64,000 bases of DNA from Tabrizicola sp. (GTDB lineage Bacteria > Pseudomonadota > Alphaproteobacteria > Rhodobacterales > Rhodobacteraceae), in NCBI RefSeq assembly GCF_030373185.1, contig NZ_JAUCZH010000004.1:62001-126000 (forward strand). Reading direction: 5' to 3'. How positions within the stretch are numbered: position 1 is the first letter of the stretch; every line of letters starts with the position of its first letter. The notes under the pieces were generated by a model that made no database searches, was not told the DNA's origin, and worked only from the letters and a program-made list of their open reading frames with translations. Shown here piece after piece: positions 1-64,000 of the stretch. Position numbers and translations under genes: made by a program.

Positions 1-204
1 TGAGCATGACAGACTTCCTTTGTTCTTGATCAGAACATAGGACGCCGCAGCGCAGCATTACAGGTCGGGATCGGGAAAGCCGTCATGCGCCAAACGCATG
101 GCTTGTGTCATTTTGCCGTAACGACAGGCAAAGCGCCCGAAAGCGCGGCACTCGATTGCAGATTTTTTCGCGGTCTTGCCGCGCATTGGCCTGACAAGCG
201 CCAG

Positions 205-1848
205 TTATCCCTGCAACAGCGCACGGGCCGCCGCGCGCGCTGCATCCGAGACGGTGTCACCGGCCAGCATCCGCGCAATTTCCTCGACCCGCTCGGACGC
301 GGCAAGGGCGGTGACGGTTGACAGCGTCTGGTCCGCGACCACCCGCTTTTCCACCCGCCAATGCCGCGCACCAAAGGCCGCGACTTGCGGCGAATGGGTC
401 ACCACAAGCACTTGCGCCCCGGTGGCCAGCGCCTGCAACCGCCGACCCACGGCATCGGCCGTCGCCCCGCCGACCCCGCGGTCAATCTCGTCGAAGATCA
501 GGGTCTGGCCGGGGCTGTCGCCCGTCAGGCAGACCTTCAGCGCAAGCAGGAACCGGCTCAGCTCGCCGCCCGAAGCGATCCGGTTCAGCGGACCGGAAGA
601 CGCGCCGGGGTTGGTGGCAACCGTAAAGGTCACCGCATCCATGCCATCCGGCCCGGGTTCTGCGGGCGCGAACTCGGTAACAAAGACCGCCCGTTCCATC
701 TTCAGCGGGGCCAGTTCCGCCGCCATGGCCGCATCAAGCCGCCCGGCCGCGTCACGCCGGACACTTGTCACCCGCGCGGCTTCGGCCTTGAAGGTCACAT
801 CGGCCTCGGCCACCGCCTTTTGCAGCCGGGAAATTCCTGCGGCCCCACCGTCGATCGCCGCCAGACGCGCCCGCAAGCCATCGGCAAACCCGCCCAGATC
901 ATCGGCCAGTACGCCATGCTTGCGCGCCAAGGCACGGATCGCGAACAGGCGTTCCTCGACCTGCTCCAGTTCACCGGGGTCAAAGTCCAGGGCCTCCAGC
1001 GCGACCTCGACGCCTTGCTGGGCTTCCCCCAGTTCGATCAGCGCCCGATTGAGCGCGGCAAGGGCCGGGTCAAGCCGCCCCTCGGCCTTGTCGGCGGCCC
1101 CTTCCAGCCAGCGCAGCGCATCGCGCATCCGGCCTTCGGCGCCCGCGTCCGACAAGGCGGCATGGCCCTTGGCCACATCTTCCCGAATCCGCGCGGCCCC
1201 CTGCATCAGGCGACGGCGCGCATCCAGCGCCGCGTCTTCGCCAGCTTCCGGGCTCAGCTTGTCCAGTTCGCCAACCGCATGGCGCAGGAATTCCTCTTCC
1301 GCGGCAGCCCGTTCCAGCATCGCCTCGGCCTCGGCCAAGGCGGCCCGCGCTGTCCGGCGGGCAGCCCAGGCCGCGCGCAAAGGGGCAAGGTCCAGTCCGG
1401 CATAGGCATCCAGAAGGGCGCGGTGGCCGCGCGGGTTCAAAAGGCCCCGATCATCATGCTGGCCGTGAAGCTCTACCAGATGCTCCGAAAGATCGCGCAG
1501 CACCTCGCCCGAGACGCGGCGGTCATTCACCCAGGCTGTCTTGCGACCATCCGCGAAGTTGACTCGGCGCAGGATCAACTCGCCCTCAGTGTCGATCCCG
1601 GCTTCCGACAGCACCTTGCGCGCGGCATGGCCAGCCGGCAGATCGAAGACCGCCGTCACCTCGCCTTGCGTTGCCCCTTGGCGGACAAGTTCCGCCCTGC
1701 CCCGCCAGCCCAGGACAAAACCCAGGGCATCGAGCAGGATCGACTTGCCTGCCCCTGTCTCACCGGTGAGCACATTGAGTCCGGCGCCAAGGTCCAGCGT
1801 CAGCCGATCAATGATCAGCACATCACGGATATCAAGACTTCGAAGCAT
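205..1848 (-). CDS. recN: DNA repair protein RecN
   Basis: MLRSLDIRDVLIIDRLTLDLGAGLNVLTGETGAGKSILLDALGFVLG Walker A and C-terminal LIFDEIDRGVGGATADAVGRRL; start taken at internal Met of the ORF 205..1878. Confidence 0.95.
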   Translation of the reverse strand: MLRSLDIRDVLIIDRLTLDLGAGLNVLTGETGAGKSILLDALGFVLGWRGRAELVRQGATQGEVTAVFDLPAGHAARKVLSEAGIDTEGELILRRVNFADGRKTAWVNDRRVSGEVLRDLSEHLVELHGQHDDRGLLNPRGHRALLDAYAGLDLAPLRAAWAARRTARAALAEAEAMLERAAAEEEFLRHAVGELDKLSPEAGEDAALDARRRLMQGAARIREDVAKGHAALSDAGAEGRMRDALRWLEGAADKAEGRLDPALAALNRALIELGEAQQGVEVALEALDFDPGELEQVEERLFAIRALARKHGVLADDLGGFADGLRARLAAIDGGAAGISRLQKAVAEADVTFKAEAARVTSVRRDAAGRLDAAMAAELAPLKMERAVFVTEFAPAEPGPDGMDAVTFTVATNPGASSGPLNRIASGGELSRFLLALKVCLTGDSPGQTLIFDEIDRGVGGATADAVGRRLQALATGAQVLVVTHSPQVAAFGARHWRVEKRVVADQTLSTVTALAASERVEEIARMLAGDTVSDAARAAARALLQG

Positions 1849-1887
1849 CTGGCCTGCCTGCGGGGTGCGCGCCTGCACGCACCATCC

Positions 1888-2727
1888 CTACAACCACTCG
1901 CCCCGGACCATCTGGCGATAGACCTGACGCAGCCAGCTTTCGCCCTTTGCCTCGGGTGACAGTCCCTTGCCCTTCAGCAGGCGGAAGCTGTCATCGTAGA
2001 AGGGCGAGGCCTGATAGTTGAAGCCAAGAATTGCCGCTGCGGTCTGTGCTTCATCACTCAGGCCAAGTCCGACATAGCTTTCCACCAGACGGTGCAAGGC
2101 TTCGGCGGTATGGGTCGTGGTCTGGAAATCCTGCACCACCACTCGGAACCGGTTGATCGCTGCGGTGTAGTGACGCCGTTTCAGATAGTAGCGCCCGACT
2201 TCCATTTCCTTTGCGGCCAACTGGTCGAAAGCAAGATCGAACTTCAGGATGGCCGAACGGGCGTATTCGCTGTTCGGATAGGTTTCGATCACGTCACGCA
2301 TGCCACGCAGGGCCTGGAACGTGATGCCCTGGTCACGGCCGACATCGTCAATCTGGTCGTAGTAGGACAGCGCCATGAGATAAAGCGCATAGGGGGCATC
2401 TTCATCGCCGGGGTAGAAATCAAGGAAACGCTGCGCCGCATCGCGGGCTTCGGGGTATTGCTTAGCCTTGTGGTGCGTGAAGGCCTGCATGATCAGGGCG
2501 CGCTTGGCGAATTCCGTATAGGGATAAAGCCGTTCGACTTCCTGGAAGTAGACCAGCGCATCTCTGGGCTTCTTGCCGGTTTCAAGTTCCAGCTCACCCT
2601 TCTTGAAGATTTCTTCCGCAGTATAGGTATCCAGCGCGCGCTCCTGCGGGCCACGCGAACAGCCGGCCAGCACCGCAACAACAAACGCCGCCTTTAGGAA
2701 CCCTGCGCCGGGGCGTCTGCCTGACAT
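1888..2727 (-). CDS. bamD: Outer membrane assembly lipoprotein BamD
   Basis: Lipobox VLAGC; TPR-like LYPYTEFAKRALIMQAFTHHKAKQYPEARDAAQRFLDFYP; located between lpxC and recN. Confidence 0.92.
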   Translation of the reverse strand: MSGRRPGAGFLKAAFVVAVLAGCSRGPQERALDTYTAEEIFKKGELELETGKKPRDALVYFQEVERLYPYTEFAKRALIMQAFTHHKAKQYPEARDAAQRFLDFYPGDEDAPYALYLMALSYYDQIDDVGRDQGITFQALRGMRDVIETYPNSEYARSAILKFDLAFDQLAAKEMEVGRYYLKRRHYTAAINRFRVVVQDFQTTTHTAEALHRLVESYVGLGLSDEAQTAAAILGFNYQASPFYDDSFRLLKGKGLSPEAKGESWLRQVYRQMVRGEWL

Positions 2728-2904
2728 TTTCCGCCTATCCAAACCTGCTGCCCCCGTCCGGTGCTGGTGACCAAAGCCCCGCCGAGAGCCCGACACCCGG
2801 GCGATTTGCCCCGTCTTTGCATCGTCCTAGCACAGAAAAATCCGGGGCGCAAAACGCCTTTCGTGACTTTCACAGGCCAATGATCGTGGCAACTGATGGC
2901 AGCG

Positions 2905-3858
2905 TCAGGCCCGAACCAGAGGCAGATCGCCCACATGCACGCCAACGCCCGGCAATTTGCCAAGGGTCTGCGGCCCGCAATCCACCATCCGCCATGCCTC
3001 GGGATCGGCAAAAAGCGCCCGCAGAAGCCGGTTTGTAAGCGCATGCCCGGCTCGGTCGCCAGTGTATCGACCCAGGATCGGCCCTCCGGCCAGCGCCAGA
3101 TCACCCAGCGCATCCAGCATCTTGTGACGCACCGGTTCATCAGCATGGCGCAGACCGCCCGGCGACAAGACCTTGTCACCCCGGAACACCACCGCATTTT
3201 CCATTGTGCCGCCAAGCGCAAGGCCGGCTTGGCGCATTGCGTCCACATCCACCTGACGGCAGAAGGTCCGACTGTCGCAAAGCTCGCGCACGAAAGCCCC
3301 GTTCGCCATGTTCAGCCGCCGGGTCTGCGTGCCGATCGCGGCATCCTCGAAAGATATGCGAAAGTCGATTTCCAGCATGTCAGCCGGGTCAAGCCGGGCC
3401 ACGGCGTCGCCGTCACGGACTTCTACCGATTTCAGGACGCGCACCGCACGCACGGGTGCATCAAGATCATCAAGGCCCGCTGCAAGGAACCCCTGCACGA
3501 AGGGGACGGCAGAGCCGTCCAGAATCGGAACCTCGGGGCCGTCAATTTCAATAAGCGCGTTATGGACAGCACTGCCGGAAAGGGCCGCCATGATATGCTC
3601 AATGGTCGAGACAGACACGCCAGCCGCATTTTCGACCACCGTGCAAAGCCTGGATGGGCTCACCGCATCCCAGCGGGCGGGGACCATCTGGTCCGCGTTG
3701 GTCACGTCCGTCCGGCGGAACCAGATCCCGTGATCAACGGGCGCCGGGCGCACGACCATCCGCACCGGCGCGCCGCTGTGAAGGCCACGTCCTGTGAAAG
3801 TGGCAGAGGATTTCAGGCTGTTCTGCACGTCTCGATCGACCTCATGTGGCGCGGGCAT
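2905..3858 (-). CDS. lpxC: UDP-3-O-acyl-N-acetylglucosamine deacetylase
   Basis: TFTGRGLHSGAPVRMVVRPAPVDHGIWFRRTD; STIEHIMAALSG; HKMLDALGDLALAG motifs. Confidence 0.95.
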   Translation of the reverse strand: MPAPHEVDRDVQNSLKSSATFTGRGLHSGAPVRMVVRPAPVDHGIWFRRTDVTNADQMVPARWDAVSPSRLCTVVENAAGVSVSTIEHIMAALSGSAVHNALIEIDGPEVPILDGSAVPFVQGFLAAGLDDLDAPVRAVRVLKSVEVRDGDAVARLDPADMLEIDFRISFEDAAIGTQTRRLNMANGAFVRELCDSRTFCRQVDVDAMRQAGLALGGTMENAVVFRGDKVLSPGGLRHADEPVRHKMLDALGDLALAGGPILGRYTGDRAGHALTNRLLRALFADPEAWRMVDCGPQTLGKLPGVGVHVGDLPLVRA

Positions 3859-3974
3859 TTACCGCCTGCATCCGCTTTTCCCTTAGCTATTCGCGCAAGG
3901 CTTGAAGCTCAACTCACTCTTTGTGACGATATGTAACACAGCTATTTTGCGCCCATGTCGTTGCAAACAAAGGA

Positions 3975-3998
3975 AAAGGCCCGGAAGTCCGGGCCTTT
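3975..3998 (-). terminator. Rho-independent terminator of ftsZ
   Basis: AAAGGCCCGGA/TCCGGGCCTTT inverted repeat with AG loop just downstream of the ftsZ stop; T-rich tract on the minus strand. Confidence 0.8.
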
Positions 3999-4023
3999 CC
4001 ATGTCAGTACCAACGTGGTGATC

Positions 4024-5676
4024 TCAGTTCGCCTGACGGCGCAGGAATGCGGGAATCTCGATCCGGTCTTGATCTGTCCCCATGTCATGTTCGTCCTCAT
4101 AGGCAGTCACTGGCGGCTGCGCGCGACCAGCCGGCGCAGCAACACGTTCGTTTGTCGCCTCAAGATGCCCCGCCATGCGATTGATCAGGGTGCCGATCCC
4201 GAAACGTGGTTTTGCCGCAGGGGCCAGCGGCGCAGCCGTGGGCGCGGGTGCAGTTGCGACCGGGGCCGGGCGACCAAACTTTGCCGCGCCATTTGCGGCG
4301 GGACGGGTGACTGCGGCCTGAAGCCGGGCCAGGGCCTCGGGCGATGGCTGACCCGCGGCGCGCGGGCGTGGGGCGACGAAATCTGCGGCGTCCGCCTCGA
4401 TTGCGGCCGGGGCCGACCGGATCAGCGAAGGTTGCGGCGCGGTCTGTGGCCGATAGGCCGGGGCAGGAACCTCGTCGACATAGTCATCGGCTTCCGCTTC
4501 CATTTCGGCATGGGAAGCCGCTGCGTCGAACAGGCCGATCGCAAGGGCATCGACCTCTTCTTCAAACTCCGGGACAGGATCGGCCACGACCGGGGCAGCA
4601 GCAACCGGCTGCTGTGCCACACGGGCAGCCTCGCCCGTTTGTGCCGGGTTCAGCGACAGCGGAGCCGCCATCGAACGCCGCGCCACGGGAACCTCTTGCC
4701 GGGCAGCCGAGGCGTCGATGCCTGTGGCCACGACCGAAACGCGGATGCGGCCTTCCATAGAGGTGTCCAGCGTGGAGCCGACGATGATATTGGCGTCCGG
4801 GTCCACCTTTTCGCGGATGATGTTTGCGGCTTCGTCCAGCTCGAACAACGTCAGGTCATGGCCGCCGGTAATGTTGATCAGCACACCCTTCGCGCCATGC
4901 AGGCTGATCTCGTCGAGAAGCGGGTTGGCAATCGCCTTTTCCGCCGCCTGCACCGCGCGATCCTCGCCCGAGGCTTCGCCGGTTCCCATCATCGCCTTGC
5001 CCATCTCGTCCATGACCGCGCGCACATCGGCAAAGTCGAGGTTGATCAGGCCGGGCCGCACCATCAGGTCGGTCACGCCCTTGACGCCCTGATACAGAAC
5101 GTCATCGGCCATCGCGAAGGCTTCGGTAAAGGTGGTGCGTTCGTTCGCGAGCCGGAAGAGGTTCTGGTTCGGGATGATGATCAGCGTATCCACGACCTTT
5201 TGCAGGGCATCGATCCCGTCCTCGGCCTGCTTCATCCGCTTGTTGCCTTCGAACTGGAAGGGCTTGGTCACGACGCCGACCGTCAGAACACCCAGCTCGC
5301 GCGCGGCTTGCGCGATGATCGGGGCTGCACCAGTGCCGGTGCCGCCGCCCATGCCAGCGGTGATGAAGCACATGTGAGCGCCCGCCAGATGGTCAACGAT
5401 CTCTTCGATCGTTTCTTCGGCTGCTGCGGCCCCCACGGTCGGCCGAGCGCCCGCACCCAGACCCTCGGTCACCTTGACACCCATCTGGATGCGCGCGTGG
5501 GCCCGGCTTTGCTGCAAGGCCTGCGCGTCGGTGTTGGCCACGACAAACTCTACCCCCTCAAGGGCCTGGTCGATCATGTTGTTGACCGCGTTGCCACCGG
5601 CCCCGCCCACACCAAAGACGGTGATGCGCGGCTTCAGTTCTTCACGCTCAGATGTCATCGTCAGATTGAGTGCCAT
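4024..5676 (-). CDS. ftsZ: Cell division protein FtsZ
   Basis: [14 protein letters not shown], tubulin signature [15 protein letters not shown]-terminal [13 protein letters not shown]; start at MALNLTM. Confidence 0.97.
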
Positions 5677-5881
5677 GGGTTTGCCCGTCCGTTTCTTGTC
5701 TGCCGCCTGTTTCTTTTCCGGCCTTGAATGCACCTGTCCCGTGTGCGTCAGGGGCCGACTTATCCCCGATTCTATCCACAACCTCGCCAAAGGTCACGAG
5801 AAAAAGACCGGAAAGCCGCAAAATATGGGGTCTTTGGCCCTCAACTCAGCGGTATTTCGCCCGTAGTGCAGAATGTGGTAG

Positions 5882-7216
5882 TCACCAGTTGTCCTTGAAC
5901 CATTTGACAGCCCGCCGCAGCGACCGTGCCGGATAGCGCTCGGCGGGGATCTCGAAATCCCACCATTCGTCTTGCGGATGCGCGGCAAAGAGGCAAAGGC
6001 CCACCGCGCTGGCAAAAGCCGCGCCCGTCGCCGCCTGAGGAAGACCCTGCACCCGCAAGGGCCGACCAAGACGTACGCGCTGACCGAGGATACGGGTCGC
6101 AAGGCCATCAAGCCCCGGAATCTGGCTGCCGCCGCCGGTCAGCACGATCTGCTGGCTTGGCAGGCTGTCGAACCCGGCAGCGTCCAGCGTGCCGCGCACT
6201 TCTTCCAGTATCTCCTCGACACGCGGGCGCATGATGCCGATCAGTTCCGTCCGGCTGATCTGGCGGCGGTCCTTCTCCCAGTCGCCACTTTCACCGCCGA
6301 TGTCGATCATCTCGCGGTCGTCCATGCCCGTGGCGTAAAGCCCCCCGTGCCGCGTCTTGATCCGTTCGGCCACCGCCATCGGAACCTGCAAGCCCTTGGA
6401 GATGTCCGAGGTCACATGGTCGCCGCCCATCCGCACCGAGTCTGCATAGATCATGTGCTTCTTCATGAAGATCGACAGGCCCGTGGCCCCACCGCCCATG
6501 TCGATGCAGGCGGCCCCCAGTTCCTGTTCGTCCTCAACCAGACTGGACACGCCCGACACATAGGCCGAAGACGCGATCCCGGCCAGTTCAAGGTCACAGC
6601 GCTTGATGCAATAAAGCAGGTTCTGCACCACATCGCCGTCGACCGACAACAGGTGCATGTCCACTGCCAGCCGATGCCCGATCTGCCCACGCGGATCGCC
6701 AAGGCCGGACCGGTGATCCAGCGCGAAGTTCACCGGCTGGGCATGCAGCACTTCGCGCCCCTGCCCCAGATCCGGCACATCGCAGGAAGCAAGGACACGG
6801 CTGACGTCCTGTTCGGTGACAACGCTGTCCTGCAATTCCCATTCGCCCGCCAGCCCATAGCTGCGAGGTTCCGCCCCCGAGAAGCAGGCAATGACATGGT
6901 CAACCCGGACATTCGCCATCTTCTGCGCGGCCTGCACCGCCGTGCGGATCGCGCGTTCGGTTTCATTCATCACGGCAATCTCGCCAAAGCGGACCCCGCG
7001 CGAGCGTGTCGTCGCAGCACCGATCACCCGGAACTGGCTTTGCCCGGCCATTGGCCCGACCCCATCTTGCTCGCGCATCCGATCCGGCCCGTCAAAGCGC
7101 AGGACAAGACAGGCAATCTTCGAGGTGCCTACATCCAGAATGGCTATCACGCCGCGCTGCATGGCAGCCTTGCGCATGTTCCGCATCGCGCGTTGCGAAG
7201 TATAGAGATCGGTCAC
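5882..7216 (-). CDS. ftsA: Cell division protein FtsA
   Basis: Actin-like ATPase: VIAILDVGTSKIACLVLRF, CIDMGGGATGLSIF, IVLTGGGSQIPGL. Confidence 0.95.
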   Translation of the reverse strand: MTDLYTSQRAMRNMRKAAMQRGVIAILDVGTSKIACLVLRFDGPDRMREQDGVGPMAGQSQFRVIGAATTRSRGVRFGEIAVMNETERAIRTAVQAAQKMANVRVDHVIACFSGAEPRSYGLAGEWELQDSVVTEQDVSRVLASCDVPDLGQGREVLHAQPVNFALDHRSGLGDPRGQIGHRLAVDMHLLSVDGDVVQNLLYCIKRCDLELAGIASSAYVSGVSSLVEDEQELGAACIDMGGGATGLSIFMKKHMIYADSVRMGGDHVTSDISKGLQVPMAVAERIKTRHGGLYATGMDDREMIDIGGESGDWEKDRRQISRTELIGIMRPRVEEILEEVRGTLDAAGFDSLPSQQIVLTGGGSQIPGLDGLATRILGQRVRLGRPLRVQGLPQAATGAAFASAVGLCLFAAHPQDEWWDFEIPAERYPARSLRRAVKWFKDNW

Positions 7217-8136
7217 AGTTCGTTCTCCACGGTTTCAATGCCTTGCGCGCGACGCATGTCGCGCAGGGCATTGGGACTAAGACGAAGGGTTGGGCGGTGG
7301 TCAGACCGCAGATCGACGCTCAGGATGTCGCGGTTCATGATGTCTTGCACATGGTCCAGCGCCAGCAGCCGTTCCAGCGCCTGAACCGGGTTGTCTTCGG
7401 GAAGAAGAATGCGCTGCTCACGGTCCAGCACGATGTCCCAGCGCCGTTCGCCCATGCGGACAAGGCCGCGGATGCGCTGGGACAGCGGCCCGGCGGCGGC
7501 AATCAGATCAAGCGCCTCGGCGGCGGCTAGGTCGGCCCCGTCCCCGGCAATCAGCGGCAGGTCCGGGCGGTCAGCGCGCGACAACAGACCAGCAACGCGG
7601 TGGCCGCCATCATCGACCAATGTCAGCCCGGCATCGGTGCGCCAGACGGCGACCGGGATCCGTTCGGTGATCACCACCTGCAAGACACCACCGGACCGAA
7701 CCCGAAGGTCGGCCTTCTTGACCGCGTCAAGCGCCTCGATCCGCCCGCGCACCGCATCAAGGTCTATGTCGAACGAAGACATCGGCAAGGCCAGCGCCAG
7801 CCGCGAGCGAACCGCCTCGGCCAGATCGTCGGACGCCCCTTCGATCGAGGCGAGAGAGACCCGGAATTCGGGTCTCGCCTCGAACTCCTCGCGCATGTCG
7901 GTCAGCCGGCTGACCAGCATGTCCCGGTTCTGTGCGCTCGACAACCAGATCGCGGCTCCGCCGACGACCAAAAGGGTCGGAAGCCCGGTCCGCAGGAACA
8001 TCCGTACATAGGGGGTCAGCATCATGCGCTGCGCCCTGTAGGCCCATTTGCTTGGCGCAGGATCGCGCCGAACCGGGCGCGCAGCGCCCCGCATGGCGGG
8101 ATTGGCTACCGGACGGCGGGCGATCAGCGGTTGCAT
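7213..8136 (-). CDS. ftsQ: Cell division protein FtsQ
   Basis: POTRA/FtsQ domain with one N-terminal TM; located between ddl and ftsA. Confidence 0.9.
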
Positions 8137-9056
8137 GACGCGTCCTTCACCATCCAGTCGCACAGATCGGGAAAGGAGATACCGACCTGCGCAGCCTGTT
8201 CAGGCGCAAGCGAGGTGGGCGTCATCCCCGGCTGGGTATTGGTTTCCAGAAGGATCAGCCCGTCCAGGCCGCGGGCTTCGTCCCAGCGGAAATCGGTGCG
8301 GCTGACGCCCCGGCATCCAAGTGCCAGATGCGCGCGGCGGGCATAGTCAAGGCAGGCCTCGGTGATCTCATCCGGCACTTCGGCGGGGACCACATGGCGC
8401 GATCCGCCGACCTTGTATTTTGCGTCGTAATCATACCAGCCGTCAGTGATGATGTCGGTGACGCCCAGAGCCCGATCCCCCATCACCGTGGTCGTCATCT
8501 CGCGGCCCGGCGCATAGGTTTCCACCATCACCAGATCTGGCATCGACGCCGCCAGTCGCGGCGCGTTCGACCCCGGATGCACGATGTACACGCCGACCGA
8601 CGACCCTTCGTTGTTCGGCTTCACCACATAGGGTGGCGGCAGGGCGTGGCCCGCCTCTACCGCCTCTTTCGTCACGACAACGCTTTCGACAATCGGCAGG
8701 CCAGCGGCGACATAGACCTCTTTGGTCTTGGCCTTGTCCATCGCAAGCGCCGAGGCCAGCACCCCGGAATGGGTGTAGGGAATGCGCAGCCATTCCAGAA
8801 TGCCCTGCACGCAGCCATCTTCGCCCCAGCGGCCATGCAGGGCGTTGAAACAGACATCGGGTTTGATTTCAGCCAGCCGCACAGGCAGATCGAGGCCGCA
8901 ATCGACCTCAACCACCTGATATCCAGCCGCCCGGAGGGCCACAGCGCATTCGCGCCCTGAAACGAGAGAGACCTCCCGCTCTGCGGAAAGCCCACCCATC
9001 AACACCGCCACTCTGGGGGGCATCCTGCTCGATGCGCCCGCCATGTCCTGCCTCAT
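8124..9056 (-). CDS. ddl: D-alanine--D-alanine ligase
   Basis: [74 protein letters not shown]. An alternative Met start lies at 9044. Confidence 0.96.
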
Positions 9057-9080
9057 CCAGATCTTTTGCGATCCGTGATA

Positions 9081-10013
9081 TTATTTGTCTTGCGAGAATT
9101 CTCCGACCCGCATGATTTCCCACTCTAACGTGATACCGCTTGATTGGAAAACCTTTTTTCGCACATCCTCGCCCAGATTTTCCAGATCGGCGGCTGTGGC
9201 CCCGTCTGCGTTGATCAGAAAGTTGGAATGCATGGGCGACATCTGCGCCCCGCCCAGCCGCGCGCCGCGCATACCGGCATCATCAATCACCTTCCAGGCC
9301 TTCAACTCATGCGTGTCATCGGCAGCGCCTGTGCTGCTGCGCCCCAAGGGGTTGCGGAAGGTGCTGCCGGCTGAGCGGTCCCTGGTCGGCTGGCTGGCAT
9401 CGCGTTTGGCGATCTGGTCGGCCATCTTCGCCTCAAGCGCCGCAGGGTCGCCCGGACCGGCGCGGAAGGTGGCGGATATGATGACCGCGCCTTCAGGCAA
9501 CGCGCTTTGCCGGTAGCCCAGGGACAGGGCCGAGGCAGGCAGCGCAAGCACCTCGCCAGCGCGGGTGACAATGCAAACTTCTTCCAGTACATCAGAGACA
9601 TAGCTGCCATAGCAACCCGCGTTCATCCGCACCGCACCGCCAATGCTGCCGGGGATGGTGCGCAGGAAAGTCAGGTCCAGCCCCGCCTCTGCCGCCTTCC
9701 GCGCCACATGCGCATCCAGTGCGGCGGCGCCTGCGGTGACACGGTCCCCTTCAATGGTGATCGCGTTAAAGCCACGGCCAAGGCGGATCACGACCGCTCG
9801 CAACCCGCCATCGCGCACGATCAGGTTTGATCCCACACCCATCGGAAATACCGCAACGGCAGGATCGAGCGCGGCAAGGAATGCGGCCAGATCAGCCTCG
9901 TCCGCCGGCAGAAACAGCCAGTCCGCCGGCCCGCCGACGCGCAGCCATGTCAGGTCCGACAGCAGTCGGTTCGGCGTCAGCGTGCCGCGAGGGGTGGGAA
10001 GTTCAGCCGTCAT
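9081..10013 (-). CDS. murB: UDP-N-acetylmuramate dehydrogenase
   Basis: [54 protein letters not shown]. Confidence 0.95.
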
Positions 10014-10114
10014 TGCGGCTTTCTGGGATGGTTTCAGCATCTGCGCAAGAGGCGTTCATGGCAGCATTGGACGGGAGCGTCCTGTGCGGCGGCCACGCCC
10101 CGGCCACCGCCCGA

Positions 10115-10360
10115 CTAACCCAACTGGCGGCGCAACCACCGCCAGAGATAGACCACCGGCCAGCGCAGGATCGATGCGCCCGCAGCCAGGACCAGCATCC
10201 CAAGGATCGGCCCGCCCTCATAGGTCACCCAGCCCAGCAGCGGCACGCCAACGGCAATCAGCACATAGGCCGCCCGCCAGTGCTTGTCGCGCGAGGGGAA
10301 CATTGCGATCACATTCGCCGCGACAAGCCAGACGAGGCAAAGGCTGAGGGGAAGGATCAT
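10115..10360 (-). CDS. DUF2484 family membrane protein, copy 2
   Basis: MILPLSLCLVWLVAANVIAMFPSRDKHWRAAYVLIAVGVPLLGWVTYEGGP; start overlaps the preceding stop by ATGA. Confidence 0.75.
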   Translation of the reverse strand: MILPLSLCLVWLVAANVIAMFPSRDKHWRAAYVLIAVGVPLLGWVTYEGGPILGMLVLAAGASILRWPVVYLWRWLRRQLG

Positions 10361-10623
10361 TTCTCCAGTTCCTTCGGCAGGGGGGCAGGACGACCAAGAG
10401 CCCGGCGCAGGAAGTAGCGAAGCGGATTGCGGAACATCGACAGGAAGGCAAACAGGCCCAGCGCCAGCCAAAGCCAGCCATGGACCCAGCCGATCCAGAC
10501 CAGCAGCACCGGCGCCGCGACCAGCAAGGTGATCCCCGGCAGCATCTGCTGGCGCATCGGCAACATGGCCGTGACCGCCGAGGCCAACACCCAAAGGCAG
10601 CCAAAGAGCAGCGGCGCGCTCAT
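10357..10623 (-). CDS. DUF2484 family membrane protein, copy 1
   Basis: MSAPLLFGCLWVLASAVTAMLPMRQQMLPGITLLVAAPVLLVWIGWVHG; located between murC and murB. Confidence 0.75.
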   Translation of the reverse strand: MSAPLLFGCLWVLASAVTAMLPMRQQMLPGITLLVAAPVLLVWIGWVHGWLWLALGLFAFLSMFRNPLRYFLRRALGRPAPLPKELEK

Positions 10624-10699
10624 GACGCCACCGCCAGAAAGGGGGGGGCAACAAATCCCTTGGAAGGAATTTGCAAGCCTCTTGGAAAAGTCTCGCGCG

Positions 10700-12106
10700 T
10701 CATGCCGCATGGCCGATCAATTTGGCGGGCAGCGCGTTGGCCCACGCTGAAATCGTGCCAGCCCCAAGGCAGACCACCATGTCACCCGGACGCGCCTGTT
10801 CCCTGACCAACTGGACCAGATCGGCTTCATCCAGAAGCGCGCGGGCGTGGCGATGGCCATGGGCGATCAGGCCCGCCACCAGATCATCGCGGCTTGCCCC
10901 CGGGATCGGCTCTTCACCAGCCGCGTAGATGTCGGCAATCGCCACCACATCGGCTTCGTTGAAGCAGGTGCAGAAATCGTCGAAAAGGTTGGACAGCCGG
11001 GAATACCGGTGCGGCTGGTGGATCGCGATGATCCGGCCCTTGGTGGCCTGCCGCGCGGCTTTCAGGACGGCGGCGATTTCCACCGGGTGATGGCCGTAAT
11101 CGTCGATGATGGTGACACCATTCACCTCGCCCACCCGGGTAAAGCGGCGGTTCACTCCGGCAAACCCGGCCAATGCCTCGCGGATCTCGTCTTTCTTCAT
11201 GCCAAGATGGCGGGCCACGGCCACGGCGGACAGCGCGTTTGACACGTTGTGATCGCCGGGCATCGGCAGGGTGCAGCCTTCGATCACCGTATCTTCGGCC
11301 TGAAGCGCAATGTCGAAATGCGCGACCCCATTCGTGTAGGTCAGGTTCTGCGCCCGCACGTCGGCCTGCGCGTTGAACCCGAAGGTCACCACCCGGCGGT
11401 CAGCAATGCGGCCAACCAGCGCCTGCACTTCGGGGTGATCGGTGCAGCAGACCGCAAGGCCATAAAACGGGATGTTCGACACGAAATCGAGGAAACCCTT
11501 CCGCAGCGCATCGAAGGTGTGCCAATGCTCCATGTGTTCCGGGTCGATGTTGGTGACAATGGCAATTGTCGCGGGCAGACGGTTGAAACTGCCGTCGGAC
11601 TCGTCCGCTTCCACCACCATCCATTCGCCAGCCCCGGCGCGCGCGTTTGAGCCATAGGCGTGGATCACCCCGCCGTTGATCACGGTGGGGTCAAACCCGC
11701 CCTTGTCCAGCAGAGTCGCAACCATGGTCGTCGTAGTGGTCTTGCCATGCGTGCCTGCGATGGCGATGTTGGAACGCAGCCGCATCAGTTCGGCCAGCAT
11801 TTCCGCCCGGCGCACCACCGGCAGCTTGCGCCGCCGCGCTTCTTCCAGTTCGGGATTGCCCTTCTTGATCGCCGACGAGATCACCACCACCGCCGCGTCA
11901 CCGATGTTTTCGGCCATCTGCCCTTCAAAGAACACGGCACCCAGCTTGACCAGCCGGTCGGTGATCTTTGACGCCTTGGCGTCCGAGCCTTGCACGCGGT
12001 AGCCAAGTGTCATCAGCACTTCGGCAATGCCTGACATCCCGATCCCACCGATCCCTACAAAGTGGATCGGGCCAAGTTCCATTGGCAATTTGGTCGCGGC
12101 GTTCAT
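10700..12106 (-). CDS. murC: UDP-N-acetylmuramate--L-alanine ligase
   Basis: [36 protein letters not shown]; start at MNAATKLPM. Confidence 0.96.
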
Positions 12107-12107
12107 G

Positions 12108-13196
12108 CTATGCCTCCTTAGCGAGGGCTTCGACAAGTGCGGCCAGACGGTCGGTCGCATCGGGGCGGCTTTGGGCAAGCGCCGCACGGGCCATGGCCTC
12201 GGCTTCCGCGGGCTGGCCCAGAATTCGGGCGATGTGACCGCTGAGCGTTCCGGCGTCAAGCCCGTTTTCCGGCGCAAGGATGGCTGCCCCCGCGTCAACC
12301 AGCCCGCGGGCGTTGGCGGTCTGGTGGTCGCCGGTGGCCGCTGCGTAGGGGATCAGGATCGCCGGGCGCCCGATGACCGCGATATCGGCAACCGACGACG
12401 CACCCGACCGCGAGATGACCAGTTGCGCCTCGGAAAGCCGGGTTGGAATGTCGGTGAAGAAGGGCTGGACCTCGGCCCGCACCCCCGCCGCGTCATAGGC
12501 GGCGGCAACACGCTCGGCATCCTCGGCCCGGGCCTGATGCGCCACCCGCAGACGGTCCCGCAACGGGTCCGGCAGGGCTGCAATGGCGGCAGGCACAAGG
12601 TCTGACAGGATGCGCGCGCCCTGACTTCCGCCGATGACCAGAAGGCTCATCGGATAGTCCCCCGGCGGGATGTATCCGGCACCGGCCCGGTCCAGCACCG
12701 TTTGGCGCACCGGGTTTCCGGTATGCTCGCCACTTGCGCCTTGCGGCAGATCGGTGGGCCATGTGCCGCAAGCGATCTTGTCAACACGGCGGGCGAAAAC
12801 CCGGTTCACCCGGCCAAGCACGCCGTTTTGTTCATGGATCATCCGGGGCCGACGCAAGACCCATGCCGCCGTCAGCGCCGGGATCGAGGGGTAGCCGCCG
12901 AACCCCACCACCACCGCTGGACGGTCGTGCAGCTGCGACCATAGCGCCCCGACAATCCCACCCGCGATGCGCAAAGGCACCAGCAGCTTTGCGGCCGCCC
13001 CACCCCGCGCGAAGGTTGCCGAGGCGACACGCTCGACCCTGACCGCGTCGGGAAACCCGCCCGCATAGCGCGCGCCGCGGTCATCGGTGGAAAGCGCAAC
13101 CCGCCAGCCGCGCGCCAGCATCGCTTCGGCCAAGGCTTGGGCCGGGAACATGTGTCCCCCCGTCCCCCCCGCCGCGATAAGCAACAGCCGTGACAT
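12108..13196 (-). CDS. murG: UDP-GlcNAc:undecaprenyl-PP-MurNAc-pentapeptide GlcNAc transferase
   Basis: [47 protein letters not shown]. Confidence 0.96.
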
Positions 13197-14359
13197 CAGC
13201 GGCCCCGCCGGAAGACATCGCTCATCTGTCCGCGCGGACGGGCGCGGGTCAGCGCCAGCAGCATCCCCATCGTGATGCCCGCCGCGATGACCGACGATCC
13301 GCCATAGCTGACAAAGGGAAGCGTCATGCCCTTGGCGGGCAAAAGCCGCACCGCCACGCCCATGTTGATCATCGCCTGAACGCCGAAGATGCAGGCCAGC
13401 CCCGCTCCGGCAAGCCGGGCAAAGGGGTCACGCTCGGCCAGAAGGCGGCCAAGCGACCGCACCACGATCACCCCGTAAAGCGCAAGGATCAAGAGAACAA
13501 GGATCAGCCCGTATTCCTCGGCGGCGACGGCGATGATGAAATCTGTATGCGCATCTGGCAGCGACCATTTCACCTGACCGCCGCCGACGCCCACGCCGAA
13601 GAATCCGCCCTCTTGTATCGCGTTCGCGGCATAACCAAGCTGGGTGCGCGGGTCCACGTCAGGCGACAGGAACCCGTCGATCCGGCGCGCGAAATGTTCC
13701 GAGGATTCGTAAAAGGCAAGTCCCGCCACCGCGACGATGCCACCCACGACGGCAATCAGGGTCATCGGCGCGCCACCGACGAAATAGATCACCCCCCAGG
13801 CGAACAGCACCAGCGCGGACTGGCCGAAATCCGGCTGCATGGCCAGAAACCCGACGATCACCAGCGTCAGAGCAAAGGAGATGGATTTTCCAGGCGGGCC
13901 GTTCAGGTCTTGCGCCGCCGCGATCAGCCACGCCACCACGATGACAAAACCGGGCTTGAGAAACTCGGACGGCTGGAACGAGGCAAAGCCAAGCGAGAAC
14001 CAGCGTACCGCGCCCTTGCCGAAATCCGTGCCGAACAACGGCAACAGCATAAGCGCCACCATCGACGCCGCAAAGCCCAGAACCCCGATCCGCCGCACCA
14101 TGGCGGGCGACATCATCGAAATCGCGATCATCACCACCAGCGCGACCCCGCCAAAGAAGGCTTGCCGCTGAACGTAATGGAAAGGCTCCAGCCCATTTCG
14201 ATTGGCCAGAGGCACCGAGGCCGCAAGGCCCAAGAGAAGCCCGATGCCAAAAAGGACGAAGACCGAGGTCAACGTCCATTTGTCGATCGTGCGCCACCAA
14301 CGGGGAAGCACCGGCTCGGCCACCCGAACGGGATTGGAGCCATAGACCATCTCAGTCAT
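13196..14359 (-). CDS. ftsW: Lipid II polymerase/SEDS protein FtsW
   Basis: Multi-TM SEDS protein; [46 protein letters not shown]. Confidence 0.94.
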
Positions 14360-14556
14360 GGGAAACCGCCTGATTACGCCTGCTCTGCCTTCATGCCCGG
14401 ATGTTCCCCCGGGTCTGCGGGAAAGAGTAGCGGCAAATCCTGTGCAAGGCCAGCAGGAATAAGGGTTGCGGTCCGGGGCGGAGCGGTGGCCCGATCGTTC
14501 ACCTGAAGCCGTTGGTCTCTGCGGTTTGCCAAAAGTCGGCAAGCGCGGTGGCGGAC

Positions 14557-14586
14557 TTGCATTTTATAACACATATGTTATATAAT
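14557..14586 (+). promoter_or_regulatory. Sigma70-like promoter with embedded ArsR operator candidate
   Basis: TTGCAT - 18 nt - TATAAT; inverted repeat TATAACA-CATA-TGTTATA (14565-14582) fills the spacer, about 50 nt upstream of the ArsR-type CDS. Confidence 0.65.
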
Positions 14587-14635
14587 GCGCACATGATGAA
14601 TCCGCAACTGACAGCAACCCCGACAGATTGCCCCA

Positions 14636-14965
14636 ATGCCCGAACTTGACGCCGCCTTTGCCGCGCTTTCAGACCCGACCCGCCGCGCCATTCTTGCCCG
14701 GCTGGCCGAAGGTGAGGCGACGGTGCAAGACCTTGCCCGCCCCTTTCCGATCAGCCAGCCCGCAATCTCGCGCCATCTGAAGGTGCTGGAAGACGCGGGC
14801 CTGATCGAAACCCGCGTTGATGGCACCTCGCGCCCGCGCCGTCTGAACCCCGAGGCCGTGGCCCATCTGTGGGACTGGCTTGGCCAATACCGAGCGCTGT
14901 GGGAAGCGCGCTACACCCGGCTGGATACGGTTCTGGCCGATCTGCAAAAGGATGAAACGCCATGA
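14636..14965 (+). CDS. ArsR-family winged HTH transcriptional regulator
   Basis: AFAALSDPTRRAILARLAEGEATVQDLARPFPISQPAISRHLKVLEDAGLI. Confidence 0.92.
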   Translation: MPELDAAFAALSDPTRRAILARLAEGEATVQDLARPFPISQPAISRHLKVLEDAGLIETRVDGTSRPRRLNPEAVAHLWDWLGQYRALWEARYTRLDTVLADLQKDETP

Positions 14966-15438
14966 GTGCGCCCACCAGACTTGTCACCGACGGCGATACG
15001 CGCATCATCATCACCCGCAGCCTTGCGGCCCCGCCGCCGCTGGTCTTTCGCGCCCATACCGAGCCAGACCTGATCCGGCGCTGGATGCTGGGGCCGGATG
15101 GCTGGACAATGCCACTTTGCCATTCCGACGCCCGCCCCGGCGGCAGCTTCCGCTTCGAATGGTCGAACGGGCAAGGCCACAGCTTTCATGCCACAGGCGA
15201 GTATCTGGAGCTTTCCGCCCCGTCCCGCATTGTTCACATCGAGCGCATGTTCCTGCCCGACCCCACCCCCGACAGCCATGTCGAAACCCGGTTTGATCCT
15301 GATGGCGGCGGCACAAGGCTGACAATGATCATGACCCTGCCAGATGCCGAAGCCCGCGCCGCTGTGCTGGCCTCTGGCATGGAAGACGGGTTGGAAGACA
15401 GCTATGCGCGGCTGGACGCCGTGCTTGCGGGGGGCTGA
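14962..15438 (+). CDS. SRPBCC (AHSA1-like) domain protein
   Basis: ITRSLAAPPPLVFRAHTEPDLIRRWMLGPDGWTMPLCHSDARPGGSFRFEW; 4-nt overlap with arsR-type gene. Confidence 0.85.
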   Translation: MSAPTRLVTDGDTRIIITRSLAAPPPLVFRAHTEPDLIRRWMLGPDGWTMPLCHSDARPGGSFRFEWSNGQGHSFHATGEYLELSAPSRIVHIERMFLPDPTPDSHVETRFDPDGGGTRLTMIMTLPDAEARAAVLASGMEDGLEDSYARLDAVLAGG

Positions 15439-15439
15439 C

Positions 15440-15919
15440 ATGGCCAGCACCCTTGCCATCGCTCTGACGGGTGAGACCGACCTGACCATGACCCGGGTCT
15501 TCAACGCATCCCCGGGCATCTTGTGGCGCGCGCTGACTGACCCTGCAATCCTGCCGCGCTGGCAATGGGCGCAGGACTGGCCGATGGTTCAATGTGACAT
15601 GGACCTGCTGGTCGGCGGGGCGTTCCGCTGGGTCTGGCGCACCGCGCCTGACCGTTTGATGGGCGTTTCGGGCCAGTTTCTGACCGTAGAGCCCCCGCAC
15701 CGCCTGATCCATACGGAAATTTTCGACGAAGACTGGACCGGTGGCGAAACCACCGTCACCCAGACTCTTGCCGAAATCGCCCCCCGAACCACCCGCCTGA
15801 CGATGGAGGTCCGCTATTCCAGCGCCGCCGCGCGCAAGCGCGCCGCCGCCTCTGGCATGGCAGCGGGGATGGAAGAAGCCTATGCCAAGCTGGACAGCAT
15901 GTTGCCGCAGCTTGGCTGA
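15440..15919 (+). CDS. SRPBCC domain protein, second copy
   Basis: MTRVFNASPGILWRALTDPAILPRWQWAQDWPMVQCDMDLLVGGAFRWVWR. Confidence 0.82.
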   Translation: MASTLAIALTGETDLTMTRVFNASPGILWRALTDPAILPRWQWAQDWPMVQCDMDLLVGGAFRWVWRTAPDRLMGVSGQFLTVEPPHRLIHTEIFDEDWTGGETTVTQTLAEIAPRTTRLTMEVRYSSAAARKRAAASGMAAGMEEAYAKLDSMLPQLG

Positions 15920-16936
<1,017 letters not shown>

Positions 16937-16958
16937 TGCCGCGCGGAAATCTTGGCGA

Positions 16959-17810
16959 TCAAACCCCGTAGACCCGCTTGGCTGTTCCTTGGGCAATAGC
17001 GAACTGTTCGTCAGCCGATAGCCCGGCAAGAAGGTCGCGCGTCATGTCGATCCAGCCGGGCAGCCCCGCGCCAAGGTTCACCACCGGCCAGTCACCGCCC
17101 CAAAGCATTCGGTCGGGGCCGAATACCTGCAAAAGGTGGTCCACATAGGGCCGCACAAGCGCAACCGAAGCCGTCCCCGGCGCACAATAGGTGGTGATGC
17201 CGGACAGCTTGACCACGATGTTGGGAAATCCGGCCATCACGTCGATGCCCTGCCGCCATTCGTCAAAGCCACCCGCCGCCACATCCGGCACCCCGCAATG
17301 GTCCAGAACATAGGGCTGATCCGGGCAGGCCCGCACCAGTTCCGCCCCGATCGGGATCAGTTGCCGCGCCAGAAAGTTCAGATCGAACGGATATCCCGCC
17401 CGCCCGATCTTGCGCAGGTTCGCCCGGAAGGTTTCGGTCAGTGACACCTCATCCGGCACCACATGCAGGATGCGGCGAAAGCCGACCACGCCCAGACCCT
17501 GCGCCTCCTCCAGCCAGGCGTCAAAGCCTTCGTCCCATTCGGGCCGGATGCTGGCGATCTGCCCCAGCATCGCCACCCCGCCAACCGAGCTGCCGACCAT
17601 ACCCGCCACCAAGCGCGCCTCGGTCTGGTAATCGGCATCATCAACGCCGGTTTCCATGAAGATCGTGGCCGCAACACCCTTGCCCGCCACCAGCCCGGCG
17701 TAATCTTCCCGCGTGAAATCGCCGGTAGAAAGGATCGGTATGTCGTGGGTCCAGGCATAGCCGATCCGGTCACGCCGGATCAGGTGCTGGTGGGTGTCGA
17801 TCAGGTCCAT
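16959..17810 (-). CDS. Amidohydrolase family protein (lactonase-like)
   Basis: LIDTHQHLIRRDRIGYAW; VLDHCGVPDVA; MLWGGDWPV metal-site motifs. Confidence 0.85.
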   Translation of the reverse strand: MDLIDTHQHLIRRDRIGYAWTHDIPILSTGDFTREDYAGLVAGKGVAATIFMETGVDDADYQTEARLVAGMVGSSVGGVAMLGQIASIRPEWDEGFDAWLEEAQGLGVVGFRRILHVVPDEVSLTETFRANLRKIGRAGYPFDLNFLARQLIPIGAELVRACPDQPYVLDHCGVPDVAAGGFDEWRQGIDVMAGFPNIVVKLSGITTYCAPGTASVALVRPYVDHLLQVFGPDRMLWGGDWPVVNLGAGLPGWIDMTRDLLAGLSADEQFAIAQGTAKRVYGV

Positions 17811-17819
17811 CGGATTTCC

Positions 17820-18464
17820 TCAGCCATTGCTCAGCCGAAACTCGGCGGCCACGGATGCATCGCGCACCAGACGGCCGTTCGGCAGGTCGTTTTCTTCCAG
17901 CTTTGCGGCAATCTCCGGTTCGGTCAGGCCCAGCCGTTCCCACCGCCCACGCAGCCGCGCCCGCAAGGCATGTTCCGGCACATCGATCATCGCGGTCACG
18001 TCAAACATCGGGCGCAGACGGTCCCACGGGGTTTGATCGAGCAATAGCCAGTTGCCCTCGACCACGATGACCCCGACATCAGCCGGGATCAGCCGGGCTC
18101 CGGCGCGGGCAATCTCGATCTGGCGGTCGAATACGGGGACGGCCACTTCAGGCTCATCGCGCGCGCGCAGCCGCTTCAGCGTGTGGTATAGCCCGCCCAC
18201 ATCAAAGGTATGCGGCGCACCCTTGCGCGGGCGCAGGCCCGCAGGCACCAGATAGAGGTCGTCGTAGTGATAGCCGTCCATCGGCAGCACCGCTGCAAGA
18301 CCCGGCTGCCGGGCATTCAGCCGACCAACCAGCTTGTCGGCCAAGGTGGATTTTCCCGACCCCGGCGCCCCGGCAAGGGCGACGATCACCCGTCCCAATC
18401 CAGCTTGCGCCTCGATATGCGCGGTCAGCGCCGCAAGGGCCGTCATATCGCGTGTCATGCCCAT
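17820..18464 (-). CDS. P-loop nucleoside/sugar kinase family protein
   Basis: VIVALAGAPGSGKSTLADKLVGRLN; MDGYHYDD; GVIVVEGNWLLLD. Confidence 0.82.
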   Translation of the reverse strand: MGMTRDMTALAALTAHIEAQAGLGRVIVALAGAPGSGKSTLADKLVGRLNARQPGLAAVLPMDGYHYDDLYLVPAGLRPRKGAPHTFDVGGLYHTLKRLRARDEPEVAVPVFDRQIEIARAGARLIPADVGVIVVEGNWLLLDQTPWDRLRPMFDVTAMIDVPEHALRARLRGRWERLGLTEPEIAAKLEENDLPNGRLVRDASVAAEFRLSNG

Positions 18465-18574
18465 CCTCCGCTGCCCCTCGCATCAAAGCAGGATGGCGCA
18501 AGGGTGCGGGCCTTCGCAAGCCTTTACCGGGCCAGGCGCTTGCCGCAAACTGCCCCGACCAAGCGGAGCCCCCC

Positions 18575-19138
18575 ATGTCGGACCTTGCCAGCAACGCCAG
18601 CCGCGCCGCGAGCGAAATCGCCCAAGCGACCGCCGCCGTGGACCCCGCCGCATTCGACCGGCTGGTCACGGCGCTGGCAAATGCCCGCCGCATTGCCCTG
18701 ACCGGCGCGGGGCGCGAAGGGCTGATGATGCGCGCCCTTGCGATGCGGCTTTACCACCTTGGCCTTGATGCACATGTGGTGGGCGAAATGACCTGTCCGC
18801 CTCTTGGTCCCGGTGACCTGCTTTTTGCCAGTGCCGGGCCGGGCGATCTGTCCACGATCACCGCCCTTGTTGACACCGCCAACCGTGCGGGGGCCGATAC
18901 CGTGTGCCTGACCGCCCAGCCCGAGGGCCCCACCTCACGCGCGGCGGGGGCGATCTTTCATTTGCCCGCACAGACCATGGCCAGCGACCGGGGGGCCGGG
19001 GTCAGCACGATCCTGCCCATGGGGTCAGTCTTTGAGGGCGCGATGTTTCTGGTGTTCGAACTTGTTGTTCTGGCGCTGCGCGACAGGATCGGTGCCGACA
19101 GTGAAGCCATGCGCAGCAGGCACACCAATCTGGAATAG
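18575..19138 (+). CDS. SIS-domain protein, 6-phospho-3-hexuloisomerase-like
   Basis: RLVTALANARRIALTGAGREGLMMRALAMRLYHLGLDAHVVGEMTCPPLGPGDLLFASAGPGD; short SIS-only protein. Confidence 0.75.
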   Translation: MSDLASNASRAASEIAQATAAVDPAAFDRLVTALANARRIALTGAGREGLMMRALAMRLYHLGLDAHVVGEMTCPPLGPGDLLFASAGPGDLSTITALVDTANRAGADTVCLTAQPEGPTSRAAGAIFHLPAQTMASDRGAGVSTILPMGSVFEGAMFLVFELVVLALRDRIGADSEAMRSRHTNLE

Positions 19139-19185
19139 CGCGCGCTCTGGCCTGCCCATTTCCCAGCAGCGCCCCCTTCCCCCCT

Positions 19186-19248
19186 TTGCCCGCCCAGTCT
19201 ATCCTTGCCCGTCCAGTCTATCCTTGCCCGCCCAGTCTATCCTTGCCC
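19186..19248. repeat. Tandem repeat, 19-bp unit, about 3.3 copies
   Basis: TTGCCCGYCCAGTCTATCC at 19186-19204, 19205-19223 and 19224-19242, then partial TTGCCC. Confidence 0.95.
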
Positions 19249-19272
19249 TTGGCCCCAGACGAAAGGACCACC

Positions 19273-20139
19273 ATGCAAACCATGCTCGGCGTTATTGGCG
19301 GATCGGGGGTCTACCAGATCGACGGGTTGGAAGGTGCCAGCTGGGTCAAGGTGAAATCCCCTTTCGGCAAACCCTCGGATGAGGTGCTGGTGGGGCGCCT
19401 TTCCGGCCTTCCCGTGGCTTTTCTTCCCCGGCACGGGCGCGGCCATGTCCATGACCCCGCCACCGTCCCCTACCGCGCCAATATCGACGCGCTGAAGCGT
19501 CTGGGTTGCACCGATCTGGTGGCCGTTTCAGCCGTGGGATCCCTGCGCGAGGATTTCGGGCCGGGCGATTTCGTCATCGTCGATCAATATATCGACCGCA
19601 CCAGCCAGCGCCCGATGTCGTTCTTCGGGCCGGGCTGCGTGGCCCATGTCAGCCTTGCTCACCCCACCTGCCCCCGCCTTGGCGCGCTTTGCGCCAAAGC
19701 CGCAGAGGCCGAAGGGCTGACCATCCATCAGGGAGCCACCTATCTTTCCATGGAAGGCCCGCAATTTTCCACGCTGGCAGAAAGCCGACTGTACCGCAGC
19801 TGGGGTGCCGATGTGATCGGGATGACCGGCGTTTCCGAAGCCCGCCTCGCCCGTGAGGCAGAGCTTTGCTATGCCTCGGTCGCGATGGTCACCGACTATG
19901 ACTGCTGGCATGAAGACCACGGCGCGGTGGATGTGGCGCAGGTCATCGCGGTGTTGCAGGCCAATGCGGCGGCGGCGCGCGGTCTGGTGGCACGACTTCC
20001 GGCGCTGCTGGGACCAGACCGCGCCCCCTGCCCGCATGGCTGCGACCGCGCCCTTGCCCATGCGATCATTACCGCCGCGGACAAGCGCGACCCGGAGGTT
20101 CTGGCCCGGCTGGACGCCGTGGCCGGGCGGGTGCTTTAG
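19273..20139 (+). CDS. mtnP: S-methyl-5'-thioadenosine phosphorylase
   Basis: MLGVIGGSGVYQIDGLEG; FLPRHGRGHVHDPATVPYRANIDALKRLG; EGPQFSTLAESRLYRSWGADVIGMT. Confidence 0.93.
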   Translation: MQTMLGVIGGSGVYQIDGLEGASWVKVKSPFGKPSDEVLVGRLSGLPVAFLPRHGRGHVHDPATVPYRANIDALKRLGCTDLVAVSAVGSLREDFGPGDFVIVDQYIDRTSQRPMSFFGPGCVAHVSLAHPTCPRLGALCAKAAEAEGLTIHQGATYLSMEGPQFSTLAESRLYRSWGADVIGMTGVSEARLAREAELCYASVAMVTDYDCWHEDHGAVDVAQVIAVLQANAAAARGLVARLPALLGPDRAPCPHGCDRALAHAIITAADKRDPEVLARLDAVAGRVL

Positions 20140-20148
20140 GCCGGGCCG

Positions 20149-20832
20149 ATGTTGAGACCCCTTGTCCTTGCCGCGTTGTTGTCGGCCCACATCCTGATGG
20201 CACCTGCGCAGGCCGAGACCGATGTGTCAGATGCCATCGTTACCTCCGGACGCCTGACAGATGCCGATTTCTATCGTCTTGCCACCTGCGGCGCACGCCC
20301 TGCGGGCCAATGCCTTGGTCCGGCCCTGCGATGGGACAAGGCACGTCTGACCGTGCGTCTGGCCCGGGGCAATGACCCGATCCCACCCGGCTTCGAAGCC
20401 CGTCTGATGCCCTCGATCCGCAATGCGATCAATGAGGTGAACGGGGTTGGCGCCGGAATCAAGCTGGCCTTCACCAGAGCTTCCAATGCCGACATCACCA
20501 TTCGCCCAACCAATCTCGCCGAAGGCAGCGAGATGCCCGACAGGCCGGGATTTTCGGGTCCAGGCATCATGGGCGTCGGCTACATGACGGTCTGGTCAGA
20601 CAGGACCAACGCCATTCTGGAAGCGGTGATCCTGATTTCCACCACGATCAGCGAGACGGATCTGACCTCGGTCATGCTGGAGGAAGTCACCCAGTCACTT
20701 GGATTCCTGCACGACATCGACAACGAGGCCTACGAAGGGGTCTCGATCCTGTCTCAAACCTCGAACGAGACGACGCAATTGACCGGGCAGGATGCCACGA
20801 TCCTGCGGATGCACTATCCCCCGAAACCGTAA
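20149..20832 (+). CDS. DUF2927 domain protein, exported
   Basis: N-terminal signal peptide ending [35 protein letters not shown]. Confidence 0.78.
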
Positions 20833-20845
20833 TCGGACGCAGAAA

Positions 20846-21385
20846 ATGACCCCGAAAAAGACCGTCAAGGACTATATCCGCACCATCGTCGATTTCCCGC
20901 ATGAGGGGATCCTCTTTCGCGACGTGACGACCCTGTTTGCTGATCCGCGCGGGTTCCGGATGTCCGTGGACCAGTTGCTTGCGCCCTATGCCGGGATGCG
21001 GATCGACAAGGTTGTCGGGCTGGAGGCGCGCGGATTCATCCTTGGCGGCGCGGTGGCGCATCAGTTGTCCACCGGCTTTGTGCCGATCCGCAAGAAGGGC
21101 AAGCTGCCGGGTCAGACGATTTCTCAAGCCTACAAGCTGGAATACGGCGAAGCGGTGGTCGAGGTGCATGAAGACGCGATGACAGCGGGCGAAAAGGTGC
21201 TGTTAGTCGATGACCTTCTGGCCACCGGCGGCACCGCCGAAGCAGGCATCCGCCTGATCGAGCGGCTGGGGGCCGAGGTGGTGGGCTGCGCCTTCGTGGT
21301 GGACCTGCCCGACCTTGGCGGGCGCAAGAAGCTGGAAGCGATGGGGATGGATGTCCACGCGCTGTGCGATTTCGCGGGGCTTTGA
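20846..21385 (+). CDS. apt: Adenine phosphoribosyltransferase
   Basis: [32 protein letters not shown] motif [16 protein letters not shown]. Confidence 0.95.
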
Positions 21386-21538
21386 CCGCCCGGCGCGGCA
21401 CGCATTCGGAGTTCTCGAAAAACTCTTCGTCGGCCCTTCAAACGCTCCGCAGCGATTTCTGCTGAAAAATTTCGTGCGATTGCGCCGAAACCAGCCCCGT
21501 TAACCCTGTAGAAAGAGAATCACCCTAGACCTGTGCTT

Positions 21539-21626
21539 GTCGGGCCTACCCAGCCCGACCGCGCCGCTACCCACGGCGTGATCCACACACCCCCAAAGCA
21601 CCCCGTCGCAGGTTCCTGCGGCGGGG
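21539..21626 (+). ncRNA. Candidate small RNA: two abutting hairpins with identical CUACCCA loops plus a terminator-like hairpin (strand not proven)
   Basis: GTCGGGC-CTACCCA-GCCCGAC (21539-21559), CGCGCCG-CTACCCA-CGGCGTG (21560-21580, one G-U), CCCCGTCGCAGG-TT-CCTGCGGCGGGG (21601-21626). Confidence 0.5.
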
Positions 21627-21634
21627 TAATTGCT

Positions 21635-23044
21635 TCAGTCCAGCACCGCGCCGGGGTTCATGATGCCATACGGGTCAAGCGCGGCCTTGATCGCCCGCAT
21701 CGCGGCCAGCTTGCCGGGGTCGGCGTAGCGCTTCAGGTCCGCCGTCTTCAGCCGCCCCACCCCATGTTCCGCCGCGACCGACCCGCCAAGCAGATGCACC
21801 AGATCATGTACCGCTTCCTTCACCGCGCCGCGTTTGGCGTCATGAATGGCACGGGATTGGCCTTTTGCCGGAAAGACGTTCCAATGCAGGTTGCCGTCGC
21901 CCAGATGGCCAAAACAATTCACCCGGAAATCACCCAACGGCGCCAGCAAGCCCGGCGCGCGGGCGATGAATTCAGGGATGGCCGACAAGGGCAGAGAGAT
22001 GTCGTGGCTTGAAACCGCGCCGATCCGACGGTTGGCCTGGGGTACCATCTCGCGCAGGTTCCAAAGTGCCGCGGCTTGCGCCTTGGAGGTTGCGATCAAG
22101 CCATCTGTCACCAGCCGGGCACTGTTGGCAGCATCGTAAAGCCCGGCCATGGTTTCTTCAGGGTCCATGCCACGGGACAGGCCAAGTTCGATCAGCACGA
22201 TCCATTCGGGCAGCGGATCGAAAGGCGCGCGGATGTCGGGCATCGTCTCGGCCAGAAAGTCAAAGCCCGTCCGGTGCATCAGTTCAAAGCTGGACACCAT
22301 TCCGGCGGCATGGGTCTGCGCCAGACCCAACAGCTCCAGCGCCGCAGCGGGCGACGGGACAACAAGCATCGCAACCACCGCAGCGGCCGGGATCGGATGC
22401 AGCCGAAGGCTGGCGGCGGTGATCACCCCAAGCGTCCCTTCGGACCCGATCAGAAGATGGCGCAGATCATAGCCCGCATTGTCTTTGCGAAGCCTCGTCA
22501 GGCCGTTGAACACCGTCCCATCGGGCAAGACCGCCTCCAGCCCCAGACAAAGGTCGCGCGCATTGCCATAGCGCAAGACCGCCGTGCCACCGGCATTCGC
22601 GGCCAGATTACCGCCGATCCGGCATGACCCTTCAGACGCCAGCGACAGCGGGAACAGCCGGTCGATCCGTGCCGCTTCGGCCTGCACATCGGCAAGGATC
22701 ATCCCCGCCTCCACCACCAAGGCGTTCTCTGACGGATAAGCGCCCCGCAAGGCCGTCATCCGTTCCAGCGACAGCAAAAGCGGCGCCGGGCCGTCTGTCA
22801 TGATCTGGCCACCGACAAGCCCGGTGCCGCCGCCCCAAGGCACCACCCCGACCCGGGCCGCGTGACAGGCGCGGATAATCGCGGCGATCTCTGCCGTTGT
22901 CTGTGGCCGGGCAAGAATGCCGGCCCGACCCTGCCAGCGTCCGCGGGGTTCTTCCAGATGACCGGGGTCTGGGGCGTTCAGACACCCATCAGGCAAAACC
23001 GACGCCAACTCGGCGACAAAAGCTGCGTCACAGGGGTTGAGCAT
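21635..23044 (-). CDS. FAD-binding oxidase, GlcD/D-lactate dehydrogenase-like
   Basis: GVVPWGGGTGLVGGQI; GNLAANAGGTAVLRYGNARDLCLGLEAVLPDG; C-terminal AAEHGVGRLK. Confidence 0.88.
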   Translation of the reverse strand: MLNPCDAAFVAELASVLPDGCLNAPDPGHLEEPRGRWQGRAGILARPQTTAEIAAIIRACHAARVGVVPWGGGTGLVGGQIMTDGPAPLLLSLERMTALRGAYPSENALVVEAGMILADVQAEAARIDRLFPLSLASEGSCRIGGNLAANAGGTAVLRYGNARDLCLGLEAVLPDGTVFNGLTRLRKDNAGYDLRHLLIGSEGTLGVITAASLRLHPIPAAAVVAMLVVPSPAAALELLGLAQTHAAGMVSSFELMHRTGFDFLAETMPDIRAPFDPLPEWIVLIELGLSRGMDPEETMAGLYDAANSARLVTDGLIATSKAQAAALWNLREMVPQANRRIGAVSSHDISLPLSAIPEFIARAPGLLAPLGDFRVNCFGHLGDGNLHWNVFPAKGQSRAIHDAKRGAVKEAVHDLVHLLGGSVAAEHGVGRLKTADLKRYADPGKLAAMRAIKAALDPYGIMNPGAVLD

Positions 23045-23101
23045 GGCGGACCCTCCACTTTTGCCCGTGGTATCGCCGCCCCGGGGCAGGCACCAGCCCC
23101 G

Positions 23102-23905
23102 TCAATCAAGGTAAACCGGGTCCAGCACAAGAATGGTCGGCTTGGAGGGCAGGCCCTTCATCGAAAGCGCGATCTGCGCGCCGCCGGTTTCCACCACGTC
23201 AAATTCCGCCGACATTTCGGTCAGGAAAGATTGCAGTGACGCCTGGCTGAACCAGTGCATCGGGATCACGACCGAGGATCTGAACCGCCGCACCACCCCT
23301 GCCATGTCGCCCAGGCGCAGCGTATAGCCGCCATCCACCGGGACCATCACCACATCCAGCCGCCCGATGGCAGCGTATTGTTCGTCAGACGGGATCTGGT
23401 GCAGGTGGCCAAGGTGGCCGATGCAAAGCCCCCCGGCCTCGAAGATGAAGATGGAATTGCCATCCTTGCGCGCGCCTTCGCCAAAGGGGCCACGCGTATC
23501 GGTCGGCACGTTGCGCACCAGCATCGCGCCAAGATCCAGCCGGTGATCGGCAGGCGCACCTATTGCGCCCCAACCTTCCAGCACATGCGGGATGCGCGGA
23601 TCGGGCGCGGCGGTCCAGTGGGTGGAATGGGCATTGTTCATGGTCACCACATCCGGCACCACGTCCTGCGTGCCGATATAGCCGGTGTAATCCGTCACCG
23701 CGACCGTGCCGTCATGGGTCACAACGGCGAAACTGGCGTGGTTGATGTAGCGGATCAGGACGCTGCCTTCGTCCAGACCTTCGTTCAAGGCAACCGGGAC
23801 AACCTGCGCCTCTGCCTCTGCCAGCGCGATGCAATGCGACGGGATCCGGTCCTGTGCCAGCGCGGGGGCTGCCGTCAGGATCAGCAGGGCAAGGGTCAGT
23901 CGCAT
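23102..23905 (-). CDS. Exported MBL-fold metallohydrolase
   Basis: Signal peptide MRLTLALLILTAAPALAQ; INHASFAVVTHDGTVAVTDYTGY; ICIGHLGHLH-type and VVIPMHWFS metal-site segments. Confidence 0.75.
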   Translation of the reverse strand: MRLTLALLILTAAPALAQDRIPSHCIALAEAEAQVVPVALNEGLDEGSVLIRYINHASFAVVTHDGTVAVTDYTGYIGTQDVVPDVVTMNNAHSTHWTAAPDPRIPHVLEGWGAIGAPADHRLDLGAMLVRNVPTDTRGPFGEGARKDGNSIFIFEAGGLCIGHLGHLHQIPSDEQYAAIGRLDVVMVPVDGGYTLRLGDMAGVVRRFRSSVVIPMHWFSQASLQSFLTEMSAEFDVVETGGAQIALSMKGLPSKPTILVLDPVYLD

Positions 23906-23982
23906 GGGTCACCTCCGGTCTTCCCAAGGGTAACCCGGATCGGCGCCACGTCACGCGGCTTTGCGATCACGGATGCGCGAGG

Positions 23983-24567
23983 TCAGCCAACATCTGTCCG
24001 CCCGCGCCGATCTCCGCGCAGGTTGGCGTAAAGCACATGGTTGCGCCAGCGGCCGTTGATTTGCAGGTAGCTTTGCGCAACGCCCTCATACTTGAAGCCG
24101 CATTTCTCCAAGACCCCGCGCGAGGCGGCGTTCTCCGGCAGGCAGGCAGCTTCCATCCGCGACAGATCCATCCGGGTGAAGGCGTGATGGGTCAGCGCCA
24201 AGATCGCCTCGCGCATGTAGCCATGGCGCGCGAAGGGCTGGCCGATCCAGTAGCCAAGCGTGCCGGCCTGCGCCGGTCCACGACGAATATTGTCCAGCGT
24301 AAGCGCGCCCAGAAGCTGGTTGTCCTCGCGCCGGATCAGCACCATCGGCAGCGCGGTCCCCTGTGCTTCGGCCCGTTGCGCCCAATAGACCCGGTTGGTG
24401 AAGGAGCGGCGGGTCAGGTGATCATTGGACCAGACCGGCTCCCATTTCACCAGGAACTCGGCCGAGTCCTGGCGCAAGTCAGACCATTGCCGCCAGTCGG
24501 CATGTTCGGGCAGCCGCAGCGTCATCCGCTCGGTTTCGACCCGGACCCGGCGTTTGAGGCCAAGCAT
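23983..24567 (-). CDS. GNAT family N-acetyltransferase (RimJ-like)
   Basis: VRVETERMTLRLPEHADW; TLGYWIGQPFARHGYMREAILALTHHAFTRMDLSRMEAACLPENAASRGVLEKCGF. Confidence 0.88.
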   Translation of the reverse strand: MLGLKRRVRVETERMTLRLPEHADWRQWSDLRQDSAEFLVKWEPVWSNDHLTRRSFTNRVYWAQRAEAQGTALPMVLIRREDNQLLGALTLDNIRRGPAQAGTLGYWIGQPFARHGYMREAILALTHHAFTRMDLSRMEAACLPENAASRGVLEKCGFKYEGVAQSYLQINGRWRNHVLYANLRGDRRGRTDVG

Positions 24568-25826
24568 CAGCCTGACAATCCGCGGCGGATCTCCTCGATC
24601 CCCGGCCCCTTGGCAACCGGACCGTAGATCGCCAGCGCCGCTTTCGCATGGGTCAGACCGGCCGCATGGGCGCGCACTGCCGCTGTATCCACGGCGTCGA
24701 TCTTGGCCACGGCTTCCGACACCGCAGGCACACGGCCCCAGATCGACAAGAGCCGCGCGTTGCGTTCGGCACGGCTGGACGGGCTTTCAAGCCCCATCAG
24801 AAGCCCCGCGCGCAACTGCGCCCGGGCGCGGGCCACCTCGGCCTCGGTCATGTCATCGGCCGCGCGCTTCAACTCGGCAATTGTCAGTTGCGTCAGATCG
24901 CCGATCTCTTCCTCGGATGTGCCGGCATAGATGGTGATCTGGCCGGTGTCTTCATAGGCGCTGGCCTGGGCGTAGATCGAATAGCACAGACCCCGGTCTT
25001 CGCGGATCTTCTGAAACAGGCGGCTGGACATGCCGCCGCCCATCGCGGTGGCATAGACCTGCGCGGTATAGACCGCGTCATCCCGGTAGCCCGGCCCTTC
25101 GAACGACAGCGCAAAGTGGACCTGTTCAAGATCCTTCACCTCGCGCCGCTCGCCACCTTCGAACCGCGCGGGCTGCACGGTCGAGGCGCCCACAGGTTTC
25201 AGCCCCCCGAAGATACGCTCGGCAGCCTCAACGATGGCGGCATGATCGACACCCCCGGCCGCCGACAGGATCATCTGGTCGGGGCCGTAATGGTGGCCGA
25301 CAAAGCCTTCGAAATCCTTCTTGGTGAAAGACGACACCCGTTCTTCCGGCCCAAGTATCGTGCGACCAAAGGGCTGATCGGGGTAGCTCACTTCATGCAG
25401 CCAGTCGAAGATGATATCGTCGGGGGTGTCCAGCGCCTGACCGATTTCCTGCAAGATCACATGCCGCTCGGTCTCGATATCCGCCTTGCGGAACAGGGGG
25501 TTCAGGACGATATCGGCGATCACGTCCAGAGCCATGACCACATCGCTTGACAGCACGCGGGCGTAATAGGCCGTCATCTCTCGGCTGGTGTAGGCGTTGA
25601 TGTAGCCGCCCACATCCTCGATTTCCTCGGCAATCCGCAAGGCGGACCGGCGCCGGGTGCCTTTGAAGGCCATGTGTTCCAGAAAATGCGCGATGCCGTT
25701 CTGGGCCGGGGTTTCGTGCCGCCCGCCGGCCTCGACCCACAGACCGATACTGGCCGATTGCAGGCCGGGCATCGCTTCGGTCACGATCCGAAAGCCGTTT
25801 GGCAGGGTATGGAGGCTTTGCGTCAA
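24567..25826 (-). CDS. M16 family zinc peptidase (processing-peptidase-like)
   Basis: Inverted zinc motif HFLEHMAFKGT; AGGRHETPAQNGIAHFLEH. Confidence 0.93.
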   Translation of the reverse strand: MTQSLHTLPNGFRIVTEAMPGLQSASIGLWVEAGGRHETPAQNGIAHFLEHMAFKGTRRRSALRIAEEIEDVGGYINAYTSREMTAYYARVLSSDVVMALDVIADIVLNPLFRKADIETERHVILQEIGQALDTPDDIIFDWLHEVSYPDQPFGRTILGPEERVSSFTKKDFEGFVGHHYGPDQMILSAAGGVDHAAIVEAAERIFGGLKPVGASTVQPARFEGGERREVKDLEQVHFALSFEGPGYRDDAVYTAQVYATAMGGGMSSRLFQKIREDRGLCYSIYAQASAYEDTGQITIYAGTSEEEIGDLTQLTIAELKRAADDMTEAEVARARAQLRAGLLMGLESPSSRAERNARLLSIWGRVPAVSEAVAKIDAVDTAAVRAHAAGLTHAKAALAIYGPVAKGPGIEEIRRGLSG

Positions 25827-27208
25827 CGGGCAATCCTTTCGCGCACCAGCGCCTGAAGGGCAGCAAGATCATTCGGCACGCGGGTCATCCGTTCCGGCCG
25901 GTCAAATAGATCCGCCATATGCGGCGGCAGGCCGGGGCGGATGCCGGTGGCGCGTTCCACCGCGTCGGGGAATTTCGCCGGATGGGCGGTGGCAAGCGTG
26001 ATCATCGGCGCGCGGCCAAGCTGTTCTTCGGCCACCTTCACACCCACGGCAGAGTGGGGGCAAAGCAATTCACCCGTCTCTTTCCAGAAGTGGCGGATCG
26101 TGGACAGGGTTTCATCCTCATCACAGCGGCCCGAGGCGAAGGTGGCGCGCAGGATCTCCAGCGCGCCTTGACTGATGCGGAAGCCGCCCGCCTTCAGTTC
26201 CGCCATAAGTGCAGCAATCGCCCCGCCATCACGGCCATAGGCATCAAACAGCGCGCGTTCGAAGTTGGACGAAACCTGAATGTCCATCGACGGGCTGATC
26301 GAGGGGCGCACGCCATCTGTCCGGTAATCGCCAGACCGCAGCGCCCGGTCAAGGATGTCATTCTGGTTGGTCGCAATCACCAGCTTGTCAATCGGCAGCC
26401 CCATGCGACGGGCGATGTAGCCGGCGAAGATGTCACCGAAATTGCCGGTCGGCACGGTGAAGCTGACCGCGCGATGCGGCGCGCCGAGGGCGGTGGCGGC
26501 GTAGAAGTAATAGACCACCTGCGCCAGAACCCGCGCCCAGTTGATGCTGTTCACCCCGGCCAGCCGCACCCCATCACGGAAGGCAAAGTCATTGAACATG
26601 TCCTTCACGCGGGCCTGCGCTTCGTCAAAATCGCCGTCGATGGCAAGGGCGTGGCAGTTCGCCTCGACCGGGGTCGTCATCTGCCGGCGCTGCACATCCG
26701 ACACCCGGCCATGCGGAAAGAGGATGAACACCTCCACATTGGCTAGGCCCCGGAACGCCTCCATCGCCGCCGACCCGGTATCGCCAGAGGTGGCGCCGAC
26801 AATGGTGATCCGCTCCCCCGACTTCGCCAGCGCGGCCTGCATCATCTGGCCGATCAGTTGCATGGCGAAGTCCTTGAAGGCCAGTGTCGGGCCGTGGAAC
26901 AGCTCCAGCAGGAAATGGTTTGCCCCAAGCTGCACCATCGGCGCGCGGGCGGCGTGGTGAAAGCCCTGGTAGGCGGCGGCTATCAGGCCCTGAAACTCGT
27001 CATCCGCGAAAAAGCCGCCGATGTAGGGCCGCATCACGCGAAAGGCCACATCCTCATAGGACTGGCCGGCCATCGCGGCAATTTCACCGTGGCTGAACTG
27101 CGGCACGGTTTCGGGGACATAAAGCCCGCCATCACGGGCAAGGCCCGTCATCATCGCCTCGCCAAAGCCAAGCGTCGGGGCCGTGCCACGGGTGGATACA
27201 TATTTCAT
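25823..27208 (-). CDS. thrC: Threonine synthase
   Basis: MKYVSTRGTAPTLGFGEAMMTGLARDGGLYVPE; FHGPTLAFKDFAMQL; VGATSGDTGSAA. Confidence 0.95.
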   Translation of the reverse strand: MKYVSTRGTAPTLGFGEAMMTGLARDGGLYVPETVPQFSHGEIAAMAGQSYEDVAFRVMRPYIGGFFADDEFQGLIAAAYQGFHHAARAPMVQLGANHFLLELFHGPTLAFKDFAMQLIGQMMQAALAKSGERITIVGATSGDTGSAAMEAFRGLANVEVFILFPHGRVSDVQRRQMTTPVEANCHALAIDGDFDEAQARVKDMFNDFAFRDGVRLAGVNSINWARVLAQVVYYFYAATALGAPHRAVSFTVPTGNFGDIFAGYIARRMGLPIDKLVIATNQNDILDRALRSGDYRTDGVRPSISPSMDIQVSSNFERALFDAYGRDGGAIAALMAELKAGGFRISQGALEILRATFASGRCDEDETLSTIRHFWKETGELLCPHSAVGVKVAEEQLGRAPMITLATAHPAKFPDAVERATGIRPGLPPHMADLFDRPERMTRVPNDLAALQALVRERIAR

Positions 27209-27219
27209 CGCATGCGCCT

Positions 27220-27891
27220 TCAGTCTGTCCGCGTCCTGATACGCCAGAGAAGAAACACTGTCATCCCCAGCCAGACTGCGGCCAGCCCGAACCAGGTGAC
27301 CGCGTAGCTGAAATGATCATTGCGAAAGCCCGCTGTCGTGACGGGTTGCGGCATGATCGCGTCGCCGGTGTCGGATTTGGCGATGATCAGAATCGGCTCG
27401 GTCCCAAGGATCGCCGCGATTCCGGGCACATCGCGGCCATACCAGATGGCCCGCCCGGTATCATAGGCTGGGGTAGAGGAGGTCACATCATCGGGCCAGT
27501 TCAGGTTGCCTTCCACGGCCACCGCGCGGGCCGGGCGCGGGGTGGTCTTTTCGGTTTCCGGCACGAACCCCCGGTCAATCAGGATGCGGCGGCCATCGTC
27601 CGTTTCATAGGCGGCGATCACCAGAAAACCCGGCCCCATTTCCCGGGTCGAGGTCAGCACATGCGCCTCTTGCCCGGTAAAGCTGCCAAGGACCGAAACC
27701 ACCCGGTAGCGGTCTTGGGTCGGGTCGGGTGCGGCAGGCAGCGGGATCGGATCCGCCGCGATCATCCCCGCAGCCTCGGCGATGATGGCTTCCTTCCACG
27801 CAAGGCGCTGCATCTGCCAGACCCCCAGCGCGATCAGCACCCCCGCACCAGAGATCCCCAGAACCAGTGCAAAGATCGTGTTGCGCAGCAT
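27220..27891 (-). CDS. SURF1 family cytochrome oxidase assembly protein
   Basis: Two-TM SURF1: LIALGVWQMQRLAWKEAII; ILIDRGFVP; FSYAVTWFGLAAVWLGMTVFLLWR. Confidence 0.9.
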   Translation of the reverse strand: MLRNTIFALVLGISGAGVLIALGVWQMQRLAWKEAIIAEAAGMIAADPIPLPAAPDPTQDRYRVVSVLGSFTGQEAHVLTSTREMGPGFLVIAAYETDDGRRILIDRGFVPETEKTTPRPARAVAVEGNLNWPDDVTSSTPAYDTGRAIWYGRDVPGIAAILGTEPILIIAKSDTGDAIMPQPVTTAGFRNDHFSYAVTWFGLAAVWLGMTVFLLWRIRTRTD

Positions 27892-27971
27892 GTCACCCCC
27901 AAGGAACGCTTCCCCGAAACGAAAGCGCAGGCCCGAAGGCCCGCGCTGAAAGCCGTGTTGGCTGGCTGAAA

Positions 27972-28775
27972 TCAGCCTTGGCCCCAGACGTAGATGGCGG
28001 CGAACAGGAACAGCCAGACCACGTCAACGAAGTGCCAATACCAGGCAGCAGCCTCAAACCCGACGTGCTTTTCGGGGGTGAAATGCCCCTTCAGCGCGCG
28101 GATCAGGCAGACAGTCAGAAAGATCGTCCCGATGATGACGTGGAACCCGTGGAACCCCGTCGCCATGAAGAACGACGCGCCGTAGATGTTGCCGGCAAAA
28201 CCGAAGGCGGCGTGGCTGTATTCATAGGCCTGCATCCCGGTGAAGATCACGCCAAGCCCGATCGCCAGGATCAGGCCGTTGACCAGATCCTTGCGGTTGT
28301 TTTCATGCACCAGCGCATGGTGAGCCCAGGTTGCCGCGCAGCCCGACAAGAGCAGGATCAGCGTGTTGATCAGCGGCAGGTGCCAAGGGTCGAAGGTCTC
28401 GATCCCGGCGGGCGGCCAGACGCCATCAATCGCCGGGCTGTCCGGCCCCATCGGATACATGCGGTGCTTGAAGAAGGTCCAGAACCAGGCCGCGAAGAAC
28501 ATGACTTCCGACATGATGAACAGGATGAAGCCATAGCGCAGACCCAGCCGAACGACAGGAGTATGGTCGCCCTGCTGGCTTTCCTGCACGACTTCCGACC
28601 ACCACGCGAACATGACGTAAAGCACGCCTGCAAGGCCGATAAGCCCCAGCCATGGGCCGGATCCATGCATCCACAGGACCGACCCGAAAAGCATGACAAA
28701 GCCGGAAAGCGCACCCAGCAGCGGCCAGATCGACGGCGGCAGGACGTGGTAGTCGTGGTTCTTTGCGTGGGCCAT
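27972..28775 (-). CDS. ctaE: Cytochrome c oxidase subunit III
   Basis: [69 protein letters not shown]. Confidence 0.96.
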
Positions 28776-28805
28776 GGCTGGCGGTTCCCTCGTTTTCTTT
28801 TTCGG

Positions 28806-29399
28806 TCAGTTCACCGCGCCAGCGTTGGGCGCGGTGGAAGTGGTCAATGCCGCCTGTTCGTCGGGCAGCGGTGTCAGGTGGAAAGTGTAGCTCAGCACGA
28901 TCTCATTCACAAAGCGGCCTTCACGGTCGTCCACCAATGCGGGGTCGACGTAGAAGCTGACCGGCATCTGCACGGTTTCGCCCGGTTGCAAGACCTGTTC
29001 GGTGAAACAAAAACACTCAATCTTGGTGAAGAAGCCGCCTGCCGAATAGGGGAAGACGTTGAAGCTGGCGGTTCCCGCAACAGGACGGTCGGTCGGGTTG
29101 TGCGCCTCATAGAAGGCAAGGCCGGTTTCACCGATGCGGATATCCATGGACGGGACCGCGGGCTTGAAGGTCCAGGGCATCCCCTGTTCCAGCGAGGCGT
29201 CAAAGCGCACCTTGATCGTCCGGTCCAGAATGACATCCGAGCCGGCATCCGCGACCGAGGTTGTGCCGCCAAATCCGGTCACCCGACAGAACCAGTCATA
29301 GAACGGCACGGCGGCGAAAGACAACGACGCCATCGCAACGACCAGCGACACAGTCTGCACAAGGGTCCGCTGCGGACCCTGAAGACGTGGAAAGATCAT
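28806..29399 (-). CDS. ctaG: Cytochrome c oxidase assembly protein Cox11/CtaG
   Basis: [46 protein letters not shown] copper motif CFCF. Confidence 0.95.
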
Positions 29400-29590
29400 C
29401 CTCCCCCCCCTTTTGGCAGCGCCTGCGGCTGGATCACATGGTCATAACCCTGCATCGGATCGCCACGCTGCACCTTGACCACGGTCAAGGCAAAGACCAG
29501 CGCCACGAAGGCGGCCAGCGTCAAACCAAGGCCAAGGTTGCGGCTGAAGCGGCGCTTGTGAAGCTCATGCGTCGGACGGAGGGCCATCAC
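29396..29590 (-). CDS. Small single-TM protein in the ctaB-ctaG gap (CoxF-like)
   Basis: 64 aa with one TM; 4-nt overlaps with both neighbours. Confidence 0.7.
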
Positions 29591-30531
29591 CAGCCCCCCA
29601 GTCCGAACGGTTTCAGCGCCGCTTCCACAAGGAAGGCCGCGAAATGCAGGAACAGATACAGAAGCGAAAAGCGGAAGAAAGCCTTTTCAACGGCATAGCG
29701 ATCAGCCTCGGCCACCGCCTCATCGCGTTGCCAGATGCGCACGGCCCCAATGACGAACCAAAGGTTCAGAGCCACCGCAACCGCCAGAGTGAACATGCCA
29801 CCCACCTGCGTCAGCGCCGCACCAACCGCCACCGGCACCAAGAGGAGCGTATAGGCCAGCACATGCCGCCGCGTGGATTTGCGGCCATGCGTCACGGTCA
29901 GCATCGGAACCCCGGCGGTGTGGTAATCGGCCTTCATGAACAGAGCCAGCGCCCAGAAATGCGGCGGCGTCCACATGAAGATAAGCGCGAACATCAGCGC
30001 CGCCTCGACGGAAACGCTGCCCGTCGCGGCAACCCAGCCGATCATCGGCGGAAACGCCCCGGCAGCGCCACCGATCACGATGTTCTGCGGGGTCGAGCGT
30101 TTCAGCCACATCGAATAGACGACGGCGTAAAAGAAGATGGTGAAGGCCAGCAGCGCTGCCGCCACCAGATTGGTTGCCAAGGCCAGCATCACCACGCTGA
30201 TGCCCGAAAGCGCCAGACCCACGGCCAGGGCCTCACCGGCCTGCACCTTGCCGGCAGGCACCGGGCGGCGCGCGGTGCGGGCCATGACCGCATCAATATC
30301 AGCGTCCCACCACATGTTCAGTGCGCCCGATGCCCCCGCCCCCAGCGCGATGAACAAGATGGCGGCAAACGCCTCCACCGGGTGCAGCGACACGGGCGCG
30401 ACCAGAAGGCCCACCAGCGCGGTAAACACGACCAGCGACATCACGCGCGGCTTCAAAAGCTGCACATAATCGCCGAACCCAGCCTCATGCGGGTCGGTGG
30501 TCGTGGTCTGGTAGGCGCCGATATCGCTCAT
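29587..30531 (-). CDS. ctaB: Protoheme IX farnesyltransferase
   Basis: [42 protein letters not shown]. Confidence 0.95.
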
Positions 30532-30641
30532 TCAGTCCTGCTTCGATCCGACCTGCCTGAACAGGCCTTGGCGTAAAGTGGGGGGCCTGCCGCAGCAAGC
30601 CCCGTCAAAGTTTCAGCCCAAGAACGCTTGCGCGTCGCGGG

Positions 30642-31553
30642 TCAGTCGTTGGATGCGACCTGAACCGGGGTTTCGGCAACAGCATGCGACAGTTCGACAT
30701 CACCGGCCTTGGCCTTTTCCAGCCATTCCGCATAGGCGGCTTCTGACACCACCTTCACGGTGATCGGCATGTAGGCATGCATCTGACCGCAAAGTTCCGA
30801 ACACTGGCCGAAGTAGATGCCTTCCTTTTCCGCCTTGAACCACAGCGCGGCCAGACGACCCGGCACAGCGTCCTGCATCACGCCGAAGGCGGGGATCTTC
30901 CACGAATGGATCACGTCAGCCGCCGTCACCTGAATGACGATGTCCTTGCCAACCGGCACGACAACCGCAGTATCCGTCGCCAAGAGGAACTGGTCGCGCG
31001 AATAGCCGGCGGCGGCAAGATCAGCTTCCACTTCCGGGGTCAGCATGTTGTTGCCACCCAGCGCGGGCGAGCCGATCATGTAGCTGTCAAAGGCCACGTC
31101 TTCATCGACATATTCATAGCCCCAGTACCACTGATAGCCGGTGGCCTTGATCGTGACGTCACCCACAGGGATTTCCTGATCCTTGAACAACACGGGAAGC
31201 GAGAAAGCCCCGATGAAGACAAGGATCACGATCGGGATCACCGTCCACGCCACTTCCAGCGGCGAGTTGTGGGTGAACCGGGCCGGCGTCGGGTTCGACT
31301 TGGAATTGTAGCGGATCATCACATAGATCAGCAGGGCGGTCACAAACACCACGATCACGGTGATGATATAAAGGATCATCGTGTCCAACCAGACCAGGTC
31401 GCGCGCGCCTTCGGTGCCAGAGGGCTGGAACCCCATGGCGCCATCGACTGGCTGTCCAATGATTTCAAGGGCTTGTTGGGCAAGAGCCGATCCAGCCAGA
31501 AGGCTTGCAGAGCAGGCCGCGGCAATCCCGGTCATCAAGGTCGAAAGGCGCAT
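30642..31553 (-). CDS. ctaC: Cytochrome c oxidase subunit II
   Basis: KATGYQWYWGYEYVDE; CuA motif CSELCGQMHAYMPI; signal peptide at MRLSTLMTG. Confidence 0.96.
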   Translation of the reverse strand: MRLSTLMTGIAAACSASLLAGSALAQQALEIIGQPVDGAMGFQPSGTEGARDLVWLDTMILYIITVIVVFVTALLIYVMIRYNSKSNPTPARFTHNSPLEVAWTVIPIVILVFIGAFSLPVLFKDQEIPVGDVTIKATGYQWYWGYEYVDEDVAFDSYMIGSPALGGNNMLTPEVEADLAAAGYSRDQFLLATDTAVVVPVGKDIVIQVTAADVIHSWKIPAFGVMQDAVPGRLAALWFKAEKEGIYFGQCSELCGQMHAYMPITVKVVSEAAYAEWLEKAKAGDVELSHAVAETPVQVASND

Positions 31554-31754
31554 GTCTTTATCCCGTTCGCGTTGCGGCCTGACGCCGCTTTTTCCCGAGC
31601 CTGCCGTCAAGGGCAGAATCCCGTTGTTTACGCGGCTGTTCAAACCATATTAGCCGGGCCGCGACAAGCAAAACCGTTGCGACATAGCAGCACTCCATGG
31701 GCTTGCCCGGCGCGCAGGTACCTTGGGCAATGAACTGCGAAAGGCGCTCTGCAC

Positions 31755-32591
31755 ATGGCCTTTGTGAAGCTGACCCTTGTGACGTTCGGCCTTCTCTATG
31801 CGACGGCGCTGTCGGGGCTATTCCTCTTTCAGCGCGAGTTGCAGTATTTTCCTGCCCGCCGCGACCCCGCCCCCGAAACGCTGGGTCTCCGCGGGGTCGA
31901 TCGGGTCATGCTGGCTACCCCAGATGGCGAAAGACTGGTCCTGTGGCACAGCCCGGCCCCGCCGGGGCGGCCGACGATCCTGTTTCTGCACGGCAATGCC
32001 GGGGCAATGGCGGACCGGGCTGACCGGCTGGCCTACTACCAATCACGCGGGCTTGGCGCGGCCTTCCTGTCATGGCGCGGCTATGGTGGCAGCAGCGGCA
32101 AGCCTTCGGAATCCGGCCTGCTTACCGATGCCCAGACCGCCTATGTGCATCTTCGCGCAAACGGGATCGGCGCGGGGCGTATCGTTCTGGTGGGCGAATC
32201 GCTTGGCACCGGCGTGGCCGTGCAGACCGCGGCACAAAACCCGGTTGGGGCGGTGGTGCTGGAGGCCCCCTTTACCTCGGCCGTCGATATTGCCCGCAAG
32301 GCCTATCCCTGGGTTCCCGTGAACCTGCTGATGAGGGACAAGTTCCACTCCTCCAGCCATATTGCCCGTATCGGCGCGCCGCTTCTGATCTTGCATGGAG
32401 AACGCGATGCGGTGATCCCCTTCGGCTTTGGCAAGGCGCTTTTTGCGGCGGCGAAAGACCCCAAGACCTTCCTGTCGCTTGGCCCTGTCGGGCATGAGGC
32501 GCTTTTTGACCCGGCCACCTGGGCCAAAGGGGTCGATTTCATCGACCAGACGATTGGGCGCAACGCCCCGGCCCCGGAACCAACGCCTTGA
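31755..32591 (+). CDS. Alpha/beta hydrolase
   Basis: ILFLHGNAGAMADR; LVGESLGTGVAVQ; HGERDAVIPF; GHEALF. Confidence 0.9.
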   Translation: MAFVKLTLVTFGLLYATALSGLFLFQRELQYFPARRDPAPETLGLRGVDRVMLATPDGERLVLWHSPAPPGRPTILFLHGNAGAMADRADRLAYYQSRGLGAAFLSWRGYGGSSGKPSESGLLTDAQTAYVHLRANGIGAGRIVLVGESLGTGVAVQTAAQNPVGAVVLEAPFTSAVDIARKAYPWVPVNLLMRDKFHSSSHIARIGAPLLILHGERDAVIPFGFGKALFAAAKDPKTFLSLGPVGHEALFDPATWAKGVDFIDQTIGRNAPAPEPTP

Positions 32592-32645
32592 CCCCGGCCC
32601 GCGCGCGGCCCATCTCTGCATCCTGTTCCCCCGCATGAGGCCAAG

Positions 32646-34067
32646 ATGACCGAAGCCCCCTTCCGCCCGTTCGAGACCCATCTGGACGAAGCCGCCGCCC
32701 TTGCCACCTTGCGTGCGGCCACCGATGGGGCCGACGATGGCGAGCTGTTCCTTGAACGCCGCCGGGCCGAGGCGATCGTGCTGGATGATGGCCGGATCCG
32801 GCAGGCCACCTATGACGCCAGCCAAGGCTTCGGGCTGCGGGCGGTTCGCGGTGAAGTTGCAGGCTATGCCCATTCGACCGAGATCACCGAAACCGCACTG
32901 CGCCGAGCGTCGGAAACCGCGCGCCTTGCCGTGGGCTCCGGTGGCGGCACACTGGCTGACAGCCCGCGCGGCACCAACACCCGGCTTTACCGCCCCGATG
33001 ATCCGATGTCAGACGCGACCTTCCCGGTGAAGATCGAGCTTTTGCGCGAAATCGACGCCCACGCCCGCGCGCTTGATCCCCGCGTGGTGCAGGTCTCCGC
33101 CACCCTCTCCGCCTCGATTCAAGAAGTTGAAATCCTCCGCCCCGATGGCCTGCGCCTTGCCGATATCCGCCCGATGGCACGGCTGAACGTTTCCGTCATG
33201 ATCGAGGAAGGCGGACGGCGCGAACAGGGCGGCACCGGCAAGGGCGGGCGCTACGGCCTTGCGCAGCTGATGGACGCAGACACCTGGAAACCGATGCTCG
33301 CCGAAGCCCTTCGCATCGCCCAAGTCAACCTTGGTGCCGAGGAAGCCCCGGCCGGGGTGATGGACGTCGTCCTTGGCCCCGGCTGGCCTGGCATCCTCTT
33401 GCACGAAGCCATCGGTCACGGGCTGGAAGGCGACTTCAACCGCAAGGAAACCTCTGCATTTGCTGGGCTGATGGGGAAACAGATCGCATCGAAAGGCGTG
33501 ACTGTGCTTGATGACGGCACAATACCTGACCGGCGCGGCAGCATCTCGATCGATGATGAGGGCACGCCCTCGGGCAAGAACGTCCTGATTGAGGACGGCG
33601 TCCTTGTCGGCTACATGCAGGACCGCCAGAACGCCCGCCTGATGGGCGTGGCCCCCACCGGCAACGGCCGGCGCGAAAGCTTTGCCCATATCCCGATGCC
33701 CCGGATGACCAACACCTACATGCTGGCCGGGAACGATGATCCTGCCGGGATCGTCGGCAGCCTGAAGGATGGCATTTACGCCGTGGGCTTTGGGGGCGGG
33801 CAGGTGGACATCACCTCTGGCAAGTTCGTGTTCTCCTGCACCGAGGCCTACCGGGTGAAGAACGGCGTGATTGGTGCTGCCGTGAAGGGGGCAACCCTGA
33901 TCGGCGATGGCGCAACAGCGCTGAAACAGATACGCGCCATCGGCAATGACCTGCAACTTGATCCCGGCATCGGCAATTGCGGCAAGGCCGGGCAATGGGT
34001 GCCGGTGGGCGTTGGCCAGCCGACATTGCTGATCGGCGGCCTTACTGTCGGGGGCGCCGCCGCCTGA
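32646..34067 (+). CDS. tldD: Metalloprotease TldD
   Basis: HEAIGHGLEGDFNRKETSAFAGLMG metal motif; GNCGKAGQWVPVGVGQPTLLIGGLTVGG C-terminus. Confidence 0.95.
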   Translation: MTEAPFRPFETHLDEAAALATLRAATDGADDGELFLERRRAEAIVLDDGRIRQATYDASQGFGLRAVRGEVAGYAHSTEITETALRRASETARLAVGSGGGTLADSPRGTNTRLYRPDDPMSDATFPVKIELLREIDAHARALDPRVVQVSATLSASIQEVEILRPDGLRLADIRPMARLNVSVMIEEGGRREQGGTGKGGRYGLAQLMDADTWKPMLAEALRIAQVNLGAEEAPAGVMDVVLGPGWPGILLHEAIGHGLEGDFNRKETSAFAGLMGKQIASKGVTVLDDGTIPDRRGSISIDDEGTPSGKNVLIEDGVLVGYMQDRQNARLMGVAPTGNGRRESFAHIPMPRMTNTYMLAGNDDPAGIVGSLKDGIYAVGFGGGQVDITSGKFVFSCTEAYRVKNGVIGAAVKGATLIGDGATALKQIRAIGNDLQLDPGIGNCGKAGQWVPVGVGQPTLLIGGLTVGGAAA

Positions 34068-34100
34068 CCGGGGCGCCACGCCGATTCCTTCAAAGAGATC

Positions 34101-34128
34101 GGACCGGAATCTTCGAAAATTCCGGTCC
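34101..34128. terminator. Hairpin between convergent tldD and tex
   Basis: GGACCGGAAT-CTTCGAAA-ATTCCGGTCC perfect 10-bp stem; little U tract. Confidence 0.5.
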
Positions 34129-34133
34129 CGCGT

Positions 34134-36455
34134 CTATCGCCCGAACTTGCCCTTCAGGGCATCTGCAAAGGCATTTCCGCCGCCTTGAGCCCCCGCCTGC
34201 ACTTGCGCCCCCGCCTGCATCGGCCCGCGCACCGGTTTCACCGGGGCCGGCCCGCGTTCGCGCACCGCCTCGCGCGCCCCGGCGCTGCCGGATTTCATCG
34301 TCAGTCCGATACGCTTTCTTGCCACGTCCACCTCGACCACCCGCACCTTGACCACATCGCCTGCCTTGACCACGGCATGGGGGTCTTTCACGAAACTGTC
34401 GGACAACTGGCTGACATGGACCAACCCGTCCTGATGCACGCCCACATCGACGAAGGCCCCAAAGGCCGCGACATTGGTCACCGTGCCCTCCAGCAGCATC
34501 CCCGGCTTCAGGTCCTTGATGTCGTCCACCCCGTCGGCAAACGTCGCCGTGCGGAACGAGGGCCGCGGGTCGCGTCCCGGCTTTTCCAGTTCCGCGAAGA
34601 TGTCCTTCACTGTCGGCAACCCGAACCGCTCATCGACAAAATCCCGCGGCTCTACCGCTTTCAGCACACCCGGTTCGGCCATCACCGACCGCAGATCGCG
34701 CCCGCAGGCCGCCACGATCCGCCGCGCCAGATCATAGGCCTCAGGGTGGACGGAGGAGGCGTCCAGCGGTTCTTTCCCCCCGCTGATCCGCAGGAAGCCC
34801 GCCGCCTGTTCAAAGGCCTTCGGCCCCAGCCGCGCCACCTTCAAAAGCTCGCGCCGCGTGGAGAACGGGCCATTGGCATCGCGGTGCGCCACAATCGCAT
34901 CGGCCAGCCCCGGCCCGACGCCAGAGACCCGCGCGAGCAAAGGAGCGCTGGCGGTGTTCAGATCCACCCCCACCGCGTTCACCGCGTCTTCCACCACCGC
35001 CTCAAGGCTGCGCCCAAGACGGTGCTGGTCCACGTCATGCTGATATTGGCCAACCCCGATCGCCTTCGGTTCGATCTTCACCAGTTCGGCCAACGGGTCT
35101 TGCAGTCGCCGGGCAATCGACACCGCCCCGCGCAAGGACACGTCCAGCCCCGGAAACTCTTTCGCCGCCAGTTCGCTGGCCGAATAGACCGACGCCCCTG
35201 CTTCGGACACGATCACTTTCACCGGCTTTTCCCCTGGCAATACCGCCAGAATGTCGGCCACCATCTTTTCCGTCTCGCGGCTGGCGGTGCCGTTACCGAT
35301 CGAGATCAGCTTGACCCCATGCTTGCCGATCAGCCTGGCCAAGGTCACCTGAGCGCCGCGCAGATCGTTCTTCGGCTGGAACGGATAGACCGTGTCCGTC
35401 TCCAGCACCTTACCCGTGCCGTCCACCACCGCGACCTTGACGCCGGTGCGGATGCCGGGATCAAGACCCATCGTCGCCTTGCCACCCGCAGGGGCCGCAA
35501 GCAGCAAGTCCTTCAGGTTCCGTGCAAAGACGCGGATTGCCTCGGCTTCGGCGGCTTCGCGCAGTTCAGCCATCAGGTCCAGCGTCAGACTGGTCCGCAG
35601 CTTCACGCGCCAGGCCCATGCCGCCGCCTCGCGCAGCCATCGGTCACCCGCGCCCTGCCCCGCACCCTGCCCTGTGGCCGCAAGCGCCGCACCGCAAGCC
35701 CGCTCCGCCGGGCTTTCGCCGCGCGCCGCGTCCGGGTCCACCATCAGATCAAGCTGCAGGAACCCTTCGTTGCGGCCACGAAACATTGCCAGCGCCCTGT
35801 GACTTGGCACGCTCGACCACGGTTCGGAATGGGCGAAGTAATCGGAAAACTTGGCGCCTTCGCTGGCTTTGCCATCCACCATGGTCGAGGTCAGCCGCGC
35901 TACCTGCTTCATGTGCGACCGCAACCGGCCCAGAAGGGCCGCATCCTCGGCAAGCCCCTCGGCCACGATATCGCGCGCGCCCTCAAGTGCAGTTTTGGTG
36001 TCAGGCACGGCCTCGGTCACATATCCCGCCGCCAGCGCCACCGGATCGGCCGACCGATCCGCCAAAATGGCATCGACCAGCCCCTGCAAGCCGTTTTCCC
36101 GCGCAATCATCGCCTTGGTCCGGCGCTTGGGCTTGTAGGGCAGATAGATGTCTTCAAGTTCTGCCTTGGTCACCGCCCCGGCAATGGCCTTTTCCAGCCC
36201 CTCGGTCATCTTGCCCTGCTCACGGATCGACCCGGCAATCGCTGCCCTGCGCGCCTCAAGCTCACGCAGATAGCCCAGCCGTTCCGCCAGATTGCGAAGC
36301 TGGGTGTCATCCAGCCCCCCGGTCACCTCCTTGCGGTAACGCGCGATGAAGGGGACGGTGGCACCTTCGTCCAGCAGCGTGATCGCAGCGGTTACCTGAG
36401 CGGGGGTGGCAGCAATCTCGGTGGCGATGGTGCGGGGGATCAGGGCAAGGCTCAT
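34134..36455 (-). CDS. tex: Tex-family S1 RNA-binding protein
   Basis: [57 protein letters not shown]-terminal S1 domain. Confidence 0.93.
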
Positions 36456-36607
36456 GCGAATCCTCAAAGGCAGGGGTGGCCACCTTAACCGCGCGCATCC
36501 GGGGGGTGAAGACCGCCTGCCCGCCGAAAGGCCCGGGGGCCGGGATCGCGGCAATGCTTGCCCCGCTTGCGCAAAGCAAGGACAGGCCGGTCAGGAATAA
36601 GGAAGGA

Positions 36608-36684
36608 TGGTACAGCCTCCCCGGCTCGAACGGGGGACCCCCAGATCCACAATCTGGTGCTCTAACCAACTGAGCTAAGGCTGC
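36608..36684 (-). tRNA. tRNA-His (anticodon GTG)
   Basis: GCAGCCTTAGCTCAGTTGGTTAGAGCACCAGATTGTGGATCTGGGGGTCCCCCGTTCGAGCCGGGGAGGCTGTACCA folds as a cloverleaf with encoded CCA. Confidence 0.95.
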
Positions 36685-36812
36685 ACTTGGGGGGCGATTT
36701 AGCCCCGCTCCCCCGGGATTGCAAGGGTCTTTGCCACCTGGCCTGCGATTGCTTCTTGCGCGCCGGGGCGCATGCCGCTACCCGCCTGCCATCCAGCCAG
36801 CCGGAGGCCACC

Positions 36813-37022
36813 ATGGGCATCGACAAGGAAAGCAATATCGCCGCCAACATTCAGATCGGCCCGACCGATCAGGGCATGGTGCGCATCTATATCGAAGCAG
36901 AGGGCGGAATCGAACTGCCACTGGATTTCGACCCTGAAGAGGCCGACGAAATCGCCGAAGAGCTGCGCGCGGCGGCCGAAGCAGCCCGCGCCATGGGAGC
37001 GGCCCCGAAGAAACGGCGCTGA
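36813..37022 (+). CDS. Small acidic protein (DUF6324-like)
   Basis: MGIDKESNIAANIQIGPTDQGMVRIYIEAEGGIELPLDFDPEEADEIAEELRAAAEAARA. Confidence 0.65.
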   Translation: MGIDKESNIAANIQIGPTDQGMVRIYIEAEGGIELPLDFDPEEADEIAEELRAAAEAARAMGAAPKKRR

Positions 37023-37070
37023 GATCGCGCCGCATCCGCGCGGATTTCGATCAGTCCCGGAGATGGCCGG

Positions 37071-37550
37071 TCACGGCGCCCCGGGATCACGCAGGGCCTG
37101 CAACCGCCCTGCGGCGGCGCGCGCGAAACTGCGCAAGACCACCTTGCGCCGCGCGGCCGACAGTGCCGCCTCAGGCGCCATCCGCACCACTTCGGCATCA
37201 TAGGCATCGGCAAGGATCAGCCCGGTCCCTTCGGGCAAAAGCCCTACCGGGAAATCGGCATCGACAGCCCAGAAGAACCGGTCGCACCAATCCAGATAGC
37301 CCTGCCACTTGCGGTCCGCCCGGTAATCGGCCCGGCCGGATTTGCATTCCACCACCCAGACCTCGCCCTTGGGGCCAAGCGCCATGACGTCCACACGCAA
37401 ACCCGGGGCGGGAATGAATTCCTCGACACAGACGAAATCCAGCGCCCGAAGGCCACGGCAGACCCCACGGCCAAGCCGTTGCCCCGGCAGGGCGGGCATG
37501 AGATCACTTGCGGTCTTGACCGGGTTGTCCATAGGAGAATCATGAACCAA
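37071..37550 (-). CDS. mmcB: MmcB family DNA repair protein (nuclease-fold)
   Basis: APGLRVDVMALGPKGEVWVVECKSGRADYRADRKWQGYLDWCDRFFWAV. Confidence 0.78.
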   Translation of the reverse strand: MVHDSPMDNPVKTASDLMPALPGQRLGRGVCRGLRALDFVCVEEFIPAPGLRVDVMALGPKGEVWVVECKSGRADYRADRKWQGYLDWCDRFFWAVDADFPVGLLPEGTGLILADAYDAEVVRMAPEAALSAARRKVVLRSFARAAAGRLQALRDPGAP

Positions 37551-37570
37551 AGGTGAACATCTGTCCAGAC

Positions 37571-37599
37571 TTGCGCCAGCCCCGCCAAGCGCCTATCTG
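37571..37599 (+). promoter_or_regulatory. Sigma70-like promoter of the 6S RNA candidate
   Basis: TTGCGC - 17 nt - TATCTG, 6 nt before the predicted 5' end at 37605. Confidence 0.65.
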
Positions 37600-37604
37600 T
37601 TGTT

Positions 37605-37770
37605 GTGGCGGGTTCTGCTCCTCACGTGCGAGGCCTTTTTTCCAGTGGCCGATAAGCAAACGCACGGGGGCTGGCTCTGACAGGATCCTGGTCCTGTTAC
37701 CTGGTTCCCACCTGAGACCTCTGGCTCTCGGGAAAATCCCGGCACTCCACGGCTGCTGCGGGCCCGCCAC
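37605..37770 (+). ncRNA. ssrS: 6S RNA (ssrS) candidate
   Basis: 166 nt closed by GTGGCGGG/CCCGCCAC; internal GCCGATA, apical hairpin ACAGGA-TCCTGG-TCCTGT, 3'-half hairpin CGGGAAAATCCCG, CTGCTGCGGGCC end; resembles the 6S central-bubble architecture; sits in a noncoding gap. Confidence 0.65.
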
Positions 37771-37771
37771 C

Positions 37772-38122
37772 TTACTTTCGCAAACGCGTTCCGATCTGTG
37801 GCTTGCCGGATTCAACCTTGGCAGGCACCGGGATCAGCACGGGTTCGCCCAAGCGTTCGCGCAGGCCGCCACCGCCACCTTGCCCGTCATCTTCCGCCAT
37901 CGACATGATCTGATAGGCAAACTGGACGGCGGAAAACACGATGCCATTGAAGAAAACCATCATCAGCGCCGCAACCCAGCCGATGTCGGACCCAAGGATC
38001 AGATGCCCGATCCCTGCAACATCGAACCAGACCAGACCTGCGGTGAACATGGCGGAAATGACAAAGCCCAGCGCCACGCTGCGGATGTAAAGGCGGATCA
38101 GTTCAGGCATCGTAACCCCCAT
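37772..38122 (-). CDS. Small two-TM membrane protein
   Basis: MPELIRLYIRSVALGFVISAMFTAGLVWFDVAGIGHLILGSDIGWVAALMMVFFNGIVFSAVQFAYQIM; same strand, 43 nt after the Anbu-type gene. Confidence 0.7.
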   Translation of the reverse strand: MGVTMPELIRLYIRSVALGFVISAMFTAGLVWFDVAGIGHLILGSDIGWVAALMMVFFNGIVFSAVQFAYQIMSMAEDDGQGGGGGLRERLGEPVLIPVPAKVESGKPQIGTRLRK

Positions 38123-38165
38123 GCTACATCATGAAGGTAGGATTGCCGCGCCCGATTGCCAAGCC

Positions 38166-38888
38166 TCAGATGGCAATCCGCGCGAATCCGTCGCGGAGAG
38201 CGGTGGACCAAGCCTCGCTCATCGCGCGAAAGGCCGGGTCGCCAGCCTCGATCCGGCGTTTCAGGGTGACCTTGCAAGCGTCCAGCTCAATGACAGCCAG
38301 ATCCAGCGGCATACCCACCGACAGGTTCGACCGCAACGTGGAATCCATGGACAACAGCACCGCCTTTTGTGCATCGGCCAGCGTGGTGGAAGGTTTCACC
38401 ACCCGGTCAAGGATCGGCTTGCCGTATTTATGCTCGCCGATCTGGAGGAAGGGCGCGTCTTCCGTCGCCTCGATGAAATTGCCTTCCGGATAGATCAGGA
38501 ACAGCCGCATTGCGCCGCCCTTCCTTTGCCCGGCGACAATCATGCTGGCACTGGCCCCTTGCGCGGCGGACAGTTTGTGGTCGATCTCTTCGCGCACCTT
38601 GGCCAGCCGGTCGCCGACAATCTCGGCCACTTTCAGCATGGTTGGCGCCAGCATGATGCTGGTTTCAGGCGTGGCTTCCGGGTCTTCGATCGCCTCGCGC
38701 AACTGCGCCAGCGCGGTCTGGCTGACAGACAGGCTGCCAGAGGTCATGATCACGATCACCCGTTCCCCCGGGTCTTCGAAAGTGAACATCTTGCGATAGG
38801 TCGAAATGTTGTCGAGCCCGGCATTGGTGCGGGTGTCCGACAAAAGCACTATGCCTTCATTCAGCAAGAGCCCAACGCAATAGGTCAT
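38166..38888 (-). CDS. Anbu-type proteasome-like protease
   Basis: MTYCVGLLLNEGIVLLSDTRTNAGLDNISTYRKMF: Thr directly after Met, beta-subunit-like fold, cluster context. Confidence 0.88.
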   Translation of the reverse strand: MTYCVGLLLNEGIVLLSDTRTNAGLDNISTYRKMFTFEDPGERVIVIMTSGSLSVSQTALAQLREAIEDPEATPETSIMLAPTMLKVAEIVGDRLAKVREEIDHKLSAAQGASASMIVAGQRKGGAMRLFLIYPEGNFIEATEDAPFLQIGEHKYGKPILDRVVKPSTTLADAQKAVLLSMDSTLRSNLSVGMPLDLAVIELDACKVTLKRRIEAGDPAFRAMSEAWSTALRDGFARIAI

Positions 38889-38919
38889 TTCCGTCCGTCT
38901 CCCTGTCTTGTCAGGCAGC

Positions 38920-39726
38920 CTATTGGCTTGCCTGAAGGATCGCAACGGTCACATCCATTTCTTCCATGCCGCCACCACGGGCAATGCCGCGAATGGGGGC
39001 TGCATCCTGTGCGTCAAGGCCCGACCCCAGCCGGATATAGCGGTCATCCGGGCAACAGCGGTTGGCCGGGTCGAACCCCACCCAACCCAGACCGGCCAGA
39101 TACAATTCAGCCCAGGCATGCGCCGCTTCATGCGCCTGCCCGTCCGCGTCGGAAAAGAGATAACCCGACACATAGCGCCCCGGTAGCCCCCGCACCCGCG
39201 CCACGGCAATCAACGCATGGGCATGATCCTGACAGACGCCTTCACCCAAGGCCAAGGCTTCGGCTGCGGTGGTGTGGGCATGGGTCACGCCGGGCATGTA
39301 GGCAATGGCATCAGCCACCAGCGCGCTAAGGGAATGGGCCAGCGCAAGCGGGTCGCCCCCATCGGCCTGCCGTGCCAGCGCATCCAGTGCGGTATCGGCG
39401 CGTGTCGGTGTCGTGGCCAGCATGTAGCACTCTGGCGCGACGGTTTCCTTGTGGCCGCGCAGGACGCCCGTCAGGTCAACTGTTTCGACCGTGCCTTGCA
39501 CGCGCACCGTCACCTCGCTGACCGGGCCGGCCACTGTCCAGCCCTGCACCATATCACCCGCACCGTCACGGAACGACGCCCCGCGCGTGCCGCCACTGAC
39601 AGTCACCTCCCAGTCGGTCACCTTCTGCCCGGCAAAGGCTGAAGGCTGCAAGCGATGGCTTTGCACCACCGACCGCACCGGCCGATCATAATGATAGCGC
39701 GTCACATGGTCGACGGTCAGCCGCAT
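38920..39726 (-). CDS. Transglutaminase-like protein of the Anbu cluster
   Basis: MRLTVDHVTRYHYDRPVRSVVQSHRLQPS; GEGVCQDHAHALIAVARVRGLPGRYVSGY; AAHAWAELYLAGLGWVGFDP. Confidence 0.92.
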   Translation of the reverse strand: MRLTVDHVTRYHYDRPVRSVVQSHRLQPSAFAGQKVTDWEVTVSGGTRGASFRDGAGDMVQGWTVAGPVSEVTVRVQGTVETVDLTGVLRGHKETVAPECYMLATTPTRADTALDALARQADGGDPLALAHSLSALVADAIAYMPGVTHAHTTAAEALALGEGVCQDHAHALIAVARVRGLPGRYVSGYLFSDADGQAHEAAHAWAELYLAGLGWVGFDPANRCCPDDRYIRLGSGLDAQDAAPIRGIARGGGMEEMDVTVAILQASQ

Positions 39727-40676
39727 CAGCGCATCTCCCCGTTCAGATAGGTCGCATGAATCGCCTGGGCCAGCGCCGCAACCTCGGCAATGAACCGCGT
39801 CAGGTATTCGTGCAAGCCTTCGTCGAAGATATCCTCGACCGATGTCGCCTCGATCCCTGCCATCACGGCGCGGGCATGGCCCAGCGCCTCGGTCTCGCGG
39901 CCATAAGATTTTGCCAGCCGCCCCAGATGGTTGGACAGCCCAGCCACGCAGGTTGTCAAGGACCGGGGCGATTGCGGGTTCAGGATCAGGAAATCCGCGA
40001 TCTTGGCCGCTGTCACCTCGCCGCCATAGGCCCAATGGAAGGCCCGTTGCGCCCCCATGGCGCGCAACAACGTGGTCCATTGGTAATTGTCGAGGCCGGA
40101 CCCCACGAAATCCACCCGGGGCAGCAGGACATAATATTTCACGTCCATCAGACGGGCGGTATTGTCTCCACGTTCGAGATAATACCCGATGTTCAGGAAA
40201 TTATACCCATCATTGCGCAACAATGTGGCGTCAATCGCCCCACGCACCATCGCCGCATGGCGCATGACCCATTCGGTCAGGCGGGAAAGCTCCAGTTCCG
40301 ACCTTGGCCGCCGCTCCAACGCCTTCAACTCTTGAAACGCGGTGTTGAGCGCATCCCACACCTGCGTCGTCAGCGCAGTCCGCACGATCCGCCCGTTTTC
40401 CCGCGCCGACGTGATGCAGCTTGCAACGGATGAGGGGTTATCACGGTCGAAGAACAGAAAGCTCTCGATGTTCCGCTGCACCGGGTCGCCGTATTTCCTG
40501 GCAAAGGCCTCGGCCATGCCCGTCGCCTGCAACAGGCTGTCCCATTCGCTGCGATAGCCATGCGCCGACGGGATCAGGCTGATCCGGCTGCCCACCTCCA
40601 GAAGCCGCGCCACGGTATCAGCCCGCTCCATGTAGCGCGCGATCCAGTAAAGGTTGTCAGCGGTCCGGCTCAGCAT
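39726..40676 (-). CDS. Alpha-E domain protein
   Basis: MLSRTADNLYWIARYMERADTVARLLEV; FLNIGYYLERGDNTARLMDVKYY. Confidence 0.93.
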   Translation of the reverse strand: MLSRTADNLYWIARYMERADTVARLLEVGSRISLIPSAHGYRSEWDSLLQATGMAEAFARKYGDPVQRNIESFLFFDRDNPSSVASCITSARENGRIVRTALTTQVWDALNTAFQELKALERRPRSELELSRLTEWVMRHAAMVRGAIDATLLRNDGYNFLNIGYYLERGDNTARLMDVKYYVLLPRVDFVGSGLDNYQWTTLLRAMGAQRAFHWAYGGEVTAAKIADFLILNPQSPRSLTTCVAGLSNHLGRLAKSYGRETEALGHARAVMAGIEATSVEDIFDEGLHEYLTRFIAEVAALAQAIHATYLNGEMR

Positions 40677-40689
40677 CCGATGCCCCCCT

Positions 40690-42099
40690 TCATTCCGCCA
40701 AGACCCAGGTATCCTTGACCCCGCCGCCTTGCGACGAGTTCACCACCAGTGACCCTTCGGTCAAAGCCACACGCGTCAAACCGCCGGGGACCAGTTCGAT
40801 CCGTTCGCCCACCAGACAATAGGGCCGCAAATCCACATGCCGGGGGGCCACGCCTTCCTCGACAAAGGTCGGCACCGAAGACAGCGCCAGTGTCGGCTGA
40901 GCGATGTAGTTGCCGGGATCTTCGACGATCTTCGCCCGGAACCGTTCCACTTCGTCGCGGCTGGATTTCGGCCCGACCAGCATCCCGTAACCACCCGAGC
41001 CGTGGACCTCTTTCACCACCAGTTCCGGCAGCTTGTCCAGCACGTATTTCAGATCATCCGGCTTGCCACATTGCCAGGTCGGCACGTTGTTCAGGATCGG
41101 CTCCTCGCCGAGATAGAAGCGCACCATTTCAGGGACAAAGCAGTAGACCGCCTTGTCATCGGCCACTCCGGCCCCGGGTGCGGAACAGATGCTGACCCCG
41201 CCCGACCGATAGACATCCATCAGCCCGGGAATGCCCAACATACTGTCAGGCCGGAAACACAGCGGGTCCAGATAGGCATCATCAAGCCGCCGATAGATCA
41301 CATCCACCCGGCGCGGACCTTCGGTGGTGCGCATGTAAGCGTATTCGCCATCGACAAACAGATCCTGCCCTTCGACCAGTTCGACGCCCATCAGATCGGC
41401 CAGCAGGGAATGCTCATAATAGGCAGAATTGAAATGCCCCGGCGTCAGGATCACCACTGTCGGCTCCCCCTGACACTTCTTCGGGGCAACACTCGCCAAT
41501 GTCCGGCGCAGCTTTTCGGAATAGCCGTCGACCGGCTCGATCCGGTTCTCGCGGAAAAGGCTGGGGAACATCCGCATCATGATCTCGCGGCTTTCCAGCA
41601 TGTAGCTGACCCCGCTTGGCGTGCGGCAATTGTCCTCCAGCACGAAGAATTCGTCCGGGCCGGTCCGCACGATGTCGATCCCGACAATGTGGCTATAAAC
41701 CCCCTTTGGCGGCACAAAGCCCGTCACGGCCTTCTCATAGGCCTCGTTCTGATAGACCAGCCGCGCCGGGATCCGGCCCGCCCGGATGATCTCGCCGCGC
41801 CCGTAGACGTCGACCAGAAACGCATTCAGCGCCCGCGCACGCTGCTTGATGCCCTTTTCCAGCTTCGCCCATTCCGCCGCCGCAAAGACCCGGGGGAACA
41901 TGTCGAACGGAATCAGCCGGTCCGGATCCCCGCCCTCGCCGTAAACGGCAAAGGTGATCCCGATCCGCCGGAACAGCGCCTCGGCCTCGGCCTGCTTCAG
42001 ACTGCGCAACTCCTGTGGCATCGCGGCCACCCAGTCTTCCAGCCGGGCATAGGGCGGGCGCACCTTGGTGCCTTGATACATTTCGTTGAACTGGCTCAA
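40690..42099 (-). CDS. Circularly permuted type-2 ATP-grasp protein
   Basis: MFPRVFAAAEWAKLEKGIKQRARALNAFLVDVYG; FVLEDNCRTPSGVSYMLESR; KEVHGSGGYGMLVGP. Confidence 0.94.
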   Translation of the reverse strand: MSQFNEMYQGTKVRPPYARLEDWVAAMPQELRSLKQAEAEALFRRIGITFAVYGEGGDPDRLIPFDMFPRVFAAAEWAKLEKGIKQRARALNAFLVDVYGRGEIIRAGRIPARLVYQNEAYEKAVTGFVPPKGVYSHIVGIDIVRTGPDEFFVLEDNCRTPSGVSYMLESREIMMRMFPSLFRENRIEPVDGYSEKLRRTLASVAPKKCQGEPTVVILTPGHFNSAYYEHSLLADLMGVELVEGQDLFVDGEYAYMRTTEGPRRVDVIYRRLDDAYLDPLCFRPDSMLGIPGLMDVYRSGGVSICSAPGAGVADDKAVYCFVPEMVRFYLGEEPILNNVPTWQCGKPDDLKYVLDKLPELVVKEVHGSGGYGMLVGPKSSRDEVERFRAKIVEDPGNYIAQPTLALSSVPTFVEEGVAPRHVDLRPYCLVGERIELVPGGLTRVALTEGSLVVNSSQGGGVKDTWVLAE

Positions 42100-42250
42100 G
42101 CCCTAAACCCCCGACTGCTCCCGACCAGTAGAACAGGCCATCTTCCCCCGGGGAAGAGGCTTGACCCAAAAAACGCCCGCCTCCTGACCATCTGCCCAAT
42201 TTTCGGGCGCACCGAGCATGCCGCCGGAACGCGACCCACGCGACCTGACC

Positions 42251-42282
42251 CCTGCTCTTTTCAAAAATACTCCCGCCGGAGG
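42251..42282 (-). repeat. Dispersed intergenic element, copy A
   Basis: Minus strand CCTCCGGCGGGAGTATTTTTGAAAAGAGCAGG; shares GAGTATTTnnnAAAAGAGCA with 60759-60778. Confidence 0.6.
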
Positions 42283-42433
42283 CTTTCACGGCCCGCATCC
42301 GGTGCAACCGCCAGACCACCGCGCCGCGGCAGCGCCGTCCGCAGGCCCTCGATGGGCCGAGGACGGCCCGACCGATCGGGCATCGGCATAGTCGGCCCTT
42401 CCCCTGCGCCCGTCACGTGCTAGCCTTCGCCCC

Positions 42434-43513
42434 ATGGCCGATCCCGTCCTCACCTTCACCGACCGCGGCATCTTTTGCCCCGCGGGAGGTTTTCACATTG
42501 ATCCCTGGCGCCCGGTCCCGCGCGCGCTGATCACCCATGGCCATTCCGACCATGCCCGCCCCGGCATGGGCAGCTACCTTGCCACCCATCAGGCGCTTCC
42601 GGTGATCCGCCGCAGGCTTGGCCCCATCACCGCCGAGGGCATCGCTTATGGCGAGGTGCGGCCGATCGGCGGCGCGCGCGTCTCGTTTCACCCGGCGGGA
42701 CATGTCCCCGGCTCGGCCCAGATCCGGGTCGAGGTGGCGGGCGAGGTCTGGGTGGTCTCGGGCGATTACAAGACCGAACCGGACGGGCTGGCCGAAGCCT
42801 TCCAGCCGGTCACCTGCCACAGCTTCATCACCGAATGCACATTTGGCCTGCCGGTCTTCCGCTGGCAGCCGCAGCCGCAAGTCATGGCCAGCATCGCGGA
42901 TTGGTGGCAGGCCAATGCGGCGGCGGGCAAGATGTCGATCCTTGGCGCCTACAGCTTTGGCAAGGCCCAACGGCTTCTTGCCGGGCTGCCCGATCTTGGC
43001 CCGATCCTCACCCATGGCGCGGTCGAAGACATGACCGAGGTCTTGCGCGCCCAAGGCTACCGCCTGCCCGCCACCATTCGCGCCACCGCCGACACCAGCG
43101 CCAAAACCCATCCCGGAGCCTTGGTCATCGCACCGCCATCGGCGCTTGGCTCGGCCTGGGCCAACCGGCTTGGCCCGGCTGAGGCGGCCTTCGTCTCTGG
43201 CTGGATGGCGGTGCGCGGCATCCGCCGCCGTCGCGCGCTTGGGACCGGGTTTGTGCTGTCGGATCACGCCGACTGGGCCGGGCTTGACGCGGCAATCACG
43301 GCAACCGGGGCAGAGCGGGTGTTCGTGACCCATGGCTATACCGCCCCATTCCGGCGCTGGCTGGAAAGCCGGGGCTATGACGCAGGGATCGTGGAAACCC
43401 GGTTTACCGGTGACGATCCCGACGATACGCCCCCCGACTTGCCGCCCGACGCGACACACGAAGCGGCACCCGACACGGCCACCAATGCGGCGGCAGATGG
43501 CGGTGCCGCATGA
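42434..43513 (+). CDS. Ligase-associated DNA exonuclease (MBL/beta-CASP fold)
   Basis: LITHGHSDHARPGMGSYLATHQ; FHPAGHVPGSAQIRVE; VVSGDYKTEPDGL; VLSDHADW. Confidence 0.93.
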   Translation: MADPVLTFTDRGIFCPAGGFHIDPWRPVPRALITHGHSDHARPGMGSYLATHQALPVIRRRLGPITAEGIAYGEVRPIGGARVSFHPAGHVPGSAQIRVEVAGEVWVVSGDYKTEPDGLAEAFQPVTCHSFITECTFGLPVFRWQPQPQVMASIADWWQANAAAGKMSILGAYSFGKAQRLLAGLPDLGPILTHGAVEDMTEVLRAQGYRLPATIRATADTSAKTHPGALVIAPPSALGSAWANRLGPAEAAFVSGWMAVRGIRRRRALGTGFVLSDHADWAGLDAAITATGAERVFVTHGYTAPFRRWLESRGYDAGIVETRFTGDDPDDTPPDLPPDATHEAAPDTATNAAADGGAA

Positions 43514-45126
43514 ACCGCTTTGCCACCCTCTTTGCAGCCCTTGACGGCACCACAAAGACCGGGGTCAAAACCCGGGCGCTTGCCGATTATTTCCGCGCGG
43601 CCCCTGAAGCGGACCGGGTCTGGACCATCGCCCTTCTGACCGGGCGTCGGCCAAGGCGGGCAGTCACCTCGACCGAACTTCACCTTTGGGCGGCCGAGGC
43701 GGCGGGCATCCCAGACTGGCTGTTTGAGGAAAGCTATTCGGTCGTGGGTGATCTGGCCGAGACCATCGCCCTTTTGCTGCCCCCGGCAGAGGCGACGGCC
43801 GACCTTGGCCTTGACGCGGCCATCCGGGGGCTGATCCGGCTGACCGGCCAGCCGGTCGAGGCGCGCAGGGCGGCTGTCCTTGCCACTTGGGGGCAACTGC
43901 CTGCAACCGAACGATTTCTTTACAACAAGCTCTTGACCGGCGGTTTTCGCATGGGGGTGGCCCAAGGGCTTCTGACCCGCGCGCTGTCACTGGCAACGGG
44001 GGTGGAAGAAGCCACCCTGGCCCACCGGCTGATGGGTGACTGGGATCCCGCCAGCACCCGGTTTTCCGCCCTGATCGACGGTGACGCCGGGGGCGACGCG
44101 CGCCCCTTTCCCTTTGCGCTGGCCAGCCCGCTTGAAGCTGGGGCCGAGACATTGGGCCAGCCAGAAGACTGGCTTGCGGAATGGAAATGGGATGGCATCC
44201 GGGGCCAGCTGATCGCCCGCCCTGGCACCTTTGCCCTTTGGAGCCGGGGCGAGGAACTTGTTACCGACCGTTTCCCCGAGTTTGGCCCCCTGGCCGATTT
44301 CCTGCCCCCCGGAACCGTGATCGACGCCGAGGTTCTGGCATGGGACCAGGCCGCCAACCGCCCCCTGCCCTTTGCAGCACTGCAACGCCGGATCGGGCGC
44401 AAGACGGTGCCGAAGGCGCTTTTGGCCGAAGCCCCGGCGCGGCTGTTGGCTTATGATCTTCTGGAAGACGGCGGCACAGACATCCGCGACCGCCCCCTGT
44501 CCCAGCGCCGGGCGCGGCTGGAGGCGATCATCGCCGCCCTGCCGCCCAGTCTTTCCCCAAGTCTTTCCCCCGGCCTGCCGCTGACACTGTCGCCGTCCCT
44601 GACCTTTCAAACCTGGGAAAGCCTGGCCCGGATCCGCGCAACCGCCCGGGAACATGAGGCAGAAGGCGTGATGCTGAAACGCGCCACATCGCCCTATTTC
44701 ACCGGGCGCAAGCGCGGTGATTGGTGGAAATGGAAACTCGACCCCTACACGGTGGACGCGGTGCTGCTTTACGCCCAAGCCGGACATGGGCGTCGGGCGA
44801 ACCTCTTTACCGATTTCACCTTTGGTGTCCGCGACGGCAACGACCTTGTGCCGTTCACCAAGGCCTATTCCGGCCTGACCGATGCCGAGTTTGGCGAAAT
44901 CACCCGCTGGGTGCAAAGGCACACGCTGGAACGATATGGCCCGGTGCGCAAAGTGCCTGCGGAACTGGTGTTCGAAATCGGGTTCGAAGGGATTCAGGAA
45001 AGCCCACGCCACAAATCCGGCATCGCCCTGCGCTTTCCCCGGATGCTGCGCTGGCGGCGCGACAAGGGGGTGGCGGAGATCGACACTCTGGCCAGCCTGC
45101 GCGCCTTGTTGCGTGCGGCGGATTGA
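43510..45126 (+). CDS. ATP-dependent DNA ligase (exonuclease-associated type)
   Basis: Adenylation motif EWKWDGIRGQLI; EGVMLKR; GDWWKWKLDP; ATGA overlap with the exonuclease gene. Confidence 0.93.
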   Translation: MNRFATLFAALDGTTKTGVKTRALADYFRAAPEADRVWTIALLTGRRPRRAVTSTELHLWAAEAAGIPDWLFEESYSVVGDLAETIALLLPPAEATADLGLDAAIRGLIRLTGQPVEARRAAVLATWGQLPATERFLYNKLLTGGFRMGVAQGLLTRALSLATGVEEATLAHRLMGDWDPASTRFSALIDGDAGGDARPFPFALASPLEAGAETLGQPEDWLAEWKWDGIRGQLIARPGTFALWSRGEELVTDRFPEFGPLADFLPPGTVIDAEVLAWDQAANRPLPFAALQRRIGRKTVPKALLAEAPARLLAYDLLEDGGTDIRDRPLSQRRARLEAIIAALPPSLSPSLSPGLPLTLSPSLTFQTWESLARIRATAREHEAEGVMLKRATSPYFTGRKRGDWWKWKLDPYTVDAVLLYAQAGHGRRANLFTDFTFGVRDGNDLVPFTKAYSGLTDAEFGEITRWVQRHTLERYGPVRKVPAELVFEIGFEGIQESPRHKSGIALRFPRMLRWRRDKGVAEIDTLASLRALLRAAD

Positions 45127-45226
45127 GCTTTGCCACCAAGTCCACGGTCACAGGCCCGTTGGTCGGGGTTGCGCCGCAGGGGTCTTGCCCCCTAGATGAC
45201 ACCAACCGATCAGCCCGGAGTGACCC

Positions 45227-47053
45227 ATGACCTTGCACCTGCCCCAGCCCGTCCGTGATGCCAATGCCGCCAGCGGTGGCTTCGGTGATCTGCCCGACTG
45301 GGATCTGACCGACCTTTACCCCGCCCCCGACGCGCCGGAATTCTCCCGTGACATGGCAGCGCTGGAAACCGGCTGCGCGGGGTTTGCCGAGGCTTACGAA
45401 GGCAAGCTGGCGGGTCTGGATGCGGCAGGGCTGCTGGCATGCGTACAGGACTACGAGCGGATCGACATCCTTGCCGGGCGGCTGATGTCCTTTGCGGGCC
45501 TGCGGTATTATCAGAACACCATGGACAGCGACCGCGCCAAGTTCATGGCGGATGCGCAAGACCGGGTAACCAACGCCACCACGCCATTGGTGTTCTTCAG
45601 CCTTGAATTCAACCGTCTGGAAGATGATCACCTGAACCGTCTGATGGAGGGAAACGCGGGGCTTGCCCGCTACAAGCCGGTTTTCGACCGGATGCGCGCG
45701 ATGCGGCCGCACCAGCTTTCGGACGAGCTGGAAAAGTTCCTGCATGACGAAAGCGTGGTCGGCGCAAGTGCCTGGAACAAGCTCTTTGACGAAACGATGG
45801 CGGGTCTGATGTTCTCGGTCGCGGGTGAGGCCGAGCCTTTGAACCTTGAAGCGACGCTGAACCTTCTGACCGACCCCGAACGCCCCAAACGCGAAGCCGC
45901 AGCCCGGGCGCTGGCGGAAGTCTTTGACAAGAACGTCCGGCTTTTTGCCCGCATCCACAACACGCTGGCCAAGGAAAAGGAAATCCACGACCGCTGGCGC
46001 AAGATGCCGACGCCGCAGCATGGCCGCCACCTGGCGAACCACGTCGAGCCCGAAGTGGTCGAGGCGCTGAGAAATGCGGTGGTCGGCGCCTATCCGAAGC
46101 TGAGCCACCGCTATTACCGGCTGAAGGCGAAATGGCTGGGGCTGGAAAAGTTGCAGGTCTGGGACCGCAATGCCCCTTTGCCGATCGAGACGCCAAAGCT
46201 GGTAGACTGGCCAACCGCACGCAGCATGGTCATGGAGGCTTACGGGGCCTTTGACCCGCGCATGGCGGACCTTGCCAAACCGTTCTTCGAGAAAGGCTGG
46301 ATCGACGCAGGCGTGAAGCCGGGCAAGGCCCCGGGCGCTTTTGCCCACCCGACCGTGACGACCGTCCACCCCTATGTGATGCTGAACTACCTTGGCAAAC
46401 CACGCGACGTGATGACCCTTGCGCACGAACTGGGCCATGGCGTCCATCAGGTGCTGGCGGCCGAACAGGGCGAACTTCTGGCCTCTACCCCCCTGACGCT
46501 GGCCGAAACGGCAAGCGTTTTCGGCGAGATGCTGACCTTCCGCAAGCTTCTGGATCAGGCCAGGACCCAAGCCGAGAAGAAGACCCTCCTCGCCGGCAAG
46601 GTCGAGGACATGATCAACACGGTCGTCCGCCAGATCGCCTTTTACGACTTTGAGTGCAAGCTGCACGCCGCACGCGCCGAGGGTGAGCTGACGCCCGACG
46701 ATATCAATGCGCTCTGGATGTCAATTCAGGCGGAATCGCTGGGCGATGCGTTCGAGTTCATGGACGGCTACGAAACCTTCTGGGCCTATATCCCGCATTT
46801 CGTGCATTCCCCCTTCTACGTCTACGCCTACGCCTTCGGGGATGGGCTGGTGAACGCGCTTTATGCGGCCTATGCGGGCGGCCTTCCGGAGTTCGAAGAG
46901 AAATACTTCGCCATGCTGAAAGCCGGTGGGTCAATGCACCACAAGGAACTGCTGGCCCCCTTCGGCCTTGATGCAAGCGACCCGAAGTTCTGGGATCAGG
47001 GCCTGTCGATGATCGCGGGCTTTATCGACGAATTGGAGGCGATGGAGGGCTGA
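45227..47053 (+). CDS. M3 family oligoendopeptidase F
   Basis: LAHELGHGVHQVLA HExxH motif; TPLTLAETASVFGEML. Confidence 0.94.
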   Translation: MTLHLPQPVRDANAASGGFGDLPDWDLTDLYPAPDAPEFSRDMAALETGCAGFAEAYEGKLAGLDAAGLLACVQDYERIDILAGRLMSFAGLRYYQNTMDSDRAKFMADAQDRVTNATTPLVFFSLEFNRLEDDHLNRLMEGNAGLARYKPVFDRMRAMRPHQLSDELEKFLHDESVVGASAWNKLFDETMAGLMFSVAGEAEPLNLEATLNLLTDPERPKREAAARALAEVFDKNVRLFARIHNTLAKEKEIHDRWRKMPTPQHGRHLANHVEPEVVEALRNAVVGAYPKLSHRYYRLKAKWLGLEKLQVWDRNAPLPIETPKLVDWPTARSMVMEAYGAFDPRMADLAKPFFEKGWIDAGVKPGKAPGAFAHPTVTTVHPYVMLNYLGKPRDVMTLAHELGHGVHQVLAAEQGELLASTPLTLAETASVFGEMLTFRKLLDQARTQAEKKTLLAGKVEDMINTVVRQIAFYDFECKLHAARAEGELTPDDINALWMSIQAESLGDAFEFMDGYETFWAYIPHFVHSPFYVYAYAFGDGLVNALYAAYAGGLPEFEEKYFAMLKAGGSMHHKELLAPFGLDASDPKFWDQGLSMIAGFIDELEAMEG

Positions 47054-47074
47054 CGCCCGCCCGCACCACCACCC

Positions 47075-47923
47075 TTACACCCGTTCGCTGCGCAGACGGT
47101 TCAGGTCATCCAGATGCGCCGCCATCAGCGCGGCGCCTTCGTCGATGCCGGAGGCGGCGGCGTCGGCGTCAACAATGCGGGCGATGTCCGGGTCATGGCC
47201 GACGATCGGCCCACCAACCAGCACCCAGACCTGCGGGCAGCGGATGCGCAGCGCCACGATCAGGCGGGCGGTGGCAAAGGTCATCGACGGCAAGGATGCC
47301 GACAGCCCGACCATGGTCGGTTGCAGGCGGGCAATTTCTTCGACCAGTGCCTCATGGCCAAGGCCAAGGCGCAGCGCGATGTCCCAGCCGTTGCGGCGCA
47401 GCGTATCGGCGGCAATCGTGGCGCCGATGCCATGCACCTCACCGGGGACGCTGGCAAAGACCGCTTCCGCTCCCGGTGGTGCGGTCAGGCGTTCGGCCAG
47501 AAAGACCGCGCGCAGATCGCGCAGGATCGCATAAACCCGACCGGCCCCAAGGATGACCTGTGCGGCCGTCGCCTCGTCCCGGTCCCAGCGCTGGCCAAGG
47601 CGGCGTGCGGCCTCGGCGATGTAGGCATGATAGAGTGCGTCGGCCGACATGCCATCCAGCCGCGCGCTGCGGACCAGATCGGCAGCAGCGGTATCGTCCG
47701 ATGACAAAAGCGCATCGCAAAGGTGTTCCACCTCTGCCGTCTTTGGCTGGCCATTTTGCGGCGCGTGCAAAGGTTCAATCCGGCTGACACGAAGAATCAC
47801 CTCTCGCGCCAGAACCCGCAAGGCGGCGTTCGGAAGTGTCTGCCCCCGCTGCATCAGATGATCATGCGCGCGCAACAGCTGCGGCACGGGCGGAACGGAA
47901 ATTGCAGCGTATCCTTCAGACAT
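47075..47923 (-). CDS. Cobalamin-binding-domain regulator (PpaA/AerR-like)
   Basis: B12-domain segments VPGEVHGIGATIAADTLRRNGWDIALRLG, VGLSASLPSMTFATARLIVALR, VLVGGPIVGHDPDIARIVDADAAA. Confidence 0.75.
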   Translation of the reverse strand: MSEGYAAISVPPVPQLLRAHDHLMQRGQTLPNAALRVLAREVILRVSRIEPLHAPQNGQPKTAEVEHLCDALLSSDDTAAADLVRSARLDGMSADALYHAYIAEAARRLGQRWDRDEATAAQVILGAGRVYAILRDLRAVFLAERLTAPPGAEAVFASVPGEVHGIGATIAADTLRRNGWDIALRLGLGHEALVEEIARLQPTMVGLSASLPSMTFATARLIVALRIRCPQVWVLVGGPIVGHDPDIARIVDADAAASGIDEGAALMAAHLDDLNRLRSERV

Positions 47924-48047
47924 TGGCGCACTTTCAGCTGAAGAGGGAAACGCAACTTTCAGGACTGGCAACCACTTTCACGCGGTATCGCAACTTCGCC
48001 GGATTGGCCCGGGCAATCTGGACAATCGCCCATTGCCCCTGACCATA

Positions 48048-48061
48048 TCACAGGCCTGTGA
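48048..48061. promoter_or_regulatory. Perfect palindrome upstream of the B12-domain gene
   Basis: TCACAGGCCTGTGA, about 125 bp from the predicted start at 47923. Confidence 0.45.
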
Positions 48062-48097
48062 CAGCAGGCCAAAATTAACCGCCGCAGCGCAGCAAGG

Positions 48098-48132
48098 GTA
48101 AAAGAGCCGGGCAGACCCGCAGGACGCCCGGC
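48098..48132 (-). terminator. Rho-independent terminator of the Gfo/Idh gene
   Basis: GCCGGGC(13 nt)GCCCGGC followed on the minus strand by TCTTTTAC. Confidence 0.65.
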
Positions 48133-48146
48133 CACTTTGGCAGCGA

Positions 48147-49145
48147 TCAGATGTCGACTGCCACGTCATAGACCCGGTCCATCATCGCTTGCGTGCCGCG
48201 CACGAATTCCAGCGGACACGGATAGGCGGCCCCTTCGCGGACGGTCCGGCCGAAGGCCTCGACCTGCAACTTGTAGTGGTTGGCGGTCGGGAAGCGTTCC
48301 ACCGTCACGCGGTTGCCGTTCTGGTGCAACTCCACCTCGGCCAGATCGTTGACATTGGCGTTGAACGGCCCGCCTTCCAGCCGGATCATGCCCTTGGTCC
48401 CCTGGAACGTGGCGACCTGACGGTTATACATCCGCATCGAGGTGGTCGAGCCATAGGTAAAGCGGCCACCCGGGCCTTCCATGATCCCGGCGACCTGCGC
48501 AAACACGTCCACCCCGTTTTCGCGGTGGATGCGGGCCGACAGGTCCACCGGTTCCGCCCCGGTCACAAAGCGGGCGCAGCCGAAGGTGTAGACGCCGATA
48601 TCTCGCAGCGACCCGCCACCGGTTTCGGGCTTGTTGCGGATGTTTCCCGTTTCGGTCAGGTTGAAGCTGAAGGCCACATCGGCATGGACAAGGGTGCCGA
48701 TCTCGCCCGCCTCGAACCATTCCTTCGCGCGCTGCCACTGAGGGTGATGGACGATCATGTAGGCCTCGGCCGCAAGAAGCCCGGTGCGGTCACGCGCGGC
48801 GATGATCTGGTCGATCTCATGCGCCTTCATGGCGATGGGCTTTTCGGTCAGCACATGCTTGCCCGCCGCCAGCGCCTTCAACGTCCATTCCACATGCATG
48901 TGGTTCGGCAGCGGGACATAGACCGCGTCGATCGTGGGATCGGCCAGCAGGGCGTCATAGCTGGAATGGACCACAAGACCGGGGGCGAAGGTGCTGAAGC
49001 CTTCTGCCTTGGCGGGGTCCGAGGTCGCGAGGGCGGCAAGTTCCGCCCCATGTGCGGCGTGGATTGCAGGCGCCATATGTTCGCGGGCGAATCTCGCAGC
49101 CCCAAGCACGCCCCATCTGACCGGTTTCATCCCAAAGCCCCCCAT
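48147..49145 (-). CDS. Gfo/Idh/MocA family oxidoreductase
   Basis: VRWGVLGAARFAREHMAPAIHAAHGAELAALATSDPAKAEGF; LTEKPIAMKAHE. Confidence 0.92.
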   Translation of the reverse strand: MGGFGMKPVRWGVLGAARFAREHMAPAIHAAHGAELAALATSDPAKAEGFSTFAPGLVVHSSYDALLADPTIDAVYVPLPNHMHVEWTLKALAAGKHVLTEKPIAMKAHEIDQIIAARDRTGLLAAEAYMIVHHPQWQRAKEWFEAGEIGTLVHADVAFSFNLTETGNIRNKPETGGGSLRDIGVYTFGCARFVTGAEPVDLSARIHRENGVDVFAQVAGIMEGPGGRFTYGSTTSMRMYNRQVATFQGTKGMIRLEGGPFNANVNDLAEVELHQNGNRVTVERFPTANHYKLQVEAFGRTVREGAAYPCPLEFVRGTQAMMDRVYDVAVDI

Positions 49146-49254
49146 GATTTGATCGCAAGACGCATGTGTCCAGAAAACCGGCGATCATTCAACCCGTCGG
49201 ACAGGCAGACAGGTCAATGGACCGCTAGAAATGTCCTGGGCAAGCGCCCGGCTG

Positions 49255-50004
49255 TCAGGGCTTCGCGGGCGCTCGCAAACCTTGCAGGAAAAGCCACAGG
49301 ATCGACGACAGATAGGTTAGCGACAGGATCAGCAGCGTGATCCACGGATAGGTAAGCAGGGCCGCCACCACCATCACCGACCCGACCAGCGCATAGCGGG
49401 CCAGGTCGGCCGCAATGGTGATCCGCTTCAACGACGGGGTTCTGGTGCGGCTGATCATCAAGGCACCGATGCCCACCATCCACAGCGCCACGACCGCGGG
49501 TGACAACTCGACCGTGCTGTTCAAGGCAAAGACAAGATACATCGGCACCAGCGCAAGCATCGCTCCGGCTGGCGATGGCACCCCGATGAACGCGGTCTTT
49601 TCGGCAGGCTCGCCTTCCGCGCGCGATCCGACATTGAACCGCGCCAGCCGCAGCATGCAGCAGACGGCATAGACCAGCACCGCGATCCAGCCAAGGTTGG
49701 TATCGGCCCGCAACGCCCAAAGATAGAGAACCAGCGCCGGAGTGACGCCGAAGTTCACGAAATCGCACAGGCTGTCGAGTTCGGCCCCGATGGCGCTTTC
49801 CGATTTCAGCATCCGGGCCAACCGCCCGTCCAACCCATCCAGCGCCGCCGCCGTGCCGATCAGCAACACCGCCATCGGAAAATTGCCCGCAATCGCAAAG
49901 CGGATCGCCGTCAACCCGGCACAAAGCGCAAGGATCGAGATCAGGTTCGGCAACAGCTTCAACAGCAGAAGTTGCCGGGGGGGATCAGCCGGTTTGCGGG
50001 CCAT
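49255..50004 (-). CDS. pssA: CDP-diacylglycerol--serine O-phosphatidyltransferase
   Basis: CDP-alcohol phosphatidyltransferase motif LDGLDGRLARMLKSESAIGAELDSLCDFVNFG. Confidence 0.93.
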   Translation of the reverse strand: MARKPADPPRQLLLLKLLPNLISILALCAGLTAIRFAIAGNFPMAVLLIGTAAALDGLDGRLARMLKSESAIGAELDSLCDFVNFGVTPALVLYLWALRADTNLGWIAVLVYAVCCMLRLARFNVGSRAEGEPAEKTAFIGVPSPAGAMLALVPMYLVFALNSTVELSPAVVALWMVGIGALMISRTRTPSLKRITIAADLARYALVGSVMVVAALLTYPWITLLILSLTYLSSILWLFLQGLRAPAKP

Positions 50005-50009
50005 CTGTG

Positions 50010-50702
50010 TCAGTCCACCACGGCCGCGCGGGCCGGGGCATCCTGCCCGATCAGCGCGATCACGGTCTCGCCCGCGACCATGGTCTGCCACAGCGCGACC
50101 TGAGGCTCTACGCCTTCTGGCAGGTAGACATCCAGACGGCTGCCAAAACGGATCAGCCCGAAGCGTTCGCCAGTGCGCAACGCGTCACCGGGTTTGGTCC
50201 AGCACATGATCCGCCGCGCCACCAGCCCGGCAATCTGCACCACGGCAATCTTGCGGCCATCCGCCACCTCGATCGCCAAGGCGTTGCGTTCGTTTTCTTC
50301 CGACGCCTTGTCAAGCGAGGCGTTGAAGAACTTGCCCGGACGATAGGCCACCGCCGTCACCTTGCCCGCGATGGGTGCGCGGTTCACATGGCAGTTGAAC
50401 ACGTTCATGAACACCGACACCCGGGTCAGGGCCTCTGGCCCGAGCCCCAGTTCCGCCGGAGGCACCGCACGTTCGATCAGGCTGACCACTCCATCAGCCG
50501 GGCTGACCAGAAGCCCCGCATTCTGCGGCACTGCACGCTTGGGATCGCGAAAGAAATAATAGCACCAGACCGTCAGGCCAAGGCCAAGCCAGCCAAGGGG
50601 ATCCCAGATCCAGAACAGAACCAGCGTCACCGCCGCGAAGATCGCGACGAACTTGTAGCCCTCGGGGTGCATGGGCTTGAGGAATGTATCGGTCATTTTC
50701 AT
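50010..50702 (-). CDS. psd: Phosphatidylserine decarboxylase
   Basis: [38 protein letters not shown] (LGST-like processing site). Confidence 0.93.
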
Positions 50703-50760
50703 GCCTGCCTCCTACCCCTCGCGGCGTTGGGGAGCAAATGAAAACCTGTCGCAGCAGAAT

Positions 50761-50784
50761 GCCGGAGCCTTCAAAGGCTCCGGC
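50761..50784 (-). terminator. Terminator hairpin between rpoH and psd
   Basis: GCCGGAGCCT-TCAA-AGGCTCCGGC perfect 10-bp stem. Confidence 0.65.
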
Positions 50785-50825
50785 ACTATTGCACGGCCCT
50801 GCTGTACGGCCCTGAGGTTTCACCC

Positions 50826-51722
50826 TCAGGCAGGGACGACCATGCCCTTGCCCTTGGCCAGTTCGCGCATCCTGGCTTGCAGCTTTTCGAAAGCCCGCAC
50901 CTCGATCTGGCGGATACGCTCACGGCTGACGCCATAACTTTCCGACAGTTCTTCCAGCGTGACCGGGTCTTCAGAAAGTCGGCGCTGCATCAGCACGTCC
51001 TTTTCGCGGTCGTTCAGAACCGCCATCGCCTGCACCAGAAGCGCACGCCGGGCGTCCATTTCGTCTTTCTCGGCATAGGCACCGGCCTGATCGCTGTCTT
51101 CATCCTCCAGCCAGTCCTGCCACTGGGTCGATCCGTCACCATCAGACCCCACGGTCGCGTTCAGGCTGGCATCAGACCCGGACAGGCGGCGGTTCATGTC
51201 GATGACCTCGGACTCGGTCACGGACAGATCCTTGGCGATCTGGGCCACATTTTCCGGGCGCAGGTCGCCTTCCTCCAGCGCGCCGACCTTTGCCTTGGCC
51301 TTGCGCAGATTGAAGAACAGCTTTTTCTGAGCCGAGGTGGTGCCAAGTTTCACCAAGGACCACGACCGCAGGATATATTCCTGAATCGAGGCGCGGATCC
51401 ACCACATCGCATAGGTCGCCAAACGAAAGCCCTTTTCGGGATCAAAGCGTTTGACTGCCTGCATCAGACCAACGTTCGCTTCAGAAATCACCTCCGCCTG
51501 CGGCAGACCATAGCCGCGATAGCCCATGGCGATCTTGGCCGCGAGACGCAGGTGGCTGGTCACCATCTTGTGGGCCGCTGCGCTGTCCTGGTGGTCTACC
51601 CAGCGCTTGGCCAGCATGTATTCCTCTTCCGGTTCCAGCAGCGGAAACTTGCGGATTTCCTGCATGTAGCGGTTCAGCCCCTGTTCCGGGCTGGGTGCAG
51701 GAAGGTTGGTATAGGTGCTCAT
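50826..51722 (-). CDS. rpoH: RNA polymerase heat-shock sigma factor RpoH
   Basis: EEEYMLAKRWVDHQDSAAAHKMVTSHLRLAAKIAMGYRGYGLP; RFDPEKGFRLATYAMWWIRASIQEYILRSWSLVKLGTTSAQKKLFFNLRK. Confidence 0.96.
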   Translation of the reverse strand: MSTYTNLPAPSPEQGLNRYMQEIRKFPLLEPEEEYMLAKRWVDHQDSAAAHKMVTSHLRLAAKIAMGYRGYGLPQAEVISEANVGLMQAVKRFDPEKGFRLATYAMWWIRASIQEYILRSWSLVKLGTTSAQKKLFFNLRKAKAKVGALEEGDLRPENVAQIAKDLSVTESEVIDMNRRLSGSDASLNATVGSDGDGSTQWQDWLEDEDSDQAGAYAEKDEMDARRALLVQAMAVLNDREKDVLMQRRLSEDPVTLEELSESYGVSRERIRQIEVRAFEKLQARMRELAKGKGMVVPA

Positions 51723-52033
51723 GTCGTGCCCCCAATTTGCCCCGGTGCGATTGCGCCCCCGAGAGATCGCGTAATCTATGGCGCTGGTCTGCCTCACGCA
51801 AGAGTAGGCAATACCACCACCTTGTTAATGCCAGATGTCCATCGAACAGCCGAATGTGAAGCATTGTGACATTCTGCTCACGCGAATGTCAGGGTTCCCC
51901 CCGGACCGCTGTCGGGAAAACCCGACCGGAGAGCAACGCGCACCATGTCTGTCGCAGGGTCGCCAAGGGATGCAACATCCGGAAGGTTCCCGATAGCGCG
52001 GCGCCATGGGCCAGATCCCGGTGCGTCAGCGCC

Positions 52034-53098
52034 TTAGCCCTTTCGCAGGGCATCAAGAAGCCTGGCCATGTCCTCTGGCAGGTCTGCGCTGAACTCCAGC
52101 CGCTGACCCGAAACGGGGTGGAGAAAGCCAAGCGTTGCCGCGTGCAGCGCCTGGCGGGGAAAGCTGTTGGCAGCCTCGGCGGCGGCGCCAAGGGCCTTGA
52201 CCGGCAATCTGCGCTTGCCGCCATAGGTCTGATCACCGACCAGCCCATGCCCGGCATAGGCCAGATGCACGCGGATCTGATGGGTCCGCCCGGTTTCCAG
52301 CCAACATTCCACCAGCGCGGCCTGAGCGGCAAAGTCTTCGACCACCCGGGCGCGGGTTACGGCATGTCGGCCGGTTTCCCAGACCACGGCCTGCCGCTGG
52401 CGGTCGGTCTTGTGTCGGGCAAGGCCTGTGGCAATGCGCAGGATGCCTCCGGCTTCAAAACTGATCCCGCGCAAGCCGCGCAAGCGCGGATCGCCCGCTT
52501 GCGGCACCCCATGCACCACCGCCAGATAGCGGCGGTTGACCGAGTGATCCTCGAACTGGCGGGCAAGGCCGTGATGGGCGCGATCAGATTTCGCCACCAC
52601 CAGAAGCCCGGTCGTGTCCTTGTCGATCCGGTGAACGATCCCCGGCCGCCGTTCACCGCCGATGCCGGAAAGTGTGTCACCGCAATGATGCAAAAGCGCA
52701 TTGACCAGCGTGCCGGATGGTGACCCCGGCGCGGGATGCACCACCATGCCCGCAGGCTTGTCGATCACGATCAGGTCGGCGTCTTCCCAGATCACGGTCA
52801 GGGGAATGGCCTCGGCCAGCGTCTCGACCGCAATGGCAGGGTCAAGGCGCAGCTGGTAGACCTGCCCCTCGGCCACCTTCGCCTTGGGGTCGGTCACGGC
52901 CTGCCCGTCGCGGCTGACCGCACCATCTGCGATCATCCGCATCAGGCGCGAGCGGGAAAGTGCCGCTTGCTCTGGCACGGCGGCGGCAAGCGCCTTATCA
53001 AGACGGGCGGGGGCATCTTCGCCGATGGTCACCGTCAGGGTGCCGCCGGTCGCAAAGGCGCCCGCGCTTTCTTCGTCGTCCTCGAAAGGGTCGTCCAT
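52034..53098 (-). CDS. rluD: RluA/RluD-family 23S rRNA pseudouridine synthase
   Basis: GIVHRIDKDTTGLLVVAKSDRAHHGLARQFEDHSVNRRYLAVVHG; TGRTHQIRVHLAYAGHGLVGDQTYG. Confidence 0.92.
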   Translation of the reverse strand: MDDPFEDDEESAGAFATGGTLTVTIGEDAPARLDKALAAAVPEQAALSRSRLMRMIADGAVSRDGQAVTDPKAKVAEGQVYQLRLDPAIAVETLAEAIPLTVIWEDADLIVIDKPAGMVVHPAPGSPSGTLVNALLHHCGDTLSGIGGERRPGIVHRIDKDTTGLLVVAKSDRAHHGLARQFEDHSVNRRYLAVVHGVPQAGDPRLRGLRGISFEAGGILRIATGLARHKTDRQRQAVVWETGRHAVTRARVVEDFAAQAALVECWLETGRTHQIRVHLAYAGHGLVGDQTYGGKRRLPVKALGAAAEAANSFPRQALHAATLGFLHPVSGQRLEFSADLPEDMARLLDALRKG

Positions 53099-53447
53099 GT
53101 CTGATCCCGCCTCGCCCGGTATTGCCCCGCCAGATGGCCCCGAAAGCATGGCCTTGCCGCCCAGCCTGCGACTGCTGAAATGGCTCGTGATCGTGCTGAC
53201 CCTTACCATGATCGGCGGTGTCATAACCGTGGTGGGGCTGATTGTCACCCGGATGCCGCAGGCTTTTTCCGCGCAAGCTCCGGATGTGCCGACAGACCTT
53301 TCCCTGCCCGAAGGCGTCAAGGCCGCCGCGGTGACCTTTGGCACGGGCTGGGTCGCCGTGGTCACGACCGATGACAGGATCCTGATCTTCGGCCGCGACG
53401 GTGCTTTGCGGCAAGAGGTGACGCTGCAAGCTGGCGAAACCCCTTGA
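53097..53447 (+). CDS. Single-TM protein (DUF6476-like)
   Basis: MSDPASPGIAPPDGPESMALPPSLRLLKWLVIVLTLTMIGGVITVVGLIVTRMPQAF; AAAVTFGTGWVAVVTTDDRILIF. Confidence 0.7.
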   Translation: MSDPASPGIAPPDGPESMALPPSLRLLKWLVIVLTLTMIGGVITVVGLIVTRMPQAFSAQAPDVPTDLSLPEGVKAAAVTFGTGWVAVVTTDDRILIFGRDGALRQEVTLQAGETP

Positions 53448-53508
53448 CCGGGAACGGGATGACGGTCCTAGCTGCAACACCCTCCGCAGCAGCCCGAGTG
53501 TCAGAGAG

Positions 53509-55203
53509 ATGACCCTGTCCCCTGCCCTGACCCTGACCGACCGGGAAAAGGTCAGGGACGAACTCGCCCGTCAGTATGAAATTCTGGAACGCGAGAAATG
53601 GCAGCGGATCATCCTGACCTCCTTTGCTTACGCCCTTTGCGCGCTTTTCACCGATCCAAGTGTGATGGCAATCTTTGTCCTGATCGACATCTTGGCGGAA
53701 GTCGCGGCGCTGAGGCTGTTGCGCGGATTGGACCCGGCGGAGATGCCGGGCCGCTACCGTGCAAGCATCCTCGCCGTCATCATCATGGAAGCCGTGATTG
53801 CTACGGCGGCCGGGTTGGTCTGGCTGGCGGACGACCCCTATGCCAAGGCGCTTGCCGCCGGGCTGGCGATGACGACGCTTTTGCAGCTCAGCACGGTCCG
53901 TTCGATCCACCTGCCTTACGGGCTTGCCGGATTGGTGACAGTCGGATTGATCGTCATGGGCTTCAATCTGGCGCACTGGATCGACCGCGACAGCATGGTC
54001 GGCCTGGTAATTTCGCTGGCTGCCGGCCTTGGCGGGATCGCCTATGCCCTCACCGCCATGTGGTCCAACAATTCCCTCCATCGCGCCAGTGCCGAAGGCG
54101 CAGCGGCCGCCCGGGCGTCGGACGCGGCCAAAAGCCTGTTTCTGGCGCAGATGAGCCACGAGCTGCGCACCCCTCTGAATGCGATCATCGGTCTGGGCGA
54201 GGTCGAGGCGGCAGCGGCGACCGGCACCTCGCAAGACAGGCTACGGACGATTGTAACCTCGGCAAGGGGGCTGGCGGTGGTGCTGGACGATGTGCTGGAC
54301 CTCTCGGCGATCACCGACGGGCGGGTCGCGATCCTGCCGGGGCCGACAGACCTGAGGCTTGCGTTGAAAACCACGGTCGGGGTCTTCGCGCCCGAAGCGG
54401 AACGCGGCGGCAGCAAGTTGTCGTTGATCTTGCCGGAAGACCTGCCGTCGCATGTGCTGCTTGATGCCCAGCGCCTGCGCCAATGCCTGACAAACCTGAT
54501 CGGCAACGCGCTGAAACATGCCGGCGGCAGTTGTGTGCGAATAACAGCCCGGCACCATGGCACGCAGTTGGATATCGAGGTTGCCGATGATGGCCCCGGC
54601 GTCCCGGCAGCCTTGGCGGAAGATCTTTTCCAACCGTTCCGCCGGGGCGGAAACGCCGTGCCGGGACTTGGGTTGGGGCTCGCAATCAGCTGGACCCTGG
54701 CACGGCAGATGGGGGGTGATCTGGTCCATGTCCCGACGCCCAAAGGTGCGGTGTTCCGGCTGGAACTCTCGGCTCCGGTTTCCGGACCGCCTCCGGAATT
54801 GGCAATGCCGGACCTGACAGGGCGCTGCATCCTGATCGTCGATGATATCGCGACGAACCGGCTGGTCGCTTCTGGTCTGGTGCAATCGTTGGGGGCAGAT
54901 GCGATGGAAGCCGAAGGAGGGGCAGAGGCCCTGCGGATCGTGGCCGAGACCCCGGTGGATCTTGTGCTGCTGGACATGGCGATGCCCGGAATGGACGGGT
55001 TCGAGACCTTCCGCCGCCTGCGCGCCGGGCCGGGCCGGGCCGTGCCGGTCGTGGCGATGACCGCCGGCGCCATGGCAGACCAGCGCGCGGCGGTTCTGGC
55101 GGCAGGGCTGGACGGTTTTGTCGCCAAGCCCTTGTTGCCAGAGGCGCTGGGTGCCATTCTTGGCCCGCTTCTGATCCGGCGTACCGCAGGCAACAAGACC
55201 TGA
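53509..55203 (+). CDS. Membrane hybrid sensor histidine kinase (HisKA-HATPase-REC)
   Basis: FLAQMSHELRTPLNAIIGLGEVE H-box; EVADDGPGVPAALAEDLFQPFRRG; REC LILIVDDIATNRLVASGL-type and VDLVLLDMAMPGMDGFE. Confidence 0.93.
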   Translation: MTLSPALTLTDREKVRDELARQYEILEREKWQRIILTSFAYALCALFTDPSVMAIFVLIDILAEVAALRLLRGLDPAEMPGRYRASILAVIIMEAVIATAAGLVWLADDPYAKALAAGLAMTTLLQLSTVRSIHLPYGLAGLVTVGLIVMGFNLAHWIDRDSMVGLVISLAAGLGGIAYALTAMWSNNSLHRASAEGAAAARASDAAKSLFLAQMSHELRTPLNAIIGLGEVEAAAATGTSQDRLRTIVTSARGLAVVLDDVLDLSAITDGRVAILPGPTDLRLALKTTVGVFAPEAERGGSKLSLILPEDLPSHVLLDAQRLRQCLTNLIGNALKHAGGSCVRITARHHGTQLDIEVADDGPGVPAALAEDLFQPFRRGGNAVPGLGLGLAISWTLARQMGGDLVHVPTPKGAVFRLELSAPVSGPPPELAMPDLTGRCILIVDDIATNRLVASGLVQSLGADAMEAEGGAEALRIVAETPVDLVLLDMAMPGMDGFETFRRLRAGPGRAVPVVAMTAGAMADQRAAVLAAGLDGFVAKPLLPEALGAILGPLLIRRTAGNKT

Positions 55204-55288
55204 AACCGACAAGAAGCGCCGCAGGCAGGCATGACCTCGGCAAGACCAAGCTTCAGGCTAAGCGACGGAATGAATGGAGAGACCAGCA

Positions 55289-56737
55289 ATGATCGGTGAT
55301 CTTGGCGCAGCGGATGCAACCGAACTTGCCGGGCTGGTGGCAAAGGGCGATGCAAGCCCATCCGAACTTCTGGACGCGGCCCTGACCGCTGTCGAGGCAC
55401 GCAATGGCGCGATCAACGCCGTGGTGCTGATGCAGGAGGACGTCGCGCGCCAATCAATTGCCGACGGTCTGCCGATGGGGCCATTCCGGGGGGTGCCGTT
55501 CCTGATCAAGGATCTTGGCGTCGAGGCCAAGGATTTCCCCAGCCACAACGGCAGCCGCTTGCTGGCCAACACCACATACCGGGGCGACAGCAGCATATTC
55601 ACGCGGATCAAGGCCACGGGCGTTGTCACCTTCGGGCGCACGACCAGCCCCGAAGGCGGGATCGGTGCCGCGACCGAGGCCGCCGTCTATGGAGGCCCGA
55701 CCCGGAACCCGTGGAACCTTGACCATACGCCGGGCGGGTCTTCCGGCGGCGCGGGGGCGGCGGTTGCCGCTGGCATCGTGGCTTTCGCGCATGGGTCGGA
55801 TGGCGGGGGGTCGGTGCGGATCCCCGCCGCCTCTTGCGGGCTGTTCGGCTTCAAGCCGACGCGCGCGCGCCTGCCCGATGGCCCTTACGCGGGCGAAGGC
55901 TGGGCGGGCATGGCGATTGACGGGTTCCTGACCCGGTCGGTCCGCGACAGCGCCGTGATGCTGGACGCCTGTGAAGGCGCCGACCTTGGCGCGCCTTACT
56001 GGGCGCCGCCGCTGGCCCGTGGCCATGCCGCCGCGATCAGCCGCCCGCCTCGGCGTTTGCGGGTGGCGATCTGTGAAACCACCCTGACCGGCGAGCCGAT
56101 CCACCCCGAGGTGGCCGAAGCGGTGCGCGCGGCGGGCCGGCTACTGGAAGCGCTGGGCCACAGCGTTGAACCGTCCCGGCCCCGCGCCGATGTGCCGGGC
56201 ATGATGCGGGCCTGGACCGATATCGTCGCCGTCGGCACCGCACTGGGCATCCGGTCGGCCTTGAAGGGCCGCCCCCTGTCCGATGATCTGGTTGAAGGCG
56301 TCGGTCGCGGGGCATGCGCCCATGCTGAAACGCTGCACCCGACGCGCTACCTTGAAGCCGTGGGTGACATCCACGCATTCGGGCGCCAGATGGCCGGGTT
56401 TTTCGAACCCGAGGGCGGTGGCGGGCCTGACATCCTGTTGACCGCCACCCTCGCCGAGCCGCCCGCCAAGGTTGGCCGGTTCAACCATGACACGGAAGAC
56501 TATGTCGCCTACCGCACCGGGCCGGGCGGCATCTTTGCCTATTCCCCGTTTTGCGCGGTGTTCAACGCCTCGGGCCAGCCCGCCGCCAGCCTGCCGCTGG
56601 GCTGGTCTTCAGACGGGCTGCCTATGGGCATCCATCTGGCCGCCGCCTTCGGGCAGGATGAAACCCTCATCGCCTTGTGCGCAGAAGTTGAGCGGGCTTC
56701 CCCTTGGACGGCAAAACGTGCGCCGATGGCAGGGTGA
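55289..56737 (+). CDS. Amidase signature family amidase 1
   Basis: [79 protein letters not shown]. Confidence 0.93.
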
Positions 56738-56788
56738 CGGGGAAGGAATCGCTTGTCACAGGGCAACCGGGCAGACCAATATGATCAA

Positions 56789-57889
56789 ATGAATGGAAAT
56801 GAAGGGGGTGTGACCGTGGCCGACGAGGTGACGATCTCTGCCCGAAATGTCGTGAAGGTCTTTGGCCAGGGTGCTTCGCAAATGCGGGCGCTGGACGATG
56901 TGTCGGTCGATATCCGGCGGGGGGAATTCTTCACGCTTCTTGGGCCGTCGGGCTGTGGCAAGACCACGCTTCTGCGCCTGATCGCGGGGTTCGAGATGCC
57001 CTCGGCCGGGACGATCCTGCTGGAAGGGGCCGATATCACCACCCTGCCGCCAAACCGCCGCCCGGTGAACACGGTGTTTCAAAGCTATGCGCTGTTTCCG
57101 CATCTGACCGTGGCGCAGAACGTGGCCTTTGGTCTTGAAATGCTGGGCAAACCTGCGGCCGAAGTGCGCGCCACGACCGAACGGATGCTGGCGCTGGTCA
57201 AACTGGAAGCGCTGGCAGGCCGCAAGACGTCACAGCTTTCAGGCGGCCAGCAACAGCGGGTGGCACTGGCGCGCGCGCTGGCACCGCAGCCGAAAGTCTT
57301 GCTGCTGGACGAACCCCTTTCGGCGCTCGATCTGAAGCTGCGCAAGGAAATGCAGATCGAGCTGAAGCGGTTGCAACTGGAAACCGGCATCACCTTCGTC
57401 TTCGTGACCCACGATCAGGAAGAAGCGCTGACCATGTCGGACCGGATCGGCGTGATGTCGAACGGCAAGCTGCAACAGGTGGGCAGCGCCAAGGATATCT
57501 ACACCCGCCCGAAGAACCGCTTTGTCGCCAGCTTCATCGGCGAGACGAATTTCCTGACCGGCACGGCCGAGGCCGGGGGCGTGCGCCTGCCGACTGGCGA
57601 CCTCATCTCGATTGGACTGTCGGCAGCCGATGTCGGACGCGCCGCTACCGTGACCCTGCGGCCTGAACAGTTGCGGCTGGGGGCAGTCTCTGACCCCGGG
57701 GCAATCCCTGCCCGGGTGGCGGCACTGGTCTATTTTGGGACCGACACCCATTGTCACCTGCACCTGTCCGACGGAACCGAGGTGGTCGCCCGCCTGCAAA
57801 GCCCAGCCGATGGCGAAAGCGGGTTGGTGCAGGGGCAAGAGGTCGGCATTGGCTTTGCCCCGGGTGCAGCACAGCGGGTGGAGGACTGA
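56789..57889 (+). CDS. Spermidine/putrescine-type ABC transporter ATP-binding protein
   Basis: [56 protein letters not shown]-like C-terminus. Confidence 0.93.
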
Positions 57890-58800
57890 TGAGCCCCGCC
57901 GAGGAAAATGCCGTAAGGACTTCGGCGCGCAACGGCTGGCTTTTGTCGACGCCCGCGCTGGTGGTGCTGACCTTTGCGGCGGCAGGGCCGCTTTTGATCG
58001 TGCTGGTCTATTCCTTCCTGACCCCGGGCCAGCATGGCAATGTGATCTGGGAATTCTCGACCGGCGGCTGGGTCGGAATCCTGTGGTCAAAGGACATCTT
58101 TACCGGCGAATGGGCGCTGGCCGATGCGCATCTGTCGATCTTCTGGCGGTCGCTCTGGCTGTCGCTGCTGACCACGGTCTTCACCTTTGTCGTGGGCTTC
58201 CCGACTGCATGGTTCATTGCCACGCGTGCGCCCAAGGAACGGGCGCTGTGGCTGTTTCTGATCACCATTCCGTTCTGGACCAACCTGCTGATCCGCACCT
58301 ATGCGATCAACGAGGTCTTGCGGAAGGAAGGGCTGATGAACACGGTCCTCATGGGTCTTGGCATCACCGACACCCCGATCGAGGTGCTGTATACCCCGAC
58401 GGCGATCTTCATCGGGATGACCTATGTTTATCTGCCGCTGATGGTGCTGCCCCTGTTTGCCGCCATCGACCGCTTCGACATGAAACTGCTGGAAGCCGCC
58501 TATGACCTTTACGCCAGTCGCTGGCGCGTGCTGCGCCGGGTGATCCTGCCGATCGTCAAGCCGGGGATCGTGGCGGGGTCGATCCTTGTCTTCGTGCCGT
58601 CGCTTGGGGCCTATGTCACGCCGCGCGTGCTGGGCGGTGGCAAGCAGATGATGATCGGCAATTTCATCGAGCTGCAATTCCTGCAAGGCAAGAACTGGCC
58701 GCTGGGTGCGGCACTGTCGATGCTGCTTCTGATGATCGTGATGGTCGCGCTCTTGGTCTATGTCCGTTACGCGAACAAGGGGTCTTCCGGCCATGGCTGA
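57889..58800 (+). CDS. ABC transporter permease (PotB-like)
   Basis: Multi-TM with EAA loop AAYDLYASRWRVLRRVILPIVKPGIVAGSILVF. Confidence 0.92.
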   Translation: MSPAEENAVRTSARNGWLLSTPALVVLTFAAAGPLLIVLVYSFLTPGQHGNVIWEFSTGGWVGILWSKDIFTGEWALADAHLSIFWRSLWLSLLTTVFTFVVGFPTAWFIATRAPKERALWLFLITIPFWTNLLIRTYAINEVLRKEGLMNTVLMGLGITDTPIEVLYTPTAIFIGMTYVYLPLMVLPLFAAIDRFDMKLLEAAYDLYASRWRVLRRVILPIVKPGIVAGSILVFVPSLGAYVTPRVLGGGKQMMIGNFIELQFLQGKNWPLGAALSMLLLMIVMVALLVYVRYANKGSSGHG

Positions 58801-59596
58801 GCGCAGCTTCCACGTCGCCCGCCTGCCCGGCTTTGCCACCACGGCAATCATCGTCTTTCTGGCGCTTTACCTGCCGATCATCACGCTGGTGGTCTATTCC
58901 TTCAACGCCTCTACCTCGCTTGCGGTCTGGGGCGGGTTCTCGCTGGACTGGTATGCAAAGGCCTGGGCCAATACGCAGGTCAAGGACGCGACCATGCGGT
59001 CGCTGATCATCGCAAGCTTTGCGGCGCTGATCTCGACCACGGTGGCCACGATGGCGGCACTTGGCACCACGCGGCGGCGGGCCTTCAAGGGCCAGACGGC
59101 GATCTATGTGATGATCAACCAGCCCCTGATGGTGCCAGAGATCGTGACTGCGGTGGCGCTGATGATCCTGTTCGGGTTGATCAAGCAGGCAACAGGCATC
59201 CACGGGCTTGGCTATCTGATCCTGGCCCATTCGGCCTTCTGCATCCCCTTTGCCTATCTGCCGATCCGCGCCCGGCTGGAAGGCATGGACCTGACGCTGG
59301 AAACGGCGGCGGCCGATCTTTATGCTACGCCCTGGCAGACCTTCCGCCGGGTGACGCTGCCACTTCTGGCCCCCGGCATGATCGCCGGGGCTATGCTGGC
59401 CTTCGTCATCAGCCTTGATGACGTGGTGATTACCGAGTTCGTGAAATCGGGCGGGCAGGACACCTTGCCCACCTACATGCTGGGCCAGTTGCGCCGCCAG
59501 CTGACGCCCGAGATCAACGCGATCTCGACCATGCTTCTGGCGGTGACCGTGGTGCTGCTGACCGCGTTCTTCCTTCTGACGCGCAAGAAAGACTGA
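58793..59596 (+). CDS. ABC transporter permease (PotC-like)
   Basis: Multi-TM with EAA loop AAADLYATPWQTFRRVTLPLLAPGMIAGAMLAFVISLDDVVITEF. Confidence 0.92.
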   Translation: MAERSFHVARLPGFATTAIIVFLALYLPIITLVVYSFNASTSLAVWGGFSLDWYAKAWANTQVKDATMRSLIIASFAALISTTVATMAALGTTRRRAFKGQTAIYVMINQPLMVPEIVTAVALMILFGLIKQATGIHGLGYLILAHSAFCIPFAYLPIRARLEGMDLTLETAAADLYATPWQTFRRVTLPLLAPGMIAGAMLAFVISLDDVVITEFVKSGGQDTLPTYMLGQLRRQLTPEINAISTMLLAVTVVLLTAFFLLTRKKD

Positions 59597-59623
59597 AAAG
59601 ACCAACCAACCGGGAGACCTCTG

Positions 59624-60649
59624 ATGAACAGACTGATGACGGCAACCGCACTTCTGCTGGCCACGACGGGCCTCGCTTCGGCCGAGGGCGTGCTGCAGCT
59701 TTACAACTGGGGCAACTACACCAGCCCCGAGCTTCTGGAGAAGTTCAAGGCCGAAACCGGGATCACGGTGACCGTGACCGACTATGACAGCAACGACGTG
59801 GCGCTGGCCAAGATCGAGGCTGGCGGCCATGGGTTCGACCTTGTGGTGCCTTCGGCCAACTATGTGCAGATCTTCACCGAAAAGGGCCTGACCACACCGC
59901 TGGACCTTGCCCGCCTGCCGAACCACGCCAACATCGCCCCCGAATGGCGCGGTGTCGAATGGGATCCGGGCCGCGCGAACTCGATCCCGTGGCAGTGGGG
60001 TACAGTGGGCGTTGCGGTGGATACCGCGATCTACGGCGGCGACATCAACACCTCGGCCGTCTGGCTGGAAGTGCCGGATGAGTTGAAGGGCAAGATCAAC
60101 GTCGTGCCGGAAATGACCGACATCGTGACCCTTGCCACGCTTTACTACGGTGGCCAGCCGTGCAGCGAAGACCTTGAAGTGCTGAAGAAGGTCCGCGACG
60201 GCCTGCTTGCGGCCAAGCCGAACTGGATCGCCATGGACTATGGCGCGACCGAGAAGATGTCGAACAAGGACTGGGCGGCCTCGGTCAACTGGAACGGATC
60301 GACCATGCGGATCCGGCAGAACCTGCCGACCGTGGCCTATGGCTACCCGCGCGAGGGCTATACGCTCTGGATGGACAGCGTGATGCTGTTGAAGGACGCG
60401 CAGAATGTCGATGAAGCCTATGCCTTCATGGACTTCATCCTGAAGCCGGAAAACGCGGCGATGATCTCGAACTTCGCCCGCTATGCGAACGGGGTGAGTG
60501 GGTCGGAAGCCTTCATGGACCCCGAGATGGCAACGGCGCCAGAGGTGGTGATCCCGGAAGAACACAAGGCCGCCGGTGTCTTCATGCCGGTTTGCAGCGA
60601 AACGTCGCGGGAATACATGACCGCGATCTGGACCGAACTGCAAAAGTGA
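59624..60649 (+). CDS. Extracellular solute-binding protein (PotD-like)
   Basis: Signal peptide ATTGLASAEG; VLQLYNWGNYTSPELLEKFKAETGITVTVTDYDSNDVALAKIEAGGHGFDLVVPS. Confidence 0.93.
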   Translation: MNRLMTATALLLATTGLASAEGVLQLYNWGNYTSPELLEKFKAETGITVTVTDYDSNDVALAKIEAGGHGFDLVVPSANYVQIFTEKGLTTPLDLARLPNHANIAPEWRGVEWDPGRANSIPWQWGTVGVAVDTAIYGGDINTSAVWLEVPDELKGKINVVPEMTDIVTLATLYYGGQPCSEDLEVLKKVRDGLLAAKPNWIAMDYGATEKMSNKDWAASVNWNGSTMRIRQNLPTVAYGYPREGYTLWMDSVMLLKDAQNVDEAYAFMDFILKPENAAMISNFARYANGVSGSEAFMDPEMATAPEVVIPEEHKAAGVFMPVCSETSREYMTAIWTELQK

Positions 60650-60668
60650 CCATCGCCTGCTGACCGGA

Positions 60669-60692
60669 GTGCCGGGGCCAAGGCCCCGGCAC
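60669..60692 (+). terminator. Terminator-like hairpin after the solute-binding protein gene
   Basis: GTGCCGGGGCC-AA-GGCCCCGGCAC perfect 11-bp stem. Confidence 0.6.
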
Positions 60693-60729
60693 CTCCACTT
60701 TGCTGGCGCGGGCCGTCGCCCTGCGCAGC

Positions 60730-60780
60730 GGGGGCGCTTCGCCCCCCGCACCCCCAAAGAGTATTTGGAAAAGAGCAAGC
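60730..60780 (+). repeat. Dispersed intergenic element, copy B
   Basis: GGGGGCG-CTT-CGCCCCC hairpin followed by CGCACCCCCAAAGAGTATTTGGAAAAGAGCAAGC. Confidence 0.6.
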
Positions 60781-60781
60781 C

Positions 60782-62206
60782 ATGCTGGAGTGGTCGGCAA
60801 CACGGTTGAGCGATGCGATTCACAGCCGCAAGGTGGCGCCGTCCGAAGTGATGGCCACCCATCTGGCACGGGTTGCCGCGGTGAATGGCGCGGTGAATGC
60901 CATTGTCTCGACGGTGGACCCTGATGTGCTGATGGCCCGGGCACGGGCCTTGGATGACGTGGCGCCGGTGGGTTGGCTGCATGGTATTCCGCTTGCCGTA
61001 AAGGACGTTGTGGCGACGGCGGGGTTGCGGACGACCTGGGGCTCGCCGATCCATGCCGACCATGTGCCCATGGCGGATGACCTTTTGGCCGCGCGGATGC
61101 GGGGCGCCGGGGCGATCTTCACCGGCAAGACCAATGTGCCGGAATGGGGCCAAGGGTCGCACAGCTTCAACCCGGTCTTTGGCGTGACGCGCAACCCCTA
61201 TGACCTGACGCGTTCCGCCGGAGGGTCTTCAGGCGGGGCGGCCGCGGGGCTGGCGACAAGGATGCTCTGGCTGGCGGACGGGTCCGACATGATGGGGTCT
61301 CTGCGCAACCCCGCCGCCTTTTGCAATGTCTACGGCTTTCGCCCAACCTGGGGGCTGGTGCCAGGTGATGCCGAAGGCGACACCTACCTTGCCACCCTGA
61401 CGACGGATGGCCCCATGGCCCGCACGGTCGAGGACCTGGCGCGATTTCTGACTGTCATGGCGGGCGAGAACCCAGAGGTGCCGTTTCCCCGCCCTGTGCC
61501 GGACCTGCTGTCCGGGCTGGACCGGGGGGCAAGGGGCCTGAAGATCGGCTGGCTGGCCGATTGGGGCGGGGCCTACCCGATGGAACCGGGCATCCTTGAC
61601 GCCTGCGAAACGGGCCTGCGCCTGTTGGAAGACATGGGGGCCGTGGTGGAGCCCCTGCCCCCACCCTTCCCCGCCGAAAAGCTGTGGCACGCCTGGACCA
61701 CCTTGCGGGCAATGCTGAACGCAGGCGCGAAGCGCTCCCTGGCCGAGGATCCCGTCAAACGTGCCCTGACCAAGCCCGAAAGCTTGTGGGAAATCGAACA
61801 GGGACTTGGCCTTTCGGCGCAAGCTGTCCATGCGGCCAGCGTGATACGCAGCCGCTGGCATGCCCATGCGGCGCGTCTCTTTGACAGGTTCGATGCGCTT
61901 GTTCTGCCAAGCGCGCAGGTCTGGCCCTTCCCCGCCGACTGGCGCTGGCCCAACCGGATTGCCGGACGCCCCATGGACACCTACCACCGCTGGATGGAAG
62001 TGGTGGTCCCCGCCAGCCTGATCGGTCTGCCCGCGCTTTCGGTGCCGGTGGGGTTTGGGCCCAAGGGGTTGCCAATGGGCATGCAGATCATCGGCCGGTC
62101 GGGCGATGATGCCGGGGTGCTGGCGATCGGGCAGGCATGGCACCGCGCGACGGAATGGCCGCAAAGGCAACCGCCTGCGCTGGCAATCGAAGCGGGATCG
62201 GGCTAA
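60782..62206 (+). CDS. Amidase signature family amidase 2
   Basis: GIPLAVKDVVATAGLRTTWGS; NPYDLTRSAGGSSGGAAAGLATRMLWLADGSDMMGSLRNPAAFCNVYGFRPTWG. Confidence 0.93.
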   Translation: MLEWSATRLSDAIHSRKVAPSEVMATHLARVAAVNGAVNAIVSTVDPDVLMARARALDDVAPVGWLHGIPLAVKDVVATAGLRTTWGSPIHADHVPMADDLLAARMRGAGAIFTGKTNVPEWGQGSHSFNPVFGVTRNPYDLTRSAGGSSGGAAAGLATRMLWLADGSDMMGSLRNPAAFCNVYGFRPTWGLVPGDAEGDTYLATLTTDGPMARTVEDLARFLTVMAGENPEVPFPRPVPDLLSGLDRGARGLKIGWLADWGGAYPMEPGILDACETGLRLLEDMGAVVEPLPPPFPAEKLWHAWTTLRAMLNAGAKRSLAEDPVKRALTKPESLWEIEQGLGLSAQAVHAASVIRSRWHAHAARLFDRFDALVLPSAQVWPFPADWRWPNRIAGRPMDTYHRWMEVVVPASLIGLPALSVPVGFGPKGLPMGMQIIGRSGDDAGVLAIGQAWHRATEWPQRQPPALAIEAGSG

Positions 62207-62357
62207 GTCCGCGGCAACTTGCGCAAGAGGGGGCGACCTTCTTGCAGCCTTGCACCGAGCAAAGGCGGGGCATCAGAGTGATCCCCCCAAAGAAATTTGA
62301 CAGTTCCGAAAGCTCCGATCTGAAGTCTGCTGACCTCCAAGAACGAGGAGAACAGAC

Positions 62358-62492
62358 ATGTCGAAACGCAAGAACCACGATGCGGCATTCAAGGCTCGAT
62401 CGGCGTCAGAGGCACTGAAGGGGGAACGCAACTCGTCCGAATTGGCCACCGCTTGCGAGGTGCATCCGACGATGATCCATCAATGGAAGTAG
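62358..62492 (+). pseudogene. IS3-family orfA truncated by a nonsense codon
   Basis: MSKRKNHDAAFKARSASEALKGERNSSELATACEVHPTMIHQWK*ALLEGTAGIREHGGKAATEIAEDTFRDLHAKIGDLAVA; TAG at 62490-62492. Confidence 0.8.
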
Positions 62493-62694
62493 GCACTTCT
62501 GGAAGGTACTGCGGGCATCCGTGAGCACGGAGGCAAGGCAGCGACTGAGATTGCCGAGGACACGTTCCGTGATCTGCATGCCAAGATCGGAGATCTGGCG
62601 GTAGCTAGTGTTCTTTTCACGAAAGCTCTAGCCGTGGATCGGGAAGCCAGGCGGGGCATGATCGAACGGAACCACCCCACGCCGTCGGGGCATA

Positions 62695-63440
62695 GTGCCG
62701 CCTGCTGTCGATCTCGCGGTCGGCGTTCCATTACATGCCGCAGGGCGAAACCGTGATGAATCTCGACCTGAGCTGTCGATCGACAAGCATTTCCTGGAAA
62801 CCCCGTTTTACGGCGTGCGGCAGATGCGATTGATGCCGATTTACCAAAAGCCCAACACCAGCAAGCCCGACACCAGCAAGCCCGCGAAGGGCCACAAGAC
62901 CTACCCCTATCTGCTAGACGGGCTGCGGATCTACCGCCCCAGCAAGTTCTGGTGCGCCGACATCACTTATTCGCCTATGCGCAAAGGGCTCCTCTGTCTG
63001 GTGGCCATCATGGACTGGCTCACCCGGAAGGTGCTGGCCCGGCGCAATTCAAACTCGCTAGAGGCCGACTTCTGCCTCGAGGCGCAGATCGAGGCCATCC
63101 ACAAGTTCCGCCCGCCCGAGATCATGTATGCCGACCAAGGGTCGCAGACCACGTCCGTCTACTGGACCGACAGACTGAAGCGGGCCAAAACCAAGATCTC
63201 GACCGACGGCAAAGCCCGGTATCTCGACAACATCTTCATCGAGCGGCTCTGGCGCCCCCTCAAGTATGAATGCGCCTATCTGCATGCTTGGGGAACCGAG
63301 GCCAAGGCCGGCGTCGGACGCTGGATCACCTTCTACAACCACTTGCGGCCCCGCGCCGTCCATGGCGAACAACCAGCCGACGTGGTCAACTTCAACGCAA
63401 CCCGAAACGATCAGCAGGTGCAGGTAGCAGCTAAGACAAG
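62695..63440 (+). pseudogene. IS3-family orfB transposase remnant
   Basis: FLETPFYGVRQM^RLMPIYQKPNTSKPDTSKPAKGHKTYPYLLDGLRIYRPSKFWCADITYSPMRKGLLCLVAIMDWLTRKVLARR; internal deletion at ^; ends in nonhomologous C-terminus. Confidence 0.8.
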
Positions 63441-63836
63441 CCGGAAATCTGTCCAAGTGTTGGGGAGCAACTCACTTCCGTCCTTCACATCTGGCTTGTT
63501 TCGTGGCCAGTTTCTGATTGAGTCGCCACAGGTTGGCGAGACTCTTTTCGACATCTGTGGTTCCAGACTTTTGATCGATGCCCCGATCGCCGGCCCCGGC
63601 CCAGGGGATCGAGGGCCTGCTCGCATGCGCACTCGAAGCGATGGCTTCGAGCCACTATCAGGTCCCAAGCATGGAAGGCCGGCGCAGCGAGGGCGTCCTG
63701 TCATGGCATGGCAAGTGTGGTGGTAGAAGATTTGATTGTGGCCGTTCCGCAGGTAGCGTCCTTCGCCCCGCATTTGCGGCGCAAGCTTGAGGGCCGGGTA
63801 GACTTGCCCTAGAGAGAAGGCCGCAGCGGAGGGTCC

Positions 63837-64000
63837 ATGAAGCACAAGGTGAACGCGTCGGCGCTGCCAAGAACCACGCGGATTGTTTATGTTGGCATAC
63901 AGGTTCTGGCGCATCTGGCCTTGCCGGTTCTGGCTTTCTTTCTGGCAATCAGAGCGGTCAGGGAGCCGGCGCATCTGCGTCATCTTTCGCATCGGCTTGG
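63837..64000 (+). CDS. Probable 3-deoxy-D-manno-octulosonic-acid transferase, N-terminal fragment
   Basis: MKHKVNASALPRTTRIVYVGIQVLAHLALPVLAFFLAIRAVREPAHLRHLSHRLG..., N-terminal TM plus a short conserved-looking segment; GGAGGG upstream; open at window edge. Confidence 0.4.
   Translation, partial: MKHKVNASALPRTTRIVYVGIQVLAHLALPVLAFFLAIRAVREPAHLRHLSHRL

Follow-up and report, generated by a model that had tools for sequence, protein, structure and literature searches.

The window analysed here is a 64,000-nt stretch of Tabrizicola DNA. A series of hairpins lies in it between apt and a convergent gene for a FAD-linked oxidase; the coordinates of all features are listed in Table 1. Twin hairpins at 21539-21580, a linker and a third hairpin had been described in a first-pass annotation made from the sequence alone, and the sequence matches that description at the exact coordinates. 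For the third hairpin the location was correct, but the proposed 2-nt TT loop cannot close, and the hairpin folds with a 4-nt loop instead. For the 101-nt region, a minimum free energy of -51.4 kcal/mol was calculated (z = -5.4 versus 200 dinucleotide shuffles), and all three hairpins were present in the predicted fold.

The motif CTACCCA by itself is ordinary in the window (3 found versus 2.2 expected). A pair of near-adjacent 7-bp hairpins sharing the same 7-nt loop was detected a single time in the 64 kb, with both strands considered, and in none of 60 dinucleotide-Markov shuffles; the combination is not a product of chance. The twin pattern is also a single occurrence in the 3.6-Mb genome, and its named matches elsewhere were mostly Tabrizicola or close 'Rhodobacter sp.' records. 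The terminator-like hairpin is GC-rich and comprises 9-13 bp in nearly all homologues. The T-tract that follows it is weak, with TAATTG in the window and ATGTTT or TAACTT in relatives. A scan detected neither a canonical sigma-70 promoter (-35/-10) nor a U-rich terminator. In two Tabrizicola loci the last hairpin deviates: it is disrupted in L029 and missing in L031, where the end of the FAD-oxidase gene abuts. Hairpins 1 and 2 are intact in both, and the loci may be truly truncated or reflect an assembly effect.

Table 1. Features at the apt-linked locus, in window coordinates
Feature	Position	Strand	Remarks
apt, adenine phosphoribosyltransferase	20846..21385	+	Pfam PF00156; precedes the sRNA across genera
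CtrA-box-like TTAA-CCCTGTA-GAAA (TTAA-N7-KWAA)	21500..21514	+	5' base at about -36 to -38 relative to the predicted start
GAATC, CcrM-type GANTC methylation site	21517..21521	+	between the -35 and -10 positions; starts at about -19
-10-like element CCTAGAC	21524..21530	+	TA nearly invariant in aligned column counts
Predicted sRNA transcript, about 95 nt	21536..21629	+	start placed by the -10 element, end by the terminator
Hairpin 1, GTCGGGC-CTACCCA-GCCCGAC	21539..21559	+	loop CUACCCA 21546-21552; 7 pairs
Hairpin 2, CGCGCCG-CTACCCA-CGGCGTG	21560..21580	+	loop CUACCCA 21567-21573; 7 pairs, one G-U
Linker AUCCACACACCCCCAAAGCA, C-rich, single-stranded, 20 nt	21581..21600	+	mostly unpaired in the predicted fold
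Terminator-like hairpin CCCCGTCGCAGG-TT-CCTGCGGCGGGG	21601..21626	+	99.4% paired; short imperfect U-tract after it
FAD-linked oxidase gene, convergent	21635..23044	-	Pfam PF02913, PF01565; conserved neighbour

The surroundings of the locus are more variable. In some Tabrizicola genomes (e.g. at L020 and L021) the interval from apt to the sRNA promoter contains a near-perfect palindrome of the type CCGATTTCTTCGAAGAAATCGG; it is degenerate in the window and might be the apt terminator. A gene for a DUF2927 protein (window 20149-20832) sits between mtnP and apt. In several relatives the similarity of this protein is down to 30-45%, and in many of the loci examined no copy was detected; the gene looks fast-evolving or optional within an otherwise conserved cluster.

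Conserved block, strand and promoter elements

When 61 genomes were searched at the DNA level, 29 of the 31 other genomes of the genus had the region, and the two Tabrizicola genomes that lack it are 80% and 70% complete. Most of the matches start at query positions 116-121 (window 21495-21500), and many stop at query positions 247-250 (21626-21629). In 27 aligned genomes, identity was 0.15-0.60 before position 21500, 0.66-1.0 over 21500-21629 and 0.31-0.38 thereafter; for the linker it was 0.90-1.0 within Tabrizicola. The edges are abrupt, with the TTAACC element at one side and the end of the last hairpin at the other. Because the identity profile is sharply bounded at 21500 and 21629, the conserved unit, as far as the alignment defines it, is a block of about 130 bp (approximately 21500-21629) that includes the upstream promoter region.

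The hairpins are conserved as structures. In 28 Tabrizicola sequences, 99.3% of the pair cells were standard, and in six pairs both partners change; the closing pair of loop 1, for example, occurs as G-C, C-G or U-A. Three of seven pairs are altered on both sides in hairpin 1 (99.5% of cells paired) and also in hairpin 2 (99.0%). The covariation value was 0.190; shuffled alignments gave 0.110 (0/500) and slid structures no more than 0.049. Almost all of the 28 sequences have CUACCCA in both loops. The first-pass annotation had suggested a search for compensatory stem changes with invariant loops, and both were found in these 28 sequences. A lack of conservation of the loops in homologous regions, which it had named as speaking against the proposal, did not occur, as the block is kept in 29/31 other Tabrizicola genomes.

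The strand could be assigned from the base pairs. Read as the + strand, the alignment has 721 standard pairs among 726 cells, including 74 G-U pairs, versus 648 of 726 when the sequences are complemented. The RNA is therefore read from the + strand, and a - strand reading was ruled out by these counts. The match of the covariance model over the locus spans 21535-21632 (cmsearch, 114.5 bits), and a partial - strand match was obtained at 21601-21631.

Upstream of the hairpins, alignment yielded the consensus TTAACC-N5-(T/G)(T/A)AA, followed after 1-2 nt or slightly more by GANTC and, after a further 3-4 nt, by CTA. This arrangement precedes nearly all copies of the sRNA, and the CtrA-box-like site is the only one in the 64-kb window. 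The homologues are mutually related and cross-species counts are not independent; read in this way, 23 of 32 non-Tabrizicola homologues have at least 7/8 matches to TTAA-N-TTAA at a spacer of 7, versus 1-8 of 32 at the other spacers (3 to 12 tested) and a mean of 0.94 (maximum 4) in shuffles. In Tabrizicola the second half-site is mostly GAAA, not TTAA. Nine of the 28 Tabrizicola boxes reach 7/8 at spacer 7, and all 28 have at least 6/8 matches. GANTC is present in 28/28 Tabrizicola and 28/32 other-genus homologues (56/60; shuffle mean 4.3, maximum 8). Its N base differs among genera and is A, C or T (GACTC in L035 and L183, GATTC in L181).

Where CtrA activates promoters in Caulobacter, its full motif TTAA-N7-TTAA is positioned near -35, and GANTC placed between -10 and -35 marks a distinct activation-time class (PMC4287350). 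GcrA is thought to stimulate sigma-70 where the promoter has an adjacent methylation site (PMC7987155). With the predicted start at about 21536, the first base of the box is at about -36 and that of GANTC at about -19, which is the Caulobacter geometry. ctrA and gcrA are encoded in 9/9 Tabrizicola genomes tested. The promoter belongs to another type than canonical sigma-70, and its elements make it likely that CtrA and CcrM control the sRNA gene.

A related arrangement was observed at ctrA itself. About 25-60 nt upstream of this gene, Tabrizicola genomes carry a strongly conserved sequence of the type GTAAC...TTAACCATTG...GTTAACGATG (L135-L143), which shares the TTAACC word and the KTAA-N7-TTAA arrangement and is consistent with CtrA autoregulation.

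The RNA could also lack a promoter of its own and be cut from the apt 3' UTR, or the hairpins could stabilise the end of the apt transcript. The block begins about 115 nt (115-150 nt) after apt on the same strand, the sequence between them has no unusual fold that could end apt transcription (z = +1.1), so that read-through is possible, and 3' UTR-derived sRNAs exist in R. sphaeroides (PMC8625941). However, the promoter-like block directly upstream is conserved across genera and the spacer between apt and the block is not, and we regard such an origin as improbable. Because the conserved block starts at the promoter-like element and the spacer of about 115 nt is unconserved, apt read-through as the only source of the RNA is likewise unlikely.

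Loop motifs across the family and target searches

Two covariance models were searched across the Rhodobacteraceae, R1 representing the Tabrizicola RNA and R2 the first distant matches of R1. The search, which had been proposed in the first-pass annotation, recovered homologues, and in 25 further genera these have an evident GCUGCUUGCA-type core. In 24 of the 25, apt and/or the FAD-oxidase gene adjoins, and this synteny is independent support because covariance models carry no protein information. The prevalence of 34-35 in 397 family genomes is a rough value, as a few rejected matches are counted in and strict filters miss weak ones. One genome with a family member, G106, is presumably R. sphaeroides 2.4.1; its homologue lies in the apt/FAD-oxidase intergenic region on the - strand of contig C4 (428330-428417), with a 5' end predicted just past GAATCGTCCTA and a 3' end predicted at the GCCCCGCCGG hairpin. 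Judged from these matches, the Tabrizicola sRNA is the local form of a family found at the same place in many Rhodobacteraceae.

Several candidates were rejected. Weak model matches without synteny or core (L040, L042, L043, L045-L049, L064, L065 and L067) were classified as terminator-only. Pattern matches in metagenome-assembled genomes labelled Actinomycetes, Bifidobacterium and 'bacterium' (L072, L102 and L080) had no model match; the pattern match in one labelled Proteobacteria (L083) was also matched by the model. Distant blastn searches of plasmid and phage collections yielded no match.

The loops change between genera. Outside Tabrizicola, loop 1 is of the YACCC type in near relatives and GUGA, GCAA or others elsewhere. 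Loop 2 is CUGCUUGCAACA at the place where Tabrizicola has the second CUACCCA, and the second element of the other genera reads GCUGCUUGCAACA(C)ACGUGACCCA. Hairpin 2 of Tabrizicola retains the flanks GCUGCU...CGUGACCCAC, but ACCCA replaces UGCAA, so that both loops become CUACCCA. In two other genera (L180 and L184) the core GCUGCUUGCA occurs twice in tandem. From these patterns we infer that loop modules may have been duplicated or swapped on a fixed scaffold. The first-pass annotation took the loop to be the functional part, a view that has to be refined: the loops are nearly invariant in Tabrizicola, but CUACCCA is a feature of this genus in loop 2 and of near relatives in loop 1, and the wider family keeps a different loop-2 motif, GCUGCUUGCA.

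At the level of the individual loci, GCTGCTTGCA is doubled on the - strand of L180 (offsets 512 and 548) and of L184 (412 and 446). This doubling in an sRNA of the apt-linked type parallels the doubled CTACCCA of Tabrizicola.

Searches for targets gave negative results. In 11 Tabrizicola genomes, a search for a second locus with twin UGGGUAG sites returned only the sRNA's own complement. The 5' regions of ctrA and gcrA showed no consistent complementarity to the loops or the linker, and in 14 of 15 gene/genome pairs their duplex energies did not exceed those obtained with shuffled targets. In 14 genomes that carry the family, 95 contexts of exact 10-mer complements to the core GCUGCUUGCA were inspected, and no 5' region recurred among them; the recurrences were the sRNA itself or, in 2-3 genomes, sites within coding sequences. 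Genuine target sites frequently contain mismatches, so these three limited searches are weak evidence against base-pairing. Exposed C-rich loops and a C-rich linker are the usual shape of an mRNA-pairing sRNA, and we give loop base-pairing, as predicted from this architecture, a somewhat better than even chance.

As no mRNA target was found, the RNA might alternatively be a decoy in the manner of CsrB/RsmZ, in which identical loops dock and titrate an RNA-binding protein. A pair of short hairpins whose stems differ and covary around one shared, invariant loop would fit this role. However, loop 2 is wholly different outside Tabrizicola and loop 1 is variable across the family, which would be unusual for the site of a conserved protein, and the loops contain no GGA motif for CsrA. 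A decoy is slightly less probable still than an origin from apt. Far less credible is that the block acts as DNA, i.e. as a CtrA/CcrM element joined to a two-way terminator between convergent genes, with incidental RNA hairpins. The genes do converge, and the last hairpin might act on either strand, as the partial - strand match indicates, but stem covariation, G-U pairs on the + strand and invariant loops are the signature of an RNA, and a terminator alone needs neither hairpins 1 and 2 nor the linker.

Comparison with known RNAs and proposed function

The Rfam 15 covariance models gave no match over the locus, either at the gathering thresholds or at E <= 1. Kinship with the cuckoo/CcsR anti-Shine-Dalgarno RNAs (R. 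sphaeroides CcsR1-4), which the first-pass annotation had considered, has a negligible probability: both are made of short hairpins with repeated C-rich loop motifs, here two plus a terminator, and occur in Rhodobacteraceae, but cuckoo/CcsR RNAs have an anti-Shine-Dalgarno loop (CCUCCUCCC-like), tandem copies with ccaF1 (DUF1127) and an RpoHI/RpoHII promoter, whereas the predicted transcript in the window contains no CCUCC, the neighbours in nearly all genomes are apt and the FAD oxidase instead of DUF1127 (CIN1 locus), and the gene is single-copy, has no Rfam match and carries a CtrA-like promoter signature.

Closer parallels in design are found in other orders. The promoter of CcnA of Caulobacter crescentus likewise contains a predicted CtrA site, and this sRNA is proposed to bind G-rich 5' UTR sites through a C-rich loop; it differs in that it lies at the replication origin and its CCCC loop pairs with GGGG in the ctrA and gcrA 5' UTRs (PMC8959179), whereas the RNA described here lies beside apt and has CUACCCA loops without ctrA/gcrA complementarity. 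EcpR1 of Sinorhizobium meliloti is likewise about 100 nt long, with two stem-loops, one strongly conserved loop and broad conservation inside one alphaproteobacterial order, but it is located downstream of divK-pleD, has the loop UCCGCCGCAUCU, is controlled by the stringent response and stress, and targets gcrA and dnaA (PMC4414408). The apt-linked sRNA thus appears most similar to CcnA or EcpR1 in design, and differs in location and, as tested, in targets. StsR (RSs0827) of R. sphaeroides, from the same bacterial family, is an orphan sRNA acting in trans, as is predicted here too. It is set apart by its description: it is 72 nt long and RpoHI/RpoHII-controlled (PMC8307010), versus a predicted length of about 95 nt and a CtrA-like promoter for the apt-linked sRNA.

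In the literature checked on the R. sphaeroides RNAs StsR, CcsR, SorX, SorY, PcrZ, UpsM and Uds, no sRNA at apt was found, and the motifs described in structured-RNA surveys that refer to Rhodobacterales are different ones. Cell-cycle sRNAs have been reported for Caulobacter (CcnA) and the Rhizobiales (EcpR1, GspR), and no report was found for Rhodobacterales. As far as could be checked, the family is apparently uncatalogued, and an entry in a supplement or subscription paper is possible. By its loop, neighbours and copy number it is, on the sequence evidence, not cuckoo/CcsR but a new family within a known kind of sRNA.

The proposal of an undescribed sRNA with a terminator has thus gained support from the conserved block, the covariation and the lack of an Rfam match, and the feature is very probably an sRNA gene on the + strand. 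The conserved promoter block, covarying hairpins, linker, terminator-like hairpin, strand and synteny can all be recognized at the DNA level. The explanation that we favour as a whole, and consider reasonably likely, is an autonomous intergenic gene for a trans-acting sRNA of about 95 nt that would be controlled by CtrA and CcrM-GcrA and would pair via its loops and linker.

We hypothesize that CtrA, bound to the box over the -35 position, would switch the gene on at a particular stage of the cell cycle, and that CcrM and GcrA, via the GANTC site between -35 and -10, would join in this stage-specific switching. The RNA would then work in trans, with its loops and C-rich linker pairing with G-rich mRNA sites of the UGGGUAG type; the target motif would be UGGGUAG in Tabrizicola and UGCAAGCAGC in the other genera. 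In Tabrizicola, loop 2 would have been rewritten to the CUACCCA of loop 1, giving two copies of one seed, while the wider family would pair a variable loop 1 with the conserved GCUGCUUGCA loop 2.

In Rhodobacterales, CtrA is tied to motility, quorum sensing and the production of gene-transfer agents. That the family is a Rhodobacteraceae cell-cycle sRNA, switched by CtrA and CcrM/GcrA methylation, whose modular seeds are swapped or duplicated and whose target set is thereby rewired while promoter, terminator and locus stay fixed, is a tentative proposal with somewhat less than an even chance. If it is true, lineages would rewire targets via their loop motifs, with two copies of CUACCCA in Tabrizicola and two of GCUGCUUGCA in L180 and L184. 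The family offers a defined locus, promoter and seed motifs and probably has a copy in R. sphaeroides, a species amenable to genetics; it is a testable candidate for an RNA arm controlling the cell cycle or motility. It would also be a natural experiment in which the seeds of an sRNA are replaced or duplicated while its gene keeps its place.
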